From NCBI RefSeq assembly GCF_019219095.1, contig NZ_JAHUWH010000009.1, forward strand, positions 62,001-126,000: a stretch of DNA of 64,000 nt, read 5' to 3'. Both the position numbers and the translations under genes were made by a program. Below the pieces are notes generated by a model, which worked only from the letters and a program-made list of their open reading frames with translations, had not been told where the DNA came from and did no database searches. Origin of the DNA: Acidovorax sp. sic0104 (GTDB lineage Bacteria; Pseudomonadota; Gammaproteobacteria; Burkholderiales; Burkholderiaceae_C). Positions 1 through 64,000 of this stretch are shown here, piece by piece. Position 1 is the first letter of the stretch. The number at the start of each line of letters is the position of its first letter.

Positions 1-562
1 CAGACTGGCCCATCACCGTAACTTGGCCCGCGTCGCCACCCCAGGCAGCGATGTGCTGCTGCACCCAGCGCAGGGCCGCCACGATGTCGAGCAGGCCGCG
101 GTTGGCCGGCGCGCCAGGCATGTGCAGGAAGCCGTCGATGCCCAGGCGGTATTGCACCGACACGAACACCACGCCCTGCCGCGCCCATGCGGCGCCGTCA
201 TAGAGCGGGTCGCTGGCCGCGCCACGAAAGAAGCCACCGCCGTGGACCCACACCATCACGGGCAGCGGACCCGCCCTGTCTGCGGGCGCCCAGATATTGA
301 GCGCCAGGCAGTCCGGCCCGCCCACCACGGGCGTGTGCGCGTGCGCCACGCGCGGCAATTGCGGTGCGGCGGGCGCGAATGCCAGCGCGTCGCGCACGCC
401 CTGCCACGCCGGCTGCGGCACGGGCGCCTGGAAACGCAGCGGGCCGAACGGCGCCTGGGCATACCGAATGCCCTTGAACATATGCAGCCCCGCCTGCACA
501 CAGCCCCGCAGGCACCCGCCATGGGCCAGGGTGACTTCGTGGTGCCCGGCAATCCCGGTCAT
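1..562 (-). CDS. Type-B carboxylesterase (para-nitrobenzyl esterase type), 3' end beyond window
   Basis: Serine hydrolase that cleaves carboxyl esters. Reading down from an ATG at 562 gives an open frame of 187 codons that runs off the window edge. It shows FKGIRYAQAP near residue 30, DCLALNIW near 84, the oxyanion-hole motif HGGGF at 107-111, YRLGIDGFL, and ends in VTVMGQS, so the window stops on the likely nucleophile Ser187 of the family's GxSxG. The start overlaps the stop of the upstream Bug receptor gene by 4 bp (ATGA), which suggests translational coupling and a shared transcript. Esterases beside Bug receptors often process an imported aromatic or ester compound, but no substrate can be named. 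The catalytic Glu and His lie outside the window. Confidence 0.85.
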   Translation of the reverse strand, partial: MTGIAGHHEVTLAHGGCLRGCVQAGLHMFKGIRYAQAPFGPLRFQAPVPQPAWQGVRDALAFAPAAPQLPRVAHAHTPVVGGPDCLALNIWAPADRAGPLPVMVWVHGGGFFRGAASDPLYDGAAWARQGVVFVSVQYRLGIDGFLHMPGAPANRGLLDIVAALRWVQQHIAAWGGDAGQVTVMGQS

Positions 563-1563
563 TCGGTGGCCAGACCCAGCTTGTCGATCAGCGGGCGCCA
601 CACGGCGGCGTCGCGCTCGGTCCATGTGCGCACTTCGCGCGGCGTGCTGCCCGTGAGGCTCACGTTCATGGCCTCGAAGCGGCTCTTGTACTGCGCGTCT
701 CCACGGCATTTTTCGGTGGCGGCGTTCAGGCGGCCCAGCAACTCGGGCGGCGTGCCGGCGCGCGCCACCACGGCGATCCACGAAGGCCGCGCCAGGTCGG
801 CTGCGGCGGGCAGCGCTTCGGCGATGGTGGGCACATCCGGCAGCAGCGGCGAGCGCTGCGCGCCGAACACGGCCAACGCCGTCAGCTTGCCGGCCTTGAC
901 CTGCGCAGCCGCCGTGCCCATCACCAGGGTCATCGCCTGGATCTGTTGGCCCATGAGCGCGGTGAGCCCCGCGCCTTCGCCGACGAAGGGCACGTGCGTG
1001 CCAGGCGCGCCCATTTTGTCCAGCAGCGCGGAAGTGAGCAGGTGCGCCGGGCTGCCCTTGCCCGGCGAGCCGAAGTTGACGCCGCCCGGCGTGGCGCGCG
1101 CCAGCCTGTCCAGTTCCTGCAGCCGCGCGATGCCGCTGCCCGCCGGAACGGCCAGCACCAGCGGCGAGGTGCCGAGCACGGCCACGCCATCGAAGTCCGC
1201 CAGCGGGTCGTACGGACGCTGGCGGTACACATAAGGCGTGATCGTCATCTGCGACATGCCGATGCTCATGAGCGTGTAGCCATCGGCCGGCTGGCCCTTG
1301 AGAAAGTTGACCGCCAGGATGCCGTTGGCGCCCGGCTTGTTCTGCACCACCACGGCCTGGCCCAGCTCGCGCGCCGCGCAGTCGGCCCAGACACGCGTCA
1401 TCGCGTCCGACCCGCTGCCCGGCGGCTGCTGCGCCACAAGCTGGATGGGCTTGGCCGGGTAGGCGGCCGTCTGCGCATGGGCTGCGGGCGGCAGGATTGC
1501 GCAGGCCAGCAGCGCAGCGGCCGCAGCCTTGCTGCGGGTGCGGGGAGTGCGAAAGTGCGTCAT
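559..1563 (-). CDS. Bug/TTT-family periplasmic substrate-binding protein
   Basis: A 334-residue periplasmic receptor of the tripartite tricarboxylate transporter (Bug, TctC-like) family. The start at 1563 is chosen over an in-frame codon 51 bp upstream because AGGAGA precedes it and it opens directly into a signal peptide (basic start, hydrophobic core, AHAQ cleavage region). Typical family features follow: YPAKPIQLVAQQPPGSGSD near the mature N-terminus, VVQNKPGANG, and a C-terminal region with LPDVPTIAEALP. No membrane components (TctA/TctB) are nearby, as is usual for the many orphan Bug receptors of betaproteobacteria. The gene lies between a TetR gene and an esterase on the same strand, so it may bind an ester or organic acid handled by that esterase. 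Confidence 0.9.
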   Translation of the reverse strand: MTHFRTPRTRSKAAAAALLACAILPPAAHAQTAAYPAKPIQLVAQQPPGSGSDAMTRVWADCAARELGQAVVVQNKPGANGILAVNFLKGQPADGYTLMSIGMSQMTITPYVYRQRPYDPLADFDGVAVLGTSPLVLAVPAGSGIARLQELDRLARATPGGVNFGSPGKGSPAHLLTSALLDKMGAPGTHVPFVGEGAGLTALMGQQIQAMTLVMGTAAAQVKAGKLTALAVFGAQRSPLLPDVPTIAEALPAAADLARPSWIAVVARAGTPPELLGRLNAATEKCRGDAQYKSRFEAMNVSLTGSTPREVRTWTERDAAVWRPLIDKLGLATE

Positions 1564-1645
1564 GGAATGTCTCCTGTTGGTGGTATGCGGGACCGCGCAG
1601 ACAGCGCAAGGCACGCCCCGCAGCGGCGGGGCCGTGAGAACGGGT

Positions 1646-2311
1646 TCAGGTCCGCGGTGCGCGCCGCCGCGTGGGGCGCGCCGCAGGCAGCGCGGCGGCG
1701 TTGCAGCGGCTCGCGATCAGGCCCGCCAGGCATTGCAGCTGGGCCTGCGGCCCGGCTGCAGGCGCATCGGGGAACAACTGCAGCAGACCCATGCCGCGCA
1801 GCGTGGAAAACACCAGCCCGAGGAAAGCCTCGCGATCCGGCGCCGCAGCCAGCTCGGGGAATGCATCGAAGAAGCCATCGCGCATCTGCGCGTTGATCTG
1901 CTGGCGAAGCTGCGCAATATGGCCCAGCACCTCGGGCTGATTGCGGCAGCCCAGGTAGATGTTCCAGGCGACGATGAAGCGGGGCTGCGCATAGATCAGG
2001 TCCCACGCCGTCTGCACGAACTGCATGGCCCGCTGCGCAGCGGGCAGCTCGCGCGGTGGCCAGAGCTGGCCCGCTTCGACGCGCTGCTCCACCAGCTCGC
2101 TGAGCACACGCATCATGAGCACGGCCTTGGACTCGAAGTGGTGCTGCACCGCGCCCGAGGTCATCCCCGCCGAGCGGGCCAGCTCGTGGATGGACATCTC
2201 CTCCAGACTGCGGTGCTGGATCACGTTGATGGCCGTGGCGATGAGGTGCTGTCGCGTGGCCGCGCTGCGCTCGGCGTGACTGCGGCGCTCAGGGATGTTC
2301 CGGGTGGTCAT
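1646..2311 (-). CDS. TetR family transcriptional regulator
   Basis: A 221-residue repressor-type protein with an N-terminal TetR helix-turn-helix (residues about 15-60, including MSIHELARSAGMTSGAVQHHF) and a helical ligand domain. The start is the ATG at 2311. A TTG three codons upstream is also in frame but less likely, and no strong ribosome site is visible for either. The gene lies 82 bp upstream of the Bug receptor gene on the same strand and is divergent from a FAD-linked oxidase gene. An inverted repeat at 2327-2346 lies just upstream and is the natural candidate for its operator. The inducer is unknown. Confidence 0.88.
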   Translation of the reverse strand: MTTRNIPERRSHAERSAATRQHLIATAINVIQHRSLEEMSIHELARSAGMTSGAVQHHFESKAVLMMRVLSELVEQRVEAGQLWPPRELPAAQRAMQFVQTAWDLIYAQPRFIVAWNIYLGCRNQPEVLGHIAQLRQQINAQMRDGFFDAFPELAAAPDREAFLGLVFSTLRGMGLLQLFPDAPAAGPQAQLQCLAGLIASRCNAAALPAARPTRRRAPRT

Positions 2312-2326
2312 GTAGCACAAACAATA

Positions 2327-2346
2327 TACATTTCAAACGTAATGTA
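2327..2346. promoter_or_regulatory. Inverted repeat, candidate TetR operator
   Basis: TACATT-N8-AATGTA, two perfect 6-bp arms, in the 165-bp gap between the TetR gene (start 2311) and the divergent oxidase (start 2477). It sits 16 bp from the TetR start in an AT-rich patch within otherwise GC-rich DNA. Size and position fit an autoregulatory TetR operator; binding is inferred. Confidence 0.5.
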
Positions 2347-2476
2347 AATGGGCCATTCAGGCAGGCCATACGGGGAATACCCGGTGGCCGACCCAGCCCG
2401 AACCATCGTCCGCCGCGCAGGGCCGGCCCGCGCACCTAGAATGATTTCCAACCGCCGACACAATGGAGACACCCCC

Positions 2477-3901
2477 ATGAACGCCCCAACCGCCGCCGCC
2501 CACCTGGAGCCCGAGATCCACCTGCGCGATGTGCCGCAAGCCTTGATCGACGCATTGCAAAGCCGCTTCGGCGCGCAGTGCTCCACGGCCCAGGCCGTGC
2601 GCGAGCAGCACGGGCGCGACGAGGGTTCGCTGCAGGCGCCGCCGCCCTCGGCCGTGGTGTTCGCCCAGAGCACGCAGGACGTGGCCGATGCCGTAAAGCT
2701 CGCCAGCCAGTACGAGGTGCCCGTGATCCCCTACGGCGCGGGCTCGTCGCTCGAAGGTCACCTGCTGGCCGTGCAGGGCGGCATCAGCATCGACGTGAGC
2801 CGCATGAACCAGGTGCTGAGCATCAACGCCGAAGACCTCACCGTGACGGTGCAGCCGGGCATTACGCGCAAGCAGCTCAACGATGCGATCAAGGACACGG
2901 GCCTGTTCTTCCCCATCGACCCCGGCGCGGACGCCAGCATCGGCGGCATGAGCGCCACGCGCGCCAGCGGCACCAACGCCGTGCGCTACGGCACGATGCG
3001 CGAGAACGTGCTGGCGCTGGAGGTGGTCACGGCCAGCGGCGACATCATCCACACCGGCACGCGCGCCAAGAAGAGCAGCGCGGGCTACGACCTCACGCGC
3101 CTGCTGGTGGGCAGCGAGGGCACGCTGGGCATCATGACGCAGATCACCGTGCGCCTGTACCCGCTGCCCGAAGCAGTGAGCGCCGCGATCTGCTCGTTCC
3201 CGAGCATCGAGGCCGCCGTGCACACCGTGATCCAGACCATCCAGCTCGGCGTTCCGATCGCGCGCGTGGAGCTCATCGACCACCACACGGTGCGCATGGT
3301 GAACGCGCACAGCAAACTCTCGCTGCGCGAGGAGCCCATGCTGCTGATGGAGTTCCACGGCTCACCTGCGGGCGTGAAGGAGCAGGCAGAAACCGTGCAG
3401 GACATCGCCAGCGAGTTCGGCGGCCAGGCCTTCGAATGGGCGAGCACGCCCGAGGAACGCACCCGCCTGTGGACCGCGCGGCACAACGCCTACTTCGCCG
3501 CCGTGCAAAGCCGCCCCGGCTGCCGCGCCATCAGCACCGACACCTGCGTGCCCATCAGCCGCCTGGCCGACTGCCTGCTCGAATCGGTGGACGAGGTGGA
3601 AGCCAGCGGCATCCCCTACTTCCTCGTCGGCCATGTGGGCGACGGCAACTTCCACTTCGGCTACCTGATCGACCCCAACGACGCCGACGAGCGCACGCGC
3701 GCCGAACAGCTCAACCACCAGCTGGTCGCCCGCGCGCTCTCCATGGGCGGCACCTGCACCGGCGAACACGGCGTGGGCATCCACAAGATGGGTTTCCTGC
3801 TGGACGAAACGGGGGCGGGCGCGGTGGACATGATGCGGTCGATCAAGCGGGCGCTGGATCCGAAGAACATCCTGAATCCGGGCAAGATTTTCTCGATGTG
3901 A
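2477..3901 (+). CDS. FAD-linked oxidase, D-lactate dehydrogenase (cytochrome) / GlcD type
   Basis: A 474-residue flavoprotein of the FAD-binding-type-4 plus FAD-oxidase-C family, which oxidises 2-hydroxy acids such as D-lactate or glycolate and passes electrons to the respiratory chain. The start at 2477 has GGAG eight bases upstream; the longer frame to 2348 is non-coding leader. Visible motifs are VIPYGAGSSLEGH (PCMH-type FAD site, about residue 78), PGADASIGGM, SAGYDLTRLLVGSEGTLGI, the substrate and metal region HVGDGNFHFGY, and the C-terminal CTGEHGVGIHK. It is divergent from the TetR gene and may share its operator region. Length fits D-lactate dehydrogenase (cytochrome); glycolate or 2-hydroxyglutarate remain possible substrates. 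Confidence 0.9.
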   Translation: MNAPTAAAHLEPEIHLRDVPQALIDALQSRFGAQCSTAQAVREQHGRDEGSLQAPPPSAVVFAQSTQDVADAVKLASQYEVPVIPYGAGSSLEGHLLAVQGGISIDVSRMNQVLSINAEDLTVTVQPGITRKQLNDAIKDTGLFFPIDPGADASIGGMSATRASGTNAVRYGTMRENVLALEVVTASGDIIHTGTRAKKSSAGYDLTRLLVGSEGTLGIMTQITVRLYPLPEAVSAAICSFPSIEAAVHTVIQTIQLGVPIARVELIDHHTVRMVNAHSKLSLREEPMLLMEFHGSPAGVKEQAETVQDIASEFGGQAFEWASTPEERTRLWTARHNAYFAAVQSRPGCRAISTDTCVPISRLADCLLESVDEVEASGIPYFLVGHVGDGNFHFGYLIDPNDADERTRAEQLNHQLVARALSMGGTCTGEHGVGIHKMGFLLDETGAGAVDMMRSIKRALDPKNILNPGKIFSM

Positions 3902-4096
3902 GCCCCTGGGCGGCACCCCTGGCCGAGGGTGCGCTTTCGACGCCCTGCACACGCCGGACGCCGTGACGGATGTCACGCAAAACGACGTGGCGGCTGTTTG
4001 CTCGACCGCCGCGCGTTGCCGCAGGCCCTATCGTGCCAAGCCTTGCCCCTGGGCTTTTCATGGACAGGCCGGCGTGCAGCCGGCCGCAATCACCGC

Positions 4097-4852
4097 ATGA
4101 CCTCGCTGGTTCGCCCTCTTGCGCTTCTCGCCGCCTTGCTGGGCAGCCTGTTCTTCGGCGGACTGCTGCTCGTGTCGCTGTTGCAACCCACCTGGGTCGA
4201 ACACACCGCACGCGAGCGGATCCGCCAGCACATCGAAGAGAAAACTGGCGAGAAGCTGCAGGCGCTGGATGCGCGCTTTCTGGCCGGGCGGGCGCAGCTT
4301 CTGTGGCAGGGCAAGCAGCAAGAGATCGAAGCGGCGCGCAAATCGCTGTCGGAAGGCCTGCCGGCACGCGTGGCCACCATCGCCGCAGAGATGGGCATTC
4401 CCGCCTGCGAGTGCCGCAAGCGCCGCGAAGAGCGGCTGCTGCTGGAGATCGGCACCGCGCAGCAGATGCAGGCCCAGCTCGACGCCCTGATACGCACCGC
4501 CTACCTGGACACCGCAGACAGGCTGCTGCGCGAACTGCGTATCTTCAGCGGTGCGAATGCACTGGCGTTTGCCTTGCTGGGCCTGGCCGCACTGCGTCGC
4601 CGTGGCGCGCAGGCGCCCGCACTGGTGCCGGCCGCGGCTACGCTGCTGGCAGCCGCGCTGATCAGCAGCATGGTTTACCTGTGGGGCCAGAACTGGCTAC
4701 ACACCATCGTGTTCGGCAGCTATGTGGGCTGGGGCCAGTTTGCCTACATTGCGCTCGTCTACGCGTGGCTGTGCGACCTGCTGTTCAACCAGGCCCGCGT
4801 CAGCGGGCACATGTGCCACGGTGTCGGTAGCATCAGCGTTTCACCCTGCTGA
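4097..4852 (+). CDS. Conserved membrane protein, function unknown
   Basis: A 251-residue protein. The start at 4097 (MTSLVRPLALL) is chosen because the first 27 residues form a clean membrane segment, while the longer frame upstream is arginine-rich non-coding translation. After the first helix comes a charged alpha-helical stretch (about residues 35-150, including RERIRQHIEEKTGEKLQ), likely periplasmic or coiled-coil, with a CECRKRREER segment. Two or three more membrane helices follow (LALLGLAALRRRG, LLAAALISSMVYLWGQNW, FAYIALVYAWLCDLLF). I do not recognise the family. It ends 11 bp before the phosphoesterase gene, so the two are probably co-transcribed. Confidence 0.7.
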   Translation: MTSLVRPLALLAALLGSLFFGGLLLVSLLQPTWVEHTARERIRQHIEEKTGEKLQALDARFLAGRAQLLWQGKQQEIEAARKSLSEGLPARVATIAAEMGIPACECRKRREERLLLEIGTAQQMQAQLDALIRTAYLDTADRLLRELRIFSGANALAFALLGLAALRRRGAQAPALVPAAATLLAAALISSMVYLWGQNWLHTIVFGSYVGWGQFAYIALVYAWLCDLLFNQARVSGHMCHGVGSISVSPC

Positions 4853-4863
4853 AACCAGTCACC

Positions 4864-5601
4864 ATGCGCATCGCCCTCGTCTCCGACATCCATGGCAACC
4901 TCGCGGCCCTTGAAGCCGTGGCGGCGGACATCCGCCAGCGCGGCGCCGACAGGGTGGTCAACCTGGGCGACAACCTTTCGGGCCCGCTGCTGCCACGCGA
5001 GACGGCCCAATGGCTCATGGCCTCGGACTGGCTGTCGCTGGCGGGAAACCACGAACGCCAAGTGCTGAATCTGCGGCCCGGAAAGGGTGGCCCCTCGGAC
5101 CAGTATGCGCACGCGCAACTGACCGAGACCGAATTCGCGTGGATGCGCAGCCTGGCGCACTGCATGCACCTGGACGACAACGTGCTGCTGTGCCACGGCT
5201 CGCCGCGCAGCGACCATGAGTACCTGCTGGAAACGCTGGACGGCCATGCACTGCGGCTGGCAACGCCCGCAGAGATTGGCGAGCGCGTGGGCGCCCACGG
5301 CGCGGTGCCCGTCATCGCCTGCGGCCACACCCACGTGCCACGCGCCGTGCGGCGGGGGGTGCAGCTGCTGGTCAACCCCGGCAGCGTGGGCCTGCAGGCG
5401 TACAGCGACGACCACCCCGTTGACCACGCGGTGCAAGGCGGCTCGCCGGATGCGCGCTACGCACTCATCACGCTGCGCAACGGCCACTGGCAGGCAGAGC
5501 ACATTGCGGTGCCCTACGGCCATGAGGCCATGGCCCTGCTGGCAGAACAGCGGGGGCGGCCTGAGTGGGCTCACGCCTTGCGCACCGGCTACATGCCTTG
5601 A
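4864..5601 (+). CDS. Metallophosphoesterase, YfcE/calcineurin-like
   Basis: A 245-residue enzyme of the calcineurin-like metallophosphoesterase superfamily with all expected metal-ligand motifs: SDIHGN at 7-12, GDN near 40, GNHE near 62, CHGSP, CGHTHVPRA near residue 155 and the closing NPGSVG. Members remove phosphate from phosphodiesters or small phosphoesters, and the natural substrate here cannot be read from sequence. It lies 11 bp after the membrane protein gene on the same strand. It has no signal peptide, so it is cytoplasmic. Confidence 0.88.
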   Translation: MRIALVSDIHGNLAALEAVAADIRQRGADRVVNLGDNLSGPLLPRETAQWLMASDWLSLAGNHERQVLNLRPGKGGPSDQYAHAQLTETEFAWMRSLAHCMHLDDNVLLCHGSPRSDHEYLLETLDGHALRLATPAEIGERVGAHGAVPVIACGHTHVPRAVRRGVQLLVNPGSVGLQAYSDDHPVDHAVQGGSPDARYALITLRNGHWQAEHIAVPYGHEAMALLAEQRGRPEWAHALRTGYMP

Positions 5602-5649
5602 CGCAGCGCGCGCGGCAAGCCACCCGCACCGACGCCACTGCACAAACTC

Positions 5650-5994
5650 TCAGCCATGCACCCCGCGCGAATCCGCAGGCGCCTGTGCGCGGTCATGCAG
5701 GCCGTAGTCCCGCACCACGGCGGCCACGCGCAGCCGGTAGTCGGCAAAGATGCCGGCACGGCCGGCCTGCTGGGTGGCGCGGTGGGCCTCCATCTGGCGC
5801 CAGCGGGCCACGGCGTCTTCGTCGCGCCAGAACGAGAGCGACAGCAGCTTGCCTGGCTGGCTCAGGCTTTCAAAGCGTTCGATGGAGATGAAGCCGTCCA
5901 CCTGCTCCAGCACAGGCCGCAGCGCTGCAGCCGCTGCGAGATAGGCATCCCGCTGGCCGGGCGCGGGCAGCACCTCGAAGATCACGGCCATCAT
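5650..5994 (-). CDS. ABM-family (antibiotic biosynthesis monooxygenase) protein
   Basis: A 114-residue dimeric alpha-beta-barrel protein of the ABM superfamily: [53 protein letters not shown]. Members are small monooxygenases, haem-degrading enzymes or proteins of unknown role. The start overlaps the stop of the upstream NIPSNAP gene; the bases ATGATG let either codon (5994 or 5991) serve as start. Two related-fold proteins translated as an overlapping pair suggest a joint role. The pair is divergent from an ArsR-type regulator. Confidence 0.85.
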
Positions 5995-6335
5995 GCGGCG
6001 GACTCCACAGAGTGCGCGGGCAGGCCCAGCGTGCCTTCGACCCCCTGGGTGAAGGTGCGCTCCTCGCGCAGGATGAAGCGCTTTTCCTGCGCCATCGCAA
6101 AGTTGGCGCGGCCTTCGGGATCGGTGCGCAGGCGGGCGCGGTAGGCCTCGTACGCGGCCAGCGAGTCGAAGCCGATCAGGCCCCAGGCCTCGTAGTTACT
6201 GCCCTCGTGCGGCAGGAAGTAGCCCAGCAGGTGGCCGCCGCAGCGCGGGATGATCTGGCCCCAGCGGCGCGCGTATTCGGCAAACAGGTCGCGCTGGAAC
6301 GGGTCGATCTCATAGCGGATGAAGCAGGTGATCAT
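5991..6335 (-). CDS. NIPSNAP family protein
   Basis: A 114-residue member of the NIPSNAP dimeric alpha-beta-barrel family ([59 protein letters not shown]). The start at 6335 is preceded by GGAG at nine bases. The longer frame upstream crosses the ArsR operator and gene start and is rejected. The biochemical role of bacterial NIPSNAP proteins is poorly known. It is the first gene of the divergent pair with the ABM protein and is likely controlled by the ArsR-type protein across the 91-bp gap. Confidence 0.87.
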
Positions 6336-6404
6336 GGTGTGAGGCTCCGGGTCATGGTGCGTGTGGTGTGTGAGGGCTTCACGATAGGCGCTTGACGGCC
6401 ACAG

Positions 6405-6428
6405 ATGGTTCGCCCAACATCGAACCAT
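6405..6428. promoter_or_regulatory. Perfect 8-bp-arm inverted repeat over the ArsR start codon
   Basis: ATGGTTCG (6405-6412), 8-bp spacer, CGAACCAT (6421-6428). The right arm runs into the start codon at 6427-6429. Length and position are as expected of an ArsR-type autoregulatory operator that could also control the divergent NIPSNAP/ABM genes. No Shine-Dalgarno sequence is seen before the start, so the mRNA may be leaderless or poorly translated. Confidence 0.65.
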
Positions 6429-7176
6429 GAAAGACGGCCCTCACATCGCGCGCATCGCCGCGCTCATCGGCGACAGCGCGCGCGCCGAAGTCCTCACCGC
6501 CCTGATGGCCGACCGCGCGCTCACCGCCACCGAGCTGGCCGACGTCGCCGGCGTCACCAAGCAGACCATCAGCGCCCACCTGGCCAAGCTGCTTGACGCC
6601 GGCCTGGTGTCCGTGGAGAGCCAGGGCCGCCACCGCTATTTCCGTCTGGCCAACCGCGACGTGGCGCAGTTGCTGGAGTCGCTGATGAACGTGGCGTTTC
6701 GCGCGGGCGCAGTGCGGCTGCGCGCCAGCCCGCGCGAGCCCGCCCTGCGCCGTGCCCGCGTCTGCTACGACCACCTGGCCGGAGAAGTGGGCGTGCAACT
6801 GCACGAGGCGCTGCTGCGCCAGGGCTACCTGCACGCTGCCGACGACGGCCTGGCCGTGACGCCAGCGGGCGCCGAATGGTTCGCCCACCAGGGCATCGAC
6901 ACGGCAGTGGTGGCACGCCAGCGGCGCATGCTGTGCCGCCCCTGCCTGGACTGGAGCGAGCGGCGCCACCACCTGGGCGGCGCCCTGGGCGCGGCGCTGC
7001 TGCAGCGCCTGATGGAACGCGGCTGGGCCCGGCGCGACAAGGACTCGCGCGTGGTGCACTTCTCGGCCGAGGGCGAGCTGGCGTTGCGCGCATGGATGGC
7101 ACCCGCCGCCGGCGAAGCCGCCAGCAATGACGTGGCGCATGGCACGCGGCACACGCCGGCACGGGCGGGCGCATGA
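6427..7176 (+). CDS. ArsR-family winged-helix regulator with extended C-terminus
   Basis: A 249-residue regulator. Residues 1-75 form an ArsR winged helix ([64 protein letters not shown]). The remaining 170 residues form a second, partly winged-helix-like region ([44 protein letters not shown]), typical of long ArsR-like proteins that sense small molecules rather than metals. Cys residues in CRPCLDW could serve as a sensor, which is speculative. The gene overlaps ynfA by 4 bp, is divergent from the NIPSNAP/ABM pair, and its start codon lies inside an inverted repeat. Confidence 0.88.
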
Positions 7177-7496
7177 AGACGTTTGCGCTTTTCATCGCTA
7201 CGGCACTGGCCGAAATCGTGGGCTGCTACCTGCCCTGGCTGTGGCTGCGGCAGGGCAAGACCGCGTGGCTGCTGGTGCCGGCCGCGCTGAGCCTGGCACT
7301 CTTTGCGTGGCTGCTCACGCTGCACGACACCGCCGGTGCAGGCCGTGTCTACGCGGCCTACGGCGGCGTCTACATCGGCGTGGCGCTGGCCTGGCTGTGG
7401 GCCGTGGACGGCATCCGGCCCACGACGTGGGATGTGGCGGGGGTGCTGGTGGCGCTGGCAGGCATGGCGATCATCATGCTGCAGCCGGTGAAGTGA
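7173..7496 (+). CDS. YnfA/UPF0060 family small membrane protein
   Basis: A 107-residue inner-membrane protein with four predicted helices, related to small multidrug-resistance folds. The family pattern is clear: [48 protein letters not shown]. Its start overlaps the ArsR stop by 4 bp (ATGA), so it is translationally coupled to the regulator. YnfA proteins have been linked to efflux of toxic compounds in some bacteria; here that is inference. Followed by repeat-bearing intergenic DNA. Confidence 0.92.
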
Positions 7497-7586
7497 CCGA
7501 CGGGCGGGGGTGCAAGCGAATTGATCGCGCCGGCTGCCGCAGTGTGCAGGGTGGAGTTCAGGCATGAAGGCCCTGCTGCTCACGCA

Positions 7587-7630
7587 CCCTCTCCCCAGCC
7601 CTCTCCCGCAACGGGAGAGGGAGTTTGGGG
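7587..7630. repeat. Family B repeat (CCCTCTCCC/GGGAGAGGG hairpin), copy 1
   Basis: Contains a perfect 10-bp stem with a 3-base loop, CCCTCTCCCG-CAA-CGGGAGAGGG, at 7599-7621, flanked by a weaker outer pair. Further copies lie at 7757-7795, 26807-26899 and 26993-27090. It is downstream of ynfA and convergent with the next gene, so it may act as a terminator as well as a REP-type repeat. Confidence 0.7.
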
Positions 7631-7670
7631 CGACATGAGCGGCGGCTGGGTGCGGCGAGTGCGAAAACCG

Positions 7671-7726
7671 ATTGCTATACAAAACATAGCATTCAGCGCT
7701 CATTCATGAAGCGCCAGAGGCCATTT
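7671..7726. repeat. Family A repeat (GCTAT..ATAGC / AGCGCT..AAGCGC), copy 1
   Basis: A 56-bp AT-rich element made of a small GCTAT..ATAGC hairpin followed by CAGCGCT..AAGCGCCAGAGGCCATTT. The same module recurs, with drift, at 10321-10372, 19291-19332, 29692-29750, 41422-41467 and 53909-53965, and in part at 59275-59293. It lies in the 369-bp gene-free stretch 7497-7865 together with two family B units. I see no ORF in that stretch. Confidence 0.7.
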
Positions 7727-7756
7727 CCAGCACAACCGTGACCATCCCCGCCTGGA

Positions 7757-7795
7757 CCCCCTCTCCCCTTGCGGGAGATGGCCGGGGAGAGGGGG
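7757..7795. repeat. Family B repeat, copy 2
   Basis: CCCCCTCTCCCC (7757-7768) and GGGGAGAGGGGG (7784-7795) form perfect 12-bp arms with a 15-base loop. It lies 70 bp beyond the stop of the ABC binding-protein gene on the minus strand, so it could terminate that transcript. Confidence 0.7.
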
Positions 7796-7865
7796 CCGTC
7801 TTCAGCGCACGACTGCGAGTCCACCCCCCAGCGCCCTTCAAACCAACCGCCCTGCCAGCCCCCGC

Positions 7866-9452
7866 TCAATTCACCTTGATTAGCCGCCAGTCGATGCGGT
7901 TGTCCGGCCGTTGCACCAGGTCCACGTTCTTCTTCATCGCCCAGGCCAGCATCTGGTTGTGCAGCGGGATGTTGGCCACCGTGTCGTTCTGCAGCTGCAG
8001 GCCTTCGGTGAGCAAGCGGTTGCGCACGGGCTGGTCGATCTCGGTCTTGACCCGGTCCACGATGTAGTCCATGCGTTCGTTGCTGTAGCGCCCCAGGTTG
8101 TAGTTGCCGTCGCCACCCGTGGTCTTGGAGCGCGTGAGCGATTGCAGGGTGTACAGCGCGTCGAAGGTCGGCACGCCCCAGCTCAGCAACGCAATGCTGG
8201 CCTCGTGCCGCTGGGCCATGGGATAGTAGGTGATGGAGGGCATGGTGCGCAGCTTGGCCTTGATGCCTACGCGGGCCCACATCGAGGTGATGGCCTGGCA
8301 GAGGTTCTCGTCCTGGATGATGGAGTTGTTGCTGCACGCAAGGTCCACTTCAAAGCCGTCCTTGTAGCCCGCGTCGGCCAGCAATGCCTTGGCGGCATTG
8401 GGGTCGTAGGGCAGGCGCTTGTCCACGGCCTCCGTCCAGCCGTTGACCAGCGGCGAGACGATGGCGCCCGTGGGCTTGGACATGCCGCGCATGGTCACGC
8501 GCTGCAGCGCGGCCACGTCGATGGCCTGGTACAGCGCCTTGCGCACCCGCAGGTCCTTGAGCGGGTTCTTGCCCTTGATGCTGCTGCCCGGCAGTTCGTC
8601 GCGGAACTGGTCCAGGGCCAGGTAGACGGTGCGGTTCTCGACCATCTCCATCACCTTGAGGTTGGGATGGGCCTTGAGGCGCTCCAGGTCCTGCAGGTTG
8701 GCTTCGCGCACCATGTCCACCTCGCCCGAGAGCAGGGCCGCGATGCGCGTGGCCTCGGACTTGATGGGCGTGTAGACGATCTCGGTGACATTGCCTTCGG
8801 CCTTGCCCGCGTTCCACCACTGCGGGTTGGCGCTGAACACGATCTTCTGGTCGGGCACCCATTCCTTGAGCACGAAGGGGCCTGTGCCCATGGCATTGCG
8901 GTGCGAGAAGGTCTCGTCCTTGGACTTGATGTCCTTGGGCTCGACGGAGTTGTTCTTCTCGGACCAGGCCTTGCTCATCACGCGCAACTCGGTCAGCTGG
9001 TTGAGCAGCACCGGGTTGGGGTTCTTCAAAAAGATGTCGATGGTCTCGCCATCCACCTTGGCGATGCGGTCCATGCCCTGGGTGTAGATGGCATAGGTGG
9101 ACGTCTTGCTCATCGCGCGCTGCAGCGAATAGACCACGTCATCGGCCGTCATCAACGAGCCGTCGCTGAACTTCACGCCCTGGCGCAGCTTCACGCGCAG
9201 TTGCGTGGGGGTCACCTGTTGCCACGAAGTGGCCAAGAGCGGCTCGACCTTGAGCGTGCGGCTGTTGAACATCACGAGCGACTCGTACACCGCCGCATGG
9301 ACGCCATTGCCCAGCGCGCTGTTCTGCGAGTGGATGTCCATGGTCTGGATGTCGGTGGACCCGGCCCACTTGAACGGTTTTGCCGATACGGCCGGTGCGG
9401 CGGCTGCCAGGGCCAGGGTGGCGGCCGCGAGCAGGGAGTGCTTGAAGTGCAT
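7866..9452 (-). CDS. ABC transporter substrate-binding protein, family 5 (dipeptide/oligopeptide/nickel type)
   Basis: A 528-residue periplasmic binding protein of the SBP_bac_5 (DppA/OppA) family. The start at 9452 has AAGGAGA in place and gives a standard Sec signal peptide cleaved near AVSAKP. Family features include KLRQGVKFSDGSLMTADDVVYSLQRA near residue 90, FKEWVPDQKIVFSANPQWWN-like text (VLKEWVPDQ), and VRKALYQAIDVAALQ. No permease or ATPase genes lie next to it, so it is an orphan receptor whose partners are elsewhere. The ligand may be a peptide, opine or other small molecule. Confidence 0.92.
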   Translation of the reverse strand: MHFKHSLLAAATLALAAAAPAVSAKPFKWAGSTDIQTMDIHSQNSALGNGVHAAVYESLVMFNSRTLKVEPLLATSWQQVTPTQLRVKLRQGVKFSDGSLMTADDVVYSLQRAMSKTSTYAIYTQGMDRIAKVDGETIDIFLKNPNPVLLNQLTELRVMSKAWSEKNNSVEPKDIKSKDETFSHRNAMGTGPFVLKEWVPDQKIVFSANPQWWNAGKAEGNVTEIVYTPIKSEATRIAALLSGEVDMVREANLQDLERLKAHPNLKVMEMVENRTVYLALDQFRDELPGSSIKGKNPLKDLRVRKALYQAIDVAALQRVTMRGMSKPTGAIVSPLVNGWTEAVDKRLPYDPNAAKALLADAGYKDGFEVDLACSNNSIIQDENLCQAITSMWARVGIKAKLRTMPSITYYPMAQRHEASIALLSWGVPTFDALYTLQSLTRSKTTGGDGNYNLGRYSNERMDYIVDRVKTEIDQPVRNRLLTEGLQLQNDTVANIPLHNQMLAWAMKKNVDLVQRPDNRIDWRLIKVN

Positions 9453-9611
9453 GGAAGATCTCCTTTGCAAGACAGGGACGTGTGAAGGAACCGGCAATAT
9501 GCAGCAGGACGCCCGCGCGCCCAAGCCCCCTTCCGGGGGGTGTGGTTCGGGCGCTCAAGTGCGCGTCAGGGCCGATTGCGCAAACGCCGCAACTGCGGTA
9601 TCTGGCACGGC

Positions 9612-10142
9612 CTATGGGGCCAGGGGGTAGCGCACCCCCTCGCGCGAGGTGCCCACCTGCAGTTCATTGACCACGCCCATCACGTCGTCCACCAGCTCCA
9701 CGGCCTTCTCCAGCGCCCGCGCCTGCTCGGCCGACCGCACGCAGCCCTTGAGCGTGACCAGGCGGCGCTCGCCCAGCACCCACACGCTGGTGTCGTCAAA
9801 GCGCCCCTCCTCGCGGATGTAGCGCTGCACGCGCGGGATGATCTCGGCGTCGTAGAGGTAGGAATTGGGAAGCCGGCAACGCCCCACGCGGTGGCAGCTG
9901 CCGCCATGCTGCGAACGCACATGCGCCAGCTCGCGCACCTCGGCCTCGGTGTACAGCGGCCCCTCGGGCACCGGGCATCCGGGCATGGCGGAGGTGACCT
10001 GCACGAAGGGGTCGTTGAAGGCGTTGGTGCGGGCCGCAGGCGGCGTCGCAGCGCCCTGGCCCTGTGACATGCTGGACAGGCCCGCCACCAAGGCCAGTGC
10101 GAAGACCGTGCGCAGCGGGCGCCATGGCCGATCGAGTTGCAT
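9612..10142 (-). CDS. BON-domain exported protein
   Basis: A 176-residue protein with an N-terminal signal sequence (RPLRTVFALALVAGLSSMSQGQ) and a C-terminal BON domain (EIIPRVQRYIREEGRFDDTS through VTLKGCVRSAEQARALEKAVELVDDVMGVVNEL). BON domains bind phospholipid surfaces and occur in envelope-stress proteins such as OsmY. The start at 10142 has AAGGA upstream. A cysteine-bearing middle segment (PGCPVPEG, SCHRVGRCRLPNS) could form disulphides. No partner gene is evident. Confidence 0.85.
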   Translation of the reverse strand: MQLDRPWRPLRTVFALALVAGLSSMSQGQGAATPPAARTNAFNDPFVQVTSAMPGCPVPEGPLYTEAEVRELAHVRSQHGGSCHRVGRCRLPNSYLYDAEIIPRVQRYIREEGRFDDTSVWVLGERRLVTLKGCVRSAEQARALEKAVELVDDVMGVVNELQVGTSREGVRYPLAP

Positions 10143-10320
10143 GCTCGTGTCCTTTCGGTGAAGGGGAACGGGCATGTTAAGGCAGCCCGGAGGCAGCGGG
10201 GGCGTGGCGCCGCGCGGGGCCTGCGGAGTCGGCATTCAGCGCATCAAGACGCGGTTTTGGCCTGCAGACACGAGCGTGCGCGCGGCGATGATGGAGCCTT
10301 GCCACTTGTTGTCGGCGCTC

Positions 10321-10372
10321 CTTGATTTGTAGCTGAAAGCGCTTACCTATCAAGCCATGGAGCACATTTTTT
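10321..10372. repeat. Family A repeat, copy 2 (degenerate)
   Basis: TTGTAGCTGAAAGCGCTTACC followed by TATCAAGCCATGGAGCACATTTTTT resembles the other family A copies but has lost most of the first hairpin. It lies 40 bp upstream of the repair operon, where its AT-rich sequence could also supply promoter elements. Confidence 0.5.
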
Positions 10373-10411
10373 ACATTATCTCGCCCCTACTCCGCTCGTC
10401 CTCGCGCCGCC

Positions 10412-11473
10412 ATGCCCAGCGACCTCATCGTCCATCGCCCTGAAGGCCTGTACTGCCCGACCGGCGATTTCTACATCGACCCCTGGCGGCCGGTCGGCCG
10501 GGCGGTGATCACACATGCGCACTCGGACCACGCACGCATGGGCTCGGCGCACTACCTGGCGCACCGCGACAGCGAAGGCACGCTGCGCACCCGGCTGGGG
10601 GCGGACATCGACCTGCAGACTCTGGCCTACGGCGAGGCAATCAACCACCACGGCGTGCGCCTGTCCCTGCACCCGGCCGGGCATGTGCTGGGCTCGGCCC
10701 AGGTGCGCGTCGAACACGCAGGCCAGGTATGGGTGGCTTCGGGCGACTACAAGCTGGAGGACGACGGCACCTGCCCGCCCTTCGAGCCGGTGCGCTGCCA
10801 CACCTTCATCACCGAATCGACCTTCGGCCTGCCCATCTACCGCTGGCCGTCGCAGCCGGCGCTGTTCGCCGACATCAATGCCTGGTGGGCTGCGAACGCC
10901 GCAGCGGGCAAGGCCAGCATCCTCTACGCCTATGCCTTCGGCAAGGCGCAGCGGCTGCTGCACGGGGTGGACCCGACCATCGGCCCCATCGTCGTGCACG
11001 GGGCGGTGGAGCCGCTCAATGCCGTGTACCGCGCAGCGGGCGTGGCACTGCCGCGCACCCTGCGCGTGACGGACCCGGGCGTCACCAAGGCCGAGCTGCG
11101 CCGCGCACTCGTGCTGGCCCCGCCCTCGGCTGCGGGCACGCCCTGGCTCAAGCGGTTTGGCGAGCATTCCGATGCCTTTGCCAGCGGCTGGATGCTCGTG
11201 CGCGGCGCACGGCGCCGGCGCGGCGTGGACCTGGGCTTCGTGATGAGCGACCATGCCGACTGGCCGAGCCTGCAGAAGGCCATCGGAGCGACGGGGGCCG
11301 AGCGCATCATCGTCACGCACGGCAGCACCGAGGTCATGGTGCGCTGGCTGTGCGAACAGGGGCTGGATGCCCAGGTCTTCAAGACCGAATACGGCGCCGA
11401 CGACAACGAGGACGATGCGGCCGCCGCGCCCCCGGCACAGGGCAATGCACCGGAACCCGGGACAGCGCCATGA
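10412..11473 (+). CDS. Ligase-associated exonuclease, MBL fold
   Basis: A 353-residue metallo-beta-lactamase/beta-CASP-like nuclease of the ligase-associated DNA exonuclease family. Metal motif HAHSDH lies at 35-40; other family text includes HPAGHVLGSAQVRVEH, SGDYKLEDDGTCPPFEPV, TESTFGLPIYRW and a C-terminal DHADWPSLQ and VTHGS. It likely trims DNA ends before sealing. The stop overlaps the ligase start by 4 bp (ATGA), and the three following genes complete the bacterial exonuclease-ligase-helicase-phosphoesterase repair cluster. Confidence 0.93.
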   Translation: MPSDLIVHRPEGLYCPTGDFYIDPWRPVGRAVITHAHSDHARMGSAHYLAHRDSEGTLRTRLGADIDLQTLAYGEAINHHGVRLSLHPAGHVLGSAQVRVEHAGQVWVASGDYKLEDDGTCPPFEPVRCHTFITESTFGLPIYRWPSQPALFADINAWWAANAAAGKASILYAYAFGKAQRLLHGVDPTIGPIVVHGAVEPLNAVYRAAGVALPRTLRVTDPGVTKAELRRALVLAPPSAAGTPWLKRFGEHSDAFASGWMLVRGARRRRGVDLGFVMSDHADWPSLQKAIGATGAERIIVTHGSTEVMVRWLCEQGLDAQVFKTEYGADDNEDDAAAAPPAQGNAPEPGTAP

Positions 11474-13170
11474 AGGCCTTTGCCGCGCTGTTCCAGGCGC
11501 TCGATTCCACCACCGCGCAGTCGGCCAAGCTGGCCGCGCTGGTGGACTACCTGCGTGCGGCAGCGCCCGCCGATGCGGCCTGGGCCACTTACTTCCTGGC
11601 GGGCGGCAAGCCGCGCCAGATGGTGCCCACCAAGCGCTTGAAGGCCCTGGCGCAAGAGGCCGCCGGCCTGCCCGAGTGGCTGTTCGAGGAAAGCTACCAG
11701 GCCGTGGGCGACCTGGCCGAAACGCTGGCCCTGCTGCTGCCGCCCCCGGTGCATCCGGTGGACCTGCCACTGGCAGAGTGGATGGCGCAGCTGCTGCCCC
11801 TGCGCGCGCTGCCACCCGACGAGGCCGATGCCCGCCTGCGCGCGCATTGGGACATGCTGGCGCCGGAGCAACGCTTTGTGTATTTCAAGCTCATCACCGG
11901 CAACTTCCGCGTGGGCGTGTCGCGCCTGCAGGTGACGCAGGCGCTGGCCACGGTGAGCGCGCTGGACCCCAAGCGCATCGCGCACCGGCTCATGGGCTAC
12001 ACGCAGATGGGCCGCCAGCCCCGGGCCGAGGACTACGCCGCGCTCGTGGCACCGGTGGACGCGGCCGCCGAGGACGGCCATGCCGTGGACGCGAGCCTGG
12101 CCGGCCAGCCCTACCCCTTCTTCCTGGCCCACCCGTTCAGCCAGCCCGTGGACGAGATGGCTGCGCTGCTGGGCGCGCCTGAAGACTGGCTGGTGGAGTG
12201 GAAGTGGGACGGCATCCGCGCGCAGATCGTGCGCCGCGCGGGCCAGGTGTGGGTCTGGTCGCGTGGCGAGGAGCTGGTGACCGAGCGCTTCCCCGAGCTG
12301 GGCGAGGTCGCGATGGCGGCCCTGCCCGACGGCACCGTGGTCGATGGCGAGATCCTGGTGTGGCTGCCCGACGAGCCCCTGCCCCGCCCGTTTGCCGACC
12401 TGCAAAAGCGCCTGGGCCGCAAGACCCTCACCCCCAAGCTGCTGCGCGAACTGCCAGTGGTGCTGGTCGCCTACGACCTGCTCGAACACGCGGGCCAGGA
12501 CTTGCGCCAGCAGCCGCAGCAGGCACGCCGCGCGCTGCTGGAGACGGTGCTGCAGCCGCCGCCCGACGCCATCGCAGAGCCCGCAGCCCCGCCCGCCTTG
12601 CGGCTGAGCGTCCTGCTGCACGGCGCCGACTGGCGAGACCTTGCGGGCCAGCGCGAGGCCGCGCGCGGCATGGGCACCGAGGGCTTCATGCTCAAGCACC
12701 GCCAGGCACGCTATGGCGTGGGCCGCACCAAGGACGTGGGCGTGTGGTGGAAGTGGAAGATCGACCCCATGAGCGTGGACGCCGTGCTGATCTACGCCCA
12801 GCGCGGCCACGGTCGGCGAGCAAGCCTGTACACCGACTACACCTTCGCTGTGTGGACAGGCCCAGCGGACGATCCGGACCGGCAGCTCGTGCCCTTCGCC
12901 AAGGCCTATTCGGGCCTGACGGATGCCGAGATCGCGCAAGTGGACGCCATCATCCGCAGGACCACGCGCGAGAGCTTCGGGCCCGTGCGCAGCGTGGATG
13001 CGACGCAGGTGTTCGAGCTGGGCTTCGAGGGCATCGCCCGCAGCCCGCGCCACAAGAGCGGCATCGCCGTGCGGTTTCCGCGCATGCTGCGCTGGCGCCA
13101 GGACAAGCCGGTGGCCGAAGCCGACACGCTGCAGACCCTGGCAGCCCTGTTGCCTGACCCCAACCCATGA
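11470..13170 (+). CDS. ATP-dependent DNA ligase (ligase-associated cluster)
   Basis: A 566-residue ATP-dependent DNA ligase. The adenylated lysine is in [10 protein letters not shown] (Lys245). The N-terminal DNA-binding domain covers about residues 1-190 ([15 protein letters not shown]), the nucleotidyltransferase domain about 220-430 ([31 protein letters not shown]) and an OB-fold domain the rest ([20 protein letters not shown]). This is the two-domain type with an N-terminal extension, not an NHEJ LigD fusion; no Ku gene is in the window. It overlaps the exonuclease gene by 4 bp and the helicase gene by 4 bp, so the three are tightly coupled. Confidence 0.95.
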
Positions 13171-15956
13171 ACACCGCACGGCGCCCCCGCAAACAGGTCT
13201 CGACCCAGGCTGCCGGCGCGGCAGCCGCGTGGATGGCCGCACGCGGCTGGCAAGCTTTCGCCTTCCAGCACGAGGTGTGGAAAGCCCTGGGCGAAGGCCG
13301 CTCGGGACTTCTGCACGCCACCACCGGCGCGGGCAAGACGTACGCCGTATGGCTGGGCGCGCTGCAGCACCTGGCGTTGCCACCGACCGTTCGGGCTGAG
13401 CCTGTCGAAGCCGGGACTCGCACGGATGCCAACCCTTCCATGCACTCCGCAAGCGCGGCTTCGGGCACATCGCCCGTCCTGCCGTCGAACGAAGCGGCGG
13501 GCACGCGCGCCCGCCGAGCATCCGCACCGCCCCTCGCCGTGCTGTGGATCACGCCCATGCGCGCTCTGGCTGCCGACACACTGCGCGCGCTGCAGGCGCC
13601 GCTGCCAGACCTGGCGCCCGACTGGACCAGCGGCCTGCGCACGGGAGACACCGCCAGCAGCGAGCGCGCCGCGCAGGACCGCCGCCTGCCCACGCTGCTG
13701 GTGACCACGCCCGAAAGCGTCTCGCTGCTGCTGGCACGCGCCGATGCGCGCGAGCGCCTGGAAAGAGTGCGCCTGGTGGTGGTGGACGAGTGGCACGAGC
13801 TGGTGGGCAACAAGCGCGGCGTGCAGGCGCAGCTGGCGCTGGCCCGTCTGTCGGGCTGGAACCCGGCACTGCAGGTGTGGGGCATGTCGGCCACGCTGGG
13901 CAACCTGCAGGAAGCGCTGCACACCCTGCTGCCCAGTCCGGTGCCGGATGCACCCGCAGCACCGCCCGCCGCACTGGTGCAGGGCCGCATCGACAAGGCA
14001 CTGCGGGTGGACGTGATGCTGCCGCCCAAGGTGGACCGCTTTGCCTGGGCCGGCCACATGGGTCTGGCGCTGTTGCCGCAGGTGGTGAACTCCATCGAGG
14101 CCTGTGCCTCCACACTCGTATTCACGAACACGAGATCCCAGGCCGAGCGCTGGTACCAGGCCCTGCTGGAGGCGCGGCCCGACTGGGCCGGCACCATCGC
14201 ACTGCACCACGGCTCGCTGAGCCAGGAAGTGCGCGCGTGGGTCGAGGCCGGGCTCAAGGCCGGCCAGCTCAAGGCCGTGGTCTGCACGTCGAGCCTGGAC
14301 CTGGGCGTGGACTTCCTGCCCGTGGAGCAGGTGCTGCAGATCGGCTCTGCCAAGGGCGTGGGGCGGCTGGTGCAGCGCGCGGGCCGCTCGGGCCACGCAC
14401 CGGGGCGTACCTCCAGCATCACCCTGGTGCCCACGCACAGCCTGGAGCTGGTGGAGGCCGCCGCCGCGCGCCACGCGCTGGCGCAAGGCCGCATCGAAGA
14501 CCGGCACACGCCGCGCGCGCCGCTCGATGTGCTGGTGCAGCACCTGGTCACCATCGCCCTGGGCGGCGGCTTCGTGCCCGATGCGCTGCTGGCCGAGGTG
14601 CGCCGCGCCCCGGCCTATGCCACGCTGGCCGACAACGACTGGCAGTGGGCCCTGCAGTTCGTGCGCCAGGGCGGCGCGTCGCTGGCCACGTACCCCGACT
14701 TCCAGCGCGCGGTGCCCGACGAAGACGGCACATGGCGCGTGCCCGATGCGCGGCTGGCGCGCCGGCACCGCAGCAACATCGGCACCATCGTGAGCGATGC
14801 GAGCATGCAGGTGCAGTTCGTGAGCGGCGGGCGCCTGGGTTCGGTCGAAGAGAGCTTCATCGCGCGGCTGCGCAAGGGCGACGTGTTCATGTTCGCCGGC
14901 CGCCTGCTGGAGCTGGTACGCACCCAACAGATGACGGCCTACGTGCGCATTGCCCCCAAGGGCAGCGCCTCGCTGCCGCGCTGGAACGGCGGGCGCATGC
15001 CGCTGTCGAACACGCTGGCCGACGCCATGCTGGAGATGCTGGAGCAGGCCGAGCGCGGTATCTACGCATCGCCCGAGATGCAGTGCGCCCGCCCGCTGCT
15101 GGCCGTGCAGCATGCGTGGTCCGCCCTGCCCACGCCGGGCCGCCTCGTGGCCGAGACCCTGCACACGCGCGAGGGCTGGCACCTGTACCTGTACCCGCTG
15201 GCGGGCCGCCTGGTGCACCTGGGCCTGGCGGGGCTGCTGGCCTGGCGCGCGTCGCGCGAGGTGGCCAACACCTTCTCCATCGCGGTGAACGACTACGGGC
15301 TGGAGCTGCTATCGGCCAAGCCCATCGACTGGTCGGCACTGTTGCCGCGCATCCTGGGCGAGGGCACGCCCACCACCCTGGGCAGCGGGCTGGAGGACGA
15401 AGTGCTGGCCAGCCTGAACGCCACCGAGATGGCGCGCCGGCGCTTTCGCGAGATCGCGCGGATCGCGGGCCTCATCTTCCAGAGCCACCCCGGCGAGCAG
15501 CGCAGCAGCCGGCAGCTGCAAGCCTCGTCCTCGCTGTACTACGACGTGTTCGCGCAGTACGACCCCGGAAACCTGCTGCTGGCCCAGGCCCGTGCCGAGC
15601 TGCTCGCCAACGAGCTGGACATGGACCGCCTGGCGCGCACGCTGCGCGGCATGCAGGCGCAGACATTGTCCATCCACGCCATCGAGCGGCCCACGCCCTT
15701 CGCTCTGCCCTTGATGGTGGAGCGCTTTCGCGAGCGCCTGAGCACCGAGACGCTGGCCGACCGGCTGGCGCGCATGGTGCAGGCGCTGGAGAAAGCCGCC
15801 GATGACACCACCGGCACCCACGAAGCCGATAATCCGGTGCAGCCGGCCGACATGGCCTGGGATGTGCCCGATGGGGCCACCGCCGCCGCCCGGCGCCCCC
15901 GACGGAGCAACGGCGAGGGTGCAGCGCGCAGGCCCCGCAGGCGCCACGGTTTCTGA
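13167..15956 (+). CDS. Ligase-associated DEXH-box helicase, Lhr-core type
   Basis: A 929-residue superfamily-2 helicase. Walker A ATTGAGKT at 51-58, Walker B DEWH at 207-210, [11 protein letters not shown] (motif III region), [26 protein letters not shown] and [10 protein letters not shown] (motifs V-VI). The remaining half carries the WH and Lhr-core domains. Residues 74-120 form an extra, low-complexity insert between motif I and motif Ia. Its first nine residues (TVRAEPVEA) are encoded by a 26-bp dispersed repeat at 13387-13412. It overlaps the ligase by 4 bp; a 3'-to-5' helicase role in DNA repair is inferred from the family. Confidence 0.94.
13387..13412. repeat. Family D 26-bp repeat inside the helicase gene
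   Basis: Begins CCGTTCGGGCTGAGCC and is an exact 26/26 reverse-complement match to 37852-37877 in an intergenic region. It is translated in frame as TVRAEPVEA. Confidence 0.85.
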
Positions 15957-15976
15957 GCCCCCTCCATAGCCACGCC

Positions 15977-16693
15977 TTGAACGTACCCTCGCTGCCCCAG
16001 ATCCCGCCCCCCGGCGCCCACGCCCTCACCCTGCCCGGCGGCACCGTGCTGTGGCTGCTGCCCCAGCGCGCGGTGGCCTGGCCCGCGGCGCGCATGGCCT
16101 TCGTGGCCGACGTGCACTTCGGCAAGGCCGCCACCTTCCGCCGTGCCGGCCAGCCCGTACCGCACGGCACCACGGCCGACAACCTGGCCAGACTCGACGC
16201 GGTGCTGTGCGCCACGGGCGCGCAGCACCTGGTCTTCCTGGGCGATTTCCTGCACGCGCGCAGCGGCGCGGACGAGCCCCTGTGGGCCCAGCTGCAGCCC
16301 TGGCGCGAACGCCATGCACACATTCACATGACCCTGGTGCGCGGCAACCACGACCTGCACGCAGGCGACCCCCCTCCTTCACTGTCCATCGACCTGGCCG
16401 ATGAGCCCTGGCATCCCGTGCCAGGGGCCGAGGTCCTGGCGTGCCACCACCCGCAGGCCGCTGCCGATGGCACCGTGATGGCGGGCCACCTGCACCCCAC
16501 GGTGATGCTCCAAGGCCTTGCACGCGACGCCCTGCGCGTGCCTTGCTTCGCGTGGGAACCGGGGCTGCTGGTGCTGCCGGCCTTCGGGGCCTTTACCGGC
16601 ACGTCGAGCCAGTCAGTCGCACCGTCGGCGCAGCCATTTGCGGTGGCAGGGGACCGCATACTGCCCCTGCGGCGAGCAGCGGCACCCGCTTGA
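15977..16693 (+). CDS. Ligase-associated metallophosphoesterase (PdeM type)
   Basis: A 238-residue calcineurin-like phosphoesterase, last gene of the repair cluster. Metal motifs: VADVHFGKAATFRRAG near residue 43, FLGDFLHARSG near 90, RGNHD near 120, ACHHPQ and GHLHPTV near 160-170. The family hydrolyses phosphodiester or cyclic-nucleotide bonds with Mn. The start is a TTG at 15977 because no ATG lies in frame before the first conserved block; it is 20 bp after the helicase stop. The start is uncertain, the identity is not. Confidence 0.88.
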   Translation: MNVPSLPQIPPPGAHALTLPGGTVLWLLPQRAVAWPAARMAFVADVHFGKAATFRRAGQPVPHGTTADNLARLDAVLCATGAQHLVFLGDFLHARSGADEPLWAQLQPWRERHAHIHMTLVRGNHDLHAGDPPPSLSIDLADEPWHPVPGAEVLACHHPQAAADGTVMAGHLHPTVMLQGLARDALRVPCFAWEPGLLVLPAFGAFTGTSSQSVAPSAQPFAVAGDRILPLRRAAAPA

Positions 16694-16800
16694 ACCGAGC
16701 CCGCCCATGGCCCTGCCCGCCATGGGGATTTGCCGCTTCTTGCGGCCGCCGTATGCCCCGCAATGGACCGCGCCTGCAAGGGGGCGCGCGAAAAAAGTGC

Positions 16801-16845
16801 ATTTACCCGGCGGTAAATTTTGCATAGTGGAATTCAATTGCAAAA
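16801..16845. promoter_or_regulatory. Two adjacent inverted repeats upstream of icd
   Basis: ATTTACC-CGGC-GGTAAAT at 16801-16818 (perfect 7-bp arms) directly followed by TTTTGCA-N14-TGCAAAA at 16818-16845. They lie in an AT-rich patch about 110-150 bp before the isocitrate dehydrogenase start and are probably operator and promoter elements. A further GAATGC-GAGA-GCATTC hairpin lies at 16876-16891. The regulators are unknown. Confidence 0.45.
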
Positions 16846-16953
16846 ACCGGGACCGACGAAAGCTCCAAGGAAGGAGAATGCGAGAGCATTCGCGTTTGGC
16901 CTCTGCCGTACCCTGGCGGAGGGCTCCTACCTACTCGTTTCGTGAGACAAGCC

Positions 16954-19191
<2,238 letters not shown>

Positions 19192-19200
19192 GAGCCACGC

Positions 19201-19260
19201 CCCTGAGCCGCTGTGCGCTGTCCCCGAAAGGGAACGCGCCAGTTATCCAGGGGGAGGGCG
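19201..19260. repeat. Family C repeat fragment
   Basis: CCCTGAGCCGCTGTGCGC followed by a CCCCGAAAGGG core and a CCAGGGGGAGG end. It resembles one end of the family C elements at 29528, 37945, 45013 and 46205 and begins ten bases after the icd stop. Confidence 0.45.
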
Positions 19261-19290
19261 GATGGTGATTTATTGATGAAATAAGTCTCT

Positions 19291-19332
19291 ACCGCGCTCC
19301 CAATAAGCGCTAGCAGCTATATTTTTCATAGC
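19291..19332. repeat. Family A repeat, copy 3 (inverted orientation)
   Basis: CGCGCTCCCAATAAGCGCTAGC followed by AGCTATATTTTTCATAGC: the AGCGCT module and GCTAT..ATAGC hairpin in the opposite order to copy 1, so this copy is inverted. Confidence 0.6.
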
Positions 19333-19341
19333 GCATTAAAA

Positions 19342-19371
19342 CAAAGGCCCTGCTGACCAGCAGGGCCTTTG
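19342..19371 (-). terminator. Strong hairpin terminator between icd and the convergent hydrolase
   Basis: A perfect 13-bp stem (CAAAGGCCCTGCT / AGCAGGGCCTTTG) with a GACC loop. On the minus strand it is followed by TTTT, a standard intrinsic terminator for the hydrolase gene ending at 19402. In the icd direction the T-run is poor, but the stem may still work. Confidence 0.85.
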
Positions 19372-19401
19372 TGCTTTGCGGAGCCTGTTGCCGTCGTGGG
19401 C

Positions 19402-20817
19402 TCAGGGCCGTGTGCGGTCGTACACCCGGCTGACCAGGGGCGCCGGCACGTAGTCGGGCAAAAACGCGCAGCCCTTGCCGAAGGCAGCTTCGTTGGCAGG
19501 GCACTGCTGGGCGATGCTCTCGGGCGTGGGTTTGACGCCTTCATCCGCCCAGCGCAGCAGCGCGGTCAACAGCGTGGGGTAGGTCGGGTCGCTCAGGTAG
19601 CTGTGGGTGTTGTGGCGCGTGAAGGTCTGCACCAGCCGCGCGCCGCTGCCGCCCTGCTCCATCGTGGCCTTGAACTGCGCGTCCAGCTCGACGAACGCCG
19701 TGGGGTCGTCCACGCCTTTCACCGTCAGCACCGGCACGGGGATGCGGCCCGTGGGGTCGGTATCCTCGGCAAAGCGCGCCACGGCCTGGGGGTCGGCCTT
19801 GTAGCGCTGCACACCGGCGTTGAGCGCGGCGTCGTCCGGCGAGCCCTTGTAGACCACGCCCATGTTGCCGAACGGGCTGGCGCCGCCGGTGCGGTGCTGC
19901 ACGACGTCGCGGAAGTGGAACGTGGCCCAGTTCATGTGGCCCTGGATGGAGCTGGCCGGGATGCGCAGCACATCCACCAGGGTTTGAACCTTGCGCTGCT
20001 GCTCGGGCGTGCGTTCGGCCGCCGGCTTGTTCAGCGCCAGGCATTCGTTCAGCCGGGCCTGCAGGTCGCCCTGCGCCATCGCCACGTCCCGCGGCAGGCC
20101 GATGTTGAGCGGGTAGGCTGCCTCGGTGGGGCGCGGGTGGTTGTTGCACAGGTACTGGTAGACCACGCGCAGGTCGGTGCGAAAGTCGTATGACCGCGTG
20201 CCGCCCGCCAGCACGCCGCTGGTCAGCAGCACCGCGTCGTAGGGACGCTGGCCGTCTGCAGTGCGCTGGAACATCTCCGCGCCTTTCGCTGCCACGCTGG
20301 CGCCCCACGACTGGCCGTGCAGGACGGTTCGCTGCGGCTTGGCCACGTGCTTCACGAAGATCTGGCGCAGTCGCTCGGTGTCCTCCGCCGCGGCCCGCAC
20401 CTCCACCCCGCCCTGGCGGAAAGTGCTACCCGCCCAGGCATAGCCCGCGCGAACCATGATGGACCAGCGCTCCAGGTCCTCCACCGCCCGTTCGGGCTTG
20501 GGCGCGCCCAGGGCCGGGCCGCCGTGTGCATGCAGCACCAGGCGCTGGTTCCATGCGGTGGGCATGGCGATCAGGTAGTAAGCCCCGGCCGAGTCCTGAC
20601 CCGCAAGGCACCTGGCGATCGCGCTCAGCTCTTTGGGACAGGCCGCCGCCGTGGGCGCGACCTCCTGGGTGGCCAGGGCCGGCACCGATTGCGATGCCGG
20701 CGTTGCACGGGGCTGCACCGGGGCGCAGGCGGCCGCCAGGCCGGCCAGTGCCACCAGCGTGAGGCGTACCGGCAGGGCCGTGCGGGTGATGAGGGCTGGG
20801 GGCTGCAGTGAAGTCAT
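19402..20817 (-). CDS. Secreted alpha/beta-hydrolase lipoprotein
   Basis: A 471-residue predicted lipoprotein. The start at 20817 (GGAG upstream) gives a signal sequence ending in LAGLAAAC, with lipobox Cys31. The body is an alpha/beta hydrolase with LHAHGGPALG (oxyanion region), nucleophile motif HGQSWGA, an acid near VKGVDDPTAFVEL and a late His in RHNTHSYLS. The substrate is unknown; the size and lid-like insertion recall secreted peptidase or esterase subfamilies. It is divergent from a LysR gene 153 bp away whose operator-like sequence lies between them. Confidence 0.8.
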   Translation of the reverse strand: MTSLQPPALITRTALPVRLTLVALAGLAAACAPVQPRATPASQSVPALATQEVAPTAAACPKELSAIARCLAGQDSAGAYYLIAMPTAWNQRLVLHAHGGPALGAPKPERAVEDLERWSIMVRAGYAWAGSTFRQGGVEVRAAAEDTERLRQIFVKHVAKPQRTVLHGQSWGASVAAKGAEMFQRTADGQRPYDAVLLTSGVLAGGTRSYDFRTDLRVVYQYLCNNHPRPTEAAYPLNIGLPRDVAMAQGDLQARLNECLALNKPAAERTPEQQRKVQTLVDVLRIPASSIQGHMNWATFHFRDVVQHRTGGASPFGNMGVVYKGSPDDAALNAGVQRYKADPQAVARFAEDTDPTGRIPVPVLTVKGVDDPTAFVELDAQFKATMEQGGSGARLVQTFTRHNTHSYLSDPTYPTLLTALLRWADEGVKPTPESIAQQCPANEAAFGKGCAFLPDYVPAPLVSRVYDRTRP

Positions 20818-20921
20818 GCGGTATGTCTCCGTTGGAATGGTTGTATGAGTCGGCAAGTCGCTCGCTGCGCATCGTAGGAACGCCATCTCCATACGTCAAA
20901 TATGCAGATTCTCACCATGCC

Positions 20922-20936
20922 ATACGATCGGCGTAT
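20922..20936. promoter_or_regulatory. LysR-type operator ATAC-N7-GTAT
   Basis: ATAC-GATCGGC-GTAT inside a longer CATACG..CGTATG palindrome, 35 bp before the LysR start and about 100 bp before the divergent hydrolase. ATAC-N7-GTAT is the classic site of the BenM/CatM group of LysR proteins. A weaker partner, ATAC-N7-ATGC, lies at 20891-20905, as expected of an activation site. Confidence 0.7.
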
Positions 20937-20970
20937 GAACCGTACCGCCATCCGCCTCCCGCATTGACAC

Positions 20971-21921
20971 ATGGACATCCGCCAACTGCGCTATTTCCTG
21001 GCCGTGGCCGAGACCGGCCACATGACCCGCGCGGCCGAGCTGTTGGGCATGGCGCAGCCGCCGCTGAGCCAGCAGATCAAGGCGCTCGAAGGCACGGTGG
21101 GTTTGCCTCTGTTCAAGCGCCATGCGAAGGGCGTCACGCTGACCGAAGCGGGCCGCGCGCTGCAGGCCGACGCCACGCGCCTGGTGCACGACTTCGATGC
21201 GCTGCACAGCCGCATGCAGCTCTTGGCCGAGGGCAAGACAGGACGCCTGTCCATCGCCTTCACCAGCTCGGCTGCTGCGCACGAGTTCACGCCCTTCGCA
21301 CTGCGCGAATGCCGCGCACGGCATCCCGATCTGGTGCTGGAGATCGGCGAGAACAACGCCGCCGAAATCACCGAGGCGGTGGCCGACGGCCGCCTGCACT
21401 GCGGCCTGCTGCGCGTGCCCGTGGCCCGGCCCGCAGGCGTTGCCTTCGACACGCTGCAGCACGAGCCCGCCATGGTGGCCCTGCCCACTGATCATCCGCT
21501 CGCCCTGCGCCAGCGGCGCTCAAGGCCGCTGCCCGTGCGCGTCGCCGACCTGCACGGCGAGCCGATGATCCTGGTGCGCCGACCTGGTGCGCCGGGCCTG
21601 TACGCCAACCTGCTCGCGCTGTGCGCGGAACACGGCGTGCAACCCCGCGTGGTGGCCGAGGTGGAACGCATGCTAACCAACCTGAACCTGGTGGCCGCAG
21701 GCACGGGCATTTCGGTCGTGCCGTCGTCGATGCTCGGCGTGCACCGCCACGCGATCGCGTACCGGCCGCTGGTGGACCACGGCCGGCTCGAAGTGCCGCT
21801 GACGCTGGTCTACCGCAGCGACGACAACGTGGGGCCCACGGCGACCTTCACCGCGCTGCTCAAGACACTGGCGGGTGCACTGCCGGCGGCAGCGCCACGC
21901 CGGACAACGCCGCGCGGGTAA
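20971..21921 (+). CDS. LysR family transcriptional regulator (BenM/CatM-like)
   Basis: A 316-residue LysR protein. N-terminal winged helix: MDIRQLRYFLAVAETGHMTRAAELLGMAQPPLSQQI-type text at residues 1-36. The effector domain carries LSIAFTSSAAAHEFTP near 92 and the conserved LVAAGTGISVVPSSM near 240. Sequence style is that of regulators for aromatic-acid or hydrolase genes. It is divergent from the lipoprotein hydrolase gene with a matching ATAC-N7-GTAT site between, and upstream of another secreted hydrolase on its own strand; either may be its target. Confidence 0.93.
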   Translation: MDIRQLRYFLAVAETGHMTRAAELLGMAQPPLSQQIKALEGTVGLPLFKRHAKGVTLTEAGRALQADATRLVHDFDALHSRMQLLAEGKTGRLSIAFTSSAAAHEFTPFALRECRARHPDLVLEIGENNAAEITEAVADGRLHCGLLRVPVARPAGVAFDTLQHEPAMVALPTDHPLALRQRRSRPLPVRVADLHGEPMILVRRPGAPGLYANLLALCAEHGVQPRVVAEVERMLTNLNLVAAGTGISVVPSSMLGVHRHAIAYRPLVDHGRLEVPLTLVYRSDDNVGPTATFTALLKTLAGALPAAAPRRTTPRG

Positions 21922-21997
21922 TCCCGACAGCGCCGATAGTGCCGCGGCGCACAGTGCCGTTGCTATAGTCGTTCGATCATTCGACAGGAGGACGATG

Positions 21998-23305
21998 ATG
22001 GCAGGACAGGGCTGGCGGCTGAGGGCCGTGATGGTCGCTACTGCAGCCTTATGGGCTGCCGCGGCCGCGGTGCACGCAGAACCCACGGCGTGGCCGGACT
22101 ACATGCCGCGCCTGTCCGCTGGCGTGTCGGAAAGTCCCATCGACGCCGCACTGCCGGCCGATGTGGCGGTGGTCGCGCCCGACAGCACCGTGCCGCCCGG
22201 CATCGCACGCTGGAGCGGCCTGTGGCAGGGCTGGGCCTGTGTCGCCCAGGTGTGCGATGTGAAGCTGGCCGTCGAGAAACTGTCACCCACCGGCGCCACC
22301 CTGGTCTACGCAGCGGCCAGCAGCGGGCAACCGGCCTTCACCGAACGCACGGACGCCCGCTTTGTCGACGGGGAGCTCGTCGCGCAGCTCAAGACCGGCA
22401 CGAAGCTGGTGCTGCGCCTGCGGGCCGACGGCGACATGGACATGTCGCTGTGGCGCCCGAATGCGCAGCTGCTGTCGGCGGGCGTGCTGACGCAAAAAGC
22501 GCAGGCCCGGCCCTACCGCCGCAGCACCGAGCGCGTGCCCACGCCCTGGACGGAGAACGGCCAGGCCCAGACGCTGGAGATGGTGGTGTACCGCCCGGTG
22601 GCAACGCCCGGACCCTGGCCCACGCTGGTCTTCAACCACGGCTCCACCGGCGAGGGCAACCAGCCCGCGTGGTTCAAGTTCACCTCGGCGAGCCCCGAGG
22701 TCGGCCGCTACTTTGCCGAGCGCGGCTGGCAGGTGGTGTTTCCGCAGCGTCGCGGGCGCGGCCAGTCCGACGGGCTGTACGACGAGGGTTTCGAAGCCGA
22801 CCGCTCGCGCTATGCGTGCCGGCCCGAGCGGTCCCTGCCCGGCGTGGACCGTGCCATCGCGGACCTCGACGCCACCATGGCCTACCTGCGCCAGCGGCCG
22901 GATGTCGACACCACCCGCCTGCTCATCGGCGGCGTGTCGCGCGGCGGCATCCTGTCGGTGGCGTATGCGGGCAGCCAGCCGCAGATGTTCGCGGGCGTGA
23001 TCAACTTCGTGGGCGGCTGGGTGGGAGACCTGTGCCCTGCGGCAGACCAGATCAACCCGGTGGCCTTTCGCCGGGGCGCGGCCTTTCGCAAGCCGACGCT
23101 GTGGCTCTATGGGGACAAGGACCCGTACTACTCGCTGCAACACAGCCGGCAGAATTTTGCGGCGTTCGAGGCGGCCGGCGGACAGGGCCAGTTCATCGCA
23201 CTGCCCGCGCCCGCGGGCGGCAACGGGCACTTCATCCACACCGAAAGGCCCCTGTGGGAGGGTGCGGTCACGGACTATCTGCAACGGGTCGTCCCGCCGC
23301 GCTGA
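21998..23305 (+). CDS. Exported alpha/beta-hydrolase (dienelactone-hydrolase/prolyl-oligopeptidase-like)
   Basis: A 435-residue protein with signal peptide (LRAVMVATAALWAAAAAVHAEP). The first 170 residues are a beta-rich accessory domain with a disulphide-like pair (WACVAQVCD). The catalytic domain has NHGSTGEG (oxyanion), GGVSRGG (nucleophile Ser), YGDKDPYY (acid) and GGNGHFIH (His). AGGAGG precedes two tandem ATGs; the second (21998) has better spacing. TATAGT at about 21965 may be a -10 element. It is 76 bp after the LysR gene on the same strand. Confidence 0.82.
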   Translation: MAGQGWRLRAVMVATAALWAAAAAVHAEPTAWPDYMPRLSAGVSESPIDAALPADVAVVAPDSTVPPGIARWSGLWQGWACVAQVCDVKLAVEKLSPTGATLVYAAASSGQPAFTERTDARFVDGELVAQLKTGTKLVLRLRADGDMDMSLWRPNAQLLSAGVLTQKAQARPYRRSTERVPTPWTENGQAQTLEMVVYRPVATPGPWPTLVFNHGSTGEGNQPAWFKFTSASPEVGRYFAERGWQVVFPQRRGRGQSDGLYDEGFEADRSRYACRPERSLPGVDRAIADLDATMAYLRQRPDVDTTRLLIGGVSRGGILSVAYAGSQPQMFAGVINFVGGWVGDLCPAADQINPVAFRRGAAFRKPTLWLYGDKDPYYSLQHSRQNFAAFEAAGGQGQFIALPAPAGGNGHFIHTERPLWEGAVTDYLQRVVPPR

Positions 23306-23348
23306 GCATGTGTCAGTGGGCCGATGGGACGGTAGGCCGGCCACAAAA

Positions 23349-23385
23349 AAAGGCCGCCGCGCCCCCTCGGAGCGCGGCGGCCTTT
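23349..23385 (-). terminator. Hairpin terminator, convergent genes
   Basis: Perfect 14-bp arms AAAGGCCGCCGCGC / GCGCGGCGGCCTTT with a 9-base loop. On the minus strand the stem continues into a run of T, so it terminates the gamma-glutamyltransferase gene (stop 23400); it can also serve the plus-strand hydrolase. Confidence 0.88.
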
Positions 23386-23399
23386 CGCACATCAACCGA

Positions 23400-25277
23400 T
23401 CAGTTGTTGCCCTGCGCCGTGCCCTCGCGCCGTGGGTCTGCACCACCGGCAAAAGTGCCCGCGCCCGGGTTGCGCGCGAACAGGCCGGGGGTGCCGCTGG
23501 CGCGCACGCCGTTGTAGACCGCGCCGTGCAGGCCGCTCGTGAAGGTGTCGGTCTGCGCCACGGTGTGGCCGCGGGCCTTCAGGCCGTCGCGGATGGCCAC
23601 CGTGTCGATGACCGAGCCCTTTTCGATGGACGTGGTGGCGTTGGTCTGCGCGCCGAAGTTGGGCAGGTTGATCGCCTGTTGCACGTTCAATCCCCAGTCC
23701 GTCATGCCCAGGATGGCCTTGGCGGTGTACTGGATGATGGCGCTGCCGCCGGGCGAGCCGATGGCGCCTTCCAGGTCGCCCGTGGTGGCGTTGAAGACGA
23801 TGGTGGGCGCCATGGAGCTGCGGGGGCGCTTGCCGGGCTGCACGCTGTTGGCGATGGGGTTGCCTGCGGCGTCGGTGGCGGTGAACGAGAAGTCGGTGAG
23901 CTGGTTGTTGAGCAGGAATCCCCGCACCATCTGCAGGCTGCCGAAGCCGTTCTCGATGGTGGTCGTCATGGACACCGCGTTGCCCGCGTTGTCGATGATG
24001 GACAGGTGGGTGGTGGATGGCAAGGCGGCCGAGTTGTCGAGGCCCTTCGCGCCGCTCACGCCAGGGGGCGTGCCTGCGGTGGGCGTGCCGATGCTCTTGG
24101 TCAGGCTGATGAGCTTGGCGCGCTCCTTGAGGTAGTCGGCGTTGACGAGGCCGGCCTGCGGCACGTTGACGAAGTCAGGGTCGGCCACGTACACCGCGCG
24201 GTCCGCGTACGCCAGGCGGTAGGCCTCGGACACCAGGTGCACCGAATCCAGCGTGTTGGGCTTCATGGCCGCCAGGTCGAAGCCTTGCAGCAGGCCCAGC
24301 GTCTGCAGCACGGCGATGCCGCCCGAGCTCGGCGCGGGCATGCCGCAGACGCGGTACTGGGTGCGGTACACGCCGCAGACGGGCTCGCGCACCTTGTGGG
24401 TGTAGCTGTTCAGGTCGTCCAGCGAGAGCTTGCCGGGGTTGGTGGGGTGGCCCGCGACCTTGGCCACGATGTCCTTGGCAATGTCGCCTTTGTAGAACGC
24501 ATCGGCACCGCCGGCGGCAATGGCGCGCAGCGTGGCCGCCAGCTCGGGGTTCTTGAGCAGCGTGCCGGCCGCCTTGGCCGTGCCGTCGGTGTTGAGGAAG
24601 TAGCTGGCGCCGGGCTCGCCCTGCGACTTGATGCGCGCGGCCGACCCGGCGATGGACACGCTCATGCGCGGCGATATGGCAAAGCCGTTCTCGCTGAGGG
24701 CGATGGCCGGCTCGAACAGGTCCTTCCAGGGCAGCTTGCCGTGCACCTTGTGCGCGGCTTCGAGCATGCGCAGCACGCCGGGCGTTCCCACCGACAGGCC
24801 GCCGTCCACCGCTGCCAGGAAGGCCAGGGGCTTGCCGTCAGCGCCGATGAACAGGTTGGGCGTGGCGTTCTTGGGCGCGGTCTCGCGGCCGTCATAGGCC
24901 AGGAGCTTGTTGGCGCCCTTGTCGAAATGCAGCATGAACGCGCCGCCGCCGATGCCCGAGGACTGCGGCTCCACCAGGTTCAGCACCATCTGCACCGCGA
25001 TCGCCGCGTCCAGGGCCGTACCGCCCTTGGCCAGGATGTCCACACCGGCCTTGGTAGCCAGCGGGTTGGCCGTGGACACCATGTCCTTGTTGGCATAGCT
25101 GATGGTCTTGGGCGTGTAGCCCGAAGGCGGCTCGGGAGGCACGTACTGCTCGACGGGCTCGGGCGTGGCCACCGGAATTGCTGGGCCGTCGCTGCCGCCA
25201 CACGCCGCCAGCACGGCCAGCGCGGCAAGGCTCAGTGCCCAGAGGGTGGGTTTGCGTGGAAAGTCTGAAGCCGTCAT
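23400..25277 (-). CDS. ggt: Gamma-glutamyltransferase, lipoprotein form
   Basis: A 625-residue proenzyme that cleaves gamma-glutamyl bonds of glutathione and related peptides. The start at 25277 follows AAGGA. The signal sequence ends LAVLAAC (lipobox Cys26), so the enzyme is likely membrane-anchored in the envelope rather than freely periplasmic. Family blocks: GGTALDAAIAVQMVLNLVEPQSSGIGGGAF, PKNATPNLF, MPAPSSGGIA, the self-cleavage site with nucleophile Thr in PSTTHLSIID, TTTIENGFGS and GSPGGSAIIQ. The gene is divergent from an AsnC/Lrp regulator, which fits amino-acid-responsive control. Confidence 0.95.
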   Translation of the reverse strand: MTASDFPRKPTLWALSLAALAVLAACGGSDGPAIPVATPEPVEQYVPPEPPSGYTPKTISYANKDMVSTANPLATKAGVDILAKGGTALDAAIAVQMVLNLVEPQSSGIGGGAFMLHFDKGANKLLAYDGRETAPKNATPNLFIGADGKPLAFLAAVDGGLSVGTPGVLRMLEAAHKVHGKLPWKDLFEPAIALSENGFAISPRMSVSIAGSAARIKSQGEPGASYFLNTDGTAKAAGTLLKNPELAATLRAIAAGGADAFYKGDIAKDIVAKVAGHPTNPGKLSLDDLNSYTHKVREPVCGVYRTQYRVCGMPAPSSGGIAVLQTLGLLQGFDLAAMKPNTLDSVHLVSEAYRLAYADRAVYVADPDFVNVPQAGLVNADYLKERAKLISLTKSIGTPTAGTPPGVSGAKGLDNSAALPSTTHLSIIDNAGNAVSMTTTIENGFGSLQMVRGFLLNNQLTDFSFTATDAAGNPIANSVQPGKRPRSSMAPTIVFNATTGDLEGAIGSPGGSAIIQYTAKAILGMTDWGLNVQQAINLPNFGAQTNATTSIEKGSVIDTVAIRDGLKARGHTVAQTDTFTSGLHGAVYNGVRASGTPGLFARNPGAGTFAGGADPRREGTAQGNN

Positions 25278-25436
25278 GGATGAAGTCCTTGGGATGAGGG
25301 AAGACGAAACGGGCCCGCCGCACCGAGGCGCGGGGCGCTGCGGACCAGCACCCCGCACCACGATGTGAACAGCCCGGCAAAGCACGAAAGAACGAGCGCA
25401 GGTTCCGTGCCAGGAACGCCCGTCCAGTATGTGACG

Positions 25437-25455
25437 AATTGATGAAAATCATTTT
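25437..25455. promoter_or_regulatory. Fur-box-like AT-rich sequence between ggt and asnC
   Basis: AATTGATGAAAATCATTTT-like sequence. By eye its reverse complement matches the 19-bp Fur consensus at about 12 positions. It could equally be an Lrp/AsnC site or an AT-rich promoter. A short GTTCC-N6-GGAAC repeat lies nearby at 25402-25417. Confidence 0.3.
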
Positions 25456-25508
25456 GCTTTTATTCCCGCCTCAGCGCCAAATAGGAGAAACGATTTTTCT
25501 TATTCGCC

Positions 25509-25982
25509 GTGAAACAGAATCTGGATTCCATCGACCGCCAATTGCTGGCCCTGCTGCAGCACGACGCGGAGACGCCGCTGGCCGAACTTGCCGATGCGGT
25601 GAACCTGTCCAACACGCCCTGCTGGCGGCGCATTCAGTGGCTGCGCGAGAAGGGCTACATCACCCGGCACGTCGCGCTGGTGGACCCTCGCAAGGTCAAT
25701 GTGGGCGTTACCGTGTTCGTGGCCATCAAGACCAACCAGCACCACCAGCACTGGTTCGAGACGCTGCGCGACGTGGTGATGGGCATCCCGGAGATCGTGG
25801 AGTTCTACCGCATGAGTGGCGACGTGGACTACCTGCTGCGCGTGGTGGTGCCCGACATCCGCGCGTACGACGCGGTGTACAAGCGGCTGACCCGCGCCGT
25901 GGCGCTGTCGGACGTGAGCTCCAGCTTCGCGATGGAGGAGATCAAGTTCACCACCGCGCTGCCGCTGGACTATGCCCAATGA
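25509..25982 (+). CDS. Lrp/AsnC family regulator
   Basis: A 157-residue regulator: HTH at residues 8-60 (LDSIDRQLLALLQHDAETPLAEL, NTPCWRRIQWLREKGYI) and an AsnC/RAM ligand domain (VTVFVAIKTNQH, MSGDVDYLLRVVVPDIRAYD). The start is a GTG at 25509; the only strong ribosome-like AGGAG lies about 20 bp upstream, so the start is slightly uncertain. It is divergent from ggt over 231 bp and is the obvious candidate regulator of that gene. Confidence 0.92.
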   Translation: MKQNLDSIDRQLLALLQHDAETPLAELADAVNLSNTPCWRRIQWLREKGYITRHVALVDPRKVNVGVTVFVAIKTNQHHQHWFETLRDVVMGIPEIVEFYRMSGDVDYLLRVVVPDIRAYDAVYKRLTRAVALSDVSSSFAMEEIKFTTALPLDYAQ

Positions 25983-26067
25983 ACCGGGGCCCGTGGCGCG
26001 CCACAATCCATTTCCGCTGTTCGTGCACCCTGCACATTTCCTTGGATTCCATCACGCACTGGATTTT

Positions 26068-26087
26068 ATTAACTAAATAGTGAACTA
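26068..26087. promoter_or_regulatory. TetR operator site 1
   Basis: ATTAACTAAATAGTGAACTA, matching 15 of 20 bases of site 2 at 27210-27229. It contains the perfect palindrome AATAGT-GA-ACTATT (26076-26089). It follows a plausible TTGGAT-N17-TTTATT promoter (26042-26070), so binding would block transcription of the TetR gene. Confidence 0.65.
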
Positions 26088-26094
26088 TTCAGGC

Positions 26095-26745
26095 ATGACC
26101 AAAGACACCGAAACCCCCGCCAAGGAACGCCAGCGCGATGCCGACCGTTCGCAGGGCGTGATCTTCAGCGCCGCGCGCGACGAGTTTGCCGAGCACGGGC
26201 TGGGCGGCGCGCGCATGGACCGCATCGCCGAGCGGGCGGGCCTGAACAAGCGGCTCATCTACTACTACTTCGAGGACAAGGAGAAGCTCTTCCAGGCGGT
26301 GCTGGAGCAGGCCTACCTGCACATCCGCGCCGAGGAGCAAAAGCTCAACCTGCTGGAGCTTGCGCCTGCCACAGCCGTGCGGCGGCTGGTGGAATTCACC
26401 TGGAACTACTACCTGGAGAACCCCCAGTTCCTCACCCTGCTCAACAGCGCCAACCTGCACAAGGCGCGCCACCTGCAGGAGTCCCAGCGCGCGCGCGAGA
26501 TGAACTCGCCCCTGATCGCCACGCTGGGCGAGGTGCTCGAGCGCGGCCGGCGCGAGGGCAGCTTTCGCGGCGGGGTGGACCCGCTGCAGCTGTACGTGTC
26601 CATCGCCGGGCTGTCGTACTTCTACCTGTCCAACAACCACACGCTGTCGGCCATCTTCGGGCGGGATCTCATGGCACCCAAGGCGTGCAATGAGAGGCTA
26701 TCGCACATGTGCGATGTGATCCTGGGGTATGTGCTGCGGGCGTGA
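26095..26745 (+). CDS. TetR family regulator of the adjacent sugar-acid gene group
   Basis: A 216-residue TetR protein: HTH at about residues 20-65 (GVIFSAARDEFAEHGLGGARMDRIAERAGLNKRLIYYYFEDKEKLFQAVL) and a C-terminal TetR_C-like domain (FTWNYYLENPQFLTLLNSANL). The ATG at 26095 is chosen; a GTG at 26080 lies inside the operator. No strong Shine-Dalgarno is seen. Its promoter and that of the Bug receptor at 27266 share a site, so it probably represses itself and the downstream catabolic genes. Confidence 0.92.
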   Translation: MTKDTETPAKERQRDADRSQGVIFSAARDEFAEHGLGGARMDRIAERAGLNKRLIYYYFEDKEKLFQAVLEQAYLHIRAEEQKLNLLELAPATAVRRLVEFTWNYYLENPQFLTLLNSANLHKARHLQESQRAREMNSPLIATLGEVLERGRREGSFRGGVDPLQLYVSIAGLSYFYLSNNHTLSAIFGRDLMAPKACNERLSHMCDVILGYVLRA

Positions 26746-26806
26746 GACTCAGGAAAGCTGCCGGTAGCGTCCGCTGCGGGCTCGGCGCAGCCCTGCGCCC
26801 CTTGCG

Positions 26807-26899
26807 GAAGAGAGGTTGGGGAGAAGGGGGCGAATCCAGCGCCGCGCCCAGTTCGCCCCCTCTCCCCGGCCCTCTCCCGCAATGGGAGAGGGAGTGGGG
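26807..26899. repeat. Family B repeats, copies 3-4
   Basis: A GGTTGGGGAGAAGGGGGCGAA unit in one orientation and a CCCCCTCTCCCCGGCC..GGGAGAGGGAGTGGGG unit in the other, within the 520-bp gene-free stretch 26746-27265. Confidence 0.65.
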
Positions 26900-26992
26900 C
26901 CAGAGCTTCGCGTGCTGAGGCCGCAGGCCACGCAGATTTCCGCGAGAGGTCAACAACACGCATCGAAGGCTAGGCCCGCCGCCGCACTGCGC

Positions 26993-27090
26993 CATCCCTC
27001 TCCGCTCGCGGGAGAGGGGATGGGCGAGGGGGAGCTCGGCGCACAGCCTTGGTCCAACCCTCTTCTCCCACGCATTCGCCCAGAGAGGGA
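26993..27090. repeat. Family B repeats, copies 5-6
   Basis: CATCCCTCTCCGCTCGCGGG followed by AGAGGGGATGGGCGAGGGGG, then CCCTCTTCTCCCACGC..CCCAGAGAGGGAA. With copies 3-4 they make a mosaic of hairpins between the TetR gene and its presumed target. The rest of the gap holds only promoter-like sequence at its right end. Confidence 0.6.
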
Positions 27091-27173
27091 ACGCAATCAA
27101 CGCGCAACTGCTGGCCCTCAACGCGCCGCCCCAAAACCCGGGTAAACCCCTAATTTCTGTCGGCCGAACCGCG

Positions 27174-27229
27174 TTGACGCGCACAGCCGGTTCCTGAAAA
27201 ATACCCTCTATTCACCAATCAGTGAATTA
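27174..27229 (+). promoter_or_regulatory. Promoter region and TetR operator site 2
   Basis: A TTGACG hexamer at 27174-27179 is a good -35; an A-rich stretch about 17 bp on is a weak -10. The operator ATTCACCAATCAGTGAATTA follows at 27210-27229 with perfect ATTCAC/GTGAAT arms and a 6-bp spacer. It matches the site before the TetR gene. Confidence 0.6.
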
Positions 27230-27265
27230 AAGAGCAAGTCCAAGCCTGCCAACGGAGACAAATCC

Positions 27266-28255
27266 ATGCCTTTCACCCGCACTACCCGCCGCACTGCAGC
27301 CACCGCCCTGGCCGCCGCGATCACCTCCCTGTCGTTCGGCGCCTTCGCGCAAGGCGGCTACCCGACCAAGCCGATCCGCGTGATCGTGCCGTTTGCGGCG
27401 GGCAGCACCACCGACATCATTGCGCGCGCCATCGCCGACAAGATGGGCCAGAGCATGGGACAGACGCTGGTGGTGGACAACCGGGGCGGTGCCAGCGGCA
27501 CCATCGGCCAGCAGGCCGTGGCCACGGCCGCGCCGGACGGCTACACGGTGATGATCCATTCGTCGTCGCACACGGTGAGCCCCTCGACGTTTGCCAAGCT
27601 GCCCTTCGACACCGTGGGCGACTTCGCGGGCGTGACGCCGATCTCCTCGCTGCCCAACGCGCTTGTGATCTCGCCCGCCAAGGGCATCAAGACGCTGCAG
27701 GACCTGGTGGCCACGGCCAAGGCCAAGCCCGGCACGGTGAACTTCGCCTCGGCCGGCCAGGGCAGCGCCACGCACCTGAACGCCGAGAAGTTCAAGCTGG
27801 CTGCGAAGATCGACGCGCAGAACATCCCCTTCAAGGGCTCGGCCGAGGCCGTGACCGAGGTGCTGTCGGGGCGTGTGGACTATTACTTCTCGCCCATCGC
27901 CCCCGTCATCGGCCAGATCAAGGATGGCCAGCTGCTCGCCCTGGCCGTGGGCTCACCCAAGCGCGCCGCCGCCCTGCCCGACGTGCCCACCACCGCCGAA
28001 GCCGGCGTGCCCGGCTCGGAGTTCAACTTCTGGATCGGGATGATGGTGCCCGCCAAGACGCCGCGCGACATCGTGAACCGCCTGCACGACGAGGTGGTGA
28101 AGGCGCTGGCCACGCCCGAGGTGAAGGAGCGCTTCCTGAAGCTCGGCGCGGATGCCTGGACGCTCAAGCCCGAGCAGTTCGACGCCTACATCAAGGACGA
28201 GATCAAGAGCAACGCCACGCTGGTCAAGGCCGCCGGACTCTCGCCCACACAGTAA
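27266..28255 (+). CDS. Bug/TTT-family periplasmic substrate-binding protein
   Basis: A 329-residue receptor with signal peptide ending SFGAFAQ and typical Bug features: YPTKPIRVIVPFAAGSTTD, VVDNRGGASGTIG, APDGYTVMIHSSSH, VNFASAGQGSATHL, LPDVPTTAEAGVPG. A GGAGA site lies eight bases before the start. No TctA/TctB genes are near. As the first gene of a group with a dehydrogenase, a DUF993 protein and a sugar isomerase, it probably captures the sugar-like or polyol-like substrate of that pathway. Confidence 0.93.
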   Translation: MPFTRTTRRTAATALAAAITSLSFGAFAQGGYPTKPIRVIVPFAAGSTTDIIARAIADKMGQSMGQTLVVDNRGGASGTIGQQAVATAAPDGYTVMIHSSSHTVSPSTFAKLPFDTVGDFAGVTPISSLPNALVISPAKGIKTLQDLVATAKAKPGTVNFASAGQGSATHLNAEKFKLAAKIDAQNIPFKGSAEAVTEVLSGRVDYYFSPIAPVIGQIKDGQLLALAVGSPKRAAALPDVPTTAEAGVPGSEFNFWIGMMVPAKTPRDIVNRLHDEVVKALATPEVKERFLKLGADAWTLKPEQFDAYIKDEIKSNATLVKAAGLSPTQ

Positions 28256-28360
28256 TTCCCTTCGCGCCGCACCGCACCGCCAGCCCCTGCCGTGGGGGTG
28301 GCCAGGCCGCGCCTTTGCCCAATTTTCTGCAACCTTGAACTGAACGAAAGCACCACCGCC

Positions 28361-29524
28361 ATGGCAACCCAACGACTCGGACTCATCATGCACGGCGTCA
28401 CCGGCCGCATGGGCATGAACCAGCACTTGATCCGCTCCATCTGCGCCATCCGCGCGCAGGGCGGTGTGGTGCTCTCCAATGGCAACCGCGTGATGCCCGA
28501 CCCCATCCTCATCGGCCGCAATGCCGAGAAGATGGAGGCGCTGGCCAAAGCCCACGGCATAGCCCGCTGGGGCACGGACCTGGACGCGGCGCTCGCCAAC
28601 CCCGAAGACACGGTGTTCTTCGACGCAGGCACCACGCAGATGCGCCCCACCCTGCTGGCCAAAGCCATCCGCGCGGGCAAGCACGTGTACTGCGAAAAAC
28701 CCATCGCCACCAACCTGAACGAAGCGGTGGAGATCGCACGCCTGGCCTCGGGCTCGGGCCTCAAGCACGGTGCCGTGCAGGACAAGCTCTTCCTGCCCGG
28801 CCTGCGCAAGCTGGACATGCTGCGCCGCGCGGGCTTCTTCGGCCGCATGCTGAGCGTGCGCCTGGAGTTCGGCTACTGGGTCTTCGAAGGCGACCTGCAG
28901 CCCATCCAGCGCCCGAGCTGGAACTATCGCAGCGAAGACGGCGGCGGCATGATCCTGGACATGATGTGCCACTGGCGCTACGTGCTGGACAACCTGTTCG
29001 GCGAGGTGAAGTCGGTCTCGTGCATCGGCGCCACGCACATCCCCACCCGCTGGGACGAAGCCGGCCAACCGTACAAGGCCACGGCCGACGACGCGGCCTA
29101 CGCCACCTGCGAGCTCAAGGGCCACAACGGCGAAGACGTGATCGCGCAACTCAACATGAGCTGGGCCACGCGCGTGCGGCGCGACGACCTGGTGACCTTC
29201 CATGTGGACGGCACCGACGGCTCGGCCGTCGCGGGCCTCTCGAGCTGCCGCGCGCAAAGCCGCGTGGCCACGCCCCGCCCGGTGTGGAACCCCGACGAGA
29301 AGCAGACCATGAACTTCTTCGACCAGTGGCAGGAGATCCCGGACTCGCAGATCTACGACAACGGCTTCAAGATCCAGTGGGAGCACTTCATCCGCCACGT
29401 GGTGGAAGACGCGCCGTACAAGTGGACCCTGCCCGAAGGCGCCAAGGGCGTGCAGCTGGTGGAAGCGGCCCTCGAAAGCTGGAAGGAACGCCGCTGGGTG
29501 GATGTGGCGCCACTCAGCCAATGA
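28361..29524 (+). CDS. Gfo/Idh/MocA family oxidoreductase
   Basis: A 387-residue NAD(P)-dependent dehydrogenase. Start at 28361; the longer frame is leader. Features: GLIMHGVTGRMGMN at the N-terminal nucleotide-binding fold, ALANPEDTVFFDAGTT, the catalytic-region CEKPIATNLNEAVEIA near residue 110 (the EKP motif of the family), and the dimerisation domain with GGGMILDMMCHWRYVLDNL. Members oxidise sugars, inositols or sugar acids. It is the second gene of a likely four-gene catabolic set; the two genes after it are separated by 246 bp holding two repeats. Confidence 0.9.
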   Translation: MATQRLGLIMHGVTGRMGMNQHLIRSICAIRAQGGVVLSNGNRVMPDPILIGRNAEKMEALAKAHGIARWGTDLDAALANPEDTVFFDAGTTQMRPTLLAKAIRAGKHVYCEKPIATNLNEAVEIARLASGSGLKHGAVQDKLFLPGLRKLDMLRRAGFFGRMLSVRLEFGYWVFEGDLQPIQRPSWNYRSEDGGGMILDMMCHWRYVLDNLFGEVKSVSCIGATHIPTRWDEAGQPYKATADDAAYATCELKGHNGEDVIAQLNMSWATRVRRDDLVTFHVDGTDGSAVAGLSSCRAQSRVATPRPVWNPDEKQTMNFFDQWQEIPDSQIYDNGFKIQWEHFIRHVVEDAPYKWTLPEGAKGVQLVEAALESWKERRWVDVAPLSQ

Positions 29525-29527
29525 ACA

Positions 29528-29640
29528 ACCCCCTGAGCGGCTGCGCCGCTTCCCCCTTCTCTCGCGCTTTGCGCGGGAAGGGGGACACCGCCAGCGCGGC
29601 GGGGCGGCCCTTGCGCGGCGGTCGCTGGCCTGGTTCGCGC
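29528..29640. repeat. Family C repeat, copy 2
   Basis: Starts CCCCTGAGCGGCTGCGCC, four bases after the oxidoreductase stop, and runs to GGCCTGGTTCGCGCCAG. Its reverse complement is closely similar over about 85 bp to 46210-46300, including the GGGCCGCCCCGCCG core. Confidence 0.75.
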
Positions 29641-29691
29641 CAGTTTCGCAGCACAGCCTGACAAAGCGGAGACCGCTTGGAAACCCAGCCA

Positions 29692-29750
29692 ACGCTATTA
29701 CTTTAATAGCTTCCGGCGCTCATTGAATAAGCGCTAGCGGCACATTTCAT
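29692..29750. repeat. Family A repeat, copy 4
   Basis: ACGCTATTACTTTAATAGC hairpin, then TTCCGGCGCTCATTGAATAA and GCGCTAGCGGCACATTTC. It lies 20 bp upstream of the DUF993 gene start, directly behind a family C copy. Confidence 0.7.
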
Positions 29751-29770
29751 TCAAATATTGCGAGCACACC

Positions 29771-30979
29771 ATGGCCCTTAGCCTCCCCTTGCCCACGGCC
29801 GATGGCCGCATCAGCCCCTACACCCTGCAAGGCCGCCCGCCGGTCGTGCCGCAGCAGGGCGCGGCGTTCAGCCGCATCGCCTACTCGGCCGCCCACGTGG
29901 TGGCCAACCCGCTGGCCGCGATCGACCCGTGGCTGCAGTGCGCGGTGGACTGGGACGCGACCATTGCCTACCGCCAGCGCCTGTGGTCGCTGGGCCTGGG
30001 CGTGGCCGAGGCCATGGACACCGCGCAGCGCGGCATGGGGCTGGACTGGCCGACGTCGCTGGAGCTGATCCGCCGCTCGCTGGACGCGGCGCGCGACTTC
30101 GGGCCGGGCGCGCTCGTGGCCTCGGGCTGCGGCACGGACCACCTGGTGCTGGAGGACGTGAAGTCGGTGGACGACGTGATTCGCGGCTACGAGGAGCAGA
30201 TGGAGGCCATCGAGAAGCTCGGCGGCAAGCTCATCGTGATGGCCAGCCGGGCGCTGGCCCGCGTGGCCAAAAGCCCTGCCGACTACGAACGCGTGTACGA
30301 CCGCATCCTCTCGCAGGCGAAGCAGCCCGTGGTGCTGCATTGGCTGGGCGACATGTTCGACCCGGCGCTCGCAGGCTACTGGGGCTCGCGCGACGTGGAT
30401 GCGGCCATGGACACGGCGCTGGCGGTGATCGCCGCCCACCCGGACAAGGTGGACGGCATCAAGATATCGCTGCTCGACAAAGACAAGGAAGTCGCCATGC
30501 GCCGCCGCCTGCCCACCACCGGCGGCACCGACGGCCAGGGCGTGCGCATGTACACCGGCGACGATTTCAACTACGCCGAGCTCATTGCGGGCGACGGCGC
30601 GGGGAGTACGCCACGCCAGGGCCAGAGCGATGCGCTGCTGGGCATCTTCGACGCCATCGCGCCGGCTGCCAGCGCGGCGCTCGCTGCATTGGCGGCGGGC
30701 GACACACCGCGCTTTCACGCCATCCTGGGCCCCACGGTGCCGCTGTCGCGCCACATCTTCGCGGCGCCCACGCGGTTCTACAAAACCGGCGTGGTCTTCA
30801 TGGCCTGGCTCAACGGGCACCAGAGCCACTTCACCGTGGTGGGCGGGCAACAGAGCACCCGCTCGCTGGTGCACTTCGCCGAGCTGTTCCGGCTGGCCGA
30901 CCAGGCCGACCTGCTGGAGCAGCCCGAACTGGCCGTGAAGCGCATGCAGACGCTGCTGGCGCTGCACGGGGTGGAGTGA
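29771..30979 (+). CDS. DUF993 protein, dihydrodipicolinate-synthase-like
   Basis: A 402-residue protein of the DUF993 family, distantly related to the class I aldolase/dihydrodipicolinate synthase TIM barrels. Visible blocks: FSRIAYSAAHVVANPLA, WDATIAYRQRLWSLGLGVAEAMDTAQRGMGL, IRGYEEQMEAIEKLGGKLIVMASRALA, VLHWLGDMFDPALAGYWGS, DKVDGIKISLLDKDKE (a Lys that could form the Schiff base), MAWLNGHQSHF. An aldolase or lyase role on a keto-sugar is an inference from fold and neighbours. The next gene starts five bases after its stop. Confidence 0.88.
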   Translation: MALSLPLPTADGRISPYTLQGRPPVVPQQGAAFSRIAYSAAHVVANPLAAIDPWLQCAVDWDATIAYRQRLWSLGLGVAEAMDTAQRGMGLDWPTSLELIRRSLDAARDFGPGALVASGCGTDHLVLEDVKSVDDVIRGYEEQMEAIEKLGGKLIVMASRALARVAKSPADYERVYDRILSQAKQPVVLHWLGDMFDPALAGYWGSRDVDAAMDTALAVIAAHPDKVDGIKISLLDKDKEVAMRRRLPTTGGTDGQGVRMYTGDDFNYAELIAGDGAGSTPRQGQSDALLGIFDAIAPAASAALAALAAGDTPRFHAILGPTVPLSRHIFAAPTRFYKTGVVFMAWLNGHQSHFTVVGGQQSTRSLVHFAELFRLADQADLLEQPELAVKRMQTLLALHGVE

Positions 30980-30984
30980 CAGGC

Positions 30985-31863
30985 ATGCGCGACTTCTCGC
31001 AAGACCACCGCTGGCTCTCCATCAACACAGCCACCGTGCGCAAGCAGCAGGGGGCCGAGGTGCCGCTCGCGCGCATCATCGACCAGTGCGCCGAGCGCGG
31101 CATCCGCGCCATCAGCCCCTGGCGCGACCAGGTGGCCGCCGCCGGGCTCGACGCCACGGCGCGACAGCTGCGCGCCCATGGCATGGAGCTGTCGGGCTAC
31201 TGCCGCGGCGGCTTCTTCCCGGCGGCGGACGCCGCAGGGCTGCGCGCCGCGCTGGACGACAACCGCCGCGCCATCGACGAGGCCAAGACACTGAACGCTG
31301 CCTGCCTGGTGCTGGTGGTGGGCGCCCTGCCCGGGGCGCTCGATGGCGCGCCGCACTACACCGACCTCGCCCGCGCACGCAGCGAGGTGGTCGACGGCAT
31401 CGCCGCGTCGCTGGAATACGCGCGCCAGGTGGGCATGCCGCTGGCCATCGAGCCGCTGCACCCCATGCAGGCGGCAGACCGCGCCTGCATCAACACGCTG
31501 GAGCATGCGCTGGACATCTGCGATGCGCTGGATCCGCAAAGGACGGGGGCACTAGGCGTGGCCCTGGACGTGTACCACGTGTGGTGGGACCCCAAGCTGC
31601 AGCAGCAGATCGCGCGTGCCGGCCAGGAGCGCCTGCTGGCCTATCATGTGTGCGACTGGCGCCTGCCCACGCGCGACCTGCTCAGCGACCGGGGGATGAT
31701 GGGCGACGGCGTGATCGAGCTCAAGAGGATCCGCCAATGGGTCGAGGCCGCAGGCTTTGCGGGCTATGCAGAGGTGGAGATCTTCTCGGCGCTGGACTGG
31801 TGGCAGCGCAGCGGCGACGAGACGCTGGACACGTGCATCGCGCGGCACCGCAGCGTGGTCTGA
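30985..31863 (+). CDS. Sugar phosphate isomerase/epimerase (AP endonuclease 2 family)
   Basis: A 292-residue TIM barrel of the xylose-isomerase-like family. Start at 30985, only five bases after the DUF993 stop; the longer frame upstream is the DUF993 gene read in another frame. Features: ERGIRAISPWRDQVAAAG, LSGYCRGGFFPAAD, LAIEPLHPMQAADRACINTL (metal-binding Glu), VALDVYHVWWDPKL, HVCDWRLPTRDLLSDRGMMGDG and AEVEIFSALDWWQR (last Glu). The metal ligands Glu, Asp, His and Glu of the family all appear to be present. It probably interconverts keto-sugars in the same pathway as the preceding two genes. Confidence 0.9.
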   Translation: MRDFSQDHRWLSINTATVRKQQGAEVPLARIIDQCAERGIRAISPWRDQVAAAGLDATARQLRAHGMELSGYCRGGFFPAADAAGLRAALDDNRRAIDEAKTLNAACLVLVVGALPGALDGAPHYTDLARARSEVVDGIAASLEYARQVGMPLAIEPLHPMQAADRACINTLEHALDICDALDPQRTGALGVALDVYHVWWDPKLQQQIARAGQERLLAYHVCDWRLPTRDLLSDRGMMGDGVIELKRIRQWVEAAGFAGYAEVEIFSALDWWQRSGDETLDTCIARHRSVV

Positions 31864-31920
31864 ACAACACCGCCGCAGCTGGCGCAAGCCATGGTTCCGA
31901 AGGCTGCACCGCGCCAGGTG

Positions 31921-32367
31921 TCAATCGCGTGGGGGAACGCGCATGCCTTCGAGCACCTGGCGCGTGGACTCCTCCACCCTTTCGGCGCTTGACGGGGCCT
32001 GCGGCCCGTGCCCGATCAGGCGCTGGACAACGGCCATGAGGCTCTCCAGTTCAATGGGTTTGACCAGGAAGGCGTCGTAGTCCTTGAAGGCCCGCCGCAC
32101 CACCTCCTCGCTCGTCCCGCTCATGAACACGAAAGGGATCTGCGCGAGCGTCGCATCTTTTTTGACCACCGTGCCGAACTCGCCGCCGTTCATGATCGGC
32201 ATCATGAAGTCGGACAGTATCAAGGCAGGGTGCTCGCCGCTTTGCAGTATCTCCAGCGCCTGCTTGCCATTGGAGGCCACGGCCACCCGGTAGCCTTCGG
32301 CTTCGAGCAGAAGCTGCAGTATCTCGGCGTTCCCATATTCGTCCTCGACGATCAGAACGAGTTTCAT
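31921..32367 (-). CDS. Single-domain response regulator (CheY-like)
   Basis: A 148-residue receiver domain with no output domain. Acidic pocket VEDE at 7-10, phospho-acceptor Asp53 in LILSDFMMP, signalling Ser in FVFMSGTSE and Lys in FLVKPIE. The last 30 residues are a polar tail. The gene begins 16 bp after the KaiC-like gene ends, so the two are one transcript. No histidine kinase gene is nearby. A link between receiver phosphorylation and the ATPase is inferred from the pairing. Confidence 0.92.
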   Translation of the reverse strand: MKLVLIVEDEYGNAEILQLLLEAEGYRVAVASNGKQALEILQSGEHPALILSDFMMPIMNGGEFGTVVKKDATLAQIPFVFMSGTSEEVVRRAFKDYDAFLVKPIELESLMAVVQRLIGHGPQAPSSAERVEESTRQVLEGMRVPPRD

Positions 32368-32383
32368 CGGGACGTTCTTTCAG

Positions 32384-33772
32384 TTAAGCGGCTGAGGTCT
32401 GGGCAGCCTTGGGGAATGAAACAAAAACATCGACTGCCGGCTGGGTAGCACCGCCGCCCCGCACCTTGGTGATCGTGAGAATGCGCTCATCGATCTGCCT
32501 GTCCCGCGTGGCCACGGGCTCGAAGACGAACACATTGTCAAACCAGCCGGTCACACCATCGGCCAGCGGTGTGCCCGCTGCAATGGCCAGGGCGTCCGGG
32601 TCCACCGTGAAGAGCGAGGTCACGCCACGCCGCCGCAGCTCCACCAGCAGACGCCCGAGGAAGCGGTAGCCGCGCTCCGGAAAGGCCAGGGTGTCGGCCA
32701 GCCCCGCCACCCCATCCACGACCAGGCGGCGGATCTTCAGCTCATCGACCAGCCGCAGCAGTTTGTGGCCCATCTCATCCATAGACTCGTCCTCATGCCC
32801 CAGGTTCTTGATTGCCAAAGCCCCCGAACTGACTGCGGTCTCAATGTGGAGGCCGAGCTCCGAACCCATACGCCGCAGATCGCTGCCAAGCTCGGTGCAA
32901 GAAAGCACCAGACCCGGAGACTCCAGCGTAGAACAGGCCGCGAAGGCAAGCGCCAGGGTTGTCTTGCCTGAGCCAGTGTGCCCGATCACCGCGGAGGCAC
33001 TGCCAGCCAAGAGGCCGCCGCCGTGTAGGACACCATCAAGCGGCCCGAGGCCAGTGGCAAGTGGGATGGCACCCAGCTTGACGTTGCCGTGGGTCAGCGG
33101 CAGGCTCTCCAGCCGTGGAAAGAACTGCAGGCCCTGTGTGGAGATGCAGAACGTGTGCTGCCCCCGGATCACCTGGCTGCCGCGGAACTTGCGCACCTGC
33201 ATCCGGCGCTCCGCACGCCAGTGAAAACCGTGGTCCTCGAACGAAAAAATGCCGTCCACCATGGTCTGCTCGGCGCTCAGGGCATTGCCGTTGCCGCTGG
33301 TGAGCACCAGGCACGTACAGGACATGGCGCTGACCAGGCTTTGCAGTTCATGCACGAACTGACGCACCGAATCATTGGTCATGGTCTCCAGGCTGTTGAC
33401 CACCAGGCCGTCGATGACGAGCAGCGAGGCGCGGTGGCGCATGAGCTCGGCGCGCAGCAGCTCTACGACGGACTTGAGACCGCCCTGCTCCAGCTCGCGG
33501 TAGCCGCTCACGTAGAAGACGGTGGCGCTCACCTCCTGCTGGTCGAAGAAGATCTGCTGCTCCATGTGCTGCAGCATGCGTGCATGGGATTCGGCCAGCA
33601 TGGTGACGTACAGCGTGCGGATCTCGCGCCGCGCCAGCGTGTAGGCGATCTGGTTGGCCAGCGTGGTCTTGCCGACGCCCGGCGGGCCTTCGAAGATGTA
33701 CACGCCGCCCTCGAACAGGCCGCCGTTGAGGATCTCGTCCAAACCTTCCACCAGGGTGGGCAATCGTTTCAT
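32384..33772 (-). CDS. KaiC-like double-domain RecA-fold ATPase
   Basis: A 462-residue KaiC-family protein with two RecA-like domains. Walker A motifs are GPPGVGKTT at 29-37 and GHTGSGKTT at 264-272; Walker B-like LLVIDGL near 117 and RRLVVDGVAG in the second domain. KaiC-type CI text (VEGLDEILNGGLFEGGVYIF) starts the protein. KaiA and KaiB are absent, so a full circadian oscillator is not indicated. The ATG at about 33772 is preferred to an in-frame GTG nine codons upstream; a 9-bp-arm hairpin lies in its leader at 33804-33840. It is followed by a receiver-domain gene, a common partner of non-cyanobacterial KaiC homologues. Confidence 0.92.
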   Translation of the reverse strand: MKRLPTLVEGLDEILNGGLFEGGVYIFEGPPGVGKTTLANQIAYTLARREIRTLYVTMLAESHARMLQHMEQQIFFDQQEVSATVFYVSGYRELEQGGLKSVVELLRAELMRHRASLLVIDGLVVNSLETMTNDSVRQFVHELQSLVSAMSCTCLVLTSGNGNALSAEQTMVDGIFSFEDHGFHWRAERRMQVRKFRGSQVIRGQHTFCISTQGLQFFPRLESLPLTHGNVKLGAIPLATGLGPLDGVLHGGGLLAGSASAVIGHTGSGKTTLALAFAACSTLESPGLVLSCTELGSDLRRMGSELGLHIETAVSSGALAIKNLGHEDESMDEMGHKLLRLVDELKIRRLVVDGVAGLADTLAFPERGYRFLGRLLVELRRRGVTSLFTVDPDALAIAAGTPLADGVTGWFDNVFVFEPVATRDRQIDERILTITKVRGGGATQPAVDVFVSFPKAAQTSAA

Positions 33773-34108
33773 TCTTCTTGTCGTGACAGGAGGTTGCACA
33801 GAGGCCTGCCGCGCTGCGCCAGGGGGACTGGGCGGCAGGCTGAAATACCTGAAAGATCGATTCTAGGGCGGCGGCGAGGCCTGATCCCCACGAATGCAGA
33901 TGGTGCGGAAAGTGGGGAGGAAAATTGCATTGGCACGGCTGCGTATTCCGGACGCATCTGAACACTGAGTCCATCTGGATCCGGCCACTCCGCTCGCACC
34001 GATGACATCTCGGCAAACCGCTGTCCAGGGCTCTTGTACGGCAGAATTCGGCCACAAGCTGTCGTTCGATGGCTCAACCCCCCGTAGTGATAACGTGAGA
34101 TTTCATCG
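33773..34108. other. Gene-free stretch of 336 bp before the low-GC island
   Basis: Holds the leader of the KaiC-like gene, including a hairpin GCCTGCCGC..GCGGCAGGC at 33804-33840. I see no ORF with coding character; base composition falls from the right end of this stretch onward. Divergent promoters for the KaiC-like gene and the first island gene are expected here but I cannot point to clear hexamers. Confidence 0.4.
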
Positions 34109-34438
34109 ATGGATCTTGAGCGTGTAGCGTACTTTCATAACCAGTACTCTCAAATGAGTGATGAGGAGTTGGCAACGCTGGTGATCACGCGCCGAGATAT
34201 GCTGGGCGAAGAGGCCATTGAGGCTCTTCAGCGCGTGTTGGACCATCGAGACGTTTCAGTATTCGCAGGGGAAGTGAATGCCAAGATCGGTGACCTAAAA
34301 GCTCAGATAGAAGTGCTCGATCAAGAGCGCGAACGCCAGAGGGCCACAAACCGTCAAATCCCGCGCGCCATGCTAATTGTGGCTGTCGCAGCGATTGCCA
34401 TTTTTTCAGCTGCTGTAATCGTTGGGTCAATGACCTAG
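34109..34438 (+). CDS. Small protein of unknown function with C-terminal membrane anchor
   Basis: A 109-residue protein I do not recognise. Residues 1-80 are charged and helical (YSQMSDEELATLVITRRDML, KIGDLKAQIEVLDQERERQRATNRQ, a likely coiled coil) and residues 87-107 form a single membrane helix (AMLIVAVAAIAIFSAAVIVG), giving a tail-anchored topology. Codon use and base composition are less GC-rich than in neighbouring genes. It is the first of three small ORFs in an apparent insert between the KaiC-like gene and the DUF3649 gene. Confidence 0.6.
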   Translation: MDLERVAYFHNQYSQMSDEELATLVITRRDMLGEEAIEALQRVLDHRDVSVFAGEVNAKIGDLKAQIEVLDQERERQRATNRQIPRAMLIVAVAAIAIFSAAVIVGSMT

Positions 34439-34505
34439 ACTTCAGGCATCGCAAGACTTGCTTCTGGGGCACACCGCAGCTTCCTCTATGGGCCCAACGC
34501 CGACC

Positions 34506-34820
34506 TTAGGACGACCCCTGCGAATAGCGTAATTCGTCGCCGACGAACACCTTGGCTTCGTGGAACGGTAAGACATGATGGCCGCAATGCTCGGTGAAAA
34601 CGGCGATGGCTTTCTTAGCCTCATTTACGACGACGAGTGCGGATCTGAACTCGACTACTGACTCATCCATCAGCTCTACCCGCACAGTGTCGTGAGGGAA
34701 GTTGATCGATTCTGGGCTGCGTCGGAGGTCCTCGGGCTCGCTCCCAATTTGGGCAGCAAGCTCGTCGGCCCACTCCAGCACCACGGCGTCAGCAAGGCGG
34801 GGGACAGGGAATTTGTGCAT
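34506..34820 (-). CDS. Small hypothetical protein
   Basis: A 104-residue soluble protein, start MHKFPVPRLADAV at 34820; an in-frame ATG 48 bp upstream is less likely. Text such as SINFPHDTVRVELMDESVVEFRSALVVVNEAKKAIAVFTEHCGHHVLPFHEAKV suggests a small beta-rich fold, but I know no family. It is convergent with the 34109 gene and shares the lower-GC character of the island. A cargo or immunity-type role would be guesswork. Confidence 0.55.
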   Translation of the reverse strand: MHKFPVPRLADAVVLEWADELAAQIGSEPEDLRRSPESINFPHDTVRVELMDESVVEFRSALVVVNEAKKAIAVFTEHCGHHVLPFHEAKVFVGDELRYSQGSS

Positions 34821-34967
34821 GAGGGGATTTCCGCTTCTGGCCGGATTCTGCCCCACGGTGAGGAACACTAGTGGGCCCGAGCGGACCTTGCAGGATTCGC
34901 TTCACCGGTAGTCTGCAAAGGCGGGTTTGAAATACCAGACAACTGGGTGATTTCAGGACTTAGGCAC

Positions 34968-35147
34968 ATGACGGAAAAGTTCATTTGGTTAAGCAGCTAT
35001 CTGCTGACAGTGGCTATTTGCCCCATCCCTTATTTACTGTTGGACTCGGTCTTATGGGCCGCACTCCTCACTGTTCCAACGTTTCTTGTTGCGCTGCTCG
35101 TTACGGAACACTTCTATAAATTTGTGCTGAGCAAAAGAGCGCCTTGA
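34968..35147 (+). CDS. Small two-helix membrane peptide
   Basis: A 59-residue hydrophobic protein with two membrane segments (FIWLSSYLLTVAICPIPYLLL and LWAALLTVPTFLVALLV) and a short basic tail (KFVLSKRAP). It uses TTA codons, which are rare in the rest of this window. No family recognised. Start ATG at 34968 with only a weak TTAGG upstream; an in-frame ATG lies 21 bp before. Coding status is probable, not certain. Confidence 0.4.
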   Translation: MTEKFIWLSSYLLTVAICPIPYLLLDSVLWAALLTVPTFLVALLVTEHFYKFVLSKRAP

Positions 35148-35413
35148 GAGGTCCGTACGACTGCTGCTGGCCGCTATCAGCCCTTCGATCCTGCGACTTT
35201 GAAACAACGTGGCTTGCCGTCGACCTCTCGAACAGGTGCCGTCCATGCCATGGCAGCCACAATCGGCACTGTGCGCAAAAGATTGCCATGGCGCGCAGCG
35301 GGCATTCGTAACCCCTGATGGCCCATCACCATGCCGGCATTGGGGAAAAGAGTGGAACGGCGGCATAATTACGAATCAGTCTCATCCACAATCTTTTTCG
35401 CATCTTCGCACCC

Positions 35414-35710
35414 ATGGCCACCAGCGCAGTTTCCCGCTTGAACATCGCTTCTCGCATCGCTGCGGGCGTGCTGGGCGGGTACGCATTCACCTGGGGCTTC
35501 ATCGCCCTGTCCATCGGCCTTTTGTTCGCGGCGCAGATGGAGTTTCATGATGCCGAGGCGTTGGGCTACATCGTGGGCTTCATCGTCTTCCTGGTGGCGT
35601 TCCTGTGGTCCTTCGCGGCGGCAAGCGTGCGACGGGTATGGCTGGTGCTGGCTGGCGGCGGCGCGCTGATGACGGGCGCCGCCTGGCTGGTGCAGCGCGC
35701 GATCCTGTGA
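35414..35710 (+). CDS. DUF3649 membrane protein (iron-uptake associated)
   Basis: A 98-residue inner-membrane protein with three helices (IAAGVLGGYAFTWGFIALSIGLLF, GYIVGFIVFLVAFLWSFAAA, VWLVLAGGGALMTGAAWL), of the DUF3649 family. In proteobacteria these genes sit with a PepSY-TM protein and a DUF3325 protein beside a TonB-dependent siderophore receptor. Here the first two partners follow at once, but no receptor gene is in the window. Likely co-transcribed with the next gene, 34 bp downstream. Confidence 0.85.
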   Translation: MATSAVSRLNIASRIAAGVLGGYAFTWGFIALSIGLLFAAQMEFHDAEALGYIVGFIVFLVAFLWSFAAASVRRVWLVLAGGGALMTGAAWLVQRAIL

Positions 35711-35744
35711 CCCGCGTGGCCTGACGGAAGAAGAGGTAGATCCC

Positions 35745-37436
35745 ATGTTCCAGAATTTCCGGCTTACCATGGCCTGGCTTCACACCTGGTTCGGCCTGGT
35801 GCTGGGCTTCGTGCTGATGGTCGTTTTCTTCTTCGGCTCGCTGTCGGTGTTCGACCGAGAGATCGACCGCTGGGCCATCCCCGCGACCCGGTTCGAGCCG
35901 CAGCCGATGCCCTCGTTCGACAAGATCCTGAAGCCGGTCTTCGAGGACATGAGGCCGAGTCCCGAAAACATCGAGGCCGCCAAGAGCCGCGTCAACGGGC
36001 CCATGGCGCAGAACTTTCCCGTCATCAACACCTGGGGCGCCTACACCACCCACCGCGACCCGGTGCTCGGCCTGTTCGCAGGCTATGAGCTGCCCAACGC
36101 CAAGGACCCGCACGACAACCTGATCTGGGGCAACCGCACCATCGATCCGCGCTCGGGCGCATCGCTGCCCGACGACCACCTCAAGATCGGCAGCCAGTTC
36201 TTCTACCCGCTGCACTACAGCCTGAACTTCAAGTGGAAGGACCTGGGCACCTGGATCGTGGGCTTCGCGGCACTGATGATGCTGGTGGCCCTGGTCAGCG
36301 GGGTCGTGATGCACCGCAAGATCTTTCGCGAGCTGTTCACCTTCCGTCCCAAGAAGCACACCCAGCGCAGCGCGCTCGACCTGCACAACCTCACGGGTGT
36401 GGTGGCCCTGCCGTTTCACTTCATCTTCGCGTTCTCGGGGCTGGTGATCTTCGGCGGCATCTACTTTCCCATCACCCACACGCAGTTGCACCCGCTGCAC
36501 GAGCTGCACGAAAAGCACGAGGCCGCCGAGACAGGCCTGCCGCACGAACGCGCCAACGTGGCCGGGCCCCTGGCCTCGGTCGATGCCATGGTGGCGCAGG
36601 CCCAGCGCCGCTGGGCCGAACAGGGCATGGCGGGCGATGTGGGCTTTCTGACCGTGCGGCACGTGGGCGATACCAATGCCTACGTAAGCATCTACCGCGC
36701 CGGCACCGACCGCATCGCGCTGGTGGGCAACGGCATCCACTTCAAGGCGAGCACGGGCGAGGTGCTGCGGGTGGACCCACCGCTGACCCCCGTGGCCAGC
36801 GTGAACACCTTCCTCACCGGCCTGCACCTGCAGCACTTTCGCCACTGGCTGCTGCGCTGGCTGTACGTGCTGGGCGGCCTGTCGGGTTGCGTCTGCATCG
36901 CCACCGGCTTCATCTTCTTCGTCGAAAAGCGCAAGCGGCAGCATGCCAAAGCGGGCGTGACCGGCGCGCGCTGGGTGGACGCCTTCGCTGTGTCCACCGT
37001 GACGGGCATCGTCATCGCCGCACTGACCATGCTGGCGGCCAACCGCCTGCTGCCCGCCGACCTGCCCGCGCGCGGAGACTGGGAGCAGTATGTCTTCTGG
37101 GCCGCCTGGGCTCTGGCGTTTGCGCACGGTATCTGGCGCACCGCCCCCGTCGCCAGCGCGCGCATGGCGCCCGCCTGGGCAGAGCAATGCTGGGCCATCG
37201 CCGTGCTGGGCGTGGCCGCCGTGCTGCTCAACTGGGTGACCACCGGCGACCACCTGATGCGCACCATCGGCACCGGCTACTGGCCCGTGGCTGGCGTCGA
37301 TCTGGCCATCCTGGCGAGCAGCGCCATCGCCGTGCTGGCTGCCCGCAAACTCAAGCGCCGCGCCCAGGGCCAGCTCACGGCGTCCAGCGCGGACGCGGGC
37401 GCTGCAGCCACTGCACTGGAGACCGCCCGTGCCTGA
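35745..37436 (+). CDS. PepSY-associated TM protein, possible ferric-siderophore reductase
   Basis: A 563-residue membrane protein of the PepSY_TM family. An N-terminal helix (LHTWFGLVLGFVLMVVFFFGSLSVF) with a His near the membrane, a periplasmic PepSY-like domain, and further helices around residues 165-185 (IVGFAALMMLVALVSGVVM), 215-240 (VALPFHFIFAFSGLVIFGG), 370-390 (WLYVLGGLSGCVCIATGFIFF) and three near the C-terminus. Conserved His residues in helices could bind haem; related proteins are thought to reduce ferric siderophores. Ribosome site AAGAGG precedes the start. It overlaps the DUF3325 gene by 8 bp. Confidence 0.9.
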   Translation: MFQNFRLTMAWLHTWFGLVLGFVLMVVFFFGSLSVFDREIDRWAIPATRFEPQPMPSFDKILKPVFEDMRPSPENIEAAKSRVNGPMAQNFPVINTWGAYTTHRDPVLGLFAGYELPNAKDPHDNLIWGNRTIDPRSGASLPDDHLKIGSQFFYPLHYSLNFKWKDLGTWIVGFAALMMLVALVSGVVMHRKIFRELFTFRPKKHTQRSALDLHNLTGVVALPFHFIFAFSGLVIFGGIYFPITHTQLHPLHELHEKHEAAETGLPHERANVAGPLASVDAMVAQAQRRWAEQGMAGDVGFLTVRHVGDTNAYVSIYRAGTDRIALVGNGIHFKASTGEVLRVDPPLTPVASVNTFLTGLHLQHFRHWLLRWLYVLGGLSGCVCIATGFIFFVEKRKRQHAKAGVTGARWVDAFAVSTVTGIVIAALTMLAANRLLPADLPARGDWEQYVFWAAWALAFAHGIWRTAPVASARMAPAWAEQCWAIAVLGVAAVLLNWVTTGDHLMRTIGTGYWPVAGVDLAILASSAIAVLAARKLKRRAQGQLTASSADAGAAATALETARA

Positions 37437-37767
37437 CGCCCTGCTGCTGGCCGCCGCCGTGGCCGTCAATGTGATCAGCCTGGGGTGGCTGGCCTTGTCG
37501 ATGGGTGTGCACTGGGAACAGGTGCGCGGCACAGAGCCCCTGCCGCGCAGCACCGTGCGCTCCCTGCGCTGGCTGGGCGCCGCGGGCCTGGTGGTGTCCC
37601 TGGCCCTGTGCCTGGCCGTGGACCACGCATCCATGGCCTCGCTCGTGTGGTTCATGGCGCTCGCAGGGGCCGCCCTGACCATCGCATTCACGCTGTCGTG
37701 GCGCCCTCGCGTGCTGGGCGTGCTGATCGCCTGGGTGCGGCGCAGCAGTGCAGGCGTGATCGGATAA
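37429..37767 (+). CDS. DUF3325 membrane protein
   Basis: A 112-residue protein with three membrane helices (ALLLAAAVAVNVISLGWLALSM, LGAAGLVVSLALCLAV, LVWFMALAGAALTIAFTLSW), third gene of the DUF3649-PepSY-DUF3325 set. It starts with GTG at 37429, inside the PepSY gene, with GGAGA eleven bases before. The function is unknown; the association with siderophore uptake comes from family context. Confidence 0.87.
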   Translation: MPDALLLAAAVAVNVISLGWLALSMGVHWEQVRGTEPLPRSTVRSLRWLGAAGLVVSLALCLAVDHASMASLVWFMALAGAALTIAFTLSWRPRVLGVLIAWVRRSSAGVIG

Positions 37768-37851
37768 AGGCCACTGCGCGACAGGCCGTCGCGTGAACCT
37801 GATGCGTGCTTACCGCTGGCGTTGGCCCAGGTGACGCGATGCGCGCGCCCT

Positions 37852-37877
37852 GGCTTCGACAGGCTCAGCCCGAACGG
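37852..37877. repeat. Family D 26-bp repeat, intergenic copy
   Basis: Begins GGCTTCGACAGGCTCAGCC and is the exact reverse complement of the copy inside the helicase gene at 13387-13412. Confidence 0.85.
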
Positions 37878-37944
37878 GTTGTGGAATACCGGGAGGCGAC
37901 GCTGCCTGAGCCCGATCCGCCACGCCCTCAACCACTGGCGCGCT

Positions 37945-38034
37945 CCCAGCGCCAGCGCCCCCGTGGAACCGGCTTCGCCGGGCCACCGGGGTGCGTCCCC
38001 CTCCGGGGGAAGCCGCGCAGCGGCTCAGGGGGAC
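37945..38034. repeat. Family C repeat, copy 3
   Basis: Runs from GCGCCAGCGCCCCCGTGGAA to AGCGGCTCAGGGGGAC and ends directly at the stop of the DUF1993 gene. Its first half resembles 45013-45064 (AGCGCCACCGTGGAACTGGC); the second half contains GTCCCCCTCCGGGGGA, a hairpin able to act as a terminator. Confidence 0.7.
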
Positions 38035-38547
38035 TTACAGCTTCCCCATGTAGTCCCGCTTGCCCAGCTCCACGCCGTTGTGGCGGGCCAGCGCGTAGGC
38101 CGTGGTCACATGGAAGAAGAACTGCGGCAGGCCGTAGTGCAGCAGGTATTGCTCGCCCACGAACTGCTTCTCCTTCGGGGTGCCGGGTTGCAGGACGATG
38201 TTGCGCGTGGCGGCATCTGCAAAGGCCTCCACCGGCAAGCCTTCGATGAAGGCCAACACGGTGTCGATGCGTTCGTTCAGTTCGGCAAAACCGGGGCGCT
38301 CGGCATCGGGGAACGACGGCACGGCCACGCCGGCCAGCCGCGCAGCCACGCCCTTGGCGAAGTCGCAGGCGATCAGCACCTGGCGCGCCAGCGGAAACAT
38401 GTCGGGGAACAGCCGCGCCTGCAGCAGCGCGTCGGGCTCGATCTTGCGCGCCGTGGCGTGGGCCTCGGTCTTGGCCAGGATGTCTTTGAGCGAATTGAGC
38501 ATCTGGCGAAGTACCGGGACGCTGGCGTTGTACAGGGGATAGGTCAT
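38035..38547 (-). CDS. DUF1993 family protein
   Basis: A 170-residue protein of the DUF1993 family, a DinB-like four-helix fold (MTYPLYNASVPVLRQMLNSLKDILAKTE, ARLFPDMFPLARQVLIACDFAKGVAARLAG, LLHYGLPQFFFHVTTAYALARHNGVELGKRDYM). Function unknown; some DinB-like proteins bind metal through His residues and act in thiol chemistry. Start at 38547 is the first ATG that begins family-like sequence. It stands alone between repeat-bearing DNA and a glyoxalase-like gene. Confidence 0.88.
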   Translation of the reverse strand: MTYPLYNASVPVLRQMLNSLKDILAKTEAHATARKIEPDALLQARLFPDMFPLARQVLIACDFAKGVAARLAGVAVPSFPDAERPGFAELNERIDTVLAFIEGLPVEAFADAATRNIVLQPGTPKEKQFVGEQYLLHYGLPQFFFHVTTAYALARHNGVELGKRDYMGKL

Positions 38548-38703
38548 GGCAGGGTGTCTTGTCTTGGGATGAAGCACAGGGAGGGGATGGTCAGCGCCCG
38601 GCGGCTTCGTGGATCTTGGCCTGCCGGGACCGGAGCGCATTGCAGCACATCGGCGCACTCCGTGCTGGCACACGACTTTTGCGCCCGCGCCAGACGGCAT
38701 CCA

Positions 38704-39096
38704 TCAAGCCAGTCGCTGTCGCAGCTGGATCACATTGCCTTCCGGGTCATGCCCATCGCAGGCCCGAAAGCCCCGCGCCTCCCATTCCTTGGCTGCGGGC
38801 GCAACGTGGCCGCCCAGCTCCGCAGCCCGCAGCCGCGCTATGGCCAGATCGGACACCGCGAAGAAAAGCTTGATGGGGACCTGTTCACGCACGGCCGGCG
38901 GCTGCGTGATGGTGATGGCCTTGCTGATGCGCGGCGGGATGGCGTGGACCACGATCTGCACAGCGCCGGACTCCAGCACGATGTGGTCGCCCTCGGCGTG
39001 CACCTCGGCCAGGCCGCAGAGCTGTTCGTAAAAATCGGCGAGCCGGCGGATGTCCTTCGCAAAGATGACAGCGCCGGACTGGGGCATGGTGGACAC
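38704..39096 (-). CDS. VOC/glyoxalase-bleomycin-resistance family protein
   Basis: A 130-residue vicinal-oxygen-chelate protein: SGAVIFAKDIRRLADFYEQLCGLAEVHAEGDHIVLESGAVQIVVHAIP in the first beta-alpha-beta module and the closing DGHDPEGNVIQLRQ in the second. The GTG at 39096 is chosen because AGGAG lies six bases before it; the next in-frame ATG at 39087 is 14-15 bases from that site. Substrate unknown. The family includes dioxygenases, glyoxalases and drug-binding proteins. Confidence 0.85.
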   Translation of the reverse strand: MSTMPQSGAVIFAKDIRRLADFYEQLCGLAEVHAEGDHIVLESGAVQIVVHAIPPRISKAITITQPPAVREQVPIKLFFAVSDLAIARLRAAELGGHVAPAAKEWEARGFRACDGHDPEGNVIQLRQRLA

Positions 39097-39211
39097 GGGG
39101 ATCTCCTGCAGTGGGTGAGTGAGCGGCTGGCCTGGCGGATGAACCAACAAGTCGATCGCCACCGCCATTCTCACTGCCAAAGCAGGCCAGCCGGGCCGTG
39201 CCCGGGCCCGC

Positions 39212-40474
39212 TCAGGCCGCCGCGGGCACCAGCGTCCTGCGCACCCGACGCACATTGAACGCGCTGGCGATCAGCACGCCCTGCACCACCGCCAGTCCCA
39301 GCAGCACCGCTGTGAAGCGGCCCTGGTCGAGCAGCACGCCGAACAGCAGCGGCGACAGCGCCTGGCCGATATCGAGGCCCGAATATACGATGCCGTAGAC
39401 GCGGCCGGTGGAGCCCTCCGGCGTGGAGCGCTTGACCAGCAGGTCGCGCGACGGCCCGGCGATGCCAGCGCAAAAGCCCATCACGCCAAACAGCACCGGC
39501 ACCAGCACGCCGGGCACCTGGACCAGCGCCAGCGCCACAGCCACGCAGGCCGCCAGGCCGAAACCGATGCCCACGATGCGCTCGCAGCGGGTAGGGTCGG
39601 CCGCGAGGAAACCGCCCAGCACCATGCCACCGGCGCTGGCGACCATGTAGACCGTGAGGCACATCGCCGCCAGTGCCACGGGCACCGCGTGCAGCTGGCG
39701 CGCGGCCTCGGGGGCGAAGGCCTGCACCACGTTCAGCGCCACGGCGTAGAAGAAGAAGAAAGCGAAGCACATCCACACGGCCGGGATGCGAAGGAACGCG
39801 AAGTTGCCGCCCTGCCCGGCCGCGCCCGCGGCGGCGGACTTTGCCGCGGGGCTCGGCGCAGGCAGGGGTGGCAGCGCCAGATGGCGGCGGCTGACCAGCA
39901 GCACCAGCAGCACCGCAAACGCCAGCACGCCCGCGCACACCAGCGCCACGCGCCATGAGGTGGCGATGGCGATCGGCACCAGCATGGCGGGCGCGAGCGC
40001 CCAGCCCAGGCTGCCGGTGATGCCGTGCACGCTGTACGCATGCCCCAGGCGCGGCGCGCTCACGCGGCGGTTGAGCAGCGTGTAGTCCACCGGGTGGAAC
40101 ACGCCGTTGCCAATGCCCGCGAGCACCGAGAACGCCGCCAGCATGGCGTAGCTGGTGCTGGCGGCGAAGCCGAAAGCGGCCAGGCCCAGCAGCGCCAGGC
40201 CGCCAAAGAGAATGGGGCGGGGGCCGAAGCGGTCCACCACGAAACCCGAGCCGGCCTGCACCGCGCAAGAGACCACGAAGAAGATGGTCATGAGAAAGCC
40301 CAGCTCGGTGTAGCCGACCTGGAAGGCGTCCTTAAGCCACGGGAACAGCGGCGCGAGCAGCAACTGGCTGTAGTGGCTGATGAGGTGGGCAATGCCCACC
40401 AGGCCGATGACGCTGGCATCGGCGCGCAGGGGAACGGCGGCGGTGGGAAGGCTGGCGGCGTTTGCGGAGTTCAT
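39212..40474 (-). CDS. MFS transporter
   Basis: A 420-residue major facilitator with about 12 helices. Start at 40474 (MNSANAASLPTAAVPLR). MFS signatures: FLMTIFFVVSCAVQAGSGFVVDRFGPRPILFGGLALLG after helix 2, GIGNGVFHPVDYTLLNRRV, and a central loop at about residues 195-225 rich in Pro and Ala between the two six-helix halves. It is divergent from an AraC-type regulator 131 bp away, a common arrangement of regulator and its efflux or uptake target. Substrate unknown. Confidence 0.92.
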   Translation of the reverse strand: MNSANAASLPTAAVPLRADASVIGLVGIAHLISHYSQLLLAPLFPWLKDAFQVGYTELGFLMTIFFVVSCAVQAGSGFVVDRFGPRPILFGGLALLGLAAFGFAASTSYAMLAAFSVLAGIGNGVFHPVDYTLLNRRVSAPRLGHAYSVHGITGSLGWALAPAMLVPIAIATSWRVALVCAGVLAFAVLLVLLVSRRHLALPPLPAPSPAAKSAAAGAAGQGGNFAFLRIPAVWMCFAFFFFYAVALNVVQAFAPEAARQLHAVPVALAAMCLTVYMVASAGGMVLGGFLAADPTRCERIVGIGFGLAACVAVALALVQVPGVLVPVLFGVMGFCAGIAGPSRDLLVKRSTPEGSTGRVYGIVYSGLDIGQALSPLLFGVLLDQGRFTAVLLGLAVVQGVLIASAFNVRRVRRTLVPAAA

Positions 40475-40604
40475 GGCGGCATCGTAGTATCGGGCCCGCG
40501 TTTCTGGAATGCGACGGAACGACAGGTTTCGGCGAATTTGCGCCAAACCGCTGATCCCGGGCCTGCCTGAATGCACCCGCTTCCTCCCAGCTCTCATCCC
40601 TGCC

Positions 40605-41426
40605 ATGGCCCGCACCAGCCAAGCCGCTCCCCTCGGGGACACCGACCCGTTCACCCCCACCGCCGCCAGCCCGGTGCGCGTGCGGGCGCGCGACATGCCG
40701 GCCGACACGCACTTCGAGCCCCACCGCCACGCCTGGGGCCAGCTGGCGTATTGCGCCAGTGGCGTGATCCAGGTGAGCGTGCACGACCCCTCCGCGCCCA
40801 CCGCATACATCGTTCCGCCCTCGCGTGCGGTATGGATCGCGCCCGGTGCGCTGCATGCCGTGGCGGTCCTGGAGGCAGCGGCCTTTCGCACCCTGTACAT
40901 CGACCCGAGCGTGGTGCCTGCCGACGGCGCGAGCTGCCGCGTGATGGCCGTCACGCCCCTGCTGCGCGAGCTGGTCTCCGCGCTGGACCCGGTGGGCGGC
41001 CCCCACCCAGGCCCGGCGCGCGAAGCCGCCCTGACCGCGCTGGTGCTCGACGAAATCGGCCAAGCAGAAAGCCTCGCTCTCGGCGTGCCCCTGCCCAGCC
41101 CGCACAGCGACAAGCGGCTGCGCGCACTGTGCCAGGCCGTGCTGAACGAGCCTGGGCGCTACGCCACTCTGCAGGCCTGGGCGGCCGACAGCGGCGCCAG
41201 CGAGCGCACCCTGTCCCGCCTTTTTCGCGCCCAGTTCGGCATGGGCTTTGCGCAATGGCGCCGCCAGGCCGTGCTGGCCCACGCCCTGCCCCGTCTGGCG
41301 CGCGGCGAGGCCGTGGGCGAGGTGGCTGCGGGCAGCGGCTACGCGAGCGAAAGCGCGTTTTCGGCGATGTTCAAGGCGGCCATGGGGCAGCCGCCGAGCT
41401 GGTTCATTGGAAAAAACACGGCTTAG
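40605..41426 (+). CDS. AraC family regulator with cupin N-terminus
   Basis: A 273-residue regulator. The N-terminal half is a cupin sensor (DTHFEPHRHAWGQLAYCASGVIQVSV, YIVPPSRAVWIAPGALHAV); the C-terminal half holds two HTH motifs (LQAWAADSGASERTLSRLFRAQFGMGFAQWRRQ and EVAAGSGYASESAFSAMFKAAMGQPPS). It is divergent from the MFS gene and very likely controls it. The stop codon TAG at 41424-41426 lies within the left end of a family A repeat, so the repeat may have fixed the protein's end. Confidence 0.93.
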   Translation: MARTSQAAPLGDTDPFTPTAASPVRVRARDMPADTHFEPHRHAWGQLAYCASGVIQVSVHDPSAPTAYIVPPSRAVWIAPGALHAVAVLEAAAFRTLYIDPSVVPADGASCRVMAVTPLLRELVSALDPVGGPHPGPAREAALTALVLDEIGQAESLALGVPLPSPHSDKRLRALCQAVLNEPGRYATLQAWAADSGASERTLSRLFRAQFGMGFAQWRRQAVLAHALPRLARGEAVGEVAAGSGYASESAFSAMFKAAMGQPPSWFIGKNTA

Positions 41427-41467
41427 CGCTTATCCAGCAAGCGCAGAAAGCTACCAAATTTATAGCA
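41422..41467. repeat. Family A repeat, copy 5 (inverted)
   Basis: CTTAGCGCTTATCCAGCAAG, CGCAGAAAGCTACC, then AAATTTATAGC. The AGCGCT module lies left and the GCTA..TAGC hairpin right, opposite to copy 1. It includes the AraC stop codon. Confidence 0.6.
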
Positions 41468-41555
41468 AATCATGGGGGAGACCTGGCGCACGCCCTTCTG
41501 TCCTTCTGTGCATGCGCGCGATGCCGGGCCATCGCGCAGGCACCGCCCACGCGGA

Positions 41556-41963
41556 TCAGCCCGGCGCGCCGGTTTGCTGCGCCAGCTCCATGGCGAACCG
41601 CCCATGGCCGACGGACCAGTCGGAGTAGTCGTTCTCGTGCATGAAGATGAACACATCGGCCGGGGCCACGCCCGCCATGGCTTGCAGGTTGCGGGCAATG
41701 GCGGCATACAGCGCGCGCTTCATCGCATCGCTGCGCCCGCGCCGCAGGGTGATCTCGACCACCACCACGCGGTCGGAGCGGGCAATGCCGTTGAAGGTGC
41801 GGCTGCAGGCGAAATCACCCGGCGCGTAGCCCGCCAGCAGGTTGAACAGTTCGTCCGGCGGCATGCCGATGCCGTCCACCAGTGCCTGGTGGATGCCTTG
41901 CACGATGGCCTGGCGCGTGGCGGCCGGCGTGTCTTGTGGAACGTTGGTGCGGATGAAGGGCAT
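41556..41963 (-). CDS. Tautomerase family protein
   Basis: A 135-residue protein of the tautomerase superfamily, long form (two beta-alpha-beta units). The catalytic N-terminal Pro (MPFIRTNVPQDTP, Pro2 after Met removal) is present. Other text: IVQGIHQALVDGIGMPPDELF and VVVEITLRRGRSDAMKRALYAAIARNLQ. Family members act on keto-enol or halogenated acids. It is divergent from a LysR gene 165 bp away, which probably regulates it. Confidence 0.9.
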   Translation of the reverse strand: MPFIRTNVPQDTPAATRQAIVQGIHQALVDGIGMPPDELFNLLAGYAPGDFACSRTFNGIARSDRVVVVEITLRRGRSDAMKRALYAAIARNLQAMAGVAPADVFIFMHENDYSDWSVGHGRFAMELAQQTGAPG

Positions 41964-42128
41964 GGTGTGGCCTGTATGTTCTTCAGAGTCAAATAAATAA
42001 TGTCGAGGTGCCCCGGGGCAGCCGGCACTTCCGGGCCGAACACTTCGGGAAGACGGTCATTCTTGCCACCTCACGCAGCCCTGGAAAGCGATGAATTCTC
42101 CGCGTGACCGCGCCATAAACTCACATAT

Positions 42129-43064
42129 ATGAGCCACCACCGACTGCCCCCGCTGAGCGCCCTGCGCGCCTTCGAAGCCGCCGCCCGCCTGGGCCGCATG
42201 ACGGCAGCGGCCGACGAGCTGTCGGTCACGCCCGGCGCGGTGAGCCGCCAGGTGCGCCAGCTGGAGCAGCACCTGGGGGTGGCGCTGTTCGACGGCACCA
42301 AGGCAAGGCCCACCCTCACCCCGGCAGCGCGCGTGCTGCAGCCGGTGCTGACCACGGCATTCGCGCACATCGCCGACGCCGTGCGCGAGGTCAGCGACGG
42401 CAGCCGTGGCCCGGTGGATGTCGCCTGCTTCAGCACCCTCACCGTCAAATGGCTGATCCCGCGGCTGTTCGACTTCCAGGCGCGGCACCCCGGCATCGAG
42501 GTGCGCCTGCGCACGACCGAGGCCGGCACAGGGGCCGGCCCCACGCACAGCGACGTGGCCATCACCGCCGAAGACTCCAGAGAAGATCAAGGTGCGCCGG
42601 GCTCCGGCACCACGGCGCGCCTGTTTGGCGAACACCTCGGCCCGGTGCTGAGCCCCGTATTGGCGGAGCGCGTGGCCCTGCGCGAGCCCGCCGACATGGC
42701 CAGCCCGGCCCTGCCGCCGCTCCTGTTGCAAACCCGCACCCGGCGCAACGCCTGGGCCATGTGGGCCGCCGCCACCGGCGTCCCGCTGCCCACGGCAGCA
42801 CCCACGGGCCCCGAATTCGAGCACTACTACTTCACCCTGGAGGCCGCCGTGCGCGGCCTGGGCGTGGCCGTGGCGCCCTGGCATCTGGTGATGGACGACG
42901 TGCAGGGCGGCCGGCTCGTGGCGCCACTGGGCTTCGTGGCGTCGGGCTTCGACTACGTGCTGCGGCGCCGTGCTGGCGCCCAGCCACGGCTCGACGTGTT
43001 CTGCGCGTGGCTGCAGGCGCAGGCCTCGGCCAACCCGATACCCCCAGGCCCGCAGGCGGGCTGA
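42129..43064 (+). CDS. LysR family regulator (GcvA-like)
   Basis: A 311-residue LysR protein: RLPPLSALRAFEAAARLGRMTAAADELSVTPGAVSRQVRQLEQHLGVALFDG HTH at residues 5-55, and an effector domain with GPVDVACFSTLTVKWLIPRLFDFQARHPGIEVRLRTTE and AVRGLGVAVAPWHLV. The style is that of the GcvA subgroup, whose N-terminus starts with LPPLSALRAFEAA. Divergent from the tautomerase gene; the flavin reductase gene starts 63 bp downstream on the same strand. Confidence 0.93.
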   Translation: MSHHRLPPLSALRAFEAAARLGRMTAAADELSVTPGAVSRQVRQLEQHLGVALFDGTKARPTLTPAARVLQPVLTTAFAHIADAVREVSDGSRGPVDVACFSTLTVKWLIPRLFDFQARHPGIEVRLRTTEAGTGAGPTHSDVAITAEDSREDQGAPGSGTTARLFGEHLGPVLSPVLAERVALREPADMASPALPPLLLQTRTRRNAWAMWAAATGVPLPTAAPTGPEFEHYYFTLEAAVRGLGVAVAPWHLVMDDVQGGRLVAPLGFVASGFDYVLRRRAGAQPRLDVFCAWLQAQASANPIPPGPQAG

Positions 43065-43127
43065 GTTGGTTCTACGATGGGGCTTCGTCCCTTGCATCCA
43101 CCCCTGCATCCGCCCCGCGCGCCCGCC

Positions 43128-43751
43128 ATGACCGACTCCCCCATCCACAGCTACGAACCCCGCCAGGGCCACGGCCTGCCGCACGATCCGTTCAATGCCA
43201 TCGTGGGACCGCGCCCCATCGGCTGGATCTCCACGCAGAGCGCGGCGGGTGCCACCAACCTCGCGCCCTACAGCTTTTTCAACGCGTTCAACTATGTGCC
43301 GCCCATCGTGGGCTTTGCGAGCATCGGGTTCAAGGACACAGTGCGCAACGTGCAGGAGACCGGCGAGTTCGTGTGGAACCTCGCCACGCGCGACCTGGCG
43401 GAGGCCATGAACCAGAGCTGCGCCAATGTGCCGCCGGACGTCAGCGAGTTCACGCTCGCGGGCCTCACGCCCCGGCCGTCCACGCGCGTGCGCCCGCCAC
43501 GCGTGGCCGAAAGCCCCGTGACCTTCGAGTGCCGCAGCACCCAGATCCTGCAACTCGAAGGTGCCGACGGCGTGCAGGTACCCACCTGGCTGGTGCTGGG
43601 CGAGGTGGTGGCCGTGCACATCGACAAGGCATTGCTCAAGGACGGGGTGTACGACACGGCCAACGCGGGCCACATCCTGCGCGCCGGAGGCCCGGCCGAC
43701 TACTTCACGGTGGGGCCCCAGCAGCTGTTCAAGATGTACCGGCCGCGCTGA
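43128..43751 (+). CDS. Flavin reductase-like FMN-binding protein
   Basis: A 207-residue split-barrel flavoprotein of the flavin reductase/DIM6-NTAB group: [46 protein letters not shown] (FMN-binding start) and TGEFVWNLATRDLAEAMN. The ATG at 43128 is used; the Pro-rich frame before it is leader. It may supply reduced flavin to an oxygenase or reduce a quinone or metal complex. Its gene follows a LysR gene and is convergent with a lipoprotein hydrolase gene. Confidence 0.9.
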   Translation: MTDSPIHSYEPRQGHGLPHDPFNAIVGPRPIGWISTQSAAGATNLAPYSFFNAFNYVPPIVGFASIGFKDTVRNVQETGEFVWNLATRDLAEAMNQSCANVPPDVSEFTLAGLTPRPSTRVRPPRVAESPVTFECRSTQILQLEGADGVQVPTWLVLGEVVAVHIDKALLKDGVYDTANAGHILRAGGPADYFTVGPQQLFKMYRPR

Positions 43752-43770
43752 GCGGCGCGCGCACGGCTCT

Positions 43771-44934
43771 CTACGGTTGCGACAACGGCGCGCACAGCCC
43801 AGCGGCGGGCGCCCGCGCCCACTGCTCGGTCCAGGCCCAGACCTGCTGCACGCCGTCAGCGCTTGCCGCCTCTGCGGCGCTGCGCTGCAGGCCATGGTCG
43901 GCGCCGTCCAGGCGCCTGCCGCAGTACGGCACGGTGCGCACCGAGGCCATCTGGGCAAAACGCTCGTACGCGGCTTCGGGCACCAGCGCGTCGTCCGCGC
44001 CCCATACCTGCAGCAGGGGCCAGGGGCTGCGCACCAGCGGCAGCGTGAGCGGCCAGGTCCACAGGTCGCGCCAGTAGCCCATGCTGCGGCCCTGTTGCAC
44101 GGCGGTGTCGGGCCGGCGGCCGGCCACTTCGCGGCCCAGGGCATCCCAGTCGTCCTGCACGCCCAGGCGCTGCGCCTGCAGCGCCCCGGCCTCCTGCGGG
44201 TCCAGGCCGCTGGCCGACAGCGCCACCAGGCCGGCCAGCTGCGGCACTTCAGGCGCCAGGGAAGGCAGCAGCTCGGCGCCCTCGGAGATGCCCACCAGCA
44301 GCTGCGGCAGGGGCGCCACGCCCTCGCGCGCGCGCTGCTGCGCATCGGCCACCAGGGCGGCGCGCGCATGGGCCAGCCAGGTGGAGAGGCGGTCCTGCTG
44401 CACGAACCCGGGCGCACAGTCGCCGGGCGCCGTGCGGGCCTGCGGGTCCACCCCCGGCTTGTGCAGCACCAGTACCTGGGCATGCAGCAGGCCGGCGAAG
44501 TAGCGCTCGGCAATCTGCCCCATGCCTGCACAGCCCGAACCGGGAATGACGATCACGCGGTAGCGCAGCGGTGGCGTGCGTTCGCCGCGCTGCAGCGCCT
44601 GCAACACGGCGCCGTCAAGGCCTGGCAGGGCGTGGGGAGCGAACGTGGGGGTCGGTATGCCCGCAGGCTCTGCGGCCTTGGAGGCCCCCGCTGTGGCCTG
44701 GCCGGGCGCCGGGTGTGCGTCTGCGGATGCGTCGGGTCCGTACACGTTGGCCAGCGACGGCGACGCGGCGGCCGCATAAAAAGTGGGGGGTGGTGCTGCG
44801 CAGCCCGCCAGCCCCAGCGCCACAGCGGTGGCCACGCAACAGGCCAGACCACGGCTGGCCGAGGGCCGCAGCGGTGCGGCGGACGAATGACGGTACGGGG
44901 CGGATGGAGAGGAGGGTTGCTTGACGTTGCGCAC
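43771..44934 (-). CDS. Alpha/beta-hydrolase lipoprotein
   Basis: A 387-residue predicted lipoprotein. The frame stays open upstream into a repeat, so the likely start is the GTG at 44934 (VRNVKQPSS). This gives a long basic n-region, a hydrophobic core and lipobox LGLAGC. Catalytic elements: YRVIVIPGSGC (oxyanion), GISEGAEL (nucleophile), VWGADDALVPEAAYERF (acid) and DGADHGLQ (His). The acyl or peptide substrate is unknown. Confidence in the hydrolase fold is good, in the start poor. Confidence 0.72.
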   Translation of the reverse strand: MRNVKQPSSPSAPYRHSSAAPLRPSASRGLACCVATAVALGLAGCAAPPPTFYAAAASPSLANVYGPDASADAHPAPGQATAGASKAAEPAGIPTPTFAPHALPGLDGAVLQALQRGERTPPLRYRVIVIPGSGCAGMGQIAERYFAGLLHAQVLVLHKPGVDPQARTAPGDCAPGFVQQDRLSTWLAHARAALVADAQQRAREGVAPLPQLLVGISEGAELLPSLAPEVPQLAGLVALSASGLDPQEAGALQAQRLGVQDDWDALGREVAGRRPDTAVQQGRSMGYWRDLWTWPLTLPLVRSPWPLLQVWGADDALVPEAAYERFAQMASVRTVPYCGRRLDGADHGLQRSAAEAASADGVQQVWAWTEQWARAPAAGLCAPLSQP

Positions 44935-45012
44935 AACCGAAGTCTGGCACGACTGCAATGCCCACGGAATCACGCATGCCGTGGCACGCCCCCCGCACAG
45001 GCACACGCCAAG

Positions 45013-45168
45013 CCAGCGCCACCGTGGAACTGGCTCTGCCAGGCCACGGGCGGCATCCCCCTGGGGCTGAGGCCTGCGGCTCCAAGCCTGCCTGCGCAGG
45101 CTTGGACAGGCCGAAGAGGCCGCGCCTCTGGCGCGCGCCACCGAGGCGCGAAGCGACTCAGGGGGGCT
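45013..45168. repeat. Family C repeat, copy 4 (extended)
   Basis: Begins CAGCGCCACCGTGGAACTGG and ends with GCGACTCAGGGGGGC at the stop of the CsgG-like gene. It contains GCGGCTCCAAGCCTGCC followed by a CAGGCTTGGAC end (45076-45107), shared almost exactly with 46306-46337. Confidence 0.72.
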
Positions 45169-46131
45169 TCACTTCAAGATGATGACCTGCTCGGGCTGCT
45201 GGGGCTGCGGCACTGGCATGGGCTGGCCACCCTGCTGGTACACCGGTGGCGGACGCACACCCCGCGCCAGGTTGGCGTCGGTGTAGCCCAGCTGCATGGC
45301 CAGCTGCTGGTACACGTCCTGCGCCAGCGACAGCGAGGTCTCGCGGATCACCTTGGCGCGGTTGGGCGGCTGGATGTCGCCACGGATGGACAGGATCTTG
45401 GTGTCGTTGCCTTCGCCCTGGGCGGAGAACGCGGCCTTGATCTCGTAGGTCTTGGTGTTGATCAGCGAGAAGTCGGCCAGCAGTTGCAGGCCGTACTGGC
45501 GCGTGGCGCTGGTGGTGCCCTGCAGCGGCGAGAGCGCGTCGGTGAAGTCGATGCTGGAGACCACGCCGAAGAGCACGTAGTCGGCGCCGTTGAACTCACC
45601 CTTCCTGATGCGGCTGATCACGTCGGCCACCTGAGGCTGGGCCTGGGGCGTGGCCATCTTGCCCCCCTGCACCTGGTTGAGCACCTGCTCGGCCTTGCTG
45701 GGCTGGGGCTTGCCCGCGTCAAAGCCCTTGCCCTGGATCAGGCGGAAGTACGTGCCCTGCAGGATGGCACCCTTGATGTCGTTGGTATAGCCGCCCAGTT
45801 CGCGCTGCTCGATGTAGCTGTAACGGCCTGCCACATAGGTGCCGCTGGCCTGCTCGGAGGCCTGCATGTGGTGGCTGCCCGAATGCGAGCCGCCACCGCC
45901 GTAGGGGCCAGCGCTGTAGCCACCGCTGTGGCTGCCACCCGCGCTCATCTGGCTGCTGCGCTGATAGGTGCCGGCCATGAAGTATTCGGACACGCGCTGG
46001 GCGTAGGCCAGGTCGGTCACGGCGATCTTGGGCGCGGCGCCCGGCTGCTGCGCCTGGGCGGTAGTGCCCCAGGCCAGCGTGGTGGCCGCAATCACGGCCA
46101 GGGCCGCGTGGAGGGTGATTCTGCGTTGCAT
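45169..46131 (-). CDS. CsgG-like exported protein
   Basis: A 320-residue protein with a Sec signal peptide (LHAALAVIAATTLAWGTTAQAQ), not a lipobox. The mature part resembles CsgG/curli-assembly-type lipoproteins: PKIAVTDLAYAQRVSEYF, DYVLFGVVSSIDFTDAL, SFSLINTKTYEIKAAFSAQGEG-like text, VIRETSLSLAQDVYQQLAMQLGY. Residues about 64-92 are a Gly/Ser/His-rich low-complexity stretch (GGSHSGGYSAGPYGGGGSHS) that could be flexible or bind metal. Last gene of the COG3014-YcfL-LpoB set; 265 bp with a family C repeat separate it from lpoB. Confidence 0.75.
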   Translation of the reverse strand: MQRRITLHAALAVIAATTLAWGTTAQAQQPGAAPKIAVTDLAYAQRVSEYFMAGTYQRSSQMSAGGSHSGGYSAGPYGGGGSHSGSHHMQASEQASGTYVAGRYSYIEQRELGGYTNDIKGAILQGTYFRLIQGKGFDAGKPQPSKAEQVLNQVQGGKMATPQAQPQVADVISRIRKGEFNGADYVLFGVVSSIDFTDALSPLQGTTSATRQYGLQLLADFSLINTKTYEIKAAFSAQGEGNDTKILSIRGDIQPPNRAKVIRETSLSLAQDVYQQLAMQLGYTDANLARGVRPPPVYQQGGQPMPVPQPQQPEQVIILK

Positions 46132-46204
46132 GGTGTGCTCCTTGTGAGCTAACGGAAAGTCATGAATTCATCGAGCGATGTGGCTTCGGCACCGACATCC
46201 TTCG

Positions 46205-46393
46205 GAACTGGCGCGGCCCAGGCCAGCGGCCGCCGTGCAAGGGCCGCCCCGCCGCACTGGCGGCGTCCCCCTTCCCGGCGAAGCCGAGAGAAGGGGCTGA
46301 GGGCCGCGGCTCCAAGCCTGCCAGTGCAGGCTTGGACGACCCGCAAGAGCTGCCGCCTCTGGCGGCTGCACCGAGCGGTCGCGCCTCAGGGGC
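46205..46393. repeat. Family C repeat, copy 5 (extended)
   Basis: Starts CTGGCGCGGCCCAGGCCAGC, similar over about 85 bp to the reverse complement of 29528-29640. It then has GCGGCTCCAAGCCTGCCAG (46306-46337) as in copy 4, and ends in GCGCCTCAGGGGC at the LpoB stop. It fills the 265-bp gap between two genes of the envelope operon. Confidence 0.72.
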
Positions 46394-46396
46394 ATG

Positions 46397-47011
46397 TCAC
46401 CGCTTACTTGTCTTTCTGATTTCTTTCTCGTCCTGCCATTCGATCGTGCCTTCCTGCACGTCGAACAGCTTGAGCGTGAACTTGTAGTACACGTCCTTGG
46501 TGGCGTTGTTCTGCTTGACGATGCTGGTGAGCTCGCCTTCCATGGAGTACTTGGCGGCGGTCATCTGGCCGACCTTGGCGGTGGTGCCCTGCTTGTACAG
46601 GCCGCTCTGGTTCTGGCGCTGCAGCTCGTCCACGCCGGCCTGCATCTCGTTGATGGAGCGCACGAAGCGCACCTTGCCGGACTTGACCAGCGACGTCTGG
46701 ATGGAGTTCATCACGTTGGTCGTGTCGATGTACTCGCTGGTCTTGTTCTTCACGGTGGAGATGGTCACCGTGGGGCGGCCCTGGAAGATGCCGGTTTCCA
46801 GCAGGCCGCCGGTCATCTTCTCGGCAATCATCTGCAGGTCGGTGGAGCCGAACTCGTTGGTCACCAGCTCGACCGCCTTCGCGTCGCCGTAGTTGACCTG
46901 GCGGTCAAAACGCACGGTGGGCGAAGACAGGTTCTGGCAGGCCGACAGGGCCAGGGTGCCGGCCGCGAGGGCCAGGACGAGCGCAGTGCGCCGGATGGTT
47001 TTCTGTGTCAT
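46397..47011 (-). CDS. lpoB: LpoB-like penicillin-binding-protein activator
   Basis: A 204-residue outer-membrane lipoprotein with lipobox LALSAC (Cys near 24) and the LpoB globular domain: TVRFDRQVNYGDAKAVELVTNEF, AEKMTGGLLETGIFQGRPTVTIS, DTTNVMNSIQTSLVKSGKVRFVRS, AKYSMEGELTSIVKQNNATKDVYYKFTLKLFD. In enterobacteria LpoB crosses the periplasm to activate PBP1B; in betaproteobacteria its target is not established. A YcfL-like gene lies 43 bp upstream, the same neighbourhood as in E. coli. This version lacks the long Pro-rich linker of the E. coli protein. Confidence 0.85.
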   Translation of the reverse strand: MTQKTIRRTALVLALAAGTLALSACQNLSSPTVRFDRQVNYGDAKAVELVTNEFGSTDLQMIAEKMTGGLLETGIFQGRPTVTISTVKNKTSEYIDTTNVMNSIQTSLVKSGKVRFVRSINEMQAGVDELQRQNQSGLYKQGTTAKVGQMTAAKYSMEGELTSIVKQNNATKDVYYKFTLKLFDVQEGTIEWQDEKEIRKTSKR

Positions 47012-47054
47012 GGTTTTTACTCCTCACTCAATCTCTGGATCGGGGGGTCGGCGC

Positions 47055-47468
47055 TCAGCGCGGCTCCACATTCATCTCAAGGCGCAGATCGACAGCCGCA
47101 GAGGTGGGCGCCACGCTCTTGACCGTCTGCTGGCCCAGGCCGAGCACGCTCATCTGCTTCCAGGATTCGCCGTCGCCCACCTGGTTGCCGACGTTGTCCA
47201 GCCACTTGAAGCGGTAGAACACGGTGCGGTCGGTGCGGCCCATGTTGGCCATGTCGGCCTGCACGACCAGGATGTCGTTCTTGCGCACGATGCGCATCTC
47301 GCGCACGGCGATGCTGTTGGCCTCGCCGCGCAAGGCGACCTTGGAGGCCACGGCCAGCGGCGTCGCCGGGTCGTGCAACTGGGCACTGGCAGCGCCCGCC
47401 AGGGTCAGGGTGAGCGCTGCGCACACAACGGCGGGTGCGGCGGCGGCAAGGACTTTACGGGTTCTCAT
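47055..47468 (-). CDS. YcfL/DUF1425 family exported protein
   Basis: A 137-residue protein with signal peptide (AAPAVVCAALTLTLAGAASAQ) and a DUF1425 domain: VALRGEANSIAVREMRIVRKNDILVVQADMANMGRTDRTVFYRFKWLDNVGNQVGDGESW. Unlike E. coli YcfL it shows a signal-peptidase-I site rather than a lipobox. Its place directly before lpoB matches the E. coli order and suggests a shared envelope function. Confidence 0.82.
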   Translation of the reverse strand: MRTRKVLAAAAPAVVCAALTLTLAGAASAQLHDPATPLAVASKVALRGEANSIAVREMRIVRKNDILVVQADMANMGRTDRTVFYRFKWLDNVGNQVGDGESWKQMSVLGLGQQTVKSVAPTSAAVDLRLEMNVEPR

Positions 47469-47506
47469 GCGTGAGGCTCCTAGGGAATGGGGACAACAGG
47501 GTGGGT

Positions 47507-49051
47507 TCAGTTCTTGGCGGCCGCAGGCGCGGGCGCGGCCGAGGTGGACTTGACCGACGACTTGGGCACTTGGCGGGCGCGGGCGTTGGTGGTCGTCGTC
47601 GTGGTGGTGGTGCGGGTGGTCGCGGCAGGCTCAGCGGCGGGTTGCGGCGCCGCAGCCACCGTGGGCAGCTGGCCGAGCATGGCCACGTCGCCGGTCAGCA
47701 CGCTGTTGTCGTACATGCGCAGGGGCACCAGCGCGTACTGGCCGTCGATCTTGATGGGCTGGGGCAGCTGGCGGCCGTTCACGCTCACCACGTGCTCGCC
47801 GGGCGGCAGGTAGCCACGGGCCACGTACACGCGGCCGGGCAGCATGCGCCACATGCGGTCGTCCGCCTGCTCGGTGGCCACGGAGGCTGCCGCACCGATG
47901 AGGCCGCCGACCAGGCCGCCGCGCTTTTGCAGCTCGTTCTGCAGCACGCCCTTGGCCACGGCGCGGGTCACACCGCGCAACACCATTCCGGGCATTTCGT
48001 CCTTGAGCGCACGGCGCGCCATCACGTTCACGTCCACCACCTTCTCGAGCTTGAGGTTGGTGCCGGCCGCAGAGATGGTGGTCAACAGCGCGTCCTTGGA
48101 AGGCTCGATCACGGGGTAGGAGATGCTGGCCGTGACAAGGCCCCGGCCCGTGGGCACCGGCAGCGTGAAGGCCTTGGGCTTGCGGGCAGGCGCGTCGCCG
48201 GCTTCGACGATGAAGAGCACGTCGGTCATGCGCTGGCGGCGCTTCCAGGTGAAGCCGGTGCGGGTATCCAGGCCGCGCAGGCCTTCTTCGAGCACGCCGG
48301 TTTCAGGCTTGAGTTCGATGGCCTTGCGGTAACCGGGCGCCGCCAGACCGGGCTCGTTGAGCATTTCGTAGAGAAAGCCGGCCAGGTAGTGCGAGAGCGC
48401 GTTGGAATAGCCGTTCTTCAGGGACAGCACTTCAGGGTCGTTGAGCGTCTCGACCGGATAGCCGTTGATCTCCTTGCCGCCCGACGTGGCGCCCTTGGCC
48501 TTGGCTTCTTCTTCCGCCGCCAGAGTCTCCTTGGCTCGGAACTCGGCAATGATGGCTTCGCGTTCGTGCGTGCGCTTGATGTCCACCCGGGCGTTCTCGA
48601 AATCGCCCACGGCCATGCGGTTCAGGGCCAGGCGCGTGGTCACCCACACCTTTTCATAGTCCTGGCCTTCGTAGACCTTCAGTCGTTCGCTGATCAGCGC
48701 GGCGCCCACGGTGCCCATGAGCTTGCTGGGGTTGGTCTTGGCGGTTTCTTCCCATTCCTTGACCTTGTTGTCGGCCAGCAGGAATGCGTTGGTGCTGTCG
48801 GGGTAGCGGCGGTCCATGCGCAGCAGTTCGCCGCGCTCCATGTTGTAGAGCAGCGCCGTCTTTTCGTCCTCGCTCTTGGCGGTGCTTTCCAGCTGCGCCA
48901 GGGCTGCAGGAATGCCGCCCGTGCGGCCGGCGGTCTGCATGTCGGTGGCAAGCTTGTCGTGGCTCTGCATGGTGGCGCAGCCGGTCAGGGCGGCGCTCAG
49001 TGTCAGCACCCACAGCAGGCGAGGACGGAAACGGGACGGTTGTGTGGTCAT
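47507..49051 (-). CDS. COG3014-type lipoprotein
   Basis: A 514-residue lipoprotein with lipobox LSAALTGCA (Cys near residue 25), TPR-like helical repeats in the first half (ALLYNMERGELLRMDRRYPDSTNAFLLAD, VTTRLALNRMAVGDFENARVDIKR) and a beta-rich second half (ALVPLRMYDNSVLTG). The start at 49051 has AAGGAG; the long frame above it is not coding. Near the C-terminus is a poly-Thr tract (eight Thr) and an Ala/Pro tail encoded by a GGT/GTC-type microsatellite. First gene of the operon with YcfL, LpoB and a CsgG-like protein. Confidence 0.85.
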   Translation of the reverse strand: MTTQPSRFRPRLLWVLTLSAALTGCATMQSHDKLATDMQTAGRTGGIPAALAQLESTAKSEDEKTALLYNMERGELLRMDRRYPDSTNAFLLADNKVKEWEETAKTNPSKLMGTVGAALISERLKVYEGQDYEKVWVTTRLALNRMAVGDFENARVDIKRTHEREAIIAEFRAKETLAAEEEAKAKGATSGGKEINGYPVETLNDPEVLSLKNGYSNALSHYLAGFLYEMLNEPGLAAPGYRKAIELKPETGVLEEGLRGLDTRTGFTWKRRQRMTDVLFIVEAGDAPARKPKAFTLPVPTGRGLVTASISYPVIEPSKDALLTTISAAGTNLKLEKVVDVNVMARRALKDEMPGMVLRGVTRAVAKGVLQNELQKRGGLVGGLIGAAASVATEQADDRMWRMLPGRVYVARGYLPPGEHVVSVNGRQLPQPIKIDGQYALVPLRMYDNSVLTGDVAMLGQLPTVAAAPQPAAEPAATTRTTTTTTTTNARARQVPKSSVKSTSAAPAPAAAKN

Positions 49052-49383
49052 GGATGCTCCTTGCAGGACGTTCGGTTGGTCACCAGGAAAACCCGGCGCT
49101 GCCCACGCGCGAGACAGCCCTGCTCCACGATGGCCGTGCGGCTTGCGCGCGGGCCATGACGGTGCCGGGAACGGTTGTCTGCTGGATGGGAGGGCCGGCA
49201 AGGAAGTTGCTGGCTGCACGGGCGCCCCCTCTCGACGCTGTGGCGTGCTGCTTGCGGCCCCCTCGGGCTGTGAGTTTCTTGGTTGTTTTGTATGGGGTTG
49301 TAGCCCGGGACGCAATGTAGCAAAAGCTTGTATCTTTTCTGTAACCGTCACAAACGGTTCGAATCGTCGAACAACACAACATA
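49052..49383. other. 332-bp gap upstream of the envelope operon
   Basis: No gene seen. At its right end two inverted repeats overlap: AACCGT-N5-ACGGTT (49343-49359) and GTTCGA-ATCG-TCGAAC (49357-49372). An AT-rich stretch (TACAGAAAAGATACAAGC on the minus strand) follows and is the likely promoter zone of the operon, about 290 bp before the COG3014 start, implying a long leader. Confidence 0.45.
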
Positions 49384-50130
49384 TCAAGCCTCCCCCCGGC
49401 TGAGCGGCATGCGGTAGAGCCACACCACGCGCCCGCCGGGCACGCGCAGCTGCACGCTGGGCAGTACGCCGGGAATGGCGAACTCCAGGCTCACCAGCCA
49501 GGCACCGGGCGCCAGTTCGGCCTGGGCCTTGGCGGCGGCGCGGGGCATGCTCTCGGGCCGCTGGAACAGGTACACCATGCTGTAGGGACTCCAGTCCTCG
49601 GCCCACATGTCGGCGCGGCGCACATGCGCCCACGGACAGCGCAGCGCGCACAGCAGGCGCAGCGGCCAGCTCCACTCGATGCCTTCCAGTTGCGCGGCAG
49701 GATAGGACTGGCGCAGTGCCCTGAGGCCGTCGCCCAGGCCGCTGCCGGCGTCCAGGATGCGCGCGCCCAGGGGCAGCGGCGCCTGCGATGCCAGCGACTT
49801 GAGCGCATGCAGGGGCGTGGGGAACACCGGCGCGTCGCGCCATGCATTGAGCGGGTAGACCAGCAGCAGCAGCGCCAAAGGCACCAGCCAGGCCCAGGTG
49901 GGCAGGCTGGCCACGCCCAGCAGTGCGAGTGACAGCGGAAACCCCGCCGCGATCAGCCCGCGCCGCCACCAGCTGCCGCCCATCACGCTGGCGGCCGTGC
50001 CCAGCAGGCAGGCGGCCCCCAGCGCGGCCACGGGCGGCGCCGCAGCACGCTGCAGGGCCACGAAGACCAGCCACGCGCAGGCCCACGCGATCAACGCGGG
50101 CAGGGGCCAGGGCATGCGCAGGGACAGCAT
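49384..50130 (-). CDS. Membrane-anchored SAM-dependent methyltransferase
   Basis: A 248-residue protein with three membrane helices in the first 95 residues (LPALIAWACAWLVFVAL, VAALGAACLLGTAASVM, GLIAAGFPLSLALLGVASLPTWAWLVPLALLLLVY). A class I methyltransferase domain follows: motif I ILDAGSGLGDGLRAL, LEGIEWSWPLRLL and a later MVYLFQRPESM. Such membrane-tethered enzymes are known in betaproteobacteria without an assigned substrate. The gene lies 37 bp after the exported-protein gene on the same strand. Confidence 0.82.
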   Translation of the reverse strand: MLSLRMPWPLPALIAWACAWLVFVALQRAAAPPVAALGAACLLGTAASVMGGSWWRRGLIAAGFPLSLALLGVASLPTWAWLVPLALLLLVYPLNAWRDAPVFPTPLHALKSLASQAPLPLGARILDAGSGLGDGLRALRQSYPAAQLEGIEWSWPLRLLCALRCPWAHVRRADMWAEDWSPYSMVYLFQRPESMPRAAAKAQAELAPGAWLVSLEFAIPGVLPSVQLRVPGGRVVWLYRMPLSRGEA

Positions 50131-50167
50131 CGCGGGCAGCTTGTGGTGGAGGTGGCGTGAGATGGGT

Positions 50168-51514
50168 TCAGCGGCCGAAGATGCCGCGCAGCAGGTTGAC
50201 GGGGTTGACCACGTTGTTGCCCGCTGCGTCGGAGCCACCGTCCCCCTGGGGCTGGCCGCCCGCATTGGCGCCCATGCCGCTGGTGTAGGCGCCGGTGGAA
50301 GAAGTCCCTGCGGGAGCAGCCCCCACCCCGCCGCGCGCGCCCTGGGGCATGTCTTGGCCCAGCATGGCCATGGTGTGCGCCTTCACGCGCACACGCACAG
50401 CCCATTCGGGCTCCCACGCGGCCTTGGGGTCGGCCGGGCGTGGCGGGTGCACGATGTGGCTTTCGCCGCCATAGGCCATCATGCGCAGCATGGGGGTGGC
50501 GTCACGCCCGCCCGCGAAGATGCCTTGCGGGATGGCGCACTGCGTGGTCTCGGGCTGCAGCAGCACGCGTTCCTTGAGCCAGCGGTCGATGGTGGCTGGC
50601 GAGAGGTAGTCGAACAGGCCCATGCCGGTGTCGGGCGTTTCGGCGCTGGACCACATCACGAGGTCGTCCCCGTTCTGCGACATGGCGTGCAGGTAGTAGG
50701 CGCGCGCGTTGCGCACAGGCTGCCAGCTGGTGCCCATGCTGTCCTGCGGCTTGCCGGTGGTGCGCAGGTCGATGGCGGGCATCAGGTCCTGCGCCGCGCC
50801 CAAAGTGAATCTCATGGAGGCGGGCACGCCGTCGCCCCGCACCTGGTGGTCGCCGACGAGCGAGCTGCCCGCCGACAGGTTGACCTGGTTGCGCTCGTTG
50901 GGATACAGCGCGTAGGCAGGGCCCACGCGCGGTGCGCGGTCGGGCACGGCGCGGCCTGCAAAGGCCTGGGCGTAGTCGCTGGGCTTGGCACGCGCCAGGT
51001 CGACCACGCGGGGCTGGCCGGCACGCACGGTGGCGCCGCAGCCCCAGTAGATCAGGATGCGGCCCTTGGGCTGGTGCTGCTGGTATTCCTTGGGGATCTC
51101 GCCGGGCTCGCTCTGCGCGGGCTGCGCGCGGGGCGGCAGCAGCGGCAGCGATTCACCCATGCGCATGCCGGCGGGAATGGCCTGGCTGGCCTCCACGCCG
51201 GGGCGCAGCGTGTTGTGCAGCGCGATGTCGATGACGCGCGGCGGCATGATGCTCATGGCGCGTGCGTTGCCGTACGCCGTATTGCTGCCACCCATGCCCG
51301 GGGCGCCACTGCCGCCGCCCAGCAGACCGCCCACCATGCCGCCGCCCGTGGGCAGGCTGTCCATCTCGGGCATGCCGGCCATGGTGCCGGTGGACACGTC
51401 CATCCACAGCTGGACCTTGGGGGCCTTGGTGGTCTGGGCATGGGCAGCGAGCGAAGCCAGGCACAGGCTGGCCGCCACGCAGGCGGGGGTGAGAACGAAG
51501 CGCAAAGAGGTCAT
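50168..51514 (-). CDS. Large exported protein, function unknown
   Basis: A 448-residue protein with signal peptide (FVLTPACVAASLCLASLAAHAQ). A Gly/Met-rich segment follows (MPEMDSLPTGGGMVGGLLGGGSG), then a beta-rich body with GRILIYWGCGATVRAGQPRVV, QVNLSAGSSLVGDHQV, SWQPVRNARAYYLHAMSQNGDDLVMWSSAE and a Gly/Ala-rich tail. I do not know the family name. It follows parB by 233 bp on the same strand and precedes the methyltransferase gene. A surface or outer-membrane location is possible. Confidence 0.7.
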   Translation of the reverse strand: MTSLRFVLTPACVAASLCLASLAAHAQTTKAPKVQLWMDVSTGTMAGMPEMDSLPTGGGMVGGLLGGGSGAPGMGGSNTAYGNARAMSIMPPRVIDIALHNTLRPGVEASQAIPAGMRMGESLPLLPPRAQPAQSEPGEIPKEYQQHQPKGRILIYWGCGATVRAGQPRVVDLARAKPSDYAQAFAGRAVPDRAPRVGPAYALYPNERNQVNLSAGSSLVGDHQVRGDGVPASMRFTLGAAQDLMPAIDLRTTGKPQDSMGTSWQPVRNARAYYLHAMSQNGDDLVMWSSAETPDTGMGLFDYLSPATIDRWLKERVLLQPETTQCAIPQGIFAGGRDATPMLRMMAYGGESHIVHPPRPADPKAAWEPEWAVRVRVKAHTMAMLGQDMPQGARGGVGAAPAGTSSTGAYTSGMGANAGGQPQGDGGSDAAGNNVVNPVNLLRGIFGR

Positions 51515-51747
51515 GGCAGGTCTGCTCCAGGAGATGCATTGATCACCCGGCAGAACCATCATGGGCCGCAGCACAGCGGTGTGGAATCGCTGCGCTGGCG
51601 GGCTTGCGGTCAACCCGGGTGTGTTGAACGCTGCGCAGTGTAGGCCCCGCCTCTGCGCATTTTGCCTGTGCAAGTTACGTGTGGAAACTGCTTGTGTGCG
51701 CTATTTCACGCATCGAATCACCAACCGGCCTGCCGCCGGTAAGCGCA

Positions 51748-52665
51748 TTACTTGCGCAGGCGTTCAATCAGCCCGTTGAGCGCCTCCAGCGAGCCGAACT
51801 GGATCGCCAGCTCGCCCATGTCCTCGACACGGCCGTGGCGCTTGACGCGCTTCTTCACACGCACCTCCACTTCGGCCATGAGCAGGTCGGAGAGTTCTTC
51901 TTCCACCCGCCGCAGGTCGCGCGACTTTTCCTTCTGGGGCTTTTGCGGCACCAGGCTGAACTCGGCGCCGATCTTCTTGACCAGGGCCTCGGCCTCGCGC
52001 ACCGACAGCTTCTTGGCCGCGATCTGGTTGCCGGCGGTGATCTGAGCTGCGCGGTCGAGCGCCAGCAGCGCGCGCGCATGGCCCATGTCGATGTCGCCCG
52101 CCATCAGCATGGTCTGCACCGGCTCGGCAAGGTTGAGCAGGCGCAAGAGGTTGCTGGCGGCGCTGCGCGAGCGGCCCACGGCCTGGGCGGCCAGCTCGTG
52201 CGTGAGGCCGAACTCGCGGATCAGGCGCTGCAGGCCGTGGGCCTCTTCCAGCGGGTTGAGGTCTTCGCGCTGGATGTTCTCGATGAGCGCCATGGCCGCG
52301 GCGGACTCGTTGGGCACGTCGCGCACCAGCACCGGCACGGTGTCGAGGCCCGCCAGGCGCGCCGCGCGAAAGCGCCGCTCGCCCGCGATGATTTCGTACT
52401 TGCCGGCGTTGTCTCCGTCGGCCAGGCGGCGCACCAGGATGGGCTGCATGATGCCCTGGGCCTTGATGGACTCGGCCAGCTCGTACAGCGCGCCTTCGTC
52501 CATGCGGGTGCGGGGCTGGTACATGCCGGCCACCATCTCGGTGAGGGGCAGCGTGCTGGGCAGGCCGGCCTCGGCGGCTTGCGCCTGCTCTGTTTTTTCG
52601 GCGACTTTGGGGCCCAGCAGGGCTTCGAGGCCGCGGCCGAGGCCCTTGGGTTTCTTGGTGACCAT
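51748..52665 (-). CDS. parB: Chromosome-partitioning protein ParB
   Basis: A 305-residue CTP-dependent DNA clamp that loads at parS sites. Features: KKPKGLGRGLEALLG at the N-terminus, CTP-binding GERRFRAARLAGLDTVPVLVRD (boxes with ENIQREDLNPLEEA), HTH GLTHELAAQAVGRSRSAASNLLRLLNL and a C-terminal dimer domain. Start at 52665. parA is 1.3 kb upstream in the same direction, separated by a cupin gene, a small membrane protein gene and a hydrolase gene, rather than adjacent as usual. parS-like sites are in rsmG, mnmG and just upstream of mnmG. Confidence 0.96.
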   Translation of the reverse strand: MVTKKPKGLGRGLEALLGPKVAEKTEQAQAAEAGLPSTLPLTEMVAGMYQPRTRMDEGALYELAESIKAQGIMQPILVRRLADGDNAGKYEIIAGERRFRAARLAGLDTVPVLVRDVPNESAAAMALIENIQREDLNPLEEAHGLQRLIREFGLTHELAAQAVGRSRSAASNLLRLLNLAEPVQTMLMAGDIDMGHARALLALDRAAQITAGNQIAAKKLSVREAEALVKKIGAEFSLVPQKPQKEKSRDLRRVEEELSDLLMAEVEVRVKKRVKRHGRVEDMGELAIQFGSLEALNGLIERLRK

Positions 52666-52716
52666 GGGTGAGTGTCCGGAAGATGAATGGAAAGAATGGG
52701 TGCCGGTCAAAGCCGC

Positions 52717-53013
52717 TCAGCGGTCGATGATCACCAGCGTGCCGTGGCTGCCTTCGGCCACCGCGTGCGGTACGCCGGCCGGCACGATGTAGACCTCGCC
52801 CGCGCCCACCTGCACACGCCGGCCTTGCAGGTCCAGGTTCATCTGGCCGTCCAGGACGAGCAGCGCCTCGTCGAAGTCATGGATCTCGTCGGGATAGGCC
52901 TGGGCGTCCATGCGCAGCACCTTGAGGTTGGCGCCCGCCGCCCGGCCCACGACGGTGGAGCGCCAGGCGTGGGGCAAGGTCTGGGCAGCGGAAGGAAGAT
53001 GGATCTGGGACAT
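52717..53013 (-). CDS. Cupin-domain protein
   Basis: A 98-residue single cupin: RSTVVGRAAGANLKVLRMD, HDFDEALLVLDGQMNLDLQGRRVQVGAGEVYIVPAGVPHAV. Metal ligands of the family appear as HDFDE and the later PHAV His. Function unknown; small cupins act as isomerases, dioxygenases or sensors. It lies between parA and parB, 51 bp before parB, probably on the same transcript. Confidence 0.88.
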   Translation of the reverse strand: MSQIHLPSAAQTLPHAWRSTVVGRAAGANLKVLRMDAQAYPDEIHDFDEALLVLDGQMNLDLQGRRVQVGAGEVYIVPAGVPHAVAEGSHGTLVIIDR

Positions 53014-53084
53014 GCGGCAAGATGGTCAGCGGGAGGATGTTCGCGAAGGAGATGCGGCGGCCAAGCAGCGCTGTGCGTGCGGCA

Positions 53085-53363
53085 TCACGCCTTGGAGCGC
53101 CCTGCCCTGCGCCCGCGCACCCGCCCGCGCCACAGGCGCAACCAGATGCCGCAGGCAACGACGCACAGCACGGCGGCCAGCACGAACTGGCCCAGTGCCG
53201 CCACCACCACGGCGCTGCTGGGCAACAGCCAGGCCAGCACCGGCTGCAGGGCATCGCCCAGCCAGAAAGGTGCCGCCCGCCGCCGGGGGGTTGCGGGGGC
53301 GGTGGCAGCAGGCTGCGCAGCGCCCCGGCGCCCGGAGAAGAAGGGCCATCGAGTGAACTTCAT
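53085..53363 (-). CDS. Small basic membrane protein
   Basis: A 92-residue protein with two hydrophobic segments (ALQPVLAWLLPSSAVVVAALGQFVLAAVLCVVACGIWLRLW) framed by basic stretches (WPFFSGRRGAAQP at the front, RGRVRGRRAGRSKA at the end). No family recognised. The start overlaps the stop of the upstream hydrolase gene by 4 bp, so the coding call is supported by coupling more than by similarity. Confidence 0.6.
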   Translation of the reverse strand: MKFTRWPFFSGRRGAAQPAATAPATPRRRAAPFWLGDALQPVLAWLLPSSAVVVAALGQFVLAAVLCVVACGIWLRLWRGRVRGRRAGRSKA

Positions 53364-53911
53364 GCCACCGGCTGCGCCTGCAGCAGTGATTGCAGCCAGC
53401 CATGGCCTTCATCCCAGTGGGCGAGGCCCGACTCGGCATTGATGTGGCCGCGTTCGCCATAGTCCACGAACCGTGCACCCCAGGCCTGCGCCAGGCCCTG
53501 GGCCCGCTCCAGGCTGCAGTAGGGGTCGCTGCGGCTGCCCACTAGCAGGGCCGGAAACGGCAGCGGCTCGCGCGCGATGGGCGTCCAGCCGTGGATCTGC
53601 GCGGCCAGGTCCGGCCGCTCCACATCGCCCGGTGCCACCAGCAGCGCGCCGCGCACGCGGTGGGCGTTGGTGGAATGCGCGGCCCACCAGGCGGTAAGGA
53701 TGCAGCCCAGGCTGTGCGCCACCAGCACCACGGGGCCGTCGGCATCGACCACGGTCTCCTCCAGCCGGGCCGACCAGTCGCCGCGCAGCGGGCGCATCCA
53801 GTCGTGCTGCTCCACGCGGTGGTAGCCGTGGCGGCTCTCCCACAGGCTTTGCCAGTGGCCGGGGCCGGAGTTCTGCCAACCGGGCAGCAGCAGCACATTA
53901 GAGGGCTTCAT
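53360..53911 (-). CDS. RBBP9/YdeN-type serine hydrolase
   Basis: A 183-residue alpha/beta hydrolase of the RBBP9 family: NVLLLPGWQNSGPGHWQSLWE, nucleophile VLVAHSLGCILTAWW, LLVGSRSDPYCSLERA (acid) and GHINAESGLAHWDEGH (His). The start is MKPSN at 53911; an alternative ATG at 53926 lies wholly in a family A repeat (MNLIAM). The repeat thus forms the leader of this gene and the tail of parA. Small RBBP9 proteins have roles in peptide or ester cleavage that are not well defined. Confidence 0.87.
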   Translation of the reverse strand: MKPSNVLLLPGWQNSGPGHWQSLWESRHGYHRVEQHDWMRPLRGDWSARLEETVVDADGPVVLVAHSLGCILTAWWAAHSTNAHRVRGALLVAPGDVERPDLAAQIHGWTPIAREPLPFPALLVGSRSDPYCSLERAQGLAQAWGARFVDYGERGHINAESGLAHWDEGHGWLQSLLQAQPVA

Positions 53912-53965
53912 TGCTATTAAATTCATAGCTTCAAGCGCTTTCCTATCAAGCGCCAGAGGCCATTT
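53909..53965. repeat. Family A repeat, copy 6, bridging parA and the hydrolase gene
   Basis: CATTGCTATTAAATTCATAGC hairpin, then TTCAAGCGCTTTCCTATCAAG and CGCCAGAGGCCATTTT. Read on the minus strand it encodes the last parA residues (MASGA), the parA stop TGA (53948-53946), and the alternative start MNLIAMK of the hydrolase gene. Confidence 0.8.
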
Positions 53966-54758
53966 TGTCCATGCTTGCGGTGGCTGCGGACATGCTCTGC
54001 ACGCGCTCGACCATCTCCTGCGCGAACTCCACGAACGCATGGCTGCCCTTGGCGGCCGGGTCGAACACCACGCCCGGCAGCCCGTAGCTGGGGGCCTCTG
54101 CGAGCCGCACATTGCGCGGGATCACGCTGTTGAACACCTTGTCGCCAAAATGCCCCTTGAGCTGGTCGCTGACCTGCTGCTGCAGCGTGATGCGCGGGTC
54201 GAACATCACGCGCAGCAGGCCGATGATCTGCAGGTCGGCGTTGAGGTTGGCGTGCACCTGCTTGATGGTGTTGACCAGATCGGTCAGGCCTTCGAGGGCG
54301 AAGTACTCGCACTGCATGGGCACGATCACGCCGTGCGCGCTGCACAGTCCGTTGAGCGTGAGCATGGAGAGCGAGGGCGGGCAATCGATGAGCACGAAGT
54401 CGAAGTCCGCATCGGCCTCGGCCAACGCGGCCTTCAGGCGCTTTTCGCGGTGCTCCAGCGTGACAAGTTCCACCTCGGCCCCGGCCAGCTCGCGGTTGGC
54501 GCCCAGCACCCAGTAGCCGCATTTGTCCGACAGCACGGCCGCTTCTTTCACCGAAGCGGATTCGAGCAGTACGTCGTAGACCGTGAGCTCCAGGCTGCGC
54601 TTGTCCACGCCCGAGCCCATGGTGGCATTGCCCTGAGGGTCCAGGTCGACCATGAGCACCCGCTGCCCGATCTTGGCCAGCCCGGCGGCAAGGTTGACGG
54701 TGGTGGTGGTCTTGCCGACCCCCCCCTTCTGGTTGGCAACGCAAAAGATCTTGGCCAT
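53946..54758 (-). CDS. parA: Chromosome-partitioning ATPase ParA/Soj
   Basis: A 270-residue Walker-type ATPase. Deviant Walker A KGGVGKTT at 11-18, VLMVDLDPQGNATMG, FVLIDCPPSLSMLTLN, IGLLRVMFDPRITLQQQV. Start at 54758. The final residues (SMDKMASGA) are encoded by the left part of a family A repeat, which also supplies the stop; related ParA proteins would be expected to end differently. It lies 23 bp after the LysE gene and 34 bp before the hydrolase gene in the same direction. Confidence 0.96.
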   Translation of the reverse strand: MAKIFCVANQKGGVGKTTTTVNLAAGLAKIGQRVLMVDLDPQGNATMGSGVDKRSLELTVYDVLLESASVKEAAVLSDKCGYWVLGANRELAGAEVELVTLEHREKRLKAALAEADADFDFVLIDCPPSLSMLTLNGLCSAHGVIVPMQCEYFALEGLTDLVNTIKQVHANLNADLQIIGLLRVMFDPRITLQQQVSDQLKGHFGDKVFNSVIPRNVRLAEAPSYGLPGVVFDPAAKGSHAFVEFAQEMVERVQSMSAATASMDKMASGA

Positions 54759-54781
54759 GTGGGTGCAGCAGTCCGTGGGTT

Positions 54782-55396
54782 TTACTTGGAGATGGCCAGC
54801 TTGATGCCGAAACCGATGAGGAAGACGCCTGCGGTCTTTTCCAGCACGCGGCCGATGCGGGGATTGGCGCGCATGCGCTCGGCCAGGAAGTGCGTGAGCA
54901 GCACGGCGATCAGGCCGTAGGCGAAAGTCAGCGCGGCCACGGTGGCCGCCATCACGCCGAAGGTCAACATGCCCTGGTGGCGTGCCGGATCGACGAACAA
55001 GGGAAAGAACGCCATGTAGAACACGATGGCCTTGGGGTTGAGCAGGGTGATCAGCGCCGCCTGCTTGAAGTAGTGGCGTGGCTCGATGTTCAGCACCGGG
55101 GCATCGCCCGGCTTGGCCGTGAGCATCTTGAACCCCAGCCACGCAAGGTAAGCCGCACCCAGCCACTGCACCGCATGAAACGCTGTGGGGTAGGTGGCCA
55201 GCAGCGTGGCCACACCAGCCACTGCCGCCCACATGAGGACTTGGTCACCTGCAATCACCCCCATGGTGGCGGCAAGGCCACCGCGCACGCCGCCTTTGCT
55301 GGTGGAGGTGATCAGCGCCAGATTGCCGGGGCCGGGAATGGCCAGGAACAACACGATGGCCGCGACAAAGGCGCCGTAGTCTGCGATGCCGAACAT
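54782..55396 (-). CDS. LysE family amino-acid exporter
   Basis: A 204-residue translocator with about six helices: YGAFVAAIVLFLAIPGPGNLALITSTSKGG (family signature PGPGNL), GVIAGDQVLMWAAVAGVATLL, KQAALITLLNPKAIVFYMAFFPLFV (NPKA motif), VLEKTAGVFLIGFGIKLAISK. Start at 55396, GGGGGAG upstream. It probably exports an amino acid; the gene lies between rsmG and parA, an order typical of the Comamonadaceae. Confidence 0.92.
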   Translation of the reverse strand: MFGIADYGAFVAAIVLFLAIPGPGNLALITSTSKGGVRGGLAATMGVIAGDQVLMWAAVAGVATLLATYPTAFHAVQWLGAAYLAWLGFKMLTAKPGDAPVLNIEPRHYFKQAALITLLNPKAIVFYMAFFPLFVDPARHQGMLTFGVMAATVAALTFAYGLIAVLLTHFLAERMRANPRIGRVLEKTAGVFLIGFGIKLAISK

Positions 55397-55517
55397 GGAT
55401 GGTTTCTCCCCCGGTGCTGGAAGGCGCGCGGTATGCACACCCAAGATGAGCAGCCGAGTTTAAGCGACCACCCCGCCCCGCCCTCGCTTTGCATCACGAA
55501 GGGCGGCCCAAAAAAGC

Positions 55518-56207
55518 TCAGGCAGGCTTCATCCAGACGATGCAGCGCTCGGCATCAAGGCACGGCACGGCGAGCTGTTCCACGTGAAACACCGAAACAT
55601 TCGCGGGCAAGGCTGCGATTTCGTCGTCGGGATGCTTGCCCTTCATCGCCAGCCACACGCCGTGTTCCGCAGCCAGCGCACCCCTCGACCAAGTGACAAA
55701 GTCTTGCAGCGAGGCAAATGCACGACAGCTGATGATGTCGAACGGCGTGCTCAAGGTCTCCACCCGGGCGTGCACGCCGTGCAGATTGCGCAGCTTCAAG
55801 GCCACGGCAGCCTGCTGTATGAAAGCGGCCTTCTTGCCCACTGTGTCCACGCAGCTCACATCCACATCGGGGCAGCACACGGCGAACACCACGCCGGGCA
55901 GCCCCCCTCCGGACCCCACATCCAGCAACCGCACTCCTGCGGGCACCCTGCCTTGTGCCTGCAAACCGGCGGCGTGCCGGCGCAAGGGAGCGACGGCCGC
56001 CAGGCTGTCGAGCAGATGGTGCGTCATCATCTCCTGCGGGTCGCGCACGGACGTCAGGTTGTAGACCTTGTTCCACTTTTGCAGCAGCGCCAGGAAATCC
56101 ATCAACTGGGTGAGCTGGGCATCGCTCAGGCCCAGCTCCAGAGCCTCGGCACCCGCCTGCAGCTGCAGGCGCAACGAATCTTGCGAACTGTTCAGAGACA
56201 TCGTCAT
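55518..56207 (-). CDS. rsmG: 16S rRNA (guanine527-N7)-methyltransferase RsmG
   Basis: A 229-residue SAM methyltransferase. Motifs: [33 protein letters not shown] site [29 protein letters not shown] and [14 protein letters not shown]. The start overlaps the mnmG stop by 4 bp. A parS-like sequence (TGTTCCACGTGAAACA, 55576-55591) is part of the coding sequence, read as FHVEQ. Confidence 0.96.
55576..55591. promoter_or_regulatory. parS-like site 1 (in rsmG)
   Basis: TGTTCCACGTGAAACA, one mismatch to TGTTTCACGTGAAACA. Confidence 0.85.
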
Positions 56208-58192
56208 GCTGCGACTTCGCCCTGAGCCTTGGCGGGTGCGGTGTTGAAGTCCTTGAACCCACCCCTCTTCAGGTGCACCATGAGCAGCGAGATCGACGCG
56301 GGCGTGATCCCGGTAATGCGCGAGGCGTGGCCCAGGGTCTCGGGGCGGTGGCGGCTGAGCACCTGGCGGGCCTCAATACTCAGGGCCGTGACCTGCATGT
56401 AGTCCAGATCCGGCGGCAGTCGCAGCTTCTCGAAATGTGCAGCCCGCTCCACCTCGTCCTTCTGGCGGTTGATGTACCCGGCGTACTTGGCGGCGATCTC
56501 GACCTGCTCCAGCACCGCATCGGTCTGCTCTCCGATCGTTTCACGTGAAACATCGCCAGACTTGTACTTGCCGCCGTCCATGGACATGAGGTCGGAGTAG
56601 CTCACATCGGGCCGGCGCAGCAGCTCGAAGAGGTTGTACTCGTGCTCGATGCTCTTGCCCAGCACGCGCTCGGATTCTGCCGCAGGCAGATTGCGGGGAT
56701 TCACCCAGGTGGCCTTGAGGCGCTCTGTTTCACGTGAAACAGCATCGCGCTTGCGGCTGAAGGACTCCCAACGTGCGTCGTCCACCAAGCCCATGCGCCG
56801 CCCTGCTTCCGTCAGGCGCATGTCCGCGTTGTCCTCCCGCAGCTGCAGGCGGAATTCGGCGCGGCTGGTGAACATGCGGTACGGCTCGGTCACGCCCTTG
56901 GTGATGAGGTCGTCCACCAACACGCCCAGGTAGGCCTCATCGCGGCCCGGCAGCCACGGCGCATCACCCCGGCATTGCAGCGCCGCGTTGATGCCCGCGA
57001 ACAAGCCCTGGGCCGCCGCCTCTTCATAGCCGGTGGTGCCGTTGATCTGGCCGGCGAAGAACAGGCCCTGTATCTGCCGCGTCTCGAAGCTGCTCTTGAG
57101 CGAACGCGGGTCGAAATAGTCGTACTCGATGGCGTAGCCGGGGCGCAGAATGTGCGCGTTCTCCAGGCCGCGCATGCTGCGCACCAGGTCGTACTGAATG
57201 TCGAACGGCAGGCTGGTGCTGATGCCGTTCGGGTAGTACTCGTGTGTGGTCAGGCCTTCGGGCTCCAGGAAGATCTGGTGGCTGTCCTTGTCTGCAAAGC
57301 GGTTGATCTTGTCTTCCACACTGGGGCAGTAGCGCGGGCCCACGCCCTCGATCTTGCCGGTGAACATGGGGCTGCGGTCAAAGCCGCTGCGGATGATCTC
57401 GTGCGTGCGCTCGTTGGTGTGGGTGATCCAGCACGGCATCTGGCGGGGGTGCATCGCGGCACCGCCATGCGCATGCGCCATGAAGCTGAACACGGGCACG
57501 GTGCCCTCGTTCACGCCACCGGGCATGCCGTCGCCGGGCTGTTCCTCACACTGCGAAAAGTCGATGCTGCGCCCGTCGATGCGCGGCGGCGTGCCGGTCT
57601 TCAGGCGGCCTTGCGGCAATTTCAGTTCCTTGAGCCGGGCCGAGAGCGACACGGCGGGCGGGTCCCCTGCCCGGCCGGCCGCGTAGTTGTTCAGGCCCAC
57701 ATGGATCTTGCCGTCCAGGAAGGTGCCCGCAGTCAGCACCACCGTGCGCGAGCGAAACCGGATGCCCACCTGCGTGACGGCGCCCACCACGCGGTCGCCC
57801 TCGACCATCAGGTCATCCACCGCCTGCTGAAAGAGCCACAGGTTGGGCTGGTTCTCCAGCATGCGGCGGATCGCGGCCTTGTACAGGATGCGGTCGGCCT
57901 GCGCCCGGGTGGCCCGCACGGCCGGGCCCTTGGAGCTGTTGAGGATGCGGAACTGGATACCGCCTTCGTCCGTGGCCAGGGCCATGGCGCCGCCCAGCGC
58001 ATCCACCTCTTTCACCAGGTGCCCCTTGCCGATGCCGCCGATGCTGGGATTGCAGCTCATCTGGCCCAGCGTCTCGATGTTGTGGCTGAGCAGCAGCGTC
58101 TTGCTGCCCATGCGGGCAGCAGCCAGCGCGGCTTCGGTGCCTGCATGGCCACCGCCGACAACGATCACATCAAATTCCTGGGGGTACAACAT
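56204..58192 (-). CDS. mnmG: tRNA uridine-5-carboxymethylaminomethyl modification enzyme MnmG
   Basis: A 662-residue FAD protein that, with MnmE, modifies wobble uridine in tRNA. FAD motif [10 protein letters not shown] at 13-22, [88 protein letters not shown]. Start at 58192; the longer frame is leader. Two parS sites lie in its coding sequence, each read as VSRET (residues near 490 and 553). Confidence 0.97.
56537..56552. promoter_or_regulatory. parS-like site 2 (in mnmG)
   Basis: CGTTTCACGTGAAACA, one mismatch (first base) to the consensus. Confidence 0.85.
56726..56741. promoter_or_regulatory. parS site 3 (in mnmG), perfect
   Basis: TGTTTCACGTGAAACA, a perfect match to the bacterial parS consensus. 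It is 174 bp from site 2. Confidence 0.92.
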
Positions 58193-58613
58193 GGGACAAC
58201 TCCGGGGCCCCGGCGGGCCCGACAATGACAAATCCGAGGGTGGTGCGGACTGGAAAGACCGGCCTACCGAACCTCGGCCCCGTGTCAGCGGCCCGGGCCC
58301 TGCGGCCCCGGCTTTTGGCGGGTAACCCACGATTTTCCCACTTTGCGCAGGCCGTGTCTGTTTCCACGCCCCTCACCCTGTTTCGGACTCAGTTGCTGGG
58401 CCCGCCACCAGCGCACCCAAGCGCAAGGGTCTTGAGGCCCGCAGGTCTCTTCGTGAGTGACCTCCCTGCCGCGCCTCATCCTCCACACTCCATCGCACCA
58501 CGGATAGCGTTTCACGTGGAACATATCGAACCCGGACCGGTGCGCTCGCGAGCCCGGTCCGCCCGTGTCTTGCAGGATTCCTGTCGCCCGCCTGTGCTCC
58601 AATCGCAGGCACC
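58193..58613. other. 421-bp gap between mnmG and the FMN reductase gene
   Basis: No gene seen. Holds the divergent promoters, a parS-like site at 58508-58523, and an 8-bp-arm hairpin CGGACCGG-N13-CCGGTCCG at 58533-58561 in the leader of the reductase gene. I find no DnaA-box cluster, so this is not obviously the replication origin. Confidence 0.5.
58508..58523. promoter_or_regulatory. parS-like site 4 (intergenic, weaker)
   Basis: CGTTTCACGTGGAACA, two mismatches to the parS consensus. Confidence 0.65.
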
Positions 58614-59222
58614 ATGCCTCCAACCACTCCTTCCCTTCTCGTCTTCGCCGGCAGCACCCGCCAGCAGTCGTTCAACCGCAAGCTGGCCCACGCCACCGCC
58701 GCCATCGCGCGGGACGCCGGAGCCAGCGTCACACTGCTCGAGCTGTCGGACTTCGATATCCCTCTGTACAACGCCGACCTCGAAGCCCAGGGCACACCGG
58801 CCGACGTGATCCGGCTCAAGGAGATCCTGTGGCGGCACCCCGCCTGGGTGATCTGCTCGCCCGAGTACAACGGCAGCTACACCGCCCTGCTCAAGAACAC
58901 CATCGACTGGGCATCCAGCCCCGTCAAGGGCGACCCCGATTGGGAGGACGGCGGCAAGTCCTTCCGCGGCAAGGTAGTGGGCATGCTCAGCGCCTCGCCC
59001 GGCGCCCTGGGCGGCCTGCGCTCGCAAAGCCACCTGGCCCCGCTGCTCATCAACGCCGAATGCTGGCTCGCGCCCAAAGCCTTTGCCCTGGGCTCTGCCG
59101 CAAGCGCGTTCGACGAAGCCGGCGCGCTGGTCCATCCAGCCCACCGCGACCGTGTGCGCGCCGTGGTGGACCAGGTGCTGTGGGCCTCTGCCCGGCTGCA
59201 CCCCGAAAGCGCCGCTGCCTGA
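58614..59222 (+). CDS. NADPH-dependent FMN reductase (ChrR/YieF-like)
   Basis: A 202-residue flavodoxin-fold reductase: [23 protein letters not shown] (FMN phosphate site GSTRxxSxN), [32 protein letters not shown] (family signature) and [19 protein letters not shown]. Members reduce quinones, azo dyes or chromate with NAD(P)H. The start ATG at 58614 follows a short leader with a hairpin. It is divergent from mnmG. Confidence 0.92.
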
Positions 59223-59274
59223 CGCCGCGCCAGGCACAAAATCAGCCCCTGCCGCGCTCTGTACAAACGCCAAC

Positions 59275-59293
59275 AGCTATACAAACCATAGCT
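59275..59293. repeat. Family A repeat, partial copy 7
   Basis: AGCTATACAAACCATAGCT, only the small hairpin half of the element, seven bases before the start of the cysteine-cluster gene. A further fragment (AGCTATCAAATCAGGAGCGC) lies at about 59660-59680. Confidence 0.5.
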
Positions 59294-59299
59294 AATCCT

Positions 59300-59575
59300 A
59301 TGGATTGCCGCCCCGGCTGCGGCGCTTGCTGCACCGCACCTTCCATCAGCTCCGCCATCCCGGGCATGCCGCTGGGCAAGCCCGCCGGAGTGCGGTGCGT
59401 CCAGTTGGGCGCAGACGAGCGCTGCCTCATCTTCGGTCGCCCCGAGCGCCCCGCCGTGTGCGGCGGACTCATGCCGTCCGCAGAGATGTGCGGCACCAGC
59501 ACCACATCGGCCTTCATGTACCTGGAGCGCTTGGAGCGGCTGACCCAGCCACACACGGCTGCGCCCCGGCCCTGA
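59300..59575 (+). CDS. YkgJ family cysteine-cluster protein
   Basis: A 91-residue protein with the zinc/iron-chelating Cys pattern of the YkgJ group: CRPGCGACC at residues 3-11, [22 protein letters not shown] and a late MCGTS. Start at 59300. Such proteins bind Zn or an Fe-S cluster and have no settled role. It stands 77 bp after the FMN reductase with a family A hairpin at its start. Confidence 0.85.
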
Positions 59576-59692
59576 ACCGCCAACGAGCCTCCCGCCGGCA
59601 CCACAGGGCCAAGAATCTGATTCAAAACAGCCTCTCCCGCTTAGCTGGCTTACGTCAGTAGCTATCAAATCAGGAGCGCAAACCATCCCAGC

Positions 59693-59719
59693 TGTCACAC
59701 ACCGGCAGTCTCCCCCGTC
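59693..59719 (+). promoter_or_regulatory. ECF41 promoter before the sigma gene
   Basis: TGTCACA (59693-59699), 16-bp spacer, CGTC (59716-59719). This is the published ECF41 target motif in exact form, 72 bp before the sigma-factor start, and implies autoregulation. Confidence 0.85.
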
Positions 59720-59790
59720 TGGCAGATATGGCCAGACAATGCGCAGCGGCGGTTGATCTGCTTCACCACCCACAGACCAGGCTCCAGCCC

Positions 59791-60699
59791 ATGACCTCCG
59801 AAGCCCCTCCAGCGGCCCCCAGCGCTCGCGTCGCAGACCCCTTCACCACCTTGCGTCCGCGCCTGTTCGGCATCGCCTACCGCATGCTCGGCGTGCGCGC
59901 CGATGCCGAGGATGTGCTGCAGGACGCCTGGCTGCGCTGGAGCCGCACCGACCCGGCCACCCTGCAATCGGCAGAGGCCTGGCTGGTGACGGTGGTCACG
60001 CGCCTGTCCATCGACCGGCTGCGCGCGCTCAAGGCCGAGCGCGAGGCCTATGTGGGCTGGTGGCTGCCCGAGCCGCTGGTGGAGCCGCTTGACGAGCGCA
60101 CGCCCGAATCCGCCGCCGAGCTGGCCGGCGAGCTGTCGGTGGCCTTCCTGTACGTGCTGGAGCGCCTGGGCCCCGAGGAGCGCGCCGCCTTCTTGCTGCG
60201 CCAGGTGTTCGACTACGACTATCCCGACATCGCCGCCCAACTGGGCAAGAGCGAGGCAGCCTGCCGCCAGATGGTGCACCGCGCGAGCGACCGCGTGCAG
60301 CAGGCACGCACCCGCTTCGAAGTGCCCCAGGGCGTGCACCACCAGCTGCTCACGCGCTTCATCGCCGCAGCCCACAGCGGCGAGCGCAAGGCCATCGAAG
60401 CCCTGCTGTCGCAGGACGCCATGCTCATCGGCGACGGCGGCGGCAAGGTGCAGTCGTTCCCGCACCCGCTGGTGGGCGCCTTCCGCATCGCCAACCTGTA
60501 CTGGGCGCAGTGGCGGCGCATGGCAGACCAGGTGGTCTACCGCCCGGTGCTGCTCAATGGCGAGCCTGGCCTGCTGCGCTACCTGCACGGCCGGCTCGAG
60601 TCGGCCCAGGCCATCGTGACCGACGGCGAGCGCATCGTCGCCATCTACGCCATTCGCAACCCCGACAAACTGACGGGCATCCCGCTCACGCTGGACTGA
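59791..60699 (+). CDS. ECF41-type sigma factor with SnoaL-like C-terminus
   Basis: A 302-residue extracytoplasmic-function sigma factor. Sigma2 (FGIAYRMLGVRADAEDVLQDAWLRW) and sigma4 (LLRQVFDYDYPDIAAQLGKSEAACRQMVHRASDRVQ) are followed by a SnoaL/NTF2-like domain of about 120 residues. The three ECF41 marks are present: WLPEP near residue 91, DGGGK near 216 and NPDKL near 290. In this group the C-terminal domain controls sigma activity in place of an anti-sigma factor. It has an ECF41-type promoter itself and one before the next gene. Start at 59791. Confidence 0.95.
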   Translation: MTSEAPPAAPSARVADPFTTLRPRLFGIAYRMLGVRADAEDVLQDAWLRWSRTDPATLQSAEAWLVTVVTRLSIDRLRALKAEREAYVGWWLPEPLVEPLDERTPESAAELAGELSVAFLYVLERLGPEERAAFLLRQVFDYDYPDIAAQLGKSEAACRQMVHRASDRVQQARTRFEVPQGVHHQLLTRFIAAAHSGERKAIEALLSQDAMLIGDGGGKVQSFPHPLVGAFRIANLYWAQWRRMADQVVYRPVLLNGEPGLLRYLHGRLESAQAIVTDGERIVAIYAIRNPDKLTGIPLTLD

Positions 60700-60743
60700 G
60701 ATCGTGTCCACGCTCCGACTGCGCAGAAAAATGCAGGCGGGGC

Positions 60744-60770
60744 TGTCACAACGCGGTGGCGCGCCGCGTC
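60744..60770 (+). promoter_or_regulatory. ECF41 promoter before the AhpD-like gene
   Basis: TGTCACA (60744-60750), 16-bp spacer, CGTC (60767-60770), 85 bp before the start of the carboxymuconolactone-decarboxylase-family gene. Same elements and spacing as the site before the sigma gene. Confidence 0.88.
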
Positions 60771-60854
60771 TTGAAGGGTATGGAAGGCGACGCAGGTGCC
60801 GAGCCTTCCAGACACGCATTGCCCACCAACCCTTCATCGCTCCAGGAGCTCTCC

Positions 60855-61319
60855 ATGTCCCAGCACACCGCCCGCCTGCCCTACCACCAGCTTTCGTCCA
60901 AGGCCTTCATGGGCCTGGTCAACGTGTCCGAAACCATCAAGAAGGGCGCCCTGGGCGCGCGCCTGGCAGAGCTCGTGTTCCTGCGCGTCTCGCAGATCAA
61001 CGGCTGCGCCTACTGCATGGACATGCACTGGAACTACCTTGTCAAGGACGGCATGGAGCCGCGCCATCTCAACGCCGTGGCCGGCTGGCGCGAAGCGCCT
61101 TTCTTCAGCGACCGCGAGCGCGCCGCCTTCCGCTGGGCCGAGATCATCACCGCCACGCCCCACAGCGACGCCAGCGATGAAGAATTCGCCAGACTCAAAA
61201 CCTTGTTCAACGACGCCGAGATCGCGGACCTGGGTTTTGCGATTGCCATCATCAATGCGTGGAACCTGCTCAATGCAGGCATGCGCAGCCCCATTCCGGC
61301 ACAAGCTGTGGGAGCCTGA
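60855..61319 (+). CDS. Carboxymuconolactone decarboxylase/AhpD family protein (ECF41 target)
   Basis: A 154-residue AhpD-fold protein with the redox motif CAYCMDMH near residue 50 and the family text LVNVSETIKKGALGARLAELVFLRVSQINGC and ERAAFRWAEIITATP. CAGGAG precedes the start at 60855. Carboxymuconolactone-decarboxylase, oxidoreductase or epimerase genes are the standard neighbours and direct targets of ECF41 sigma factors, and the ECF41-type promoter here supports this. It likely acts in alkylhydroperoxide or thiol chemistry; the signal is unknown. Confidence 0.93.
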   Translation: MSQHTARLPYHQLSSKAFMGLVNVSETIKKGALGARLAELVFLRVSQINGCAYCMDMHWNYLVKDGMEPRHLNAVAGWREAPFFSDRERAAFRWAEIITATPHSDASDEEFARLKTLFNDAEIADLGFAIAIINAWNLLNAGMRSPIPAQAVGA

Positions 61320-61372
61320 GGCAGGCCTTTCGACAGGCACGGCACGCACGATATGCGGCGGTCCTGTGCCAT

Positions 61373-62587
61373 TCACGCAGCGCGCTGCATCTGCTCCGAC
61401 AAGGCCACCGCACTGCCCGCCGCGAGCGTCAGCCCCAGCGCCCCGTGCCCCACGTTGAGGTACACGTTGCTGGCGCGCCAGCGGCCCACGATGGGCACCG
61501 ACGTGGGCGTGGCGGGCCGCAGCCCCGCCCAGGTGGCGGGCGCATTCAGATCGCACAGGCCCGGGTAGGTCTGCGCCACCGCATCCACCATGGTCTGCAC
61601 GCGGTCCGCAGGCACATCGAGGCCAGTGGCGCCCACCTCGGCCATGGCCGCCACGCGCAGGCACGCGCCCAGCGGCGCGAACACGGCCTTGCGGCCCAAG
61701 TCGGTCACGCTCGCGCGGGGGCGCTGCACGCCATCGCGAAACGGCACGGTAATGCTGTAGCCCTTGATGGGGTAGATGGGCAGGTAGATGCCCAACTGCG
61801 CGGCCAGCGGCACCACGCGCGGGCCGGCGGCCAGCACGAAGGCATCGGCAGCGATGTCGCCCTGGTCGGTGACCACAGCGCTCACCCGGCCCGCCCGTCG
61901 CGCGAACGCCCGCGCCAACACACCGAACGACACCGTGCCGCCGCGCTGGCGCAGGCTGGCCACCAGGTCCAGGCACAGGCGGTGCGGGTCGCCGATGCAC
62001 TCGTCGCGGGTCCACACGCCGCCCGCCCAGGGCCGCCCGGGCGCGGCCTGCAGCGCGGGTTCCTTCTCCAGGCATTCACGCACGCTCAGCACCTCCTGCC
62101 GGCAGCCCAGCGCGGCCTGCAGCGCCACCTGGCGCTGCTGCTGGCGCAGCGAATCCGGCGTGGGGCACAGCACCAGCTTGCCGTTCACTTCAAAGCCGAA
62201 GGACCAGGCCTCTTGAGCCATCCACCGCGCCAGCGCGTCTCGGCTGGCCCGCGCCATTTGCAGCAGCTGCGCCGTGCCCTGCAGCGACTGGCGGGCCGAA
62301 CACGCGCGCAGGAACTGCAGGCCCCAGGCCCATTGCCGCCAGTCCCAGCGCGGGTGAAACCGCACCGCCGAACCGCGCGACAGCAGCATCTTGGGCAGGC
62401 CGCGCAGCGTGGCGGGCGACGCGAACGGCTCCACATAGCTGTAGCTCAGCTGCGCCCCGTTGGCGTAGCTGGTGACCAGGCCCGGTGCCTGTGCCGCGTC
62501 CAGCAGATGCACGTCGTGGCCCTGGCGCGCCAGTTCGTAGGCGGTGGCGCAGCCGATCACACCCGCGCCGATCACGCAGACCTTCAT
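61373..62587 (-). CDS. FAD-dependent D-amino-acid dehydrogenase (DadA-like)
   Basis: A 404-residue flavoprotein. Rossmann start MKVCVIGAGVIGCATAYELARQGHDVHLLDA (GxGxxG) and DadA-family text SYANGAQLSYSYVEPFASP, GYSITVPFRDG, GLRPATPTSVPIVGR and NVYLNVGHGALGLTLAAGSA. It oxidises D-amino or imino acids to keto or imino acids, passing electrons to the membrane. Start at 62587 overlaps the upstream gene's stop by 4 bp, so it is coupled to the ornithine-cyclodeaminase-family gene. It may be a D-hydroxyproline or similar dehydrogenase. Confidence 0.92.
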   Translation of the reverse strand: MKVCVIGAGVIGCATAYELARQGHDVHLLDAAQAPGLVTSYANGAQLSYSYVEPFASPATLRGLPKMLLSRGSAVRFHPRWDWRQWAWGLQFLRACSARQSLQGTAQLLQMARASRDALARWMAQEAWSFGFEVNGKLVLCPTPDSLRQQQRQVALQAALGCRQEVLSVRECLEKEPALQAAPGRPWAGGVWTRDECIGDPHRLCLDLVASLRQRGGTVSFGVLARAFARRAGRVSAVVTDQGDIAADAFVLAAGPRVVPLAAQLGIYLPIYPIKGYSITVPFRDGVQRPRASVTDLGRKAVFAPLGACLRVAAMAEVGATGLDVPADRVQTMVDAVAQTYPGLCDLNAPATWAGLRPATPTSVPIVGRWRASNVYLNVGHGALGLTLAAGSAVALSEQMQRAA

Positions 62588-63534
62588 GGCAAGGCACCCT
62601 CCGCCGCAGTGTTGCACTGCAGGATGCGCGACACCGCCAAGTGCGCCACCGCCACATCGGCCAGGCCGATGCCCACGGACTTGAACACGGTGATGCCCTG
62701 CCCCTCGGCCCGCCACGGCGCATCGCCCGCGTAGAGCTGCGGCAGATCCACCAGCGGCGCGCTGTCTGTGCGGCCCTGCCACAGCACCACCTCGCCGGCT
62801 TCGGCCAGGCTTTGGGGCATCCATTCCAGGATGATGCGGCCCGCGCGGTCCATGGTGGTGTCGTCCAGCTCGCGGCCCTTGGGCGCGCTGATGCCCATGG
62901 CCGCGACGAAGGCGCCTGGCGCGAGCCAGGCACCATCGAACACGGGCGTGGCCGAGCGTGTGGCCGTCACCACCAGGTCGGCCCCGCGCACCGCCGCCTC
63001 GGGCGTGGTGAAGGCCACCGGGCAACCCGCCCTGTGCGCCAGCGTGTCGGCCCAGCCGGACTGGCCAGCAGGGTCCACCAGGGCGACCTGCTCGAAGTCG
63101 AACCACTCGCACAGCGCCTCGGCCTGCGCGCGGCCCTGCAGGCCCGCGCCAAACACGGCCAGCTTGCGCGGCCGCAGCGGTCCGGCCTTGGACGCCACCA
63201 GCGCCGTGATGGCCGCTGTGCGCAGCCGCGTGATCTCGTTGCCGTCCAGCACGGCCAGCGGCTGGTTGGTGAGCACATCGAACAGCAGGATGGAAAAGCT
63301 GAACTGCCCGCGCACCGTGGGGTACACCTTGACCCCGGCCACGCCGCGCTCGGCCCACACCGCGCCCATGGTGCTCAACCGCAGGTCGCGGCAATCGGTG
63401 CGCTGGCGAGCGTGCACGGCGGCGGCGCCGGCAGCCAGGCTGGCAAAGGCCGCGCCGAGCGCCGCGGCCACGGAGCGGAAGTCGAGCGCCTGGGCCACTT
63501 GCCGGTCGCTGATGAAGGGGATGCTGGTGTTCAT
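62584..63534 (-). CDS. Ornithine cyclodeaminase/mu-crystallin family protein
   Basis: A 316-residue NAD(P)-binding enzyme: RQRTDCRDLRLSTMGAVW, GVKVYPTVRGQFSFSILLFD, LTNQPLAVLDGNEITRLRTAAITALVASK (substrate-site signature) and FGAGLQGRAQAEAL (nucleotide site). Members include ornithine cyclodeaminase, alanine dehydrogenase and Delta1-pyrroline-2-carboxylate reductase. Next to a DadA-like oxidase a pyrroline-carboxylate or ketimine reductase role is attractive but unproven. Start at 63534. Confidence 0.9.
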   Translation of the reverse strand: MNTSIPFISDRQVAQALDFRSVAAALGAAFASLAAGAAAVHARQRTDCRDLRLSTMGAVWAERGVAGVKVYPTVRGQFSFSILLFDVLTNQPLAVLDGNEITRLRTAAITALVASKAGPLRPRKLAVFGAGLQGRAQAEALCEWFDFEQVALVDPAGQSGWADTLAHRAGCPVAFTTPEAAVRGADLVVTATRSATPVFDGAWLAPGAFVAAMGISAPKGRELDDTTMDRAGRIILEWMPQSLAEAGEVVLWQGRTDSAPLVDLPQLYAGDAPWRAEGQGITVFKSVGIGLADVAVAHLAVSRILQCNTAAEGALP

Positions 63535-63593
63535 GGAAATGGCTGAAACGAAGGGACGAGGAATACAGGGCACGGCCGGCAACGCCTTCGCGC

Positions 63594-64000
63594 TCACGGA
63601 ATGCCGTACTTGTTGGGATAGCGGATGTTTTCGCGCATGTGGGCGCTCATGGGGATGCGCAGCGCATCGGTGTCGAACCACTTGCGGTACAGGGCGGCCA
63701 GCTCGCCCGAATGCATGAGCGCGAGCACCGTGCGGTCCACCACCTCTCGCAGCGGCGCATCGTCCTTGGGCAACATGAAGGCGTAGGGCTCCACCGTGAG
63801 GTGCCGGCCCGTGACGTGCAGGCTGTCCTTCTTTGGCGATGCGGCCAGCAAGGCGTAGAGCAGGACGTCGTCCTGCGCGAAGGCATCGACCTTGCCCTCC
63901 TCCACCAGGCGCACGCCCTCGGCATCGTTGGCCACCACCACAAGCTGCAGCTCCTGCTCACGCTGCACGCGGGCCATGGTCTCCTGCGCCGTGGTGCCAT
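63594..64000 (-). CDS. Amino-acid ABC transporter substrate-binding protein, family 3, N-terminus beyond window
   Basis: C-terminal 135 residues of an SBP_bac_3 receptor: ELQLVVVANDAEGVRLVEEGKVDAFAQDDVLLYALLA, LTVEPYAFMLPKDDAPLREVVDRTVLALMHSGELAALYRKWF and the end NIRYPNKYGIP. The start lies past 64000. It probably delivers the amino acid degraded by the two enzymes downstream on the same strand. 59 bp separate it from the cyclodeaminase-family gene. Confidence 0.9.
   Translation of the reverse strand, partial: GTTAQETMARVQREQELQLVVVANDAEGVRLVEEGKVDAFAQDDVLLYALLAASPKKDSLHVTGRHLTVEPYAFMLPKDDAPLREVVDRTVLALMHSGELAALYRKWFDTDALRIPMSAHMRENIRYPNKYGIP

Follow-up and report, generated by a model that had tools for sequence, protein, structure and literature searches.

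The window analysed here is a 64,000-nt stretch of DNA from Acidovorax sp. sic0104, and it carries a gene for an ECF41-type sigma factor followed on the same strand by a gene for an AhpD-like protein. The features needed for the argument are listed below, with positions counted from the first base of the window.

59693-59719, + strand: predicted ECF41-type promoter of the sigma gene, an exact match (-35 element TGTCACA at 59693-59699, N16 spacer, -10 element CGTC at 59716-59719)
59728-59790, + strand: predicted 5′ leader of the sigma message, from a predicted start point at CGTC+9 (59728), the distance seen in S. meliloti
59791-60699, + strand: ECF41/SigJ-like sigma factor of 302 aa, with sigma-2, sigma-4 and a fused C-terminal extension
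60744-60770, + strand: predicted ECF41-type promoter of the AhpD-like gene, an exact match (-35 element at 60744-60750, N16 spacer, -10 element at 60767-60770)
60779-60782, + strand: predicted start point of the AhpD message (CGTC+9, 60779) with an AUG at the predicted 5′ end (60780-60782)
60781-60810, + strand: predicted 5′-terminal stem-loop of the AhpD mRNA, with arms at 60781-60788 (TGGAAGGC) and 60803-60810 (GCCTTCCA)
60844-60848, + strand: Shine-Dalgarno sequence AGGAG of the AhpD-like gene
60855-61319, + strand: AhpD-like protein of the carboxymuconolactone-decarboxylase (CMD) family, 154 aa (PF02627), with a CxxC motif (CAYC) at residues 51-54

By the features checked, the product of the first gene is an ECF41 sigma factor, as the initial annotation had proposed. 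The protein passes the NCBIfam cut-offs of SigX4 (335.8 bits, cut-off 323.25) and of the SigJ subfamily (305.3, cut-off 271), PF04542, PF08281 and TIGR02957 are all above cut-off, and the PDB SigJ chain 5xe7 matches residues 16-299 of 302. No SnoaL match was reported by Pfam in this protein, and the C-terminal extension is known by its sequence match to 5xe7. WLPEP, DGGGK and NPDKL are conserved motifs of ECF41 factors, and the annotation was right that all three are in the protein (residues 91-95, 215-219 and 290-294, respectively); among 25 aligned relatives the W, E and P of the first, the DGGG of the second and the N, P, K and L of the third are invariant, while the remaining letters vary. 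The genome holds no second close relative of this factor, the next match (E 8.5e-19) being confined to the sigma domains. The call of an AhpD-like neighbour was likewise upheld by the match to PF02627. No anti-sigma gene was found among the adjacent genes, which encode an FMN reductase-like protein, a CxxCxxCC-domain frame, the CMD protein and a DAO-type oxidoreductase.

The CxxCxxCC frame (59300-59575, + strand, 91 aa) matches a putative zinc- or iron-chelating domain above cut-off (PF03692), and is flanked by the FMN reductase-like gene and the sigma promoter. The flanks of the locus (58291-62196, L004) are mosaic, since the part 5′ of the sigma gene, including the promoter spacer, resembles G020/G019 and the part 3′ of the AhpD-like gene resembles G040, which suggests recombination at the ECF41 locus.

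Both matches to TGTCACA-N16-CGTC lie on the + strand with the same spacer length, and the distances of 72 and 85 given for them agree with our count: counted from the end of the first CGTC, base 72 is the A of the sigma start codon (59791), and base 85 beyond the second CGTC is the A of the AhpD-like start codon (60855). The range originally assigned to the module, 59693-60770, encloses the two sites and leaves the AhpD-like gene outside. When spacers of 14-18 were allowed, these two remained the sole matches in the window, and in 100 shuffles of the window the mean was 0.10 matches, with two or more in one shuffle. The genome-wide search for the pattern suggested in the initial annotation was run and returned three exact sites, against one for a reversed control pattern. 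A crude scan of 59200-61500 found no sigma-70-like promoter, and no terminator-like site was found on the + strand between the sigma and AhpD-like genes.

To judge how widely the pair is kept, 47 Acidovorax genomes were searched, and the sigma gene was found in 33 of them at E 1e-40; in 33/33 it is followed, on its own strand, by the AhpD-like gene. Among the 31 loci with at least 250 nt read upstream, both sites are exact in 29, the sigma site in 30 and the target site in 30; L027 is without the target site and L037 without the sigma site. Over all same-genus loci the target site is exact in 32/33. The spacers vary between species, whereas the -35 and -10 elements are unchanged; thus, both sites appear to matter. 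On the antisense strand, used as a control, one exact site was found in 365,732 bases (96 loci). Moreover, exact sites track the presence of the sigma gene across the genus: the 33 ECF41-positive genomes hold 107 exact sites against 29 reversed-control sites, and the 14 ECF41-negative genomes, several of them incomplete assemblies, hold 2 against 7. In the single genus locus of the 33 that is missing the target site (L027, genome G023), the gap between the sigma gene and the AhpD-like gene is about 800 nt long.

In the wider family, 63 of 68 matches were read with a slightly looser site pattern, and a CMD gene lies downstream in 45 of the 63. Of these 45 loci, 27 have both sites (24 with both exact), 11 the sigma site only, four the target site only and three neither. 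The initial annotation had treated a site before the sigma gene itself as a departure from the known cases, and this implied novelty did not hold, because the layout is already tabulated in Wecke 2012 (PMC3426412): in the part of that study concerned, the motif precedes the ECF gene in 14 of 53 ECF>COE loci and the COE gene in 24, and both genes in 20% of these loci. What is additional to the published layout is the fixation of the site before the sigma gene in a genus and its frequency in the family.

The position of the start codon gives separate information on the sigma site. In S. meliloti, transcription starts 9 nt downstream of the ECF41 motif (PMC3616915), and the 5′ RACE of Wecke 2012 is compatible with that distance (PMC3426412). 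In the family outside the genus, 46 loci have a sigma site; an in-frame sigma ATG stands at CGTC+9 or +10 in 35 of them, with one more locus at +8 and two at +12. Of the 35, one (L094) also carries an earlier ATG. In 33 of these 38 loci there is no later start codon before the conserved region, and in 18 of the 38 there is no in-frame stop in the preceding 90 nt, where a start farther upstream is possible. The arrangement predicts a leaderless sigma mRNA in most family loci outside the genus. An ATG at the mapped start distance would be unexpected otherwise, and thus argues that the sigma site is a promoter.

The same arrangement extends outside the family, where 23 of 41 sigma-site loci have an ATG at +8 to +12 and 18 do not, in a set from which own-family loci were removed by hand and in which some metagenome bins of unsure family remain. 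The genera with an ATG at this distance include Stenotrophomonas, Luteimonas, Lysobacter, Massilia, Duganella and Paraburkholderia. Another 76 loci outside the family lack a sigma site, and 38 of them carry the motif farther upstream on the same strand, as COE>ECF operons would be expected to do. When the leaderless label was mapped on a tree of 76 sigma proteins, 4 changes sufficed, compared with 25.5 in shuffles; the genus rows (30, labelled leadered by rule) form one supported group. Two leaderless rows (L044 and L048) stand beside the genus group and forks of the tree are weak, so that more than one replacement is possible. Our literature search found no leaderless ECF41 message, and the passage on S. 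meliloti RpoE9 in PMC3616915 does not speak of leaderless messages.

In the genus, the likely sigma start lies instead at CGTC+35 to +72. The window has an ATG nine bases past the first CGTC (59728), which is in frame with the sigma gene, would add 21 residues and is absent from the initial annotation. We considered it as the start of a leaderless N-terminal extension. It is common to L018, but in L019 the ATG has become ACG and the frame is lost, the leader being one base shorter. Hence, 59791 is the better sigma start, and the frame from 59728 is probably not used. A Shine-Dalgarno core is absent before 59791, and across the genus it was found in 3/30 sigma leaders as against 32/32 AhpD leaders; outside the genus, 22/30 AhpD leaders have one. 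In most loci read, then, the sigma message is predicted to be leaderless or lacks a Shine-Dalgarno core, and the target is usually led by one.

These data bear on an alternative, in which the unit would be target-only: the AhpD-like site would be the working promoter, the sigma site a weak one or a vestige, and constitutive expression of the sigma gene would come from a different promoter. The COE gene was the sole target detectable in published ECF41 work, as far as the sections of PMC3426412 concerned go, and the four family loci with the target site alone, together with L037, indicate that the sigma site is dispensable. However, a vestigial site would have to be reconciled with its exact form in 30/31 genus loci and with the in-frame ATG at 9 or 10 bases from it in 35/46 other family loci, and the crude scan offered no sigma-70-like site from which constitutive expression could start. 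We regard this alternative as quite improbable. It is instead very likely that the locus is an autoregulated ECF41 module in which the sigma factor would drive both its own promoter and that of the AhpD-like gene. Positive feedback, put forward in the initial annotation as a consequence of the sigma site, agrees with the retention of that site in 30/31 genus loci and would be expected from it.

The leader of the AhpD message differs from that of the sigma message in further features. An ATG stands at CGTC+9 or +10 in 30/32 genus AhpD leaders, that is, at or next to the predicted 5′ end. A conserved leader peptide read from this AUG was rejected as an explanation, since frame and peptide vary and the AUG is in frame with the gene in 5/30. 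The first 45 nt fold with z below -1.5 in 22/32 genus leaders as against 0/32 control stretches, and in 4/7 nearer relatives (controls of genus and nearer relatives together, 0/39); in more distant family loci the figures are 2/24 and, for the control, 1/24. In the window, the first 45 nt reach z -2.25, and the whole 79-nt leader (z -0.38) folds no better than its shuffles. When the search for an unbroken helix was limited to arms starting at CGTC+9 to +14, the helix beat the shuffles at p 0.05 in 14/32 genus loci, 4/6 near relatives and 3/25 others. No Rfam family matched at its gathering score in L316, L004 or L308.

Due to the fact that the MAFFT alignment of AhpD leaders misplaces 3′ arms with long loops, pairing was assessed by swapping arms between loci instead of by a column-wise pair count. 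The mean pairing of the 5′ arms with their own downstream sequence was reached by 0/5000 swaps in the genus, in the genus plus near relatives and when one locus was kept per distinct 5′ arm, a result which relatedness of the loci can inflate. For distant loci it was reached by 1571/5000 swaps. Locus by locus, own pairing exceeds the swapped mean in 21/31 genus loci and is best or tied in 7/31.

A repeat that begins at the predicted +1, which is a usual operator position, might also be read by a repressor on the DNA and not be an RNA structure at all. One repressor would be expected to keep one sequence, but both the sequence of the arms and the length of the loop vary among loci while complementarity is kept. 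Covarying arms of differing sequence thus favour an RNA stem-loop over a fixed operator, and we hold the operator to be unlikely. Stems at the 5′ end can stabilise mRNA, and the predicted stem-loop would probably act on the AhpD message in this way.

The module had been described as self-contained, and here the genome-wide search does not support the initial annotation. The third exact site (G000:C5:38016-38042; L316, minus strand; L001) is followed at a distance of 189 nt by an RND adaptor gene. It falls at the end of a short frame of 26 codons, led by a Shine-Dalgarno sequence, which has a hydrolase gene on one side and an RND efflux operon on the other; the order in the operon is adaptor, AcrB-family pump and outer-membrane efflux gene. 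The closest NCBIfam models of the adaptor, MexE and OqxA, are below cut-off, and the RND adaptor subfamily is above it. In addition, some relatives carry a second AhpD-like gene preceded by a site. Hence a wider regulon must be considered, in which the same sigma factor would also drive the RND operon and, in some species, the second AhpD-like gene.

The second AhpD-like gene is the stronger case of the two. It occurs in 8/47 genus genomes, all of them ECF41-positive, and has a site in 8/8, with an N16 spacer in seven and N15 in the eighth; identity among these genes is 93-100%, which makes them close relatives. No second gene of that kind is present in the window's genome, which counts against this part of the wider regulon there. 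In the leader of the second gene (L308-L315), a GGAGG/CCTCC repeat from about CGTC+10 was seen by eye in 6/8.

The RND operon is a candidate target. In the genus, the site is exact in 19/33 loci and a further three have one mismatch; its distance to the adaptor start is 189-204 nt, or 471 nt in G009. In 23/23 site-bearing loci it overlaps the end of a Shine-Dalgarno-led frame of 22-26 codons, with a Cys-His pair in 20/23, and its CGTC is often followed by GACG, and coding or RNA constraint could therefore contribute to its conservation. The conservation of the motif columns (0.97-0.99, against 0.64 in the spacer) is partly circular, since the site itself was the basis on which the 22 loci were selected. 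Likewise, a bias to TGT in site-bearing loci is not independent, the loci having been chosen by pattern, and the point rests on mismatch-tolerant scoring of all 33 loci and on the ten siteless loci. In the former, no locus has TGC at the motif Cys codon with CGTC kept, whereas the other Cys codons of the overlapping frame are TGC in 27 cases and TGT in six. In the latter, five or six (G012, G021, G044, G017, G014 and perhaps G039) keep a Shine-Dalgarno-led short frame in a similar place. Since such frames are retained in about half of the siteless loci, including that of the ECF41-negative G012, the frame can exist without the motif, and the short frame alone does not explain the motif.

Three ECF41-negative genomes carry the RND gene: G012 and G046 are siteless, but G043 (89% complete) has the site; conversely, 8/30 ECF41-positive genomes have none even at two mismatches. 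In other genera, the RND site is absent at one mismatch in 26/27 loci read. The literature search for a link between ECF41 and efflux returned work on ECF56 only, within the parts of the literature it covered. No further recurring target appeared in the genus: manual removal of the sigma, AhpD, RND and second-AhpD sites from the 107 exact ones left about 20, which is no more than the 29 control sites. On balance, we place the wider regulon with both additions slightly short of an even chance, and the ECF41 regulon is probably not self-contained.

For the autoregulated module, we propose the following sequence of events, in which promoter activity, sigma dependence, the signal and the effects on translation and stability are inferred. 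A signal would relieve the fused C-terminal regulatory domain of the sigma factor, which would then guide RNA polymerase to both promoters, whose elements are identical. Action at its own promoter would give positive feedback, and transcription of the sigma gene may continue through the AhpD-like gene, because no terminator-like site was found between the two. The sigma message would be translated weakly or by a non-canonical route, having no Shine-Dalgarno core here and being predicted leaderless in most family loci, while the AhpD message would have both a Shine-Dalgarno sequence and a 5′-terminal stem-loop. Weak translation of the sigma factor and strong translation of the target would combine a low feedback gain with a high effector output.

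Known systems share parts of this arrangement. The ECF41 factors of B. licheniformis and R. sphaeroides, as described in the sections of Wecke 2012 that treat them (PMC3426412), likewise have a fused C-terminal domain, an AhpD-like CxxC neighbour, the TGTCACA-N16-CGTC motif and no adjacent anti-sigma gene. There, the COE promoter alone was mapped and active and the COE transcript was the sole target found, in a setting where native and ectopic sigma mRNA were inseparable. In Acidovorax, which is known from sequence, the sigma gene comes first, its own site is kept genus-wide and the two messages differ in their features. RpoE9 of S. meliloti is also an ECF41 factor with the same motif and a start 9 nt after it, but there the COE gene comes first and probably shares one transcript with the sigma gene, from a single mapped start (PMC3616915, PMC6180224, in the parts that concern RpoE9), so any autoregulation of RpoE9 would act through the operon. 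M. tuberculosis SigJ (5xe7) is the best solved sequence relative and shares sigma-2, sigma-4 and the fused C-terminal domain, a likeness by sequence match only.

Two comparisons concern the messages. Among the E. coli mRNAs with a 5′-terminal AUG and a downstream Shine-Dalgarno sequence treated in Beck et al. 2016 (PMC4965119), the architecture is like that of the genus AhpD leaders; unlike in these E. coli mRNAs, the AUG in Acidovorax lies next to a conserved stem and is not kept in one frame. A leaderless mRNA of an ECF sigma gene is documented for sigJ of Streptomyces coelicolor, which the relevant passage of PMC3160421 places under another sigma factor; it is compared here as an ECF sigma gene.

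The observations can be joined in one history, which we offer tentatively and would sooner doubt than defend. In Comamonadaceae, other Burkholderiales and Xanthomonadales, the auto-promoter would be fused to the sigma start codon, so that feedback is leaderless, its gain set by the ribosome starting on the 5′-terminal AUG, and the target led by a Shine-Dalgarno sequence. The Acidovorax lineage would have replaced this with a leader lacking a Shine-Dalgarno core, its target mRNA would have gained the 5′-terminal AUG and the covarying stem-loop, and the regulon would have been extended to the second AhpD-like gene and the RND operon.

The module itself is of a known kind and very probably autoregulated, and what is new is the architecture of its messages and its likely extra targets, as read from sequence. 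ECF41 sigma factors are widespread, and little is known of their signal and of the role of feedback. A genus-wide layout with opposite translation signals on sigma factor and target would provide a clean system for measuring feedback gain, and the predicted AUG-start sigma mRNAs in a proteobacterial group can be checked directly in existing 5′-end data sets. If the extra targets are true, the view, published in the part of PMC3426412 concerned, that one gene or one operon is generally all that an ECF41 factor controls would need revision.
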